From the IMG/VR virus record IMGVR_UViG_3300022658_000318, positions 1 to 27,225 of that record: 27,225 bases of DNA. The stretch is one strand, 5' to 3'. Numbering within the stretch: position 1 is the stretch's first letter; each line of letters begins with the position of its first letter. Under the pieces are notes generated by a model. That model worked only from the letters and a program-made list of their open reading frames with translations. It was not told where the DNA came from and did not search any database. Of the stretch, positions 1 through 27,225 are shown one piece after another. Position numbers and translations under genes: made by a program. The DNA comes from a virus.

Positions 1-240
1 TCAGATCGCGGTGACCAGGTCGTACTTGCGGTTGTTGACGTTGCCGAAGTTCAAGACCGCGGCGCGCAGGTCACCCAGGATCACCGGGGAGTTGGTGGGT
101 CCCCAGGTGGCAGTGCCGACGACGCCGAGGATGTTGGTGGGCAGCCCGTTGATGACGAGCGGCGGCTGCATGATCTGGACGTAGACGTCCGGAATGACGA
201 GAGCAGCGGTGTTGATGCTGCCTTGCTGGACAACTGGCAT
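1..240 (-). CDS. Tail sheath protein, N-terminal 79 residues (ends at in-frame stop at window edge)
   Basis: The protein begins MPVVQQGSINTAALVIPDVY and continues with LGVVGTATWGP and NRKYD, the N-terminal signature I associate with contractile-tail sheath proteins of myophages. The sheath polymerises around the tail tube and contracts during infection. Family members are usually about 400-500 residues, so 79 residues is only the start. The reading frame hits TGA at bases 3-1. Either the gene is broken or frameshifted here, or the sequence ends at a join; the window cannot decide. A strong ribosome site (GGAGG) lies just upstream of the ATG at 240, and an intrinsic terminator precedes it. Confidence 0.75.
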   Translation of the reverse strand: MPVVQQGSINTAALVIPDVYVQIMQPPLVINGLPTNILGVVGTATWGPTNSPVILGDLRAAVLNFGNVNNRKYDLVTAI

Positions 241-255
241 GTGTTGGCCTCCAGA

Positions 256-283
256 AAACGAAAAGCCCGCTCAGTGGCGGGCT
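256..283 (-). terminator. Intrinsic terminator just upstream of the sheath gene
   Basis: Read on the minus strand, AGCCCGC and GCGGGCT form a 7-bp G+C-rich stem with a 6-nt loop, followed by a T-rich tail (CTTTTCGTTTT). It lies between the 68-aa gene and the sheath ribosome site, inside what should be one late operon, so it probably acts as a partial or antiterminated stop. Confidence 0.7.
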
Positions 284-304
284 ATGGGATGGATTCGAAG
301 GGGC

Positions 305-511
305 TCAGGACGCCGACGCGCCGGCATCGGCCGGTGGCTGCTTGGCCTTCTTCACGAAATGGGATGACCACTCGCTCTCGAGCAGCTCATTCACTTTGGA
401 GGCCTCGGAGATGATCTGCCCCTTCTCGTAGGACAGACATGCCTCGACCACGACGAGTTCATACCCGCCAGCCGCGTCTGCCGCCGCCGGGATGTTTTGC
501 GCTTGCTCCAT
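305..511 (-). CDS. Small phage protein of unknown function in the neck/tail cluster
   Basis: A 68-aa protein with a short Ala-rich N-terminus, a central segment (YELVVVEACLSYEKGQIIS) and an amphipathic stretch ending in a Lys/Ala/Pro-rich tail. I do not recognise the family. It lies between the putative tail terminator and the sheath gene, is in the late-gene orientation, and has GGAG-like bases upstream of its ATG. Position suggests a virion or assembly role, but nothing in the sequence proves it. Confidence 0.6.
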   Translation of the reverse strand: MEQAQNIPAAADAAGGYELVVVEACLSYEKGQIISEASKVNELLESEWSSHFVKKAKQPPADAGASAS

Positions 512-523
512 GTTGGAGACTCC

Positions 524-1384
524 TTACAGGTTGACTTGGACGGTGCCGATCTGCGCCTGGTTGCTGTTCTGGCCGGCGACGTTTATCTGCTCGGTCAGGA
601 TCTGGGTGCCAGTGGTTGTCTGGGTGGTCGCGTATTCGACCGTGTAGAGCAGGTCGCGACGGTACAGCCTGTCTTTTTGCTTGCTGTCGTCGATCATCGA
701 GCCCTTGTAGATCAGGCGCGCTTGAGTCTGGTCGGTCAGCGTCAGGAACTGCGTGGCCGCCAGTGCAACGTCCAGCATGCCAGCGACCGCATCGCGGTGG
801 TCAGGCGTGTCGGTCCAGATGCTGAGCTGGAACAGGCGCTCTTGGCGCTTGAGCTCGCGAATCAACGTGCCGTTGATGCCCACCCGCGCCGCGGCAATGC
901 GTGCGCTATTGGGCAGGGTGATCACTGCGCCGGTATTGGTCGTTCCAGGGATGCCAACTGCAATCGCCGAGGCCAGCGCGGTCGCGATCGATGTCAGCGT
1001 GTCGCTGGTCTGCACCGCATACAGGAAGCTCTGGCCGTTCGCGATCACTGCCGCGTTCTGCGGGTTGTTGGCGCCGGGCACGGTGCCGCCGACGGTGATG
1101 GTCTGCCCGGCGATGGTCAGCGTGATCGTCGGGGTGTTGGTCGACAGTTGCTTCCAGTCCCGGCTGTAGCGTGTGGTGTTGCGCTCTTCAGGGCGCACGA
1201 ACACCGTCAGGTGCGTGGTCGCAGGGGTGGCGCGCAGGTCGGTGTCAATGTCCTGCGGGTTTGGCCATCCCTGATAAATCTTGATCGGCATGCCGGGCGC
1301 GGAGGGCTGCCCGGTGCCGTTGGGGTAGAGGGTCTGCGCCGCCAGGGCGACGAGCGCTGCGCCCACGTCTGAGATGTCTGCCAT
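524..1384 (-). CDS. Putative tail terminator/tail completion protein with an inserted beta-rich domain
   Basis: A 286-aa protein. The outer parts (IKIYQGWPNPQDIDTDL and TTHLTVFVRPEERNTTRYSR near the N-terminus; FQLSIWTDTPDHRDAV, RLIYKGSMIDDSKQKDRLYR and LLYTVEYATTQT toward the C-terminus) look like a tail-terminator type fold that caps the tail tube. Between them, roughly residues 85-175, lies a Thr/Val/Gly-rich segment with the pattern FLYAVQTSDTLTSIATALA. Comparable segments occur as add-on domains in other tail and capsid proteins. Its stop touches the ATG of the neighbour at 1384-2034 in reverse order, so the genes are packed. The function is assigned from position (after capsid and connector genes, before sheath) and pattern, not from a clear family match. 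Confidence 0.55.
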   Translation of the reverse strand: MADISDVGAALVALAAQTLYPNGTGQPSAPGMPIKIYQGWPNPQDIDTDLRATPATTHLTVFVRPEERNTTRYSRDWKQLSTNTPTITLTIAGQTITVGGTVPGANNPQNAAVIANGQSFLYAVQTSDTLTSIATALASAIAVGIPGTTNTGAVITLPNSARIAAARVGINGTLIRELKRQERLFQLSIWTDTPDHRDAVAGMLDVALAATQFLTLTDQTQARLIYKGSMIDDSKQKDRLYRRDLLYTVEYATTQTTTGTQILTEQINVAGQNSNQAQIGTVQVNL

Positions 1385-2034
1385 CAGCTATGCACCTCTT
1401 GAGCGTTGATCCGCCAGCCCAGGTCGGTCAGCTCGGCGCCCTCGACCACGTAGCGGCGGCCGAGATCGTCGGTCGCGATGTCGCCGGCCATGACCGTGAT
1501 GGGCACAGAGGGCGGCAGCAGGATGCGCCAGCCCGAGTTTTTGGCACCTTGCGGCAGGTTCAGAGAAACCTGGGATCGGGAGCCGAACAGGATGGAAGCT
1601 GGCCACAAAGCACCGGTGGCGCCGAGAACGTCAGTGTCATGGGCCGCGACGCTGCCGCCATAGCCCAGAGCGCCCACGCCGCTCTGTGCCTGTTGGCGGG
1701 TGAGCTTCAGGGACCGATTGCACTCCACCACGATCACCGGCAGCAGGAACTGCTTGCCAGCGATGAAGTAGGTGCCCGACGTGTTGACCAGGTAGTCGCC
1801 AGCCTGAGTGGTGGCGTCGTTGATCAACGCGAACCAGGTCGGGTCGCCGTACTCGTTGGGCTTCTTGAAGCCGTACTCGGGCGATGAATCGAGCGCGGCC
1901 TTCAGCGTGCCCACCAGGTTGCCAAGCGGCGCGCCGGCAGAAAGCGGGCGGTAAAGGCTGAAGCTCAGCCCGATCACGTTGGCCGCTTTGGCGTAACCGG
2001 AGTAGATCTTCGCCTGCAGGGTCTGGCCGTCCAT
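1384..2034 (-). CDS. Putative neck/head-closure protein
   Basis: A 216-aa protein starting MDGQTLQAKIYSGYAKAANV, with phrases such as GDPTWFALINDATTQAGDYL, YFIAGKQFLLPVIVVECNR and DDLGRRYVVEGAELTDLGW. These suggest a beta-rich structural protein with an ATP-independent assembly role. I recognise it only as a conserved phage structural-cluster type. Its place between the head-tail adaptor candidate and the tail-terminator candidate fits a neck or head-closure protein. The assignment is positional. Confidence 0.5.
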   Translation of the reverse strand: MDGQTLQAKIYSGYAKAANVIGLSFSLYRPLSAGAPLGNLVGTLKAALDSSPEYGFKKPNEYGDPTWFALINDATTQAGDYLVNTSGTYFIAGKQFLLPVIVVECNRSLKLTRQQAQSGVGALGYGGSVAAHDTDVLGATGALWPASILFGSRSQVSLNLPQGAKNSGWRILLPPSVPITVMAGDIATDDLGRRYVVEGAELTDLGWRINAQEVHS

Positions 2035-2035
2035 G

Positions 2036-2428
2036 TCACACCACCAGCGTCAGGCCACCAATGCCCAGGCCAGGGCCCGGCTGGATGCCCAGGAAGTTGC
2101 AGAGTTCGCGACGGGTGCCGTCAAACAGCGCCTTGCGATCGCGGTACTCGTTCTTGTTGTGGCGCCACACCGCCGCCTGCTCGGTGTCGAGGTTGCTGCG
2201 GGTGCCGGTCGAGCCGATGATGTCGGACTCTAGTGTGCCAAGGTTGGCGAGGTACGTCGTGCGCACCACCGCCTCCTCGGCACTGGAGAGCGTGTTGAGC
2301 TTGTATTCCAGCACGCCGTATTGGGTCGAGAAGCGGTAGCCCGACGCCGGTAGCGGCTGGCCGCCGCCGAACGCGCCGTAGCCGCAAAAGCGCCGGACGT
2401 CCGTCTTTTCAGCATCGGTGAATGCCAT
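2036..2428 (-). CDS. Putative head-tail connector/adaptor protein
   Basis: A 130-aa mainly helical protein (MAFTDAEKTDVRRFCGYGAF; EYKLNTLSSAEEAVVRTTYL; NKNEYRDRKALFDGTRRELCNFLGI). The small alpha-helical make-up, the position two genes downstream of the capsid gene and the transcriptional order fit an adaptor that docks on the portal ring. No catalytic motif is seen. Function is inferred from synteny. Confidence 0.5.
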   Translation of the reverse strand: MAFTDAEKTDVRRFCGYGAFGGGQPLPASGYRFSTQYGVLEYKLNTLSSAEEAVVRTTYLANLGTLESDIIGSTGTRSNLDTEQAAVWRHNKNEYRDRKALFDGTRRELCNFLGIQPGPGLGIGGLTLVV

Positions 2429-2431
2429 CGC

Positions 2432-2635
2432 TTACTCCGAAATGTCGATGTGCTCGGCGCCTACGCCGGTCAGGTATTCGATGTCGGCCGCATCGGTGAT
2501 CTCGGCACCGGGCGCCCAGCTGCGAAGCTGCCCGTCGTCGTCGTAGACGGCGTAGGGACAGGTGAGCTTGATCTTGGTCGGCACCGGTGCGCCGTCAGGC
2601 TCCTTGGTGACCGCTGCCTTTTGTTTCGTTGCCAT
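2432..2635 (-). CDS. Small phage protein of unknown function after the capsid gene
   Basis: A 67-aa protein with a Lys-rich N-terminus, then IKLTCPYAVYDDDGQLRSWAPGAEITDAADIEYL. The pattern resembles short beta-hairpin proteins often found just after capsid genes in tailed phages; their role is unknown. It lies 4 bp from the adaptor candidate and on the same strand, so it belongs to the late operon. Confidence 0.55.
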   Translation of the reverse strand: MATKQKAAVTKEPDGAPVPTKIKLTCPYAVYDDDGQLRSWAPGAEITDAADIEYLTGVGAEHIDISE

Positions 2636-2689
2636 GTCAGGCTCCTTGGTGACCGCTGGCCCGAGGCCGAAGCCCCGGGCTATGCGTTA

Positions 2690-4048
2690 TCAGACGTGCT
2701 CGATCACCACGGCGCGCTTGAGGTACTGAGCCCCAGCGGTCGGGATGATGTTGCTGTTCGCGGTCGCGTCGGTCGGGGCAACGAAGCCACCGATCCAGCT
2801 CCACGACTGGGCGATGATCTGTTGCAGACGGTCGATCGGACCGCGGACGATCTGGCACACATCGTCGATCATCTGGATCTCGTTGTTTCCGTCCGCCAGC
2901 TCCTTGGCCTTTTCGGTCATGCCAGCGAAGTCACCTTCGACCAGAGCGCCAGGCATCACCAGGATCGGACGGCGAACCGTCAGGGCCGAGTTGCTCGGGT
3001 GGGTCTGGGTCAGCGCTTCGGTGGTGGGGATGAAGTTCACACCCATCAGGTTGAACACCTTGCCCTGGCGCGCTTCCGGCGAACCGTATTGGCCCTGGTA
3101 CATCAACTTGAAGTCCTGGTCAGCGAAGAGCTGACGCTGGGACACGTTGTCGAAGTACATGTTCAGGTCGCCCATGTAGCCGGTGTTGTTGCGCAGGTTG
3201 GCAACAGCGTCTTCGATGACGCCCAGGGTCAGCACGTCGGTGCTGGCCAGTGCGGCGGTCGTGGTGGTTGCAGCCAGAGCGGAGCCACCCTTCCACTTGC
3301 CGTTCGGGCGGATCAGCACCGGGCAGTTGGCGTGGCTGACGATGTTGCCAGCGGTGCCGTCGGCCACGGTTACGTTGCCGGAGAACGTCAGCGTACCGGA
3401 GTAGCCGCCCGGGGTGGTAGACACGTTGGAACCGTCGCGGGCGGTGCCGGTCAGGGTGTAAACGTTGCTACCGATCAGCACCGAGGCGGTGTAGGTGCCG
3501 GAAACCGACACGAATTTGCCAGCGTTGGCGCCGGTACCGAGCACGGTTTCGAAGCCGCGAACGTCGTCGACGTTGATGGTTGCAGCCGGTGCGCCGAGGG
3601 TGGTACGCACGCGGGTGTTACCGCCCAGGTAGCCAGCGAACAGCGCATTGCGGGCGATCCGGTCGAGCGACTGGCGTGCCTGCACACCGTTGGTGAACGC
3701 GTTGAGCAGGAACTGGTTGGCGATGCCGACCTGGCTGGTCACGACGTTCAGGTCGATCGAGTCGCCGTACTGGTCGATGCCGAGCGTGTACTGCTCAATG
3801 GTCTGAGACGACGGCGTCATGCCGTTGTCCAAGTTCGTGTTGCCGCTGGGGGTCAGCGGCGTGGTGACAGGCGCCTTCAGGCCGGCGCGGGTCTTGGTGA
3901 TGGTTTCGCCGACGTTGATGGCGACGGTTTCGCGATCAGCGATGGCTCGGTAACCAATAGCGGACTGGAGACCGGTCTGGAACTCGCGCTCCAGGAAACC
4001 TTGTTGGATGGCGTTCTGCAACGACGCCGGCATGTTTTGGATGGGCAT
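2690..4048 (-). CDS. Major capsid protein (HK97-fold type)
   Basis: A 452-aa protein beginning MPIQNMPASLQNAIQQGFLE. It has the expected early helix and extended arm, then IEQYTLGIDQYGDSIDL and a long Thr/Gly/Val-rich insertion (roughly residues 165-250) resembling an added surface domain. The C-terminal half contains DLNMYFDNVSQRQLFADQDF and LMGVNFIPTTEAL. Length, position directly downstream of the scaffold gene, and the absence of any other candidate make it the shell subunit. No prohead protease gene is visible between portal and capsid, so maturation may rely on the separate scaffold. A GGAG-type ribosome site precedes the ATG. The 127 bp upstream contain a short GGGCC/GGCCC hairpin without a T-tract. 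Confidence 0.85.
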   Translation of the reverse strand: MPIQNMPASLQNAIQQGFLEREFQTGLQSAIGYRAIADRETVAINVGETITKTRAGLKAPVTTPLTPSGNTNLDNGMTPSSQTIEQYTLGIDQYGDSIDLNVVTSQVGIANQFLLNAFTNGVQARQSLDRIARNALFAGYLGGNTRVRTTLGAPAATINVDDVRGFETVLGTGANAGKFVSVSGTYTASVLIGSNVYTLTGTARDGSNVSTTPGGYSGTLTFSGNVTVADGTAGNIVSHANCPVLIRPNGKWKGGSALAATTTTAALASTDVLTLGVIEDAVANLRNNTGYMGDLNMYFDNVSQRQLFADQDFKLMYQGQYGSPEARQGKVFNLMGVNFIPTTEALTQTHPSNSALTVRRPILVMPGALVEGDFAGMTEKAKELADGNNEIQMIDDVCQIVRGPIDRLQQIIAQSWSWIGGFVAPTDATANSNIIPTAGAQYLKRAVVIEHV

Positions 4049-4175
4049 GGTGCCTCCTACTCAGGGGTTGAAACGAGTCCCCTGGGCGTCAAGCCCCGAT
4101 GGGTTGGCGCACATGCGCCTGGGTTGTTGGAAAGGGTTGCCATCCAGGGCCATCGGGCCCAGGAGGCAGGTGGGG

Positions 4176-4703
4176 TTACTTGAATTTGGCTCGCTCGGCA
4201 GCGTATTCAGCAGGCGTCATCTCGGTCGCCTTCTTGGCGGTCGGAGGCTTGGGATTCGGCGGCGTGCCGGGGTTGGAGCTGTTCTGCGTGCTGCCGAATA
4301 GGTAGGGCTTGGACTTTTTCAGCTCTTCCATGAGCGTGTCCGCACCTTCGACTTCGCCGGCGTCATTGAGCTTGACGTTCGACAGGTCGGCCAGCTTCAG
4401 GCCGTCCAGATCGACCATACCGGCCTTGAGGGCTGCTGCCTTCAGTTCGGCACGGATCACGCGCTGGTCTGCGGCGGTTTGCGCTGCTGTTTTTGCGGCC
4501 TCCGCATCAGAGGCGGCCTTTTCGGCTGCGGTCTTGTGGGTGTCTCGTTCCTGTTCGAGCTGCTGAGCCTTGAGTCGCCAGCCCTTGTTTTCCTCGCGCA
4601 ACTCGCGGACGTATTCGCGGCTGAAGTGCTCGCGGTTGTCGTCTGGGTTCGGATTCGGATTAGGGGTCGGATTGGGGTTCGGGTTAGGTGTCGGGTCAGA
4701 CAT
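4176..4703 (-). CDS. Capsid scaffolding protein
   Basis: A 175-aa acidic, mostly helical protein. The first about 22 residues are a low-complexity Pro-Asn repeat. A long coiled coil follows (about residues 28-85: REYVRELREENKGWRLKAQQ and Ala/Lys/Glu heptads). Then come a folded GMVDLDGLKLADLSN motif and a basic C-terminus (AEYAAERAKFK). This architecture, with a coiled coil and a basic tail that binds capsid, matches phage GP20/DUF4355-type scaffolds that guide shell assembly and then leave. It sits directly upstream of the capsid gene. The Pro-Asn repeat at the DNA level (about 4635-4695) is a simple-sequence tract and could be length-variable. Confidence 0.8.
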   Translation of the reverse strand: MSDPTPNPNPNPTPNPNPNPDDNREHFSREYVRELREENKGWRLKAQQLEQERDTHKTAAEKAASDAEAAKTAAQTAADQRVIRAELKAAALKAGMVDLDGLKLADLSNVKLNDAGEVEGADTLMEELKKSKPYLFGSTQNSSNPGTPPNPKPPTAKKATEMTPAEYAAERAKFK

Positions 4704-4722
4704 CAGTCATGCTCCAGGAACG

Positions 4723-4743
4723 AAAAAGCCCGCATCTGCGGGC
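4723..4743 (-). terminator. Intrinsic terminator upstream of the scaffold gene
   Basis: On the minus strand GCCCGC and GCGGGC form a perfect 6-bp stem with an AGAT loop, followed by TTTTTCG. It sits 20 bp before the scaffold ATG, inside the late operon, and would stop or reduce read-through from the terminase/portal genes into scaffold and capsid unless antiterminated. Confidence 0.8.
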
Positions 4744-4769
4744 CGGTTGATGAAATCGGGGAGGGTGGC

Positions 4770-5198
4770 TCAGTAGTCGTACATCGCCACGCACAGCATG
4801 CAGTTGGTCGGCACGCCGGTAATGAGCTGCAAGGAGACGCGGATCTTCTTGCCGATCGGGAAAAGCTGCATCAGCACGGCACCGTTGGCCGCGTTGCTGC
4901 TGGAGCCGCCGGTCTGCACCGCGTTGGCGGTCTTGATCGGCAGAACCGGGGCAATCGTCGGGCCTGCGTCCTGGCAGGTGACCGTCAGCACGTCAGCGTT
5001 CGACGTGTCGGTGCGCTTTTGCACGACGATCGTGCGCACCCAGTCGGGCACGTCGATGTCGGCGTAGACCGTGTCGTTGGCCACCAGGCCTGCCTGGGCC
5101 TTGACGTTGTAGTGCTTCTCGTAGCGGTTCGCCAGCTGGGGTTTGATCACCTCCAGCACGACGGCGTTCGCCACCTGGTTGAGGTCGTAGGTTGCCAT
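4770..5198 (-). CDS. Phage structural-cluster protein of unknown function (possible decoration or virion protein)
   Basis: A 142-aa beta-rich protein (VNVKAQ-like start, then DTVYADIDVPDWVRTIVVQK, VLTVTCQDAGPTIAPVLPIK, FPIGKKIRVSLQLITGVPTN). No known motif is recognised. It lies between portal and scaffold genes, 3 bp after the portal stop, where minor capsid or decoration proteins are often found. That role is only positional. Confidence 0.55.
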   Translation of the reverse strand: MATYDLNQVANAVVLEVIKPQLANRYEKHYNVKAQAGLVANDTVYADIDVPDWVRTIVVQKRTDTSNADVLTVTCQDAGPTIAPVLPIKTANAVQTGGSSSNAANGAVLMQLFPIGKKIRVSLQLITGVPTNCMLCVAMYDY

Positions 5199-5200
5199 GG

Positions 5201-6688
5201 TCAGTCGTCAGATTGGGACAGCGGCTGCTGCCGGGGCTTCGGGGTGTCCTGGGGACCAGGCGGGGGCGGTTCGGCCTTGATCTTGCGCAGCTCGTCCGAG
5301 GGATCGGCTATGTCGTAGCTGCCAGCGATCGTGGCCACGGCTGTCTCCTGAGAGATCAGCGCCTTGTCGCGAAGCTCGCCGAGGGTTTGAGACTCGGTCT
5401 GCTTGTCGGCGTAGGTCGGCGCGTACCAGTTCGGCCAGCGCAGAGACAGCGGCTCTTTCGAGCTCAGTTCGCCGAGCGGCGTTCCGTCCTTCTTGACCAG
5501 CTTGAACTTGGACGAGGCCTTTACGGCCATCCGCAGCAGTTCGAGCAAGCCGCCCTCGCCGTAGGAGACACGCAGCTTGTCCGCCAGCCAGATCAACGAC
5601 TGGTTCATCAGCTCCATGGCCCGTCCTGACTGTGCAGCTGAGAGCTTGTCAGCGTTGGATCGGTTGCCGTGGGCGGTTTCCAGTGCCAGTTCGCGCAGGG
5701 CGCGCACGTAGTTGATGACCGCTTCGGAGGCCGTGCCGCTGATTTCCAGCATCTTGGCGTCGCCATCGGCACCGACGACGATCGCATTGCCGCCTCCCTT
5801 GACCATCTTGCCGTCGTTGTCGACTGCCGGCTCCTTGATGAGGAGCGTGGGGTCGCTGGCGTACTTGAGGCCACGACCACCCTGCGACAGCTGGTAGTCG
5901 ATCTCAATCTGGGTGTCGATCGCTTCGGTAGGGAAGGTGCACTCGCCATCGATGTCGTCACCGCCTGGAAGGTTCTTCGCCCACACCACCGGGACAAAGC
6001 CGAGCATGTGGCGCGTCGTCTTGTCGTTGTCCACCGCTGGCGGCTCATCGTCGGCATCACCGTCGCCGGTGCCGACCTTCCAAGGCATGTACCAGGTCTC
6101 AGCCGAATCGTCCCAGTCGCGCATGAACCAGAAGTCAGCAGCGAGCTCGTCTTTGTCGATCGTGTAGCCCTGGGCCTTCAGGACTGAGCCCTTGACCTTG
6201 TACTGCTCGACGACCTTCTGGAGGGTGTCGGGGGCGTCCGGGCGCCATACCGGCGTCAGATACTGGGTGTTCTTGACCTCGAAGAAGATCCGATTCGACA
6301 GCACGCGCATGAAGATCGCGACACTGCCCACGCTGCCGGTAGTGGCCGCGTCGATCATGATCTGGTTGAGCTTCGTTTCCTTGATCAGGTCTGCCAGCGC
6401 ATCGCGTGTCGCCTCGTCCTTGCACTCAACCGTGGGGAAGTGCCCCTCTGAGAACAGCAGAGACACCGAGTCATCGACGACGATGCGGCACAGGCCGTAG
6501 CGCACCGAGGGACGGCGATCGCGCAGCGGGATGTACTCGCCGATGCCGTCTTTGCGCTCCTGGTTGAAGTCGTACTCCATATGGTCGTACAACTTCCCAC
6601 GCAAGACCCGGGTCAGCACATCGATGTCGAACTGCCGCTCAGGGAAGTCCTTGTCGCGCTGGATTTTGGATTTGATGGTCTTGAACAT
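5201..6688 (-). CDS. Portal protein
   Basis: A 495-aa protein with features of an SPP1-like portal: FDIDVLTRVLRGKLYDHMEY at the start, YGLCRIVVDDSVSLLFSEGH, a central VPVVWAKNLPGGDDIDGECT region, and a helical C-terminus (MELMNQSLIWLADKLRVSYG) ending in a Pro-rich tail. Portals form the dodecameric channel at one capsid vertex through which the terminase pumps DNA. It lies directly after the large terminase, as usual. Length is typical. No sign of frameshift. Confidence 0.85.
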   Translation of the reverse strand: MFKTIKSKIQRDKDFPERQFDIDVLTRVLRGKLYDHMEYDFNQERKDGIGEYIPLRDRRPSVRYGLCRIVVDDSVSLLFSEGHFPTVECKDEATRDALADLIKETKLNQIMIDAATTGSVGSVAIFMRVLSNRIFFEVKNTQYLTPVWRPDAPDTLQKVVEQYKVKGSVLKAQGYTIDKDELAADFWFMRDWDDSAETWYMPWKVGTGDGDADDEPPAVDNDKTTRHMLGFVPVVWAKNLPGGDDIDGECTFPTEAIDTQIEIDYQLSQGGRGLKYASDPTLLIKEPAVDNDGKMVKGGGNAIVVGADGDAKMLEISGTASEAVINYVRALRELALETAHGNRSNADKLSAAQSGRAMELMNQSLIWLADKLRVSYGEGGLLELLRMAVKASSKFKLVKKDGTPLGELSSKEPLSLRWPNWYAPTYADKQTESQTLGELRDKALISQETAVATIAGSYDIADPSDELRKIKAEPPPPGPQDTPKPRQQPLSQSDD

Positions 6689-6726
6689 GGTCTGTCGAAA
6701 AGGGATTGGCAGCGCCCGCGCCCACG

Positions 6727-6746
6727 TAAAGAGGGGCCGCAGCCCC
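6727..6746 (-). terminator. Weak terminator-like hairpin between terminase and portal
   Basis: On the minus strand GGGGC-TGCG-GCCCC forms a 5-bp stem with a UNCG-type loop, followed by TCTTTACG. The T-tract is poor, so it may only pause polymerase. It lies in the 128-bp gap between the large terminase and portal genes, which otherwise shows nothing. Confidence 0.4.
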
Positions 6747-6816
6747 CAGAAACCGTAGCCTCGTCCTCGTCGCTGCCTGCAGCGGTTACATCGCCACCCA
6801 CTGCTGGGCTATCGCC

Positions 6817-8091
6817 TTACCGGTTGAAGATGTTGAGCTGAGTCCTGTGCGCCGAGGTCGGCTTCACGATGGGCCAGCGGAAATGAATCAAGTAGCCCAG
6901 TGCGTCCGGGCCGTGGTCCTTGCCGTCGCTCTTGTCCGGCTCGCCGTTCGGGTCGTAGATCTGCTGCTCCAGGCATTCGGTGATGGTCGGAGCCAATGCC
7001 GTGTTGATCAGCAGCCTGCGCTCGCCTGCCGCATTGCAGATCAGGCCGTTGACCGCCATCACCCGCTCCTTGACGAACGGGTTCTTGCTTGGCACGTGCA
7101 CGGTGAAGCCGGCGCGCTTGAGCAGCAGGATGTCGCTCTCGGTGGCGTTGACCGTCTTGTTGCTCTGTCCGCTGGCGTCGGGGTAGATGTTGATCCGGTG
7201 GCCCGGGAACTTCTCCTTGATCGTCTCGATGACGTGCGGCGTGTCGCGCATCTTGGTCAACTCGCCCAGGATCTTGGGCGCACCGAACCGGATCACACCC
7301 ACCGCTGCCGTGCAGTTGTAGACGTTGAAGTCCAGGCCGATATGCAGCTCCTCACCTTCGACGATCACCTCGGGGGTGTGGTTCTTCGCCCGATCGAAAT
7401 CAGGGTAGACCGCGCCCGACGTCAAGTTGACGAACTGGCCCTCCAGGTAGGCCGCGATCAGCTGCGACGGATACGAGCGCTTGAGCGACTCGATGTACCC
7501 GGCGGGCAGGTTGCGGGAGTTGCTGTAGGTGCTCGCCCGGATCAGGCGGTAGCCTTCCTCGGGGTTCTTGGCCCAGCGGTCGTAGACGAAGCGAAAGCCT
7601 TCCGGCGTCGTGGCCACGCCGACCGTGTTGAGCGATCCGTCCGGCTTCTTCTGCCGGTTACGTGCGATGACCTGGCGCCACGCGTACTCTGCGTCGGCCT
7701 GCTTGAGGGTGTCCAGCTCGTCGACGATGCTGTCAGCCACTTCGTAGCCAACGATGCGCGCTGGGTTGTCCAGCGTGCGGAAGATGATCTTGCCCTTGCC
7801 GTTGATCGACAGGACGTGATCTGACTGGTTGAGCCGGTACTTGACCTTGGCATTGCCCAGCGTCTCTTCGAAGCGGGGGTAGCCAATCATGCGCACCAGG
7901 TCGTAGGTGGGCAGGTAGTAGGCGATGTTCTGCTTGGGGTAAGCGAACTTCAGGCGCAGGGCGCGCATGATCGCCGCCTGGGTCTTGCCAGAGCCGAAGC
8001 CGGCCACCATGGCCGGGAACTGATCGTGCGAGTTGATGAATTCCGTCTGAGGTACGCTGGCCCGGCTCTTGAGTCGGACCTTAGTCGTCAT
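6817..8091 (-). CDS. Terminase large subunit (packaging ATPase/nuclease)
   Basis: A 424-aa two-domain motor. The ATPase domain has Walker A GFGSGKT at residues 31-37, Walker B ending in VDE (D124/E125), and a coupling motif around TTPEG (residues 161-165). The RNase-H-like nuclease domain has acidic residues in IGLDFN (D254), YPDAS (D305) and HGPDALGY (D396). Together these cut concatemers and drive DNA into the prohead through the portal. Its start overlaps the end of the small-subunit gene by 11 bp. All expected motifs are intact. Confidence 0.93.
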   Translation of the reverse strand: MTTKVRLKSRASVPQTEFINSHDQFPAMVAGFGSGKTQAAIMRALRLKFAYPKQNIAYYLPTYDLVRMIGYPRFEETLGNAKVKYRLNQSDHVLSINGKGKIIFRTLDNPARIVGYEVADSIVDELDTLKQADAEYAWRQVIARNRQKKPDGSLNTVGVATTPEGFRFVYDRWAKNPEEGYRLIRASTYSNSRNLPAGYIESLKRSYPSQLIAAYLEGQFVNLTSGAVYPDFDRAKNHTPEVIVEGEELHIGLDFNVYNCTAAVGVIRFGAPKILGELTKMRDTPHVIETIKEKFPGHRINIYPDASGQSNKTVNATESDILLLKRAGFTVHVPSKNPFVKERVMAVNGLICNAAGERRLLINTALAPTITECLEQQIYDPNGEPDKSDGKDHGPDALGYLIHFRWPIVKPTSAHRTQLNIFNR

Positions 8092-8611
8092 ACGGAACCA
8101 CCTCGAATCCTGTCACGTCCTGATCGCCGTCGTCTCCGCCGCCTTCCTTGATCTTGGCGTCGATCAGTTGCATCTGCTTGCGATGCATCTCCAGCTTGCG
8201 AATCTCGGCGACGGCCTGCAGGATGAGGTCAGCGTATTGCGGCGCCTTGACCTTGATCTCGCTCTTGTCGAAGCGGCCAATCTCGGGATGCGTGTCGTGC
8301 TTCTGTGCGACCTCCAGGGCTGCATCGATCAGCTCGGCGACATCGCTACTGCCCGACAGCCGCACCAGGCGGTGAAGCTTGATGCGCATGAGCCGGATTT
8401 CATCGTCGATGGATCCGATCTCGACTCGCTCCCACAAGACCCGTTCCTCGGGCTGCAGAGCGTCGGCATAAAAGCCGTGTTTCGTTGCGTTTTGGTTTTG
8501 GGCTGGTGCACCTGTACTTGAGCCGCCATGCATCCGGCATCTGCCGTTTGCCATCGCGTGGCCTTTGCAGGGCTCGCCCGAGCGTGTCTTCGCCCCGCAC
8601 GTTTTGGCCAT
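8081..8611 (-). CDS. Putative terminase small subunit (HGG-motif type)
   Basis: A 176-aa protein. The N-terminus has a Cys/His cluster: CGAKTRSGEPCKGHAM, then CRMHGGSSTG. This HGGxS-type zinc-binding motif is typical of a group of small phage proteins encoded immediately before large terminases. The rest is helical (LADLILQ-like and KLEMHRKQMQLIDAKI) with an acidic tail. The small subunit recognises phage DNA and positions the large subunit. A GGAGG ribosome site precedes the ATG at 8611. Confidence 0.75.
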   Translation of the reverse strand: MAKTCGAKTRSGEPCKGHAMANGRCRMHGGSSTGAPAQNQNATKHGFYADALQPEERVLWERVEIGSIDDEIRLMRIKLHRLVRLSGSSDVAELIDAALEVAQKHDTHPEIGRFDKSEIKVKAPQYADLILQAVAEIRKLEMHRKQMQLIDAKIKEGGGDDGDQDVTGFEVVPYDD

Positions 8612-8662
8612 CAGGGCCTCCTTGCATGGGGTTGTTTCCCGGAAACCCGGGAGGGCGACAGG

Positions 8663-8908
8663 TTAGGGCGCCGGCGTGAAGTCCACGTAGAACTTCTGAC
8701 CCGGTTCGAACTTACCCAGTAGATCGGGGTTGTTCACGGTCATCGTGCACTCAGCCTGGGGAGTGAAACGCGCGAAGGTGTTGTCCTCGTCGGAACCATC
8801 CGCGGGATAGGAGCCGTTCTTGTACACAGCACCGAACTTCAGCACTTCGCTGTTCTCGTGCTTGGTGACGCTGATGATCTTGAACTTGGCACGCATGGCG
8901 GTGGACAT
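8663..8908 (-). CDS. First late gene, small conserved phage protein of unknown function
   Basis: An 81-aa protein (starts MSTAMRAKFKIISVTKHENS). I chose the ATG at 8908 because TGAGG lies 6 bases upstream; a longer frame to 8977 would run through a terminator hairpin and has no ribosome site. The sequence is compact and beta-rich (SEVLKFGAVYKNGSYP, FTPQAECTMTVNNP, GQKFYVDFTPAP). I recognise it as a type common near terminase genes but know no function. It is the first gene after the putative late-control region. Confidence 0.7.
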   Translation of the reverse strand: MSTAMRAKFKIISVTKHENSEVLKFGAVYKNGSYPADGSDEDNTFARFTPQAECTMTVNNPDLLGKFEPGQKFYVDFTPAP

Positions 8909-8926
8909 GGAAACCTCACAGGCAAC

Positions 8927-8957
8927 AAAAAAGCCGCCTGGATCGCTCCGGCGGCTT
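8927..8957 (-). terminator. Strong intrinsic terminator (tR'-like)
   Basis: On the minus strand AAGCCGCC and GGCGGCTT make an 8-bp stem, extended by an inner GGA/TCC pairing, and are followed by TTTTTTG. It lies between the Q-like gene and the first late gene, the place of the lambda tR' terminator that Q overrides. Confidence 0.85.
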
Positions 8958-9043
8958 GATGATTTGGTTGTGGACACAGGTCGTGCCCGACACTAGCAAA
9001 AATGTACCACAACTGAGTCAGCGTGCGTGCAAATTTGTAAGGT
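8958..9043 (-). promoter_or_regulatory. Putative late promoter and Q-site region
   Basis: An 86-bp gap between the Q-like gene and the terminator is relatively A+T-rich on the minus strand (AAATTTG, TACATTTTTGCTAG). I cannot assign -35 and -10 boxes with confidence; CTGACT with TGCTAG at 17-bp spacing is one weak candidate. The assignment as a late promoter rests on the arrangement Q-like gene, gap, terminator, late genes. Confidence 0.4.
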
Positions 9044-9628
9044 TCAATCGGCATCCACCAGCAGGCAGCGCTCGAACATGGGGCGAAGGCGCTCAATGCC
9101 ACGCGATTCAAGCGAGCGGGCAGCGCGGCGGATGGCCTGCTGATCACGCGTCACGGTTGACTGGGAAAGCTTGAATTCATCAGCGATACGCCGGGTCGAG
9201 ATTCCATCGCGCTGCTTCGGGGTGCAGAAGATCCCCCATGCCATCGCCAGAGTTGCGCTCTCATGCTGGGTCGCGAGCAAGGGGGCGACATAGTCGCGCA
9301 CCGCACGCACCCCTTTGGCCTTCTCGACCTGGTGGGCATACCGGGCATGGATTACCGCCGCCTCGGGTTGGGTCAGGTGGTGCACCACAGCCCCGCGCAC
9401 CATTGCGCACTGGCCTCGGATTTCCAGGGCTGTCAGGCCTCCGAAGTTGATGCTGCTGCGTTCGCGAACCGAAACGATCCCGGCTTCCTCCATGAGTCGC
9501 TCAATCATCGACTGCATCGAGCTTTTGGATGTGGCCGGCAGGATGGCCATCAGAAAGCTGAAGTGCAGGCATTGCTCCATGGAACGGAAGACGGCGCTTT
9601 CGCGCAGGGCTGGCGGGTTTGTGGTCAT
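9044..9628 (-). CDS. Q-like late gene regulator (putative antiterminator), HTH protein
   Basis: A 194-aa protein from the ATG at 9628, which has GGAGGCC just upstream; that ATG overlaps the NinG stop (ATGA). A longer frame upstream is only the shadow of NinG. The middle part is helical (QPEAAVIHARYAHQVEKAKG; YVAPLLATQHESATLAMAWG). Residues about 143-170 form a helix-turn-helix (ISTRRIADEFKLSQSTVTRD). This pattern, and the position immediately after ninG and before the late genes, fits Q-type antiterminators or related late activators. I cannot tell which mechanism it uses. It is followed by a candidate late promoter and a strong terminator. Confidence 0.65.
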   Translation of the reverse strand: MTTNPPALRESAVFRSMEQCLHFSFLMAILPATSKSSMQSMIERLMEEAGIVSVRERSSINFGGLTALEIRGQCAMVRGAVVHHLTQPEAAVIHARYAHQVEKAKGVRAVRDYVAPLLATQHESATLAMAWGIFCTPKQRDGISTRRIADEFKLSQSTVTRDQQAIRRAARSLESRGIERLRPMFERCLLVDAD

Positions 9629-10230
9629 CGGGCCTCCTGGGTTTGGGACTTCTTCAGTTGCTTGGCTTTTTCTCGGTAAAGGGTGCGGATCGCTCGCAGC
9701 TCGTCGGCGGTCCATTTGTGGGGGGTGTTGTCGGATTCGAGAGCCAGCACACGCTCCAGTCCGATTCGGGCAATGAGGCCGATGCGGTAATCGACGGCTC
9801 GGCCAGCTCCGTACCGGTTGCATTGCTTTCGCTGGGCGTGGCAGTTGTCCTCGTTGAAACGCAGATGACCTGCCGACCCTCTGGATCGGTAATGGCCTGC
9901 ATCAGCACTGCCCCCCAGCTCTGTGCTTCGAAAAGGACGGCCGCAGCAAATGCAGGGCAGTCCGGCATCACGTAATCGGATGTAGGCATTGAATTCGTCC
10001 TGCGCCTCTTTGATCAGCTGGGGAATGGTCTTGATGGCTTCCTTGCGCTTGGCGAGCTTTTCGCGTGCCGCCGACTTCTCTGCCTTCAGCTTCGATCGCT
10101 CAGCGGCCTTGTCGGCCTTGACCTTCTTGGTGGCGCACTTCGGTGAGCACACCGCCTGGAGGGGGCGGGCAGGAACGAAGAGGGTGGCGCACTGCTTGCA
10201 CGGCCGAGGCTTCGGGTTGAAAGGGGTCAT
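9625..10230 (-). CDS. ninG: NinG-like recombination protein
   Basis: A 201-aa protein starting at ATG 10230 (TGATG overlap with the preceding gene). It has an N-terminal zinc-finger-like CKQCATLF...CSPKCATKK, a highly charged Lys/Glu/Ala helix (residues about 35-80), then YIRLRDAGLPCICCGRPF, SADAGHYRSRGSAGHLRFNE and NCHAQRKQCNRYGAG. These are hallmarks of lambda NinG (Rap), a structure-specific endonuclease that acts on recombination intermediates. The lambda order ninG then Q is kept. Confidence 0.9.
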   Translation of the reverse strand: MTPFNPKPRPCKQCATLFVPARPLQAVCSPKCATKKVKADKAAERSKLKAEKSAAREKLAKRKEAIKTIPQLIKEAQDEFNAYIRLRDAGLPCICCGRPFRSTELGGSADAGHYRSRGSAGHLRFNEDNCHAQRKQCNRYGAGRAVDYRIGLIARIGLERVLALESDNTPHKWTADELRAIRTLYREKAKQLKKSQTQEAR

Positions 10231-10565
10231 CACTGGGTGGCCCTCCCTTCAGCGCGGGCGGTGGCTTCCTGGCTGCGCCAGATCTCGACGCGGGCCTGGG
10301 CGGCAACCAGATCCCAGCGCAGCTTCTCCTCGACCTCGATGGCAGCTCGGATACCCTCCAACACGGCGATGTAGTCCGGGTGGCTGTAGGCGAACTGCTC
10401 GCGGGCGCTCACCGCCTTCTCCGGGCTTTCGTTCATGAGCAAGGCCTTCTTGGACTTGCGGAATTCCTCCAGGTAGACCCGGTCGGCCTTGGCCTTGGCG
10501 AACTTGGAGGCGTGAGCGATGATGAAATCGACGGCCTTGTTTGGATTGATGGCGCGATTCGTCAC
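10230..10565 (-). CDS. Phage protein of unknown function upstream of ninG
   Basis: A 111-aa mainly helical, charged protein (NKAVDFIIAHASKFAKAKAD; YLEEFRKSKKALLMNESPEK; AIEVEEKLRWDLVAAQARVE) ending in ATARAEGRATQ. The pattern is one I associate with small nin-region proteins in many temperate phages; no function is known to me. It is translationally coupled to ninG by a TGATG overlap. Confidence 0.7.
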   Translation of the reverse strand: MTNRAINPNKAVDFIIAHASKFAKAKADRVYLEEFRKSKKALLMNESPEKAVSAREQFAYSHPDYIAVLEGIRAAIEVEEKLRWDLVAAQARVEIWRSQEATARAEGRATQ

Positions 10566-10578
10566 AGCGCCCCCGTCA

Positions 10579-10821
10579 TCAGGCCGGTGTGGATCTCGCC
10601 CCAGCTAAGCGGCGTCTCTCCAGCTCGCGGCGCACGGACTCCAACACTTTCTCCCGGCCAGGACTCCCCTTGAACCGGTCGATCGCTTCCAGGTGCCCAG
10701 CCGCCAGATGCTTGGCCGGATGCGCCGATAGCACGAGGCGAGAGCAGCACTCGACGCATCGCAGTGAATACGCCCCACTGAGTGGTCGGGCTTGATGGAG
10801 TTCGCAGCATTGGCAGGTCAT
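10579..10821 (-). CDS. Small Cys-rich (zinc-finger-like) protein
   Basis: An 80-aa protein with C3-x2-C6 and C22-x2-C25, enough for one zinc site, then a basic helical C-terminus (VRRELERRRLAG). Its ATG overlaps the stop of the P-like gene (ATGA). It may bind nucleic acid, but this is inferred only from the Cys pairs and the charge. Confidence 0.65.
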   Translation of the reverse strand: MTCQCCELHQARPLSGAYSLRCVECCSRLVLSAHPAKHLAAGHLEAIDRFKGSPGREKVLESVRRELERRRLAGARSTPA

Positions 10822-11261
10822 GCGACACCGATGGCCTCCCGGGCGAAATTGAGGTTGATGGCGCGCACTCGGTAACCGGCCTCGTGGTTTGCCAGGATGC
10901 GGCGTGCCCAGTCCTTCGGGTCTTTGCGATTGGCGCCCATGTTGCTGCGCAGCTTGGCCATCTCGGCGTGGACGCGCTCGGGGTTGGCCGCAGGCTCAGG
11001 CAGCGCTTTGCGTTGTGGTGCCGGCGCGCGGCGCGCGATGGCCTTGAACTGATCGACGGTCGGCGGTGGCTTGTCTGCGCCAAGGTTGTCGAGCGCGAAG
11101 ACGATGGCCTCGGGCCATTGTTGGAATCCGTCCAGTTCCTGCGCCCAGTCGGCCTTGACCAGATCGAGGTCGATGCCATCCCAGCGGGCCAGGAAGGGTC
11201 GGCCGAAGCGGACAGTGAGCCGCGAAAAAATGTAGTCGACGGTTTCGATGGGGAGACTCAT
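10818..11261 (-). CDS. Replication protein P-like (helicase loader candidate)
   Basis: A 147-aa protein (VDYIFSRLTVRFGRPFLARW; LDLVKADWAQELDGF; AIVFALDNLGADKPPPTVDQ; FKAIARRAP). This is the N-terminal pattern shared by many phage P-like proteins that recruit the host DnaB helicase to the phage origin. It is coupled by ATGA to the O-like gene upstream, the usual O-P order. It is shorter than lambda P and no loader ATPase motif is present, as expected for P-type loaders. Confidence 0.7.
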   Translation of the reverse strand: MSLPIETVDYIFSRLTVRFGRPFLARWDGIDLDLVKADWAQELDGFQQWPEAIVFALDNLGADKPPPTVDQFKAIARRAPAPQRKALPEPAANPERVHAEMAKLRSNMGANRKDPKDWARRILANHEAGYRVRAINLNFAREAIGVA

Positions 11262-12274
11262 TGCGCGATCCTTTGGAAGGTCGGGGTGACGTCGATAACG
11301 TCGCCGTTGCGTTGGGCTCGTGGCTTGGCCGCGATGCCAGGCAATACCGCGGCGATCTGATCGCGCGCTGCTCTCTCGCCACGTTCACGGAAGCTTTCGG
11401 GAGCGGGCGCAGCCGGCATGGCACCTCGGTGGATCTGTTGGGCAAGCTCGGCAGCCTGCTGGCGCGCTGATGCCACGATGCCGACGGCGTAGCGGAAGCC
11501 CTTGCGCTTCTTGACCGAATCCTTGGCGGCTGACATGAATTCCTCGACGTCGGCACCGGCGTCCACCAGTGCGCGGAACTCGGGATTGCCTGGGCTGGTG
11601 TCAGCAATGCCTATGGCCTTCATGGCGAGGCAGATTTGCCCGTAGGGGCTGGGCTTGAAGTCCGGCGCGTCATCGTGTCCCGCGTCTGTCCCATGGGACA
11701 GGTTTTCGGGGTGCACGCTCGGCGTGTGAGATAACTTCTCTTCTTTAGAAATTAAACCGGTTCCGGTTCCGGTTCCGGTAGCGTCACTCCCACCGGATTC
11801 CCTCGTCCGTCCCGCGTCTGTCCCATGGGACACCTTGGGACGGCTTTGGACGTCCGCACCGGTCTTCTGGATGTCCGCCGCCGCCTTTCGCTCGGCTTCC
11901 TTCCGGGCTCGGTATTCGGCCTTCCGGTTGCGTTCCGCGTCCTTGCGGGTAAGCATGTCGAGCACGCGCTGGGTGATCGTGTCGTGGTAAATCCGGCCGT
12001 CCTCGGCCAACCACCAGCCACGCAACAGCACGGCCTTCATCTTCTCGTAGACCTTCGCCGTGCACCCCAAGCGGGCCACGATTAGGGTGTCTTCGCTTGG
12101 CATGGATCCGCAGGGCGTCTGCTGCCACGCGACAGTCCACATCATGAGCAGCCAGGGGCGCATATCGGGAGCGGCAAGTGCCCAGGTGTCGGATTGCATG
12201 ACCTGTTCAAGGTCGAGCTCAAACCGCCAGCCCTTGGCCTTGGTGTCTGAGGGGTAAGGTATCGGTCGGGTCAT
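11258..12274 (-). CDS. Replication initiator O-like protein (DUF1376-like N-terminus)
   Basis: A 338-aa protein from ATG 12274; an upstream TTG at 12286 is possible but overlaps the previous gene. The N-terminal domain (GWRFELDLEQVMQSDTWALA; RPWLLMMWTVAWQQTPCGSM; DTLIVARLGCTAKVYEKMKA) resembles DUF1376-type winged-helix replication proteins. A charged linker (RKDAERNRKAEYRARKEAER) and a repeat-rich middle (two SHGTDAG copies and a Thr-Gly run) follow. The C-terminal domain contains YGQICLAMKAIGIADTSPG and RKGFRYAVGIVASARQQAAE. The middle is encoded by an iteron-like DNA cluster, as in lambda O, so the protein probably binds its own coding sequence as the origin. Confidence 0.7.
   Translation of the reverse strand: MTRPIPYPSDTKAKGWRFELDLEQVMQSDTWALAAPDMRPWLLMMWTVAWQQTPCGSMPSEDTLIVARLGCTAKVYEKMKAVLLRGWWLAEDGRIYHDTITQRVLDMLTRKDAERNRKAEYRARKEAERKAAADIQKTGADVQSRPKVSHGTDAGRTRESGGSDATGTGTGTGLISKEEKLSHTPSVHPENLSHGTDAGHDDAPDFKPSPYGQICLAMKAIGIADTSPGNPEFRALVDAGADVEEFMSAAKDSVKKRKGFRYAVGIVASARQQAAELAQQIHRGAMPAAPAPESFRERGERAARDQIAAVLPGIAAKPRAQRNGDVIDVTPTFQRIAQ
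11677..11832. repeat. Putative phage replication origin inside the O-like gene
   Basis: Two perfect 24-bp direct repeats (11677-11700 and 11809-11832) each contain the 14-bp perfect palindrome TGTCCCATGGGACA. Between them lie a CCGGTT tandem repeat (three and a half units, 11757-11779) and an A+T-rich patch at about 11731-11757 (TTCTTTAGAAATTAAA). Repeats for initiator binding next to an A+T-rich stretch, placed inside the initiator gene, match the lambda origin layout. The function as an origin is inferred. Confidence 0.6.
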
Positions 12275-12275
12275 A

Positions 12276-12584
12276 TCAAGCGCCAAGCAGGTCCATCTGT
12301 TGACCTGGCTGAACGGGCAAGCCGATCAGCTCCTGGCACTTGTGGGTGATGGGGTCGACGTGCTCGCCGCGGATGGCCAAGGCCTTCTTGTCGAGAAGTG
12401 ACTTGACGCGGCCGCAGATCGAATTGAGCGGCAGCCCGACGCGCGCCACCAGCTGCTGGCGGGTGAACGTGTCGTTCGTGCACTTGAACACGGACATGAC
12501 TTGCGCCTCGCGCGGCTGCAGTTCGCCGCTGGCCTGCATGTCTCGGTAGGCGGCAAGGGATGTGGGCTTGACGGCGGTTTTCAT
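12276..12584 (-). CDS. Winged-helix DNA-binding protein
   Basis: A 102-aa protein with a helix-turn-helix of winged type (about residues 22-70: LQPREAQVMSVFKCTNDTFT; RQQLVARVGLPLNSICGRVK; SLLDKKALAIRGEHVDP). Similar small proteins precede replication genes in many temperate phages. It may regulate the replication genes or help initiation. Start ATG overlaps the CII-like stop (ATGA). The target is unknown. Confidence 0.7.
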   Translation of the reverse strand: MKTAVKPTSLAAYRDMQASGELQPREAQVMSVFKCTNDTFTRQQLVARVGLPLNSICGRVKSLLDKKALAIRGEHVDPITHKCQELIGLPVQPGQQMDLLGA

Positions 12585-13009
12585 GCGACAGCCCTCAGAT
12601 CACGGAGGAGGCGAACGGTATTGGCGCGCTCAGCATCACGTTCGGCTTCAAGCTGCACAATTCGTTCGTTGGCCTCGCGCAGATCGCGCTCCATCTGGGT
12701 TTCCCTCTGACGGAGTGATGCGAGGTCGTAGCCACGCGAGTGAAGCAACCACAGCAGCGGTGCCTCATTCCCGGTGATGTCCATGAACAGGTTCAGCTTG
12801 TCCTGCGGGAAATGATGCTGACCACCCTTCATGATCCTTGACCATTGGGCGGAGTCACTGACGATCCCTGCCGGGCCAACGAACAACTTGTCGTCTTTGC
12901 CACTGAGGGATTGGCCAAGCTTCAGTGCTTGTGTCAGGCTGGACTGCGCGGCAATCAGCTCTTGATCGATTGACCGCATCTTGGGGCGGAGCGGCAGTTC
13001 ATGCTGCAT
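12581..13009 (-). CDS. CII-like phage regulatory protein
   Basis: A 142-aa protein with a helix-turn-helix-like N-terminal half (LTQALKLGQSLSGKDDKLFV; IVSDSAQWSRIMKGGQHHFP; NLFMDITGNEAPLLWLLHSR) and a C-terminal coiled coil (METQMERDLREANERIVQLE-like heptads). The combination fits a family of phage regulators found at the position of cII, first gene after cro in the rightward-type operon. In lambda CII activates the repressor-establishment promoter. A good ribosome site (AGGGAG) precedes the ATG at 13009. The regulator role is likely; identity with CII function is inference. Confidence 0.65.
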   Translation of the reverse strand: MQHELPLRPKMRSIDQELIAAQSSLTQALKLGQSLSGKDDKLFVGPAGIVSDSAQWSRIMKGGQHHFPQDKLNLFMDITGNEAPLLWLLHSRGYDLASLRQRETQMERDLREANERIVQLEAERDAERANTVRLLRDLRAVA

Positions 13010-13032
13010 GAGTCAACTCCCTACAAAAGAAA

Positions 13033-13050
13033 TGTCTCGTCTTGTCTCGT
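13033..13050 (+). promoter_or_regulatory. Ten-bp-spaced direct repeat, possible CII-type activator site
   Basis: TGTCTCGT occurs at 13033-13040 and again at 13043-13050, so the copies are one helical turn apart on the same face. It is 24 bp upstream of the CII-like start, the position of the lambda pRE promoter whose activator site is also a 10-bp-spaced direct repeat. No clear -10 box is visible downstream on the plus strand. Confidence 0.4.
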
Positions 13051-13181
13051 TAAAAACGGACAAAAAAAAGAGACTGGAGGCATGCGCACAAAAAGCACTC
13101 CAGACACTCGAAAGGGCGGCCCGCTCCAGCCCGGTACGATGGTGGTTCTCACACCTACCAACAACCGAAAAGGAGAGGGCC

Positions 13182-13523
13182 ATGAACACTGAAGAAATCT
13201 GTGAGGCCATCAAGGGCCGCACACTTCTTGACATTGGCGAGCCCATGTTTGGCAACAAGCCATGGAAATGCCTGGCTCGGCTCATCGGTCACTCTCCTGA
13301 CGGCCTTGTCCTTGTTTTCCAGGTGTTGGATTCACACACGGGGCTATCCCGAGACACCCCGCTGGCTGGGGATGGATGGAAGCGTATTTCGCTGTCCCAA
13401 GTAAGCGTGACTGAAGCTCCCAAAAGAACCGACGCTTTATCCGCGTCGGCCAAATTGGCAGCCACGCAACCGATACCACCACGTATGCGGCAAGGTATCT
13501 ACCGGGTTCTTTGCGAGGGCTGA
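13182..13523 (+). CDS. Protein of unknown function encoded antisense in the cro-cII interval
   Basis: A 113-aa protein from the ATG at 13182, which has a strong ribosome site (AGGAGAGG) just upstream. It is a natural-looking soluble protein (EEICEAIKGRTLLDIGEPMF; KCLARLIGHSPDGLVLVFQV; MRQGIYRVLCEG) with plausible codon use. I do not recognise the family. It runs opposite to the surrounding middle operon and overlaps the downstream part of a minus-strand frame. It could be made from a pRE-like transcript that runs toward the repressor gene. Confidence 0.6.
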   Translation: MNTEEICEAIKGRTLLDIGEPMFGNKPWKCLARLIGHSPDGLVLVFQVLDSHTGLSRDTPLAGDGWKRISLSQVSVTEAPKRTDALSASAKLAATQPIPPRMRQGIYRVLCEG

Positions 13524-13650
13524 TCTGTGCGTAACACTTGCAATCCCAAGCAGTCACCCATTGGTTACAAGTCTCGCAATACGCCTCCCCCAAACCGTGC
13601 CAGAGAGCCTGAGGGTGCGCCGGGCAGCTCTTGTGGTGCCGCATCGACAT
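13282..13650 (-). CDS. Small Cys-rich protein after cro (conflicts with antisense gene)
   Basis: A 122-aa frame whose ATG overlaps the Cro-like stop (TGATG), so it would be translationally coupled to it. Its first about 45 residues look like a real zinc-binding protein (CPAHPQALWHGLG; YCETCNQWVTAWDCKCYAQ). The remaining part overlaps the 13182-13523 plus-strand gene, with less natural composition. The true gene may have lost its original C-terminus or may be a fusion with read-through sequence. Only one of the two overlapping frames may be expressed. Confidence 0.4.
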   Translation of the reverse strand: MSMRHHKSCPAHPQALWHGLGEAYCETCNQWVTAWDCKCYAQISPRKEPGRYLAAYVVVSVAWLPIWPTRIKRRFFWELQSRLLGTAKYASIHPQPAGCLGIAPCVNPTPGKQGQGRQESDR

Positions 13651-13859
13651 CACATCCCCTCTTGAGCAGTGGGGCGATGCTTTGCGCATTTGCGGTGGAG
13701 CGACAGAAGCGCATGAGCCAGAGTGAATCTAGGCTCCTTTGTCGCTCCAGTAGCGAGGTCGCTGATGCTCGACTGCGAGCAGCCGACCTTGGCCGCAATC
13801 TGTGGTTGAGTCAGCTGGCCCCGCTGTTGGATGTCAGAGATGATGATTTTCCAGTCCAT
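13650..13859 (-). CDS. cro: Cro-like repressor
   Basis: A 69-aa helix-turn-helix protein (MDWKIIISDIQQRGQLTQPQ; IAAKVGCSQSSISDLATG). It is divergent from the CI-like gene, as Cro is, and would favour lytic growth by binding the shared operators. No ribosome site precedes the ATG at 13859, and the predicted promoter puts the transcript start at about this base, so the message may be leaderless. A TTG at 13880 is possible but lies inside the promoter. Confidence 0.8.
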   Translation of the reverse strand: MDWKIIISDIQQRGQLTQPQIAAKVGCSQSSISDLATGATKEPRFTLAHALLSLHRKCAKHRPTAQEGM

Positions 13860-13866
13860 GGCGTCG

Positions 13867-13895
13867 ATAATATCGGACAACCGTTATTTTATCAA
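13867..13895 (-). promoter_or_regulatory. pR-like promoter for cro with embedded operator
   Basis: Read on the minus strand: TTGATA (13895-13890), 17 bp, TATTAT (13872-13867), close to sigma70 consensus. The spacer holds an operator copy, AAATAACGG-TTGT-CCGAT, a partial palindrome at about 13871-13889. The same motif occurs twice at the promoter at 16625. Transcription would begin close to the cro ATG. Confidence 0.8.
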
Positions 13896-13904
13896 GCGGA
13901 TACC

Positions 13905-13925
13905 CGATACCGATTTTTCGTATCG
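13905..13925 (+). promoter_or_regulatory. Inverted repeat at the putative repressor-maintenance promoter
   Basis: CGATAC (13905-13910) and GTATCG (13920-13925) are perfect inverted repeats separated by 9 bp, immediately upstream of the CI-like ATG at 13933. TATCGT at 13921-13926 could serve as a -10 box with a poor -35, in line with an activated pRM and a leaderless repressor message. The promoter call is tentative. Confidence 0.45.
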
Positions 13926-13932
13926 TGCGTGT

Positions 13933-14424
13933 ATGGCTACTGAATACGGTGCAAGGCTACGAGCTGCCAGGAAGCATGCAGGCTTGACGCAGGTGCAAGC
14001 CCAAAAGGCTACGGGCATCCCTCAAAGCACGATCTCCACGGCGGAACGGGAGGGTCATGGCTCTGCTGACACCCCGGTGTATGCCAAGGCTTACGGTGTT
14101 GACGCGCACTGGCTTGCCACTGGTGAGGGTCAAATGGCCCCCCAGTCTAAGTTTCTGCCTGGCATGGGAATCGAAAATTTGGAGTTTTCGCAGCCTGAAG
14201 ATGTAGTCGGTGCGCCCAAGCAGGCAACAGTAAGCGAAACCATCAGCAGCCTTGGCGAGTTTCTTTCGACCGCCACGGAGCAGACGAGGGCGGCTGTCGC
14301 AGACCTTCTCAGCCGCTACGCCCAGGATCCATCTGGAGGGAAGGCTATTGCTCAGGCGATCGTGCTGCTGATCAACGCTGACAGGGAGAACAAAAAAGAC
14401 CATGATCCCTCCGCTAGACAGTAG
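13933..14424 (+). CDS. CI-like repressor without a visible S24 peptidase domain
   Basis: A 163-aa protein from the ATG at 13933. The N-terminal helix-turn-helix (ARLRAARKHAGLTQVQAQKA; TGIPQSTISTAEREG, residues about 7-40) is a typical lambda/434-type repressor domain and continues with YAKAYGVDAHWLATGEG. The C-terminal about 90 residues are helical (ISSLGEFLSTATEQTRAAVA) and show no Ser/Lys autocleavage motif. So RecA-stimulated self-cleavage is unlikely, and induction would need another route. The frame continues upstream to 13831 but without a start signal. No ribosome site is seen. Its end overlaps the next gene by 23 bp, tying that gene to repressor expression. Confidence 0.85.
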   Translation: MATEYGARLRAARKHAGLTQVQAQKATGIPQSTISTAEREGHGSADTPVYAKAYGVDAHWLATGEGQMAPQSKFLPGMGIENLEFSQPEDVVGAPKQATVSETISSLGEFLSTATEQTRAAVADLLSRYAQDPSGGKAIAQAIVLLINADRENKKDHDPSARQ

Positions 14425-14875
14425 GGGCCTGTTGCCTCAAGGCCGACACCCCTGCACTGACTGGGATGAGCTGGAATTCCACTTCGGCACAAACGATTAC
14501 CGTGTTAGTCTCCTGACTAGGGCCAAGGAGTTCGTTCGTGACCGCCTCACACCTATCGGGTCTGGACTTGAGTTGGTGGTCGGCGGGAGCTTCTTGACCG
14601 ACAAAGCTTGCCCTGGGGATATTGACATCGTGGTCATCATCCCGATCAAAGACGTCGTGAAGTACTCGCAAGTGCTTACGATGTTCGCAACGGAAGGTGC
14701 AAAAGGGCCTATATGGGAAGAGTACAAAGTCGAGTTTTATGTGCAACTTGACGGTGCGGGTAACAGCCTTGCATTATTTTTCGAATACGTGGGAGAAAAA
14801 AGCGCCGAAGCAAAGGGGTTGAGCCCCAAAGACAAGCGTGGCACTGTTGGAATCGAATCATGGACACTTGGGTAA
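14402..14875 (+). CDS. Nucleotidyltransferase-fold protein (DUF6932-like), putative moron
   Basis: A 157-aa protein. Residues 61-75 carry the nucleotidyltransferase signature GGSFLTDKACPGDID, with G62/S63 and the metal-binding pair D73-x-D75; E111 in the strand KVEFYV is a good third acidic residue. The C-terminus KDKRGTVGIESW resembles the end of DUF6932 proteins, a family I place in the MNT-like nucleotidyltransferase group. Such enzymes modify a partner, a tRNA or another RNA, or make signalling nucleotides; which applies here is unknown. It overlaps the repressor gene upstream and its 332-aa partner downstream (16 bp), so it should be expressed in the lysogen. It could be the catalytic part of a toxin-antitoxin or defence pair. 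Confidence 0.7.
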   Translation: MIPPLDSRGLLPQGRHPCTDWDELEFHFGTNDYRVSLLTRAKEFVRDRLTPIGSGLELVVGGSFLTDKACPGDIDIVVIIPIKDVVKYSQVLTMFATEGAKGPIWEEYKVEFYVQLDGAGNSLALFFEYVGEKSAEAKGLSPKDKRGTVGIESWTLG

Positions 14876-15858
14876 AAGCACTTCACAGCCGAGCCGCAAT
14901 ACTGCAGCAGCAGATCGCGTTGGCCATGGACGCCCAACGCACCCAGAGCGTCGATATGACGGGCTTCATCGAGGCATATCAACAATCGCTTCAGAAGATC
15001 TACAGTGAAGATCTGCCGCTGGCGATGCTCAAAGACACCAGCGACATCATTCTTCACGCAGAAGGTCCCGCTGCACGCCACCACGCAGCAGGCAGCGCTA
15101 TGGTGTCTTGGCTTTGTGGAGAAGCGGAGAGGCGCATTCGTCAACTTGGTATGGCAGCCCTCAAGCTAACCGGCAAGACGGCTGATGCTGCCGAACAAGA
15201 CCTTCGTGTTCTGTTGAATGGACTTGCTCCTGGCAGCTTGTATTTGGGATTTTCGGTCGACTCAGCTCAGAGAATGGCCGAAAGTCAAGAAGAACTTCAA
15301 ATTTTTGATGGTGAAACAGGTACGTTAGACGCCATTCGAGATGCTGTACGAATGCTTCCTCTAGTACAGAAGTTTGTTGGTGATGAATCCATTAATACTG
15401 AAATTGTTGAGGTCATCAATGATCCTGTCGTGCGAGATGCGTCTTTGATGGCGGCCTATCATTTATCACCAACAGGCAGGAGAGGCATCCACACGATTGA
15501 AATTAGTGCGCCAGGTTCGAAGGAAAGAGCTGGGGCTTATACGAATCGTGAACGGGTTGTGCTCCGCGAGAGCGCAATGCGCTCACCTGTCATGCGACAG
15601 GTCAAATCTGGCATCTTTGTAGGCGAGCTGCGAGAGGTAGATCTAGACGCCAAGAGATTCCATCTTCGAGAAGTGCCTCAGATCGGCAGTATTCGATGTG
15701 TGCTCGGAGACTTGAATGCTGATACTGCTCGAAAATTGATCGGTCATGGTGTCCGGGTCACGGGACCCTATGAGTCTGACGAGCTTGGTCGTCCACGTCT
15801 TATGCGGGTAGAGACGGTTGAGCCATACCAAATTCAATCTTCAATAATAAGTAATTAA
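14860..15858 (+). CDS. Partner protein of the nucleotidyltransferase, unknown function
   Basis: A 332-aa protein. The N-terminal about 120 residues are helical (VKALHSRAAILQQQIALAMD; LLNGLAPGSLYLGFSVDSAQ follows). The middle contains a regular helix/strand segment (ETGTLDAIRDAVRMLPLVQK; GIHTIEISAPG). The last about 75 residues form a small beta-barrel-like region (FVGELREVDLDAKRFHLREV; SIRCVLGDLNADTARKLIGH; GVRVTGPYESDELGRPRLM). I know this kind of C-terminal barrel from uncharacterised defence-type proteins but cannot name a family surely. No HEPN R-x4-6-H motif is present. Its codons are more A+T-rich than those of the structural genes, which suggests acquisition. The 16-bp overlap with the nucleotidyltransferase gene points to a functional pair. 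Confidence 0.65.
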   Translation: MDTWVKALHSRAAILQQQIALAMDAQRTQSVDMTGFIEAYQQSLQKIYSEDLPLAMLKDTSDIILHAEGPAARHHAAGSAMVSWLCGEAERRIRQLGMAALKLTGKTADAAEQDLRVLLNGLAPGSLYLGFSVDSAQRMAESQEELQIFDGETGTLDAIRDAVRMLPLVQKFVGDESINTEIVEVINDPVVRDASLMAAYHLSPTGRRGIHTIEISAPGSKERAGAYTNRERVVLRESAMRSPVMRQVKSGIFVGELREVDLDAKRFHLREVPQIGSIRCVLGDLNADTARKLIGHGVRVTGPYESDELGRPRLMRVETVEPYQIQSSIISN

Positions 15859-15861
15859 AAA

Positions 15862-16218
15862 ATGTGCATGTGGTTTTGCAGCAAAAGCCTAAAGGCGTCA
15901 GTTTTTATGCTCATTTCCACTGTCGCCTTTTCTTGTTTGGCTGAAGCTGATCACCAGGAGAGAAACAAAGATTGCTCGTCAAAGGCTGGTGCGTATATGA
16001 CTGCCGCAATGTGGCGAGATGCCGGCGTGTCACCGCAGGAGACACTTGCACGCATGCGCAACGCCATCGAAGAACATTTGGTGACGGAAGCCTTCTTAAA
16101 AAATGCGATCAATAATCTTTATTTTGATCCTGGGTTTTCTCATGCAGGTGGTCAAGGGCTATATGATCAGCTTTACTCATATTGCATGAATCCAAAGTCT
16201 TTCACCCCACTGAAGTGA
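15862..16218 (+). CDS. Small exported protein of unknown function
   Basis: A 118-aa protein with a signal peptide: Lys at the N-terminus, a hydrophobic core (ASVFMLISTVAFSCLA) and a likely cleavage after CLA before EAD. The mature part is helical, with two Cys (C38 region and the YSCYC-like C-terminus, YDQLYSYCMNP), perhaps one disulfide. It starts 4 bases after the partner gene. Alternative starts at 15868 and 15907 exist; none has a strong ribosome site. Being in the lysogenic operon it may alter the host envelope, possibly superinfection exclusion; this is inference. Confidence 0.6.
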   Translation: MCMWFCSKSLKASVFMLISTVAFSCLAEADHQERNKDCSSKAGAYMTAAMWRDAGVSPQETLARMRNAIEEHLVTEAFLKNAINNLYFDPGFSHAGGQGLYDQLYSYCMNPKSFTPLK

Positions 16219-16249
16219 TTTTTTAAAACTTGATTGAAAGGGAGTTTAG

Positions 16250-16480
16250 ATGCGAATTTCTACGATGATTTTTGCGGTTATTGGTGCCATTGTCCTGATC
16301 TTCGGGATCAGTGGTGCAAACGGCGCGCCGCAGGAAGCGGCGGTTGCTGGCATCGCTATTGCATGTGCAGTGATACCTTATGTGATCTTCCGATGCATGC
16401 AGATCGCGACCCAGCAGGAGCGGGATGCTGAGCGACACCAAGCCCTGCTGGTGGCCTTACGCGAGAAAGTTTCCAGCTGA
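16250..16480 (+). CDS. Small two-helix inner-membrane protein
   Basis: A 76-aa protein with two predicted membrane helices (about residues 5-24, MIFAVIGAIVLIFGISGANG, and about 28-48, AAVAGIAIACAVIPYVIF), then a charged tail (QERDAERHQALLVALREK). A good ribosome site (AAAGGGAG) precedes the ATG. It is the last gene before the operon terminator. Unknown function; small membrane proteins in this place can be superinfection-exclusion factors. Confidence 0.65.
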   Translation: MRISTMIFAVIGAIVLIFGISGANGAPQEAAVAGIAIACAVIPYVIFRCMQIATQQERDAERHQALLVALREKVSS

Positions 16481-16529
16481 CCGCATCGGAGGCGGACCCA
16501 AGACCTGACGCCTTCAGGCTCACCAAGAG

Positions 16530-16555
16530 AACCGCCTTTTAGGCGGTTTTTTGTT
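16530..16555 (+). terminator. Terminator of the lysogenic operon
   Basis: AACCGCCT (16530-16537), a short loop, AGGCGGTT (16541-16548), then a T-rich tail (TTTTTTGTTG). It separates the repressor/moron operon from the early promoter at 16625. Confidence 0.85.
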
Positions 16556-16610
16556 GCTTGTTCGGAGCACCGAGCAACGGCGCACAAAAAAACCTAGTGC
16601 ACCACAAAAA

Positions 16611-16653
16611 ATAACGGAAAACCGTTGACACGAAATAACGGAACACCGATACT
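16611..16653 (+). promoter_or_regulatory. Early (pL-like) promoter with two operator copies
   Basis: TTGACA (16625-16630), 17 bp, GATACT (16648-16653), close to sigma70 consensus. Operator copies of the form ATAACGG-N4-CCG(T/A)T lie at 16611-16626 (overlapping the -35) and 16635-16650 (in the spacer). The same motif is in the cro promoter. A repressor bound here would block polymerase. Transcription should start near 16660 and read into the early genes. Confidence 0.85.
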
Positions 16654-16659
16654 GCACCC

Positions 16660-17404
16660 AGGCCCAAGCGAAAGCGAGGCTAGGGTGATCGGACCCGAGA
16701 GAGGCTCCTTAACAAGCAAGAACCAGCAGGCCACGCAGTCCGTGAGGAGAGTTTGCTGACCATCCAGGCGTCCGATGAATTTCCGGGTAGCGCTTGGTAG
16801 GCCTGGAGCCCGCGCCAAGCGGGGAGAAGTCAGGCCGACGCCCGAGGGGGCGTAGACATCCAAAGCCAGTTCTTGCGAGCGGGCTTTGGAGATCAGCCTG
16901 TCGGGCAATTCCGCCCACTTTCTGCCGAAACACACAAGGCAGGCTGATCAACCAAAAGGCTGGATGACTTCGATCCTTCAAGACGGCCTCTAAATGTCCA
17001 CGAAGGCTGTCACTCGACAGGCGACCGGTCCTGGGCGGGCTTTGCGATTGAGCCAGATCACAGAGTGCGGTGGACACCGGCCAACAGGTCCTGACACCCC
17101 GGAAAGACGGGGACCATCACACATGCGGATTGGTGCAAGCATGGTGGACTTGCGAGAGGGACGCCCAATCCCAACAGTCCGCAGTTGTGATGGTCTGCAC
17201 ATGACTGGATGCCCTGGCGTCACGAACGAGCAGGCGGCAGACAGACCTGTGACGGCGCGGCGCGGTCGTTCTGACCAAGCGGCCTATGGAATGCAGCCCG
17301 GCAAATGCTGAAGGTAGCCTGCAGACCATCAACCCGTTTCCTCCCTGATGATCCCTTGAGGATCTTTCGCCCCCAGTGCTTCACGGTGCTGGGGGCTTTT
17401 CTTT
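16660..17404 (+). ncRNA. Putative large structured phage RNA or leader (about 745 nt)
   Basis: Between the promoter and the terminator there is no credible gene. There are many perfect helices: CCAGGC/GCCTGG (16764-16769 with 16801-16806), CCCGC/GCGGG (16809-16823), ACGCCC-GAGG-GGGCGT (16838-16853), CCAAAGCC/GGCTTTGG (16860-16867 with 16882-16889), GATCAGCCTG/CAGGCTGATC (16891-16900 with 16940-16949), CTGTC/GACAG (17007-17020), CCCCG/CGGGG (17097-17112), GGATTGG/CCAATCC (17127-17133 with 17165-17171), and a 12-bp pairing 17188-17199 with 17320-17331. Neighbouring hairpins abut within a few bases. The simplest reading is one long structured RNA or an antitermination leader. Known giant phage RNAs (GOLLD, ROOL) have similar size, but no relation is shown here. 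Confidence 0.65.
17369..17404 (+). terminator. Intrinsic terminator at the end of the structured leader
   Basis: GCCCCCAG (17369-17376) pairs with CTGGGGGC (17389-17396), followed by TTTTCTTT. A smaller GATCC/GGATC hairpin (17350-17364) sits just before it. It ends immediately before the GGAG ribosome site of the first early gene, so early-gene expression would need read-through or antitermination. Confidence 0.85.
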
Positions 17405-17414
17405 GGAGCCTGTC

Positions 17415-17723
17415 ATGCATCCCCTAGACCCTGAGAACTGCGGATTTACCGGCGTACTGAGCACCACGATGCACCTGGGTAACGGGGATGCATTAGTGGT
17501 TGTCACCCGTCACTACTTTATGGACGAGGCAAACAAAGACCAAGACGAAGTGGTGATGAACGGAAAGACCGTGACACCGCTGATGAACGATGGCCACTGG
17601 GCAGCGATTGATCGGCACTTTGAGAACAACTGGGCAGCTATCAAGGATGAGAACCGGGTAGCTCAGGAATGTTTGTATGACGAGTGGCTTGATGGCCGAA
17701 ATGAATGGAGGCAAGCAGCATGA
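17415..17723 (+). CDS. First early protein, unknown function
   Basis: A 102-aa protein from the ATG at 17415, with GGAG 6 bases upstream; the frame extends further up only through the terminator stem. It has a beta-rich N-terminus (CGFTGVLSTTMHLGNGDALV) and an acidic helical C-terminus (RHFENNWAAIKDENRVAQEC). No family recognised. Its stop overlaps the next ATG. Confidence 0.65.
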   Translation: MHPLDPENCGFTGVLSTTMHLGNGDALVVVTRHYFMDEANKDQDEVVMNGKTVTPLMNDGHWAAIDRHFENNWAAIKDENRVAQECLYDEWLDGRNEWRQAA

Positions 17724-18028
17724 AAGTGGAATTCAAAGCCAAAGCGTTTTTAGATACCACGTACAACAACTTAAAAGACGTTTTGAACGGGAATAGCATG
17801 CCGCACATAACGCAAAACGGCAGCTACTTTGAAAGTCAAGGCTATCCGATGATCGGAGAGGTAACCGTAATCATCAACGTGATGCCTGCCGACAAAATCG
17901 TTGCCTCACAAGTTGATGCGTTACGCAAGCAACTTCACTTGGTTCGCGCCGAAAACCAGCGCCGCGAAAACGCCATCCTCGACCAGATCAGCAAGCTCGA
18001 AGCATTGCCTTGCGAGGTGGATGCATGA
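17720..18028 (+). CDS. Early protein with C-terminal coiled coil, unknown function
   Basis: A 102-aa protein from ATG 17720 (ATGA overlap). The N-terminal half is mixed (SMPHITQNGSYFESQGYPMI; GEVTVIINVMPADKI) and the C-terminal half is a coiled coil (SQVDALRKQLHLVRAENQRR; AILDQISKLEAL). It may oligomerise. I do not recognise a family. Confidence 0.65.
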   Translation: MKVEFKAKAFLDTTYNNLKDVLNGNSMPHITQNGSYFESQGYPMIGEVTVIINVMPADKIVASQVDALRKQLHLVRAENQRRENAILDQISKLEALPCEVDA

Positions 18029-18198
18029 ACATCTACAGCAAGACCTACAGATCAACGCTGGAGGCTTTTGGCCCTGATGCCACTACAGCCTATGCCATAC
18101 ACGCCTACCCCAAGTGGGGACGATGGCCTGACTGGCTTCTCGCAATCTCAATCGGCCTCGCTTTCGCGGGGCTTCTTTTTTTCGGGTTGAGCAAATGA
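18025..18198 (+). CDS. Small single-span membrane protein
   Basis: A 57-aa protein from ATG 18025 (ATGA overlap) with one C-terminal membrane helix (WLLAISIGLAFAGLLFFGLS) after a short soluble N-terminus (MNIYSKTYRSTLEAFGPDAT). Unknown function; it belongs to the tightly coupled first early genes. Confidence 0.6.
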   Translation: MNIYSKTYRSTLEAFGPDATTAYAIHAYPKWGRWPDWLLAISIGLAFAGLLFFGLSK

Positions 18199-18311
18199 GC
18201 AAGCTCCGAGATTTCATCAACGTGTACCGGCTGTACCGCCGACACCATCCAAGCCGCCGTTACTGCTTACGTATCGCATACGGCATTGCTTTTCAACACA
18301 TTCCATTCTGA
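18195..18311 (+). CDS. Tiny basic protein (38 aa)
   Basis: MSKLRDFINVYRLYRRHHPS followed by RRYCLRIAYGIAFQHIPF. ATG 18195 overlaps the previous stop (ATGA). It is Arg/Tyr-rich, and I recognise the pattern of short phage proteins with a YRLYRR-like core upstream of recombination genes; function is unknown. The coupling, the stop followed at once by the ERF ribosome site (AGGGA), and the composition support a real gene. Confidence 0.55.
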   Translation: MSKLRDFINVYRLYRRHHPSRRYCLRIAYGIAFQHIPF

Positions 18312-18319
18312 GGGACGCC

Positions 18320-18991
18320 ATGAAAGTCTACCAATCCATAAACGCTGTGCAAACCGACCTGTCAAAGATCGGTATCGCCAAAGACTCAACAAACACCTAC
18401 GACAAGTACAACTTTCGCGGCATTGACGCGGTTTACAACGTACTGTCTCCCCTGCTCGCCAAGCATGGTTTGTGCATCCTGCCACGGATGGTTTCCCGCA
18501 CCTGTGAAGAGCACACATCCCAAAAAGGTGGCGTTCTGTTCTACGTGACCGTAGAGGCTGAGTTTGATTTCGTCAGTGCTGAAGACGGATCAAAGCATAC
18601 GGTCAAAACGTTTGGCGAAGCGATGGATCGTGGCGACAAGGCGACCAACAAGGCCATGTCTGCGGCCTACAAATACGCCTGCTTCCAAGCGTTCGCCATC
18701 CCGACTGAAGGCGACAACGACGCAGACGCCACGACACACGAAGTCGCCGCAAAGCCCATCAAGCATTCCCCAGTGCCTGACATTGACCTGCCAGCAGCAG
18801 ATGCAGAGCGCATTCAAGACCTCGTGACGGACATCGTTCTGTGCTTTGAAGAAGGCAAGGAACTAGAAGCTCTGTCGGTCTACTACGACGCAATCACGGA
18901 CAACGATCACAAGGTGTACGCCTGGAAGCTCCTGGCACCGCACTCAAAGATCCGTTCCTTCCTAAAAGCTAACAAGCCTCAACACGCCTAA
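18320..18991 (+). CDS. ERF-family single-strand annealing recombinase
   Basis: A 223-aa protein with the ERF signature: VYQSINAVQTDLSKIGIAKD, then YDKYNFRGIDAVYNVLSPLL, LFYVTVEAEFDFVSAEDGSK and GEAMDRGDKATNKAMSAAYK with YACFQAFAIPTEGD. ERF proteins (P22 Erf-like) anneal complementary single strands in phage recombination and genome circularisation. The C-terminal part is a separate, less conserved tail. Ribosome site AGGGA precedes ATG 18320. Length is near the family norm. Confidence 0.93.
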   Translation: MKVYQSINAVQTDLSKIGIAKDSTNTYDKYNFRGIDAVYNVLSPLLAKHGLCILPRMVSRTCEEHTSQKGGVLFYVTVEAEFDFVSAEDGSKHTVKTFGEAMDRGDKATNKAMSAAYKYACFQAFAIPTEGDNDADATTHEVAAKPIKHSPVPDIDLPAADAERIQDLVTDIVLCFEEGKELEALSVYYDAITDNDHKVYAWKLLAPHSKIRSFLKANKPQHA

Positions 18992-18994
18992 ATC

Positions 18995-19252
18995 ATGCAC
19001 ATCACTATCGAACACCACGACGGAAAGTACCCGTCCTTCAACGTTTGCCTGTCCTCCAAAGAAGGTACAGAGCCTTTCTTGACCATCAAAGGGTGCCGGA
19101 TTGCCGAAGGCTCCAAGGGTAAGTTTGTGTCCTGGCCATCGACCAAGAACGAAAAAACAGGCAAGTACTGGAACCACGTCTATGCGAACGAGAAGTTCGC
19201 CCAGGCCGTGCTGGACAAGGCACTTTCCACTGACGATGACGCGCCGTTTTGA
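18995..19252 (+). CDS. SpoVG-like phage protein
   Basis: An 85-aa protein (HITIEHHDGKYPSFNVCLSS; FLTIKGCRIAEGSKGKFVSW; PSTKNEKTGKYWNHVY; NEKFAQAVLDKAL). The order of strand, GKFVSWPS-K, and C-terminal helix resembles SpoVG domains (GLFIAMPSRK...). SpoVG is a nucleic-acid-binding protein. Directly after ERF it may act as a single-strand-binding helper. The link to SpoVG is by pattern only. Confidence 0.6.
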   Translation: MHITIEHHDGKYPSFNVCLSSKEGTEPFLTIKGCRIAEGSKGKFVSWPSTKNEKTGKYWNHVYANEKFAQAVLDKALSTDDDAPF

Positions 19253-19254
19253 AC

Positions 19255-19512
19255 ATGGTCAAGCAGCAAAACATCACCTTCGTCATCAACGCGCCTCGTG
19301 GTGGCCGTGTACTTCCCGCTAACGCAAAGGTCGTGTACCCCAAGGGATACAAGAAAACCATCGGCCCGAGCAGTTATGTGAAGTACACACCACCCACTTG
19401 GGAAAACCCCCGTCCTGCTGGTGATGACAACCTAAACCATCACTCCAGGCGAGGGGATAAGTCAGTACCCCATCAAGGCCCGATCAGTCTGATCGGCAAG
19501 ACAAACAAGTAG
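19255..19512 (+). CDS. Small basic early protein of unknown function
   Basis: An 85-aa protein from ATG 19255, 2 bases after the SpoVG-like stop (a TTG at 19249 overlapping that stop is an alternative). It is Gly/Pro/Lys-rich (FVINAPRGGRVLPANAKVVY; PKGYKKTIGPSSYVKYTPPT), with a likely disordered C-terminus. No ribosome site, so it would depend on coupling. Followed at once by a terminator. Confidence 0.5.
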   Translation: MVKQQNITFVINAPRGGRVLPANAKVVYPKGYKKTIGPSSYVKYTPPTWENPRPAGDDNLNHHSRRGDKSVPHQGPISLIGKTNK

Positions 19513-19513
19513 C

Positions 19514-19534
19514 AAGCCCTTCGGGGCTTTTTTT
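19514..19534 (+). terminator. UUCG-loop intrinsic terminator
   Basis: AAGCCC-TTCG-GGGCTT (19514-19529) with a UUCG tetraloop and a run of seven Ts. It splits the ERF block from the helicase block of the early operon. Confidence 0.9.
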
Positions 19535-19540
19535 ACGCCC

Positions 19541-19753
19541 ATGAAGAACTATCGACGCGGGATGGATAGCAACTTATCCAAGCTCACTGACATAGACGTT
19601 ATCGATATTCGATCCGCCTATCGCCAGGCCATCAACCTGAGAAAGCACATCAGTGAAAACCTGACTGCTGAAGCACTGGCGAAGCGGTACGGCGTATCCC
19701 GTTCACACATTGAGAAGATTTGCGGAGGACAGATATGGACGCACCTTCCCTGA
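19541..19753 (+). CDS. Small helix-turn-helix protein
   Basis: A 70-aa protein with a helix-turn-helix at the C-terminus (LTAEALAKRYGVSRSHIEKI). ATG 19562 is an alternative start. It overlaps the start of the helicase gene by 19 bp. Small HTH proteins of this type occur before phage helicase or replication genes and could regulate the downstream block; the target is unknown. The start lies just after the terminator and has no clear ribosome site. Confidence 0.6.
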   Translation: MKNYRRGMDSNLSKLTDIDVIDIRSAYRQAINLRKHISENLTAEALAKRYGVSRSHIEKICGGQIWTHLP

Positions 19754-21135
19754 CATACAGCGACTTTGTTTCATCCAAACTGCTTTCAGTACCACCTGTC
19801 GGAATTACCAAAGACGTTCCCTTGATTGATGGATTGTTTCCCCATCAACAGGCTCTGGTTCGTTGGGCACTTCGCCGGGGACGTTCGGCCATCTTTGCAG
19901 ATACCGGACTCGGTAAGACCCGGATGCAGATTGCCTGGGCCGATGTAGTCCACAGCGAGACTGGGTGCGACATTCTGATCCTTGCACCCTTGGCCGTGGC
20001 ACAGCAGACGGTTGAAGAAGCCGCCGCTGTGGGTATCAAGATTCACCATGTACATGACGCATCTGAAGTGCAGTACGGGATCAACATCACCAACTATGAC
20101 CGCTTGCACAGATTTGAAACCGAGCGGTTTATCGGGGTTGTGTTGGATGAATCCAGCGTCATCAAGCACCACACCAGCAAGACACTGCAGGCATTGCTGG
20201 ATGCGTTTTCACGCACACCCTATCGACTCTGCGCGACGGCCACACCAGCACCTAATGACTGGACAGAACTGGGCACTCATGCAGAGTTCTTGGGGATTCG
20301 GACTCGCTCTGAAATGCTGGCGGAGTTCTTCGTCCATGACGGTGGAGACACCCAGACCTGGCGCATTAAGGGACACGCTCGAAAGTTGTTCTGGCAATGG
20401 GTAGCGACTTGGGGCGTGATGCTTCGCAGCCCTGCAGACCTGGGATACGACGCCAGCGCGTACAAGCTCCCGCCTCTGCAAGTTCACCAGCACACGGTAG
20501 AAGCTGAACACGATCAGCAAGAAACAGGCTTTCTGTTTGCGATGGAAGCCAGCGACTTGATGGAGCGCCGAAACGCTCGGAAAAACAGTTTGGAAGAACG
20601 GGTAAAGGCATGCGCTGAGATGGTAAATGCCAGCGATCAACCATGGATTGTTTGGTGCGACCTGAATGCTGAAGGTGACGCACTGCGAGCCGCTATCCCT
20701 GATGCCGTTGAGATTCGTGGATCTGACGATGAAGAAGTCAAAGAGCAACGGCTGCAGGACTTCGCGCACGGAAAGATTCGTGTACTCGTTACCAAGAGTT
20801 CTATCGCCGGATGGGGGTTGAACTGGCAGCACTGCGCCCATGTTGCATTTGTCGGCGTGACGGACTCATTCGAGGCCTATTACCAGGCAGTACGTAGGTG
20901 TTGGCGCTTCGGTCAAAAGCGACCCGTGCAAGTCCACATTTTCGCCAGTGAACAAGAGGGCTCGATTGTGTCGAACCTCAAGCGCAAAGAAGAGGACGCC
21001 AACAAGATGGCCGAAGCCCTGGCGGCTGAAGTCCTTGACAGCGTGAAGTCTGAGTTGTTTGGACAAAAGCGCGAGTCCAACGAATACCGGCCTACCAAGG
21101 CCATGAACATCCCACACTTTTTGAGGCAAGCATGA
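19735..21135 (+). CDS. SNF2-type DNA helicase/translocase
   Basis: A 466-aa protein from ATG 19735, which has GGAGG upstream. Motifs: Walker A DTGLGKT (56-62), DESS (138-141), CATATPAPND (166-175), and motif VI QAVRRCWRFGQKRP (384-397), with RRCWRFGQ giving arginine fingers. This is the SNF2/DEAD-type two-domain ATPase. Phage helicases of this group act in replication, recombination or in remodelling. It is paired with the methyltransferase downstream (ATGA overlap), a pairing seen in several phages and in DNA-modification systems. Confidence 0.85.
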   Translation: MDAPSLTYSDFVSSKLLSVPPVGITKDVPLIDGLFPHQQALVRWALRRGRSAIFADTGLGKTRMQIAWADVVHSETGCDILILAPLAVAQQTVEEAAAVGIKIHHVHDASEVQYGINITNYDRLHRFETERFIGVVLDESSVIKHHTSKTLQALLDAFSRTPYRLCATATPAPNDWTELGTHAEFLGIRTRSEMLAEFFVHDGGDTQTWRIKGHARKLFWQWVATWGVMLRSPADLGYDASAYKLPPLQVHQHTVEAEHDQQETGFLFAMEASDLMERRNARKNSLEERVKACAEMVNASDQPWIVWCDLNAEGDALRAAIPDAVEIRGSDDEEVKEQRLQDFAHGKIRVLVTKSSIAGWGLNWQHCAHVAFVGVTDSFEAYYQAVRRCWRFGQKRPVQVHIFASEQEGSIVSNLKRKEEDANKMAEALAAEVLDSVKSELFGQKRESNEYRPTKAMNIPHFLRQA

Positions 21136-22007
21136 ACGTACTCGATCAAGCATCTGGAGATAACTGGACTGTTTGGAATGGTGACTGTGTTGAAGTCATC
21201 AAGGGCTTGCCTGATGCATCGGTGGACTACTCAATCTTCAGTCCGCCTTTTGCAAGTTTGTACACCTATTCCAACTCTCCACGAGACATGGGGAACGTGC
21301 GCAACGATGAGGAGTTTTTCGAACACTTCGATTTTCTAGTTGCTGAATTGCGCCGCGTGATGAAGCCTGGCCACAACGTCAGTTTTCACTGCATGTTGCT
21401 TCCCACCAGCAAGGAACGCGATGGGTATATCGGCCTGAAGGACTTCCGAGGCGACTTGATCCGAGCGTTTCAGAAGCACGGGTTCATCTATGCGTCAGAA
21501 GTCACGATCTGGAAAGACCCAGTAACAGCGATGCAGCGTACTAAAGCCCTGGGGCTGCTTCACAAGACAGTCCGCACAAATGCCTGCATGTCTCGCCAGG
21601 GCATCCCCGATTACTTGGTGACGATGCGTGCACCTGGCGAAATAGTGGATCGTGTCACCCATGACCCGGAACAGTACCCGGTGGACAAGTGGCAGAAGGT
21701 CGCCAGCCCGGTATGGATGGACATTGACCCCAACGACACACTGCAGTTTCGCTCAGCCCGCGAGCATGACGACGAGCGCCATATCTGCCCCTTGCAGTTG
21801 GAGGTGATCCGGCGCGGGATTGATCTATGGACAAAACCCGGTGATGTAGTCCTGTCACCGTTTACCGGGATCGGTTCTGAAGGGTTTGTAGCCGTTGAAA
21901 TGGGCCGCAAGTTCGTCGGCGCTGAACTCAAACAGAGCTACTTCCAACAGGCTGCAAGGAATCTGGCTGCAGCAGAGCAAGAACAAACCCAGGACTTGTT
22001 TGCATGA
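21132..22007 (+). CDS. DNA methyltransferase (N4/N6 type, class beta order)
   Basis: A 291-aa protein. The catalytic motif IV is SPPF (37-40), after DNWTVWNGDCVEVIKGLPDA. The cofactor motif lies at the C-terminus: DVVLSPFTGIGSEGFVAVE (238-256) with GRKFVGAELKQSYF. Motif IV before motif I is the class beta arrangement. SPPF/SPPY types methylate the exocyclic amine of cytosine or adenine. It may protect phage DNA from host restriction. Coupled by ATGA to the helicase; no restriction endonuclease is visible nearby. Confidence 0.88.
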   Translation: MNVLDQASGDNWTVWNGDCVEVIKGLPDASVDYSIFSPPFASLYTYSNSPRDMGNVRNDEEFFEHFDFLVAELRRVMKPGHNVSFHCMLLPTSKERDGYIGLKDFRGDLIRAFQKHGFIYASEVTIWKDPVTAMQRTKALGLLHKTVRTNACMSRQGIPDYLVTMRAPGEIVDRVTHDPEQYPVDKWQKVASPVWMDIDPNDTLQFRSAREHDDERHICPLQLEVIRRGIDLWTKPGDVVLSPFTGIGSEGFVAVEMGRKFVGAELKQSYFQQAARNLAAAEQEQTQDLFA

Positions 22008-22459
22008 GAAAAACCTCAGCCTACGCCAGAAAGAAGCGCCGCATTGATCCGATGGGAGGGCTGAGACTCATCAGTGAGTTGAAACCCTTTGACCAGGCAG
22101 AGAGAACAAACCTTTCTCTGCCAGTTCGGATGGCCTACGAAGCCGTGAAATCGGGTCGTGGAGACGAGAACGACATGGACACTCTAGCTGCCATCGTCAA
22201 TGTGTCTTTGATCCGATGTGAACAGGAATACCCCGATTACATCGATGTGTGCAAGGAAGCTCAACAGGCCGTCATGCACATCAAGGATAGGTATCTGAAG
22301 TCTGGGAAGTTGGGAATGTCTGGACAGGACATGCAAGACCTTCTACCCGTCCTAGACCTGCACGAGCAATTGATTGAACTGTCCACCCCTAAACAAATGA
22401 TGGATGCGATGAAAGAAGTTCTGAAGCGCATCGACCAGAAACACGTATTGGAGTCGTGA
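22004..22459 (+). CDS. Early protein of unknown function (helical)
   Basis: A 151-aa protein, basic at the N-terminus (MRKTSAYARKKRRIDPMGGL) and helical after that (LSLPVRMAYEAVKSGRGDEN; DTLAAIVNVSLIRCEQEYPD; LPVLDLHEQLIELSTPKQMM). Similar proteins follow methyltransferase genes in some phages. Function unknown to me. ATGA overlap at both ends. Confidence 0.65.
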   Translation: MRKTSAYARKKRRIDPMGGLRLISELKPFDQAERTNLSLPVRMAYEAVKSGRGDENDMDTLAAIVNVSLIRCEQEYPDYIDVCKEAQQAVMHIKDRYLKSGKLGMSGQDMQDLLPVLDLHEQLIELSTPKQMMDAMKEVLKRIDQKHVLES

Positions 22460-22770
22460 TGTACGCCAGCTATCGAGATATTGAGACACGCGTGCTTATG
22501 TGGGGCGATGCCCGAAAGATCACCAAGAACGGTACTGCACTGGGTCAAGCCAAGAAGACCGTCGAGGAAGCAACCGAGCTTTTAGATGCAGTCCTGACCA
22601 ACAAGCGGGAAGAAGCTATAGACGCGATTGGAGACGTTTTGGTGACGCTTGTGATGGTTGGAGCCTTGCTGGATGTGGATGTAGTCCAGTGCTTTGCCCA
22701 TGCCTACGAACAGATCAAGGATCGCCGTGGATACCTGAACGAGCAAGGAATCTTTGTCAAGGAGGCGTGA
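22459..22770 (+). CDS. MazG-like nucleotide pyrophosphohydrolase
   Basis: A 103-aa protein with the EExxE...ExxD pattern: E36, E37, E40, then E52 and D55, plus D59 (EEATELLDAV; EEAIDAIGDVLVTL). This is the metal-binding signature of all-alpha MazG-type hydrolases that remove non-canonical or excess nucleoside triphosphates. Phage versions are proposed to tune the host nucleotide or alarmone pool. ATG 22459 overlaps the previous stop; a GTG at 22456 is possible. Confidence 0.8.
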   Translation: MYASYRDIETRVLMWGDARKITKNGTALGQAKKTVEEATELLDAVLTNKREEAIDAIGDVLVTLVMVGALLDVDVVQCFAHAYEQIKDRRGYLNEQGIFVKEA

Positions 22771-22967
22771 TGAATTGCTGCAACGAATATGGCAAGTGCA
22801 ATGAAGGGCATGGATGCCCGGCACGACAAGCCTGCGAGCTACCGATTGACTATGCCGACAAAGAGCCTGCTTCAACGACTGGACATGTGTTCTTCGCTGG
22901 GATGGTGATGGGCGGGATTCTCGCCGTCTGCCTGGTCAGCGCTATTTACCAAGGATTGATGAAATGA
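22770..22967 (+). CDS. Small Cys-rich membrane protein
   Basis: A 65-aa protein from ATG 22770 with GGAGG upstream and ATGA overlap. The N-terminus has C3, C4, C10, C16 and C22 (CNEYGKCNEGHGCPARQACE), likely a metal site, and residues about 39-60 are one membrane helix (HVFFAGMVMGGILAVCLVSA). I recognise this pattern of small phage proteins; function unknown. Confidence 0.65.
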   Translation: MNCCNEYGKCNEGHGCPARQACELPIDYADKEPASTTGHVFFAGMVMGGILAVCLVSAIYQGLMK

Positions 22968-23503
22968 AAACCGTCGCCGTTCTCTTTGCGCGAGAGGACA
23001 GCAACTACAAGAGCCTGCCAGGTGTTGAGGTGTACGACATGGAGCGTGACGCCAGGACGTATGACGGGCCTCATCCTGTAATCGCTCATCCACCGTGCCG
23101 AGGCTGGGGGCGTCTGAGACAGTTCGCCAAGCCTAGGCCAGACGAGCGCAACCTTGGAAGGCTGGCCGTTTCTCTAGTCAGAGAGTTCGGCGGGGTGTTA
23201 GAGCATCCATCCGAGTCAACGCTGTTTGATGCCTGCCGAATGCCGAAGCCAGGGGAGTTCCCGGACCAATGGGGTGGATGGACGTTAGCCATCGAGCAGT
23301 TTCATTGGGGACATCGAGCCGAGAAAGCGACTTGGCTTTACATCGTCGGCTGCTCTATGAGCAACATCCCACCGATACCTATCCGCGAAGGCAGGCCGAC
23401 ACATTGCGTTCGACCGACAAAGAGCTATCCGCGACTGCCGAGCATCACCAAGGCCGAGCGTGAGCATTCCCCCCCCTACTTTGCGAATGGCTTGTTGAGC
23501 TAG
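22964..23503 (+). CDS. Phage protein with methyltransferase-like PPC motif
   Basis: A 179-aa protein. VIAHPPCRGWGRLRQFA resembles the PPC catalytic loop of 5-cytosine methyltransferases, and GGVLEHPSESTLFDACRMP, the WGGWTLAIEQFHWGHRAEKA region and CVRPTKSYPRLPS are conserved in this phage protein type. The usual SAM-binding motif I is not evident, so activity is uncertain. ATGA overlap with the previous gene. It has been seen next to early phage genes; function not established. Confidence 0.6.
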   Translation: MKTVAVLFAREDSNYKSLPGVEVYDMERDARTYDGPHPVIAHPPCRGWGRLRQFAKPRPDERNLGRLAVSLVREFGGVLEHPSESTLFDACRMPKPGEFPDQWGGWTLAIEQFHWGHRAEKATWLYIVGCSMSNIPPIPIREGRPTHCVRPTKSYPRLPSITKAEREHSPPYFANGLLS

Positions 23504-23531
23504 CCCGTCGCACAAAAATCATGGAGTTGAC

Positions 23532-24191
23532 ATGACCCAAGAATCAGACCGCGCCCTTTTGCAAGAGGCGCTGGAGGCTTTGGAGTTTGCAAACAGGATC
23601 ATTCTCAGTTACTACCAGCCAATCGAAATAGTTGAGAAATGCATTTACAACATCACCAAAATCCTGGAGCAGCCTGCCGCCCTCCCAGAGTTTGAAGACC
23701 CGAGAGTACAGGCCGTATACCGGATTCTGTGCGAAGACGAACGCCCGCCCGAGGGTGAACACTGGGAAGGCTTTGCAGCACGCAAGATTGTCGCAGCCCT
23801 GGAGCAACTTGCCGCGCAGCCGGTGGCGATACCTGCCGGGTACAAGCTGCAAGCCGAATCGACCCCTATGGAATTGCTTCCCCTCCCAGAGCCTGAGTTC
23901 AAGGATGTTTACTACCCCGACGACTTTGACGATGGGCAAAGTGGTTTTGTGAACGTCGGTAGTGCTTATGACGAAGCGCAGATGGAAAGCTATGCCAGGG
24001 CGAACATGGAAAAGCTGATTGCTGCGCTCAACGCCTCCACCGCAGTCACACCCGCAGCAGACATTGAGCGCGATGCAGCACCTATCGCCAAGCTGGTTGG
24101 CGTGGATGAATACGGCCCCCGCCTAAAGTGGCACAAGCACTGGGTAAATATTCCTGTTGGCACCGAGTTCTATACCGGAGGTAAGCAATGA
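23532..24191 (+). CDS. Modular early protein of unknown function
   Basis: A 219-aa acidic protein with GGAG before ATG 23532. Parts: a helical N-terminus (ALLQEALEALEFANRIILSY), a middle VQAVYRILCEDERPPEGEHW, and YDEAQMESYARANMEKLIAA near residue 150. The last segment and the preceding Leu-Pro-rich linker (ELLPLPEPE) recur in the protein at 25073-25738, so it is a shared module. The C-terminus (WHKHWVNIPVGTEFYTG) looks folded. No function recognised. Confidence 0.65.
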   Translation: MTQESDRALLQEALEALEFANRIILSYYQPIEIVEKCIYNITKILEQPAALPEFEDPRVQAVYRILCEDERPPEGEHWEGFAARKIVAALEQLAAQPVAIPAGYKLQAESTPMELLPLPEPEFKDVYYPDDFDDGQSGFVNVGSAYDEAQMESYARANMEKLIAALNASTAVTPAADIERDAAPIAKLVGVDEYGPRLKWHKHWVNIPVGTEFYTGGKQ

Positions 24192-24409
24192 GCTTAGCCA
24201 AACATCTACCTTGGCTGCTCTCAGCCATCACCATTTGGATGACCCTGCTAGCTGGGAACAAACATCCCAAAGCCTGGGCCGTCGGACTGCTTAATCAGGC
24301 TCTGTGGCTGGTCTGGATCATTGCGTCCGGCACTTGGGGCATGTTGCCCATGAATATCGCCCTGTGGGCTGTCTACGGGCGCAACCATCTGAAATGGAGC
24401 AAGCCATGA
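24188..24409 (+). CDS. Small multi-pass membrane protein
   Basis: A 73-aa protein with about three membrane segments (LPWLLSAITIWMTLLAG; AWAVGLLNQALWLVWIIASG; MLPMNIALWAVYG). The motif GNKHPKAWAVGLLNQALWLV is known to me from phage membrane proteins of unknown role. ATGA overlaps at both ends. Confidence 0.7.
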   Translation: MSLAKHLPWLLSAITIWMTLLAGNKHPKAWAVGLLNQALWLVWIIASGTWGMLPMNIALWAVYGRNHLKWSKP

Positions 24410-24840
24410 AACCCTCACGCGAACAAATCATCGCCTGGGCGCGGGAAGCGGGATTCCCTGTCAGCGATGCATTCCAGGTCGTATACATTCGCCAGTACCA
24501 GATACAGGACGAACTCCAACGATTTGCCGAACTCGCTATCGCCAGCGCAGGGGAGTTGGAGCCGGTGGCGTGGTGCGATCTTACAACTTGGCCGAAAACT
24601 GCATGGCCCGATGATTGTTTTAGCGACACACCAGTCGAAGGTTGGACGCCGCTCTACACCCACCCCAACCCCGCTACGGCAGGGGATGTGCGCAAGCCGA
24701 TTGATTTTGAGGCGCTTGTCGAAGACCTCGAATACTGGTCGCGCTACGTGGAAGTCGACCACGCCCACCAGAGCCTTGAGGCTCATATCCGCGAAGTGCT
24801 GAAGAAGCACGGCATCACCGACAAGGAGCAGCAATCGTGA
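24406..24840 (+). CDS. Early protein of unknown function
   Basis: A 144-aa protein: helical start (SREQIIAWAREAGFPVSDAF; YQIQDELQRFAELAIAS) followed by a WCDLTTWPKTAWPDDCFSDT segment and VEGWTPLYTHP, a motif common in modular phage accessory proteins. The C-terminus is acidic and helical. Coupled to both neighbours. Confidence 0.65.
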   Translation: MKPSREQIIAWAREAGFPVSDAFQVVYIRQYQIQDELQRFAELAIASAGELEPVAWCDLTTWPKTAWPDDCFSDTPVEGWTPLYTHPNPATAGDVRKPIDFEALVEDLEYWSRYVEVDHAHQSLEAHIREVLKKHGITDKEQQS

Positions 24841-25076
24841 GTAACCAAACATGGACAACCAACGACGAACAGCGCCTGCAAGAAATGCTGGTGCGCAAGC
24901 AACTCTTCACAAGCAGAACTCGCGCAAAACTCGAAGAAGTGGTTGAGCAATTTTTCTACAGTTATATGTCCGCCAACGACATCGTTGATGAACTCATCAA
25001 ACACGCCGACGACATCCGCGATGCCCTGCAACCCTACGACAGTGGCGTGCGCGTCGCAGTGAAGGACGAAGCATGA
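24837..25076 (+). CDS. Small acidic helical protein, unknown function
   Basis: A 79-aa protein starting at GTG 24837, with GGAG 9 bases upstream and a GTGA overlap with the previous stop. Sequence is helical (EQRLQEMLVRKQLFTSRTRA; KLEEVVEQFFYSYMSANDIV). No family recognised. Confidence 0.6.
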   Translation: MSNQTWTTNDEQRLQEMLVRKQLFTSRTRAKLEEVVEQFFYSYMSANDIVDELIKHADDIRDALQPYDSGVRVAVKDEA

Positions 25077-25738
25077 CCACCACACCACAAGTCGATCTGG
25101 CGGAAGCGCGGGACTACGCAGCCATTCTGGACACGCTGGACCTGGAGGCGGGAGGCGCGATCCTACGCGCACTGGCCGACGAGGTAGAGGCGCTGCGCAA
25201 GGAAATCGAAGGATGGAAGGCCGACCAGCGTGAGAACATCCAAGTTGCCATCGCGCTCCAGGCCGAACTCGCCGACTGCCAAGCCCAGCGCTCCGCAGCA
25301 TTCCGCACCATCGAGCAGCTACAGGACGAACTCGCCCTGAAGGCAGTGGGGCCGGATGGATTGCCGCCGTTGCCTGAGCGCAAGGGACGCATCATGTTTG
25401 ATGGCGGTGAGTGTGAAGCGGACTGGCTATCTACCCAAGATGCCTTTGATGAAGAACAGATGCAAGCCTACGCCCGCGCAGCCATAGCAGCACAGCAACC
25501 ATCTATTTCCCAGGCCCTGACCGATCCCGAAAACCAACCTAACCAGTTCGGTGTTGAGTTTGGCATGGCGGGGAAGAAGATGTTTTTCCAGATCGGAAAC
25601 CAGCGGTTCACCCTTGACCATGAACCCGAGGACGGAGAAGGTTTTAAGTTCATGTGCGACATGCTGGCACATGCGCTGTCCGTCTTTACACCAGATGTAA
25701 ATCCAGTCCTTGCACTCGCACAGAAGGGAGGGGGGTGA
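25073..25738 (+). CDS. Modular early protein with coiled coil
   Basis: A 221-aa protein: N-terminal coiled coil (GAILRALADEVEALRKEIEG; TIEQLQDELAL), then GLPPLPERKGRIMFDGGECE and DAFDEEQMQAYARAAIAAQQ, the module shared with 23532-24191, and a C-terminal folded part (VEFGMAGKKMFFQIGNQRFT). Unknown function. ATGA overlap at its start. Confidence 0.65.
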   Translation: MTTTPQVDLAEARDYAAILDTLDLEAGGAILRALADEVEALRKEIEGWKADQRENIQVAIALQAELADCQAQRSAAFRTIEQLQDELALKAVGPDGLPPLPERKGRIMFDGGECEADWLSTQDAFDEEQMQAYARAAIAAQQPSISQALTDPENQPNQFGVEFGMAGKKMFFQIGNQRFTLDHEPEDGEGFKFMCDMLAHALSVFTPDVNPVLALAQKGGG

Positions 25739-25914
25739 TGGACGCCGAAGTCATACCGATCCGAGCCATACCCACACAAGCCACTGATTGCAGCGACAAA
25801 GACGACGACTGCCAAGATGTTGCCAACAAAGTCAAGTGCTGGACTTACGCGCCAGAACGCGGCATGTGTCCTTATTTGCGAGCCGCAGCAGCCATAGGGG
25901 AGAAGACGCCGTGA
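25738..25914 (+). CDS. Small Cys-containing protein
   Basis: A 58-aa protein from ATG 25738, with GGGAGGGG upstream and an ATGA-type overlap. It has four Cys (C18, C25, C34, C44; CSDKDDDCQDVANKVKC, RGMCPYLR), possibly a metal site. No family recognised. Confidence 0.55.
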   Translation: MDAEVIPIRAIPTQATDCSDKDDDCQDVANKVKCWTYAPERGMCPYLRAAAAIGEKTP

Positions 25915-26141
25915 AAGCCGCAGCTTTGTTTCCTGAACTGACCGTTCCTAGAAAACCACCGCGCCAGATGATGCATGTCATTGATGCCGGTGACTGCATC
26001 GCCCGTTACAAGTGCGCCAAGTGCGGTGCTGAGACTGGCTGGCTTGACTTTGCAAATCGGACTGCGGCGAAGCGCGGTGTTCCATGCGAATCATGCAATG
26101 CCAGCGCCGCCCTGCTGGCGGCTAAACCCTATATGGAGTGA
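25911..26141 (+). CDS. Small zinc-ribbon-like protein
   Basis: A 76-aa protein from GTG 25911 (GTGA overlap). C35-x2-C38 and C59-x2-C62 (YKCAKCGAETGW; RGVPCESCN) form a plausible zinc ribbon. Likely nucleic-acid or protein binding; not established. Three bases separate it from the next gene. Confidence 0.65.
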   Translation: MKAAALFPELTVPRKPPRQMMHVIDAGDCIARYKCAKCGAETGWLDFANRTAAKRGVPCESCNASAALLAAKPYME

Positions 26142-26144
26142 GAG

Positions 26145-26507
26145 ATGGAAACGAAACACACGCCAGGGCCGTGGCAAGTCATCACGGACGAACACCCGCA
26201 CTATCTCGGTGGATTCCACGTTGAGCGGCGTATCTTCACTGCCTGGAATCACCCACAGATGAAGGCTCCAGTTGGCGTCGTCAATAACAGCATCTGCATC
26301 CCTGCCGTCAAGGGAGACCCGGCAATACGCATGGTGTCGATTGAAGAAGCTGACGCCCGCCTGATCGCCGCCGCACCTGATTTGCTGGAGGTGCTGCAAG
26401 GCATCCTCAAATGCGAACGAGGGATTATGGGGAGGCTAGTTATTGAAGGATGGCAGGAGGAAGTAGTACGAGCCGCCATCGCCAAAGCCACGGGAGATCA
26501 GTCATGA
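26145..26507 (+). CDS. HTPGPW-type phage protein, unknown function
   Basis: A 120-aa protein beginning METKHTPGPWQVITDE and containing EEADARLIAAAPDLLEVLQG. The HTPGPW start and the ARLIAAAPDLLE motif mark a very common family of phage early proteins with no known function. Intact and in normal length range. Confidence 0.75.
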   Translation: METKHTPGPWQVITDEHPHYLGGFHVERRIFTAWNHPQMKAPVGVVNNSICIPAVKGDPAIRMVSIEEADARLIAAAPDLLEVLQGILKCERGIMGRLVIEGWQEEVVRAAIAKATGDQS

Positions 26508-26854
26508 CAGACACCATGCCACCACTGATGACTGAAGAAGATCGGCTGAAAGCCATTGACACAACACAGGCTCTGGGTTCGGCTCGTGATTGGGGGATGC
26601 ATGAAAAGCTGATGTACCTCACAGACCTCATCGAGTCCCACGTTCGCCAGCAGTTCGCAGACGCTATATCAGCAGAGCGGGAGGCTTGCGCCAAGCTGTG
26701 CGAGGAAATCGTCACCTACCCTGCTGGCCACCGTGGTCAGTTTGAAGGCTACGGAAACGTTAGGCAAACCCGCAGCGGGGAGGAATGCGCTGCCGCCATC
26801 CGCTCCAGAGGCCAGCCACCCCAGGCAAGCAACGAGCCGGAGCTAGACCTGTGA
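26504..26854 (+). CDS. Early protein with conserved C-A-K-L-C helix, unknown function
   Basis: A 116-aa protein from ATG 26504 (ATGA overlap). The segment QQFADAISAEREACAKLCEE, and GEECAAAIRSRG, is a motif shared by many modular phage accessory proteins. Function unknown. Confidence 0.65.
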   Translation: MTDTMPPLMTEEDRLKAIDTTQALGSARDWGMHEKLMYLTDLIESHVRQQFADAISAEREACAKLCEEIVTYPAGHRGQFEGYGNVRQTRSGEECAAAIRSRGQPPQASNEPELDL

Positions 26855-26949
26855 GTTCGTCGATCTACTTCTGCTCCGGGGTCGCACTCTGCTGCTTCGG
26901 ACACCCATGGGGCGGACTACTGCTCATTGTCCTAGCCTTCGGCACGTAA
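26851..26949 (+). CDS. Tiny hydrophobic protein (32 aa), candidate membrane peptide
   Basis: GTG 26851 overlaps the previous stop (GTGA) and the frame ends at TAA 26947-26949. The sequence is SSSIYFCSGVALCCFGHPWG then GLLLIVLAFGT, hydrophobic with three Cys, likely a membrane peptide. No ribosome site of its own; it relies on coupling, so expression is uncertain. Confidence 0.4.
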   Translation: MSSSIYFCSGVALCCFGHPWGGLLLIVLAFGT

Positions 26950-26966
26950 CCAACCCCACACCACCT

Positions 26967-26990
26967 AAGCCGCCTACGGGCGGTTTTTCT
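26967..26990 (+). terminator. Terminator of the early operon
   Basis: CCGCC-TACG-GGCGG (26970-26983) with a UNCG-type loop, flanked by A and T runs (AAG before, TTTTTC after). It separates the early operon from the DUF4224 gene and ends next to its ribosome site. Confidence 0.9.
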
Positions 26991-27003
26991 TTTGGAGAGA
27001 CAC

Positions 27004-27225
27004 ATGGTACTGACCAAAGACATCCTCAAGGAGTTGTCTGGCCTACAGAAACCGGCTGCAATATGCCGCTGGCTAGACCGTCAGCGCATCCCCTACCTAA
27101 AAGGTGCCGACAAGTGGCCCAAGGTGCTGGAAGCAGCGATCATGGCAAAGCTAGGCGGTAAGGCTGCTGCCATGCCTATCAATGAACCGCGGATGAGGCG
27201 ACTCGATGGGACGTACTCTACCTAA
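27004..27225 (+). CDS. DUF4224-like protein, normally next to a phage integrase
   Basis: A 73-aa protein from ATG 27004 with GGAGAG upstream (the frame reaches 26992 without a ribosome site). MVLTKDILKELSGLQKPAAI, then CRWLDRQRIPYLKGADKWPK, matches the DUF4224 pattern, a small protein typically encoded directly before a tyrosine integrase. It may bind DNA or help excision. The integrase should begin just outside the window. Confidence 0.8.
   Translation: MVLTKDILKELSGLQKPAAICRWLDRQRIPYLKGADKWPKVLEAAIMAKLGGKAAAMPINEPRMRRLDGTYST

Follow-up and report, generated by a model that had tools for sequence, protein, structure and literature searches.

A covarying pseudoknot and modular arms point to an uncatalogued family of large structured RNAs in phages

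Comparison with relatives strongly supports placing a 745-nt region downstream of a repressor-type promoter in a family of large structured phage RNAs that had not been catalogued before and is absent from Rfam. The region lies in the window, by which we mean the whole 27,225-nt stretch of viral DNA that was analyzed (IMG/VR record IMGVR_UViG_3300022658_000318). Across relatives, the comparison reveals a conserved pseudoknot, modular arms, an association with tRNAs, a single copy per record, and non-coding character, so that the large ornate phage RNA proposed in a preliminary description of this DNA now has strong support. The features of the region are collected in Table 1.

Table 1. Features of the RNA region and its flanks (positions in the window)
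Feature	Position	Strand	Basis
Repressor-type promoter with two operator-like repeats AATAACGGAANACCG	16610..16653	+	Related site at 13869-13888
Large structured non-coding RNA	16660..17404	+	Fold z -3.13, no Rfam match, two ORFs without homologues
Two stacked hairpin arms 5' of core	16858..16950	+	MFE and centroid; predicted, thermodynamic only
Conserved H-type pseudoknot core, model R1	16954..17015	+	cmsearch 69.2 bits, E 7e-15 (window sequence itself included in model R1)
Stem 1, 5' strand AGGC	16957..16960	+	Pairs with 16986-16989 GCCT; covariation
Loop 1 UGGAUGACU, nearly invariant	16961..16969	+	Alignment; partly required by search pattern
Stem 2, 5' strand CCUUC	16975..16979	+	Pairs with 17002-17006 GAAGG; covariation
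Loop 2 AAGACG	16980..16985	+	Alignment
Stem 1, 3' strand GCCU	16986..16989	+	Decomposition of sequences and covariation
Loop 3 CUAAAUGUCCAC, conserved AAAUGUC	16990..17001	+	Alignment; partly required by search pattern
Stem 2, 3' strand GAAGG	17002..17006	+	Decomposition of sequences and covariation
Hairpin CCCCG-GAAAGA-CGGGG, second conserved element, covarying stem	17097..17112	+	Comparison with relatives
Arm with closing helix X 17112-17121/X' 17186-17195, 10 bp	17112..17195	+	MFE/centroid; equivalent arm position in relatives
X' strand TGATGGTCTGCA, common to two mutually exclusive helices	17188..17199	+	Alternative partner X2, 12 bp
X2 strand TGCAGACCATCA	17320..17331	+	Pairs with TGATGGTCTGCA 17188-17199, exact 12 bp
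Intrinsic terminator	17369..17404	+	17369-17396 hairpin, 12 pairs, and T-tract
First downstream gene, 102 aa, without family	17415..17723	+	Start 11 nt past terminator

The near-consensus promoter and the intrinsic terminator claimed in the preliminary description are both present, the former (16625-16653) as TTGACA-17-GATACT with a 10/12 match to the consensus. That description also called the promoter CI-controlled. Two exact copies of AATAACGGAANACCG (16610-16624 and 16634-16648) both overlap the promoter, and a third copy, with 2 mismatches, occurs in the gap between cro and the gene for the CI-like repressor; because this operator-like site resembles those at the RNA promoter, we reasonably infer that the CI-like repressor controls transcription of the RNA. 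The gene context, assigned with Pfam and PHROGs, comprises a Cro-like helix-turn-helix protein (13650-13880, minus strand), the CI-like repressor (from ∼13936, plus strand), and, in the operon downstream of the RNA, an Erf recombinase (18320-18991), and it places the RNA at the λ pL position. The 11 nt between the terminator and the first downstream gene leave no room for that gene to have a promoter of its own, so it must be expressed by read-through or from a promoter within the RNA. Directly 3' of the repressor gene (14402-15858), a DUF6932 gene resembling nucleotidyltransferases is accompanied by a 332-aa gene without a family; the two may form a pair expressed in lysogeny, of the defence or moron kind.

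The 745-nt strand has a predicted folding energy of -324 kcal/mol, compared with -291.7 ± 10.3 kcal/mol for 20 dinucleotide shuffles (z -3.13), and it folds more stably than all 20. For its central 478 nt (16858-17335) the z value is -3.88, and 0 of 100 shuffles were as low. ORFs of up to 122 aa occur inside 16660-17404, and tblastn against 50,697 phage records returned no match for those at 16994-17311 (plus strand) and 16709-17077 (minus strand). In relatives, almost no frame of the conserved block is free of stops, and their spacers between conserved bases differ in length by numbers that are not multiples of 3. A protein-coding reading was rejected on these grounds, which bears out the earlier judgment that the region holds no credible gene; conservation of homologous regions as protein, named beforehand as a result that would count against an RNA, was looked for and was not what the relatives showed. 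An Rfam search of the window at gathering and permissive thresholds returned no family, GOLLD, ROOL, and OLE included. Sub-cut-off matches (anti-hemB on the terminator hairpin, BTnc231, and others) were set aside as chance or generic terminator likeness.

When the region was compared by blastn with the 50,697 phage records, only ∼51 nt matched, in nine records of five N4-like phages (Pokken, Paxi, Piffle, PB119, and RiverRider), where the matches lie within tRNA arrays in DNA mostly without annotated genes. Successive patterns built on this match recovered 6, then 18, then 66 IMG/VR contigs. We aligned 58 distinct sequences after removing duplicates, two coding-like matches judged false since their stems do not form (L038 and L055), and one aberrant locus (L047). 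The aligned cores come from temperate phages, N4-like phages, and an E. coli prophage. The core is at the pL position behind a repressor gene in the window, in L008, L010, and L053, and in the E. coli prophage at icd; in N4-like phages, it sits behind tRNA-Gln or, in PB119, an annotated tRNA-His, and mostly ahead of tRNA-Arg. Each of 28 phage records, many of which may be fragments, has one copy of the core (28/28); one phage record gave two extra matches of ∼16 bits, near chance.

Searches beyond these records gave few members. The window region had no match in the plasmid collection, the first exact pattern none in viral contigs, and the strict pattern none in GTDB genomes; a second pattern gave five GTDB matches, of which L026 alone is real. 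Since model R1 was found in 0 of 247 bacterial genomes from the family of a Lysobacter genome and in 1 of 398 from its phylum, the RNA belongs mainly to phages and is seldom found in bacterial chromosomes. The open-access literature, a scope that leaves subscription papers and most preprints outside, held no description of the R1 element.

Collecting related phage regions, a check proposed in the preliminary description, yielded covarying pairs in both stems of the core. Members of family R1 have two crossing, covarying stems with the loops UGGAUGACU, AAGACG, and AAAUGUC. Among 54 dereplicated sequences, the second pair of stem 1 is TA in 8, AT in 24, GC in 20, and CG in 2, so that 54/54 are paired compared with a permuted mean of 28.5; pairs 2-5 of this stem contain 184 paired cells (permuted maximum, 146), and stem 2 has 350 paired positions compared with 229 when permuted (maximum, 262). 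In a separate count on a MAFFT alignment, the covariation of stem 2 was 0.432 compared with 0.150 for shuffled sequences (0/500), and it fell to ≤0.134 once the partner strand was slid. Such shuffles do not remove relatedness among the sequences, and the occurrence of four pair types at one position across unrelated contexts is a stronger argument than the shuffles. There are 22 invariant columns in the alignment of 58 sequences, mostly in loops, where invariance is partly by construction as the search patterns require some loop bases; the stems were mostly unconstrained. The GAC of loop 2 may pair with GUC 16996-16998, bases that never vary. Taken as a whole, the comparison strongly supports both a new RNA family and its pseudoknot, which in the window lies mid-RNA, about 300 nt in.

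The core is accompanied by other structured elements. All of the perfect helices named in the preliminary description exist, among them two in the predicted upstream arms (8 bp, 16860-16867/16882-16889; 10 bp, 16891-16900/16940-16949). Within 200 nt 3' of the core, 23 loci have a GAAAGA-type hexaloop hairpin with a covarying stem, whose variants in the window and its relatives include CCCCG/CGGGG, GCCGG/CCGGC, GCCCG/CGGGC, and GATG/CATC. Directly 3' of this hairpin begins an arm, often closed by X and X'. The 12-bp helix noted earlier is exact, with the correction that 17188-17195 also take part in a 10-bp helix: because both use these bases, X:X' (17112-17121/17186-17195) and X':X2 (17188-17199/17320-17331) exclude each other in the window. 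Such X-X'-X2 triples were found at 9 of 19 dereplicated loci, compared with a mean of 1.16 and a maximum of 4 in 300 shuffles, and the X sequence varies by locus (CCATCA, CCAACA, and CACAAC); L079 has additional X and X' copies downstream. These strands may act as a switch, allow exchange between RNA molecules, or be left over from repetition of the arms.

Long arms occur in many members and their order relative to the core varies, one arm module being ahead of the core in L053 and behind it in L079. Four loci (L010, L012, L013, and L024) have a recurrent GCGCAGGCTGATGCGC-type hairpin and a GCCGG-AGATCAGCA-CCGGC-type hairpin whose loops, CTGAT and ATCAG, are complementary; a kissing interaction of these loops between X' and X2 is possible. 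A P1-like plasmid of E. coli CH468 (L080, 4024-5157) has ∼1.1 kb of non-coding DNA ahead of an annotated tRNA-Met that is unusually long (129 nt), and this stretch has an arm module in common with L053.

Genes for tRNAs or tmRNA occur no farther than 1 kb from the core at 16 of 59 loci, always on the same strand (33 genes, compared with 0 on the other strand). Their density is 0.29 per kb near the core and 0.05 per kb elsewhere in those loci, a figure inflated by near relatives among the N4-like phages. Some arms are themselves tRNA-like: those of L013 and L015 score 48.4 and 44.8 bits against Rfam tRNA, L020, L021, and L023 have a tRNA-like arm and are similar in sequence, and the arm of L024 is tRNA-like and more divergent. 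The L013 arm aligns with a shortened anticodon loop and ∼50 nt inserted ahead of the T arm. In the window, ARAGORN and Rfam found no recognizable tRNA or tRNA-like arm, no cloverleaf with an anticodon, and no tmRNA.

Following the arms in common with L018 brought up two phages whose tmRNA genes are permuted. ARAGORN placed such genes in Bordetella phage PHB04 (L084, 2157-2528; tag ANDDYIRAAA), in Alcaligenes phage QDWS595 (L085, 71-447; tag ANDNVYAAAA), and in L063 (1599-2015; tag ANDDSYRPQLRIAA), where the gene starts 240 nt past the pseudoknot core; the annotations shown for PHB04 and QDWS595 omit them. In the stretches fetched from Achromobacter, Alcaligenes, and Bordetella phages with common arms, no core was recognizable. 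Two Achromobacter N4-like phages have a non-coding gap of ∼1 kb with a module common with L018 (L083, 1253-2556; L086, 1638-2645), possibly a sister large RNA, and the phiAxp-3 gap contains a sequence that resembles tRNA-Leu and is odd in its anticodon region. The same phage contig as L018 has an Rfam match to Burkholderiales-2 RNA (7569-7642, 98.9 bits).

As the best explanation of these results, to which we give an even chance as a whole, the family would be a large phage RNA that acts in trans and is GOLLD/ROOL-like without being homologous to either. We infer that transcription of such an RNA would begin early in the lytic cycle or upon induction, at a promoter that the CI-like repressor keeps off, and that the RNA would serve as a scaffold. 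Function or docking would centre on its pseudoknot; its arms would expose surfaces resembling tRNA or bear tRNAs themselves, by which the RNA could engage the translation machinery or protect phage tRNAs; and the mutually exclusive arm helices could switch its state or join it with other copies. Covariation, single copy, independent contexts, same-strand tRNAs, tRNA-like arms, and the mid-RNA core all count for this explanation. So does the arrangement in L008 and L010, where the RNA is roughly 1.6 and 1.1 kb, with promoter-like sequence upstream and a terminator after it, past which we found by eye another possible repressor-type promoter. Against it stand the window member, which is without a tRNA or tRNA-like arm; the window operon's first gene, which needs read-through with no promoter after the terminator; the weakness of the second promoters of L008 and L010 relative to the consensus; and L009, which has only the pseudoknot and a degenerate hairpin directly ahead of a gene and looks cis-acting. 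A fuller version is a tentative proposal: an RNA machine, built as a modular scaffold on the new pseudoknot with anticodon-less tRNA mimics or real tRNAs or tmRNA, would act on the host ribosome or tRNA pool in lytic growth and switch between its two exclusive arm pairings.

The strongest rival to a trans-acting RNA, which we consider unlikely, is a cis-acting processive antiterminator like HK022 put, in which the nascent pseudoknot would modify RNA polymerase for read-through at 17369 and along untranslated stretches into the left operon or tRNA array. In HK022, put is a structured RNA element that opens an early operon and has a terminator behind it, and it is present in two copies, one in each early operon; λ pL is the site of N/nutL. 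The pL location, the first gene lying at once after the terminator, the usefulness of antitermination in long untranslated RNA and tRNA arrays, and the minimal promoter-pseudoknot-gene form of L009 all fit this reading. The preliminary description had allowed for a put-like leader, and what is retained of that idea is the missing room for a promoter ahead of the first gene. It is weakened by the single copy per phage record, where one per early operon would be expected, by a core that in L012 even follows arms and a tRNA gene instead of lying at the 5' end, by the apparently separate promoters past the terminators of L008 and L010, and by the large tRNA-like arms, which it leaves unexplained. 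The new RNA is also far larger than put, and HK022 searched with model R1 gave no significant hit; the top one (10.3 bits, E 0.26) falls among the tail genes at 10193-10277, off the early operons.

Somewhat less probable still, the core could be a small element that cleaves itself or takes part in processing, or a switch that binds a ligand, located by chance in long phage transcripts, where it frees or controls neighboring tRNAs and genes. A compact H-type pseudoknot with its invariant columns concentrated in loops resembles ribozymes and aptamers, tRNAs often lie 100-250 nt downstream, and mutually exclusive helices would suit a switch; against this, we saw no conserved cleavage-site position or expression platform, and in many members the core comes together with the hairpin and arms, so that it is often not free-standing. 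That the stretch is an ordinary untranslated operon leader with chance structure, or an unannotated gene, has its ORFs in its favor and is very improbable, as it is contradicted by covariation, loops conserved in dozens of phages, z values of -3.1 to -3.9, stops in nearly all frames of the conserved block, and the lack of protein homologues.

Returning to the trans-acting RNA, its function is directly testable because members are found in isolated lytic phages (Pokken, Paxi, Piffle, RiverRider, and PB119) and in an E. coli prophage. Like tmRNA and the tRNA-like structures of plant viruses, some relatives (L013, L015, L020, L021, L023, and L024) have a tRNA-like domain without a normal anticodon arm in a larger RNA. 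Unlike tmRNA, the core family has no recognized tag reading frame, the window member has no tRNA-like arm, and the permuted tmRNA genes near related modules in three phages are separate genes. Only a few classes of very large phage RNA are known; GOLLD and ROOL were recently proved to form RNA-only cages, and the roles suggested for them resemble contact with the translation machinery or protection of phage tRNAs. The GOLLD and ROOL models of Rfam had no match in the window or the relatives scanned (thresholds of E up to 10, 10, 1, and 3), and homology to GOLLD, ROOL, or OLE, for which the preliminary description had proposed a search, is absent by the Rfam models. GOLLD is borne by phages and prophages, is many hundreds of nt long, often lies near tRNA islands, sometimes with tRNAs inside, and has a conserved and a variable part, and ROOL is a large phage or prophage RNA near tRNA islands with a complex structure that includes pseudoknots (PMC12286853). 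At the level of the family, with the window itself lacking a tRNA, the new RNA is likewise phage-borne and found near tRNAs, whereas its pseudoknot core is a conserved element other than that of GOLLD; with ROOL, it has in common large size, a phage or prophage home, and the tRNA-island habit, and differs in having no Rfam match. That an unrelated family has the tRNA-island habit of GOLLD and ROOL suggests that phages repeatedly resort to large tRNA-linked RNAs.
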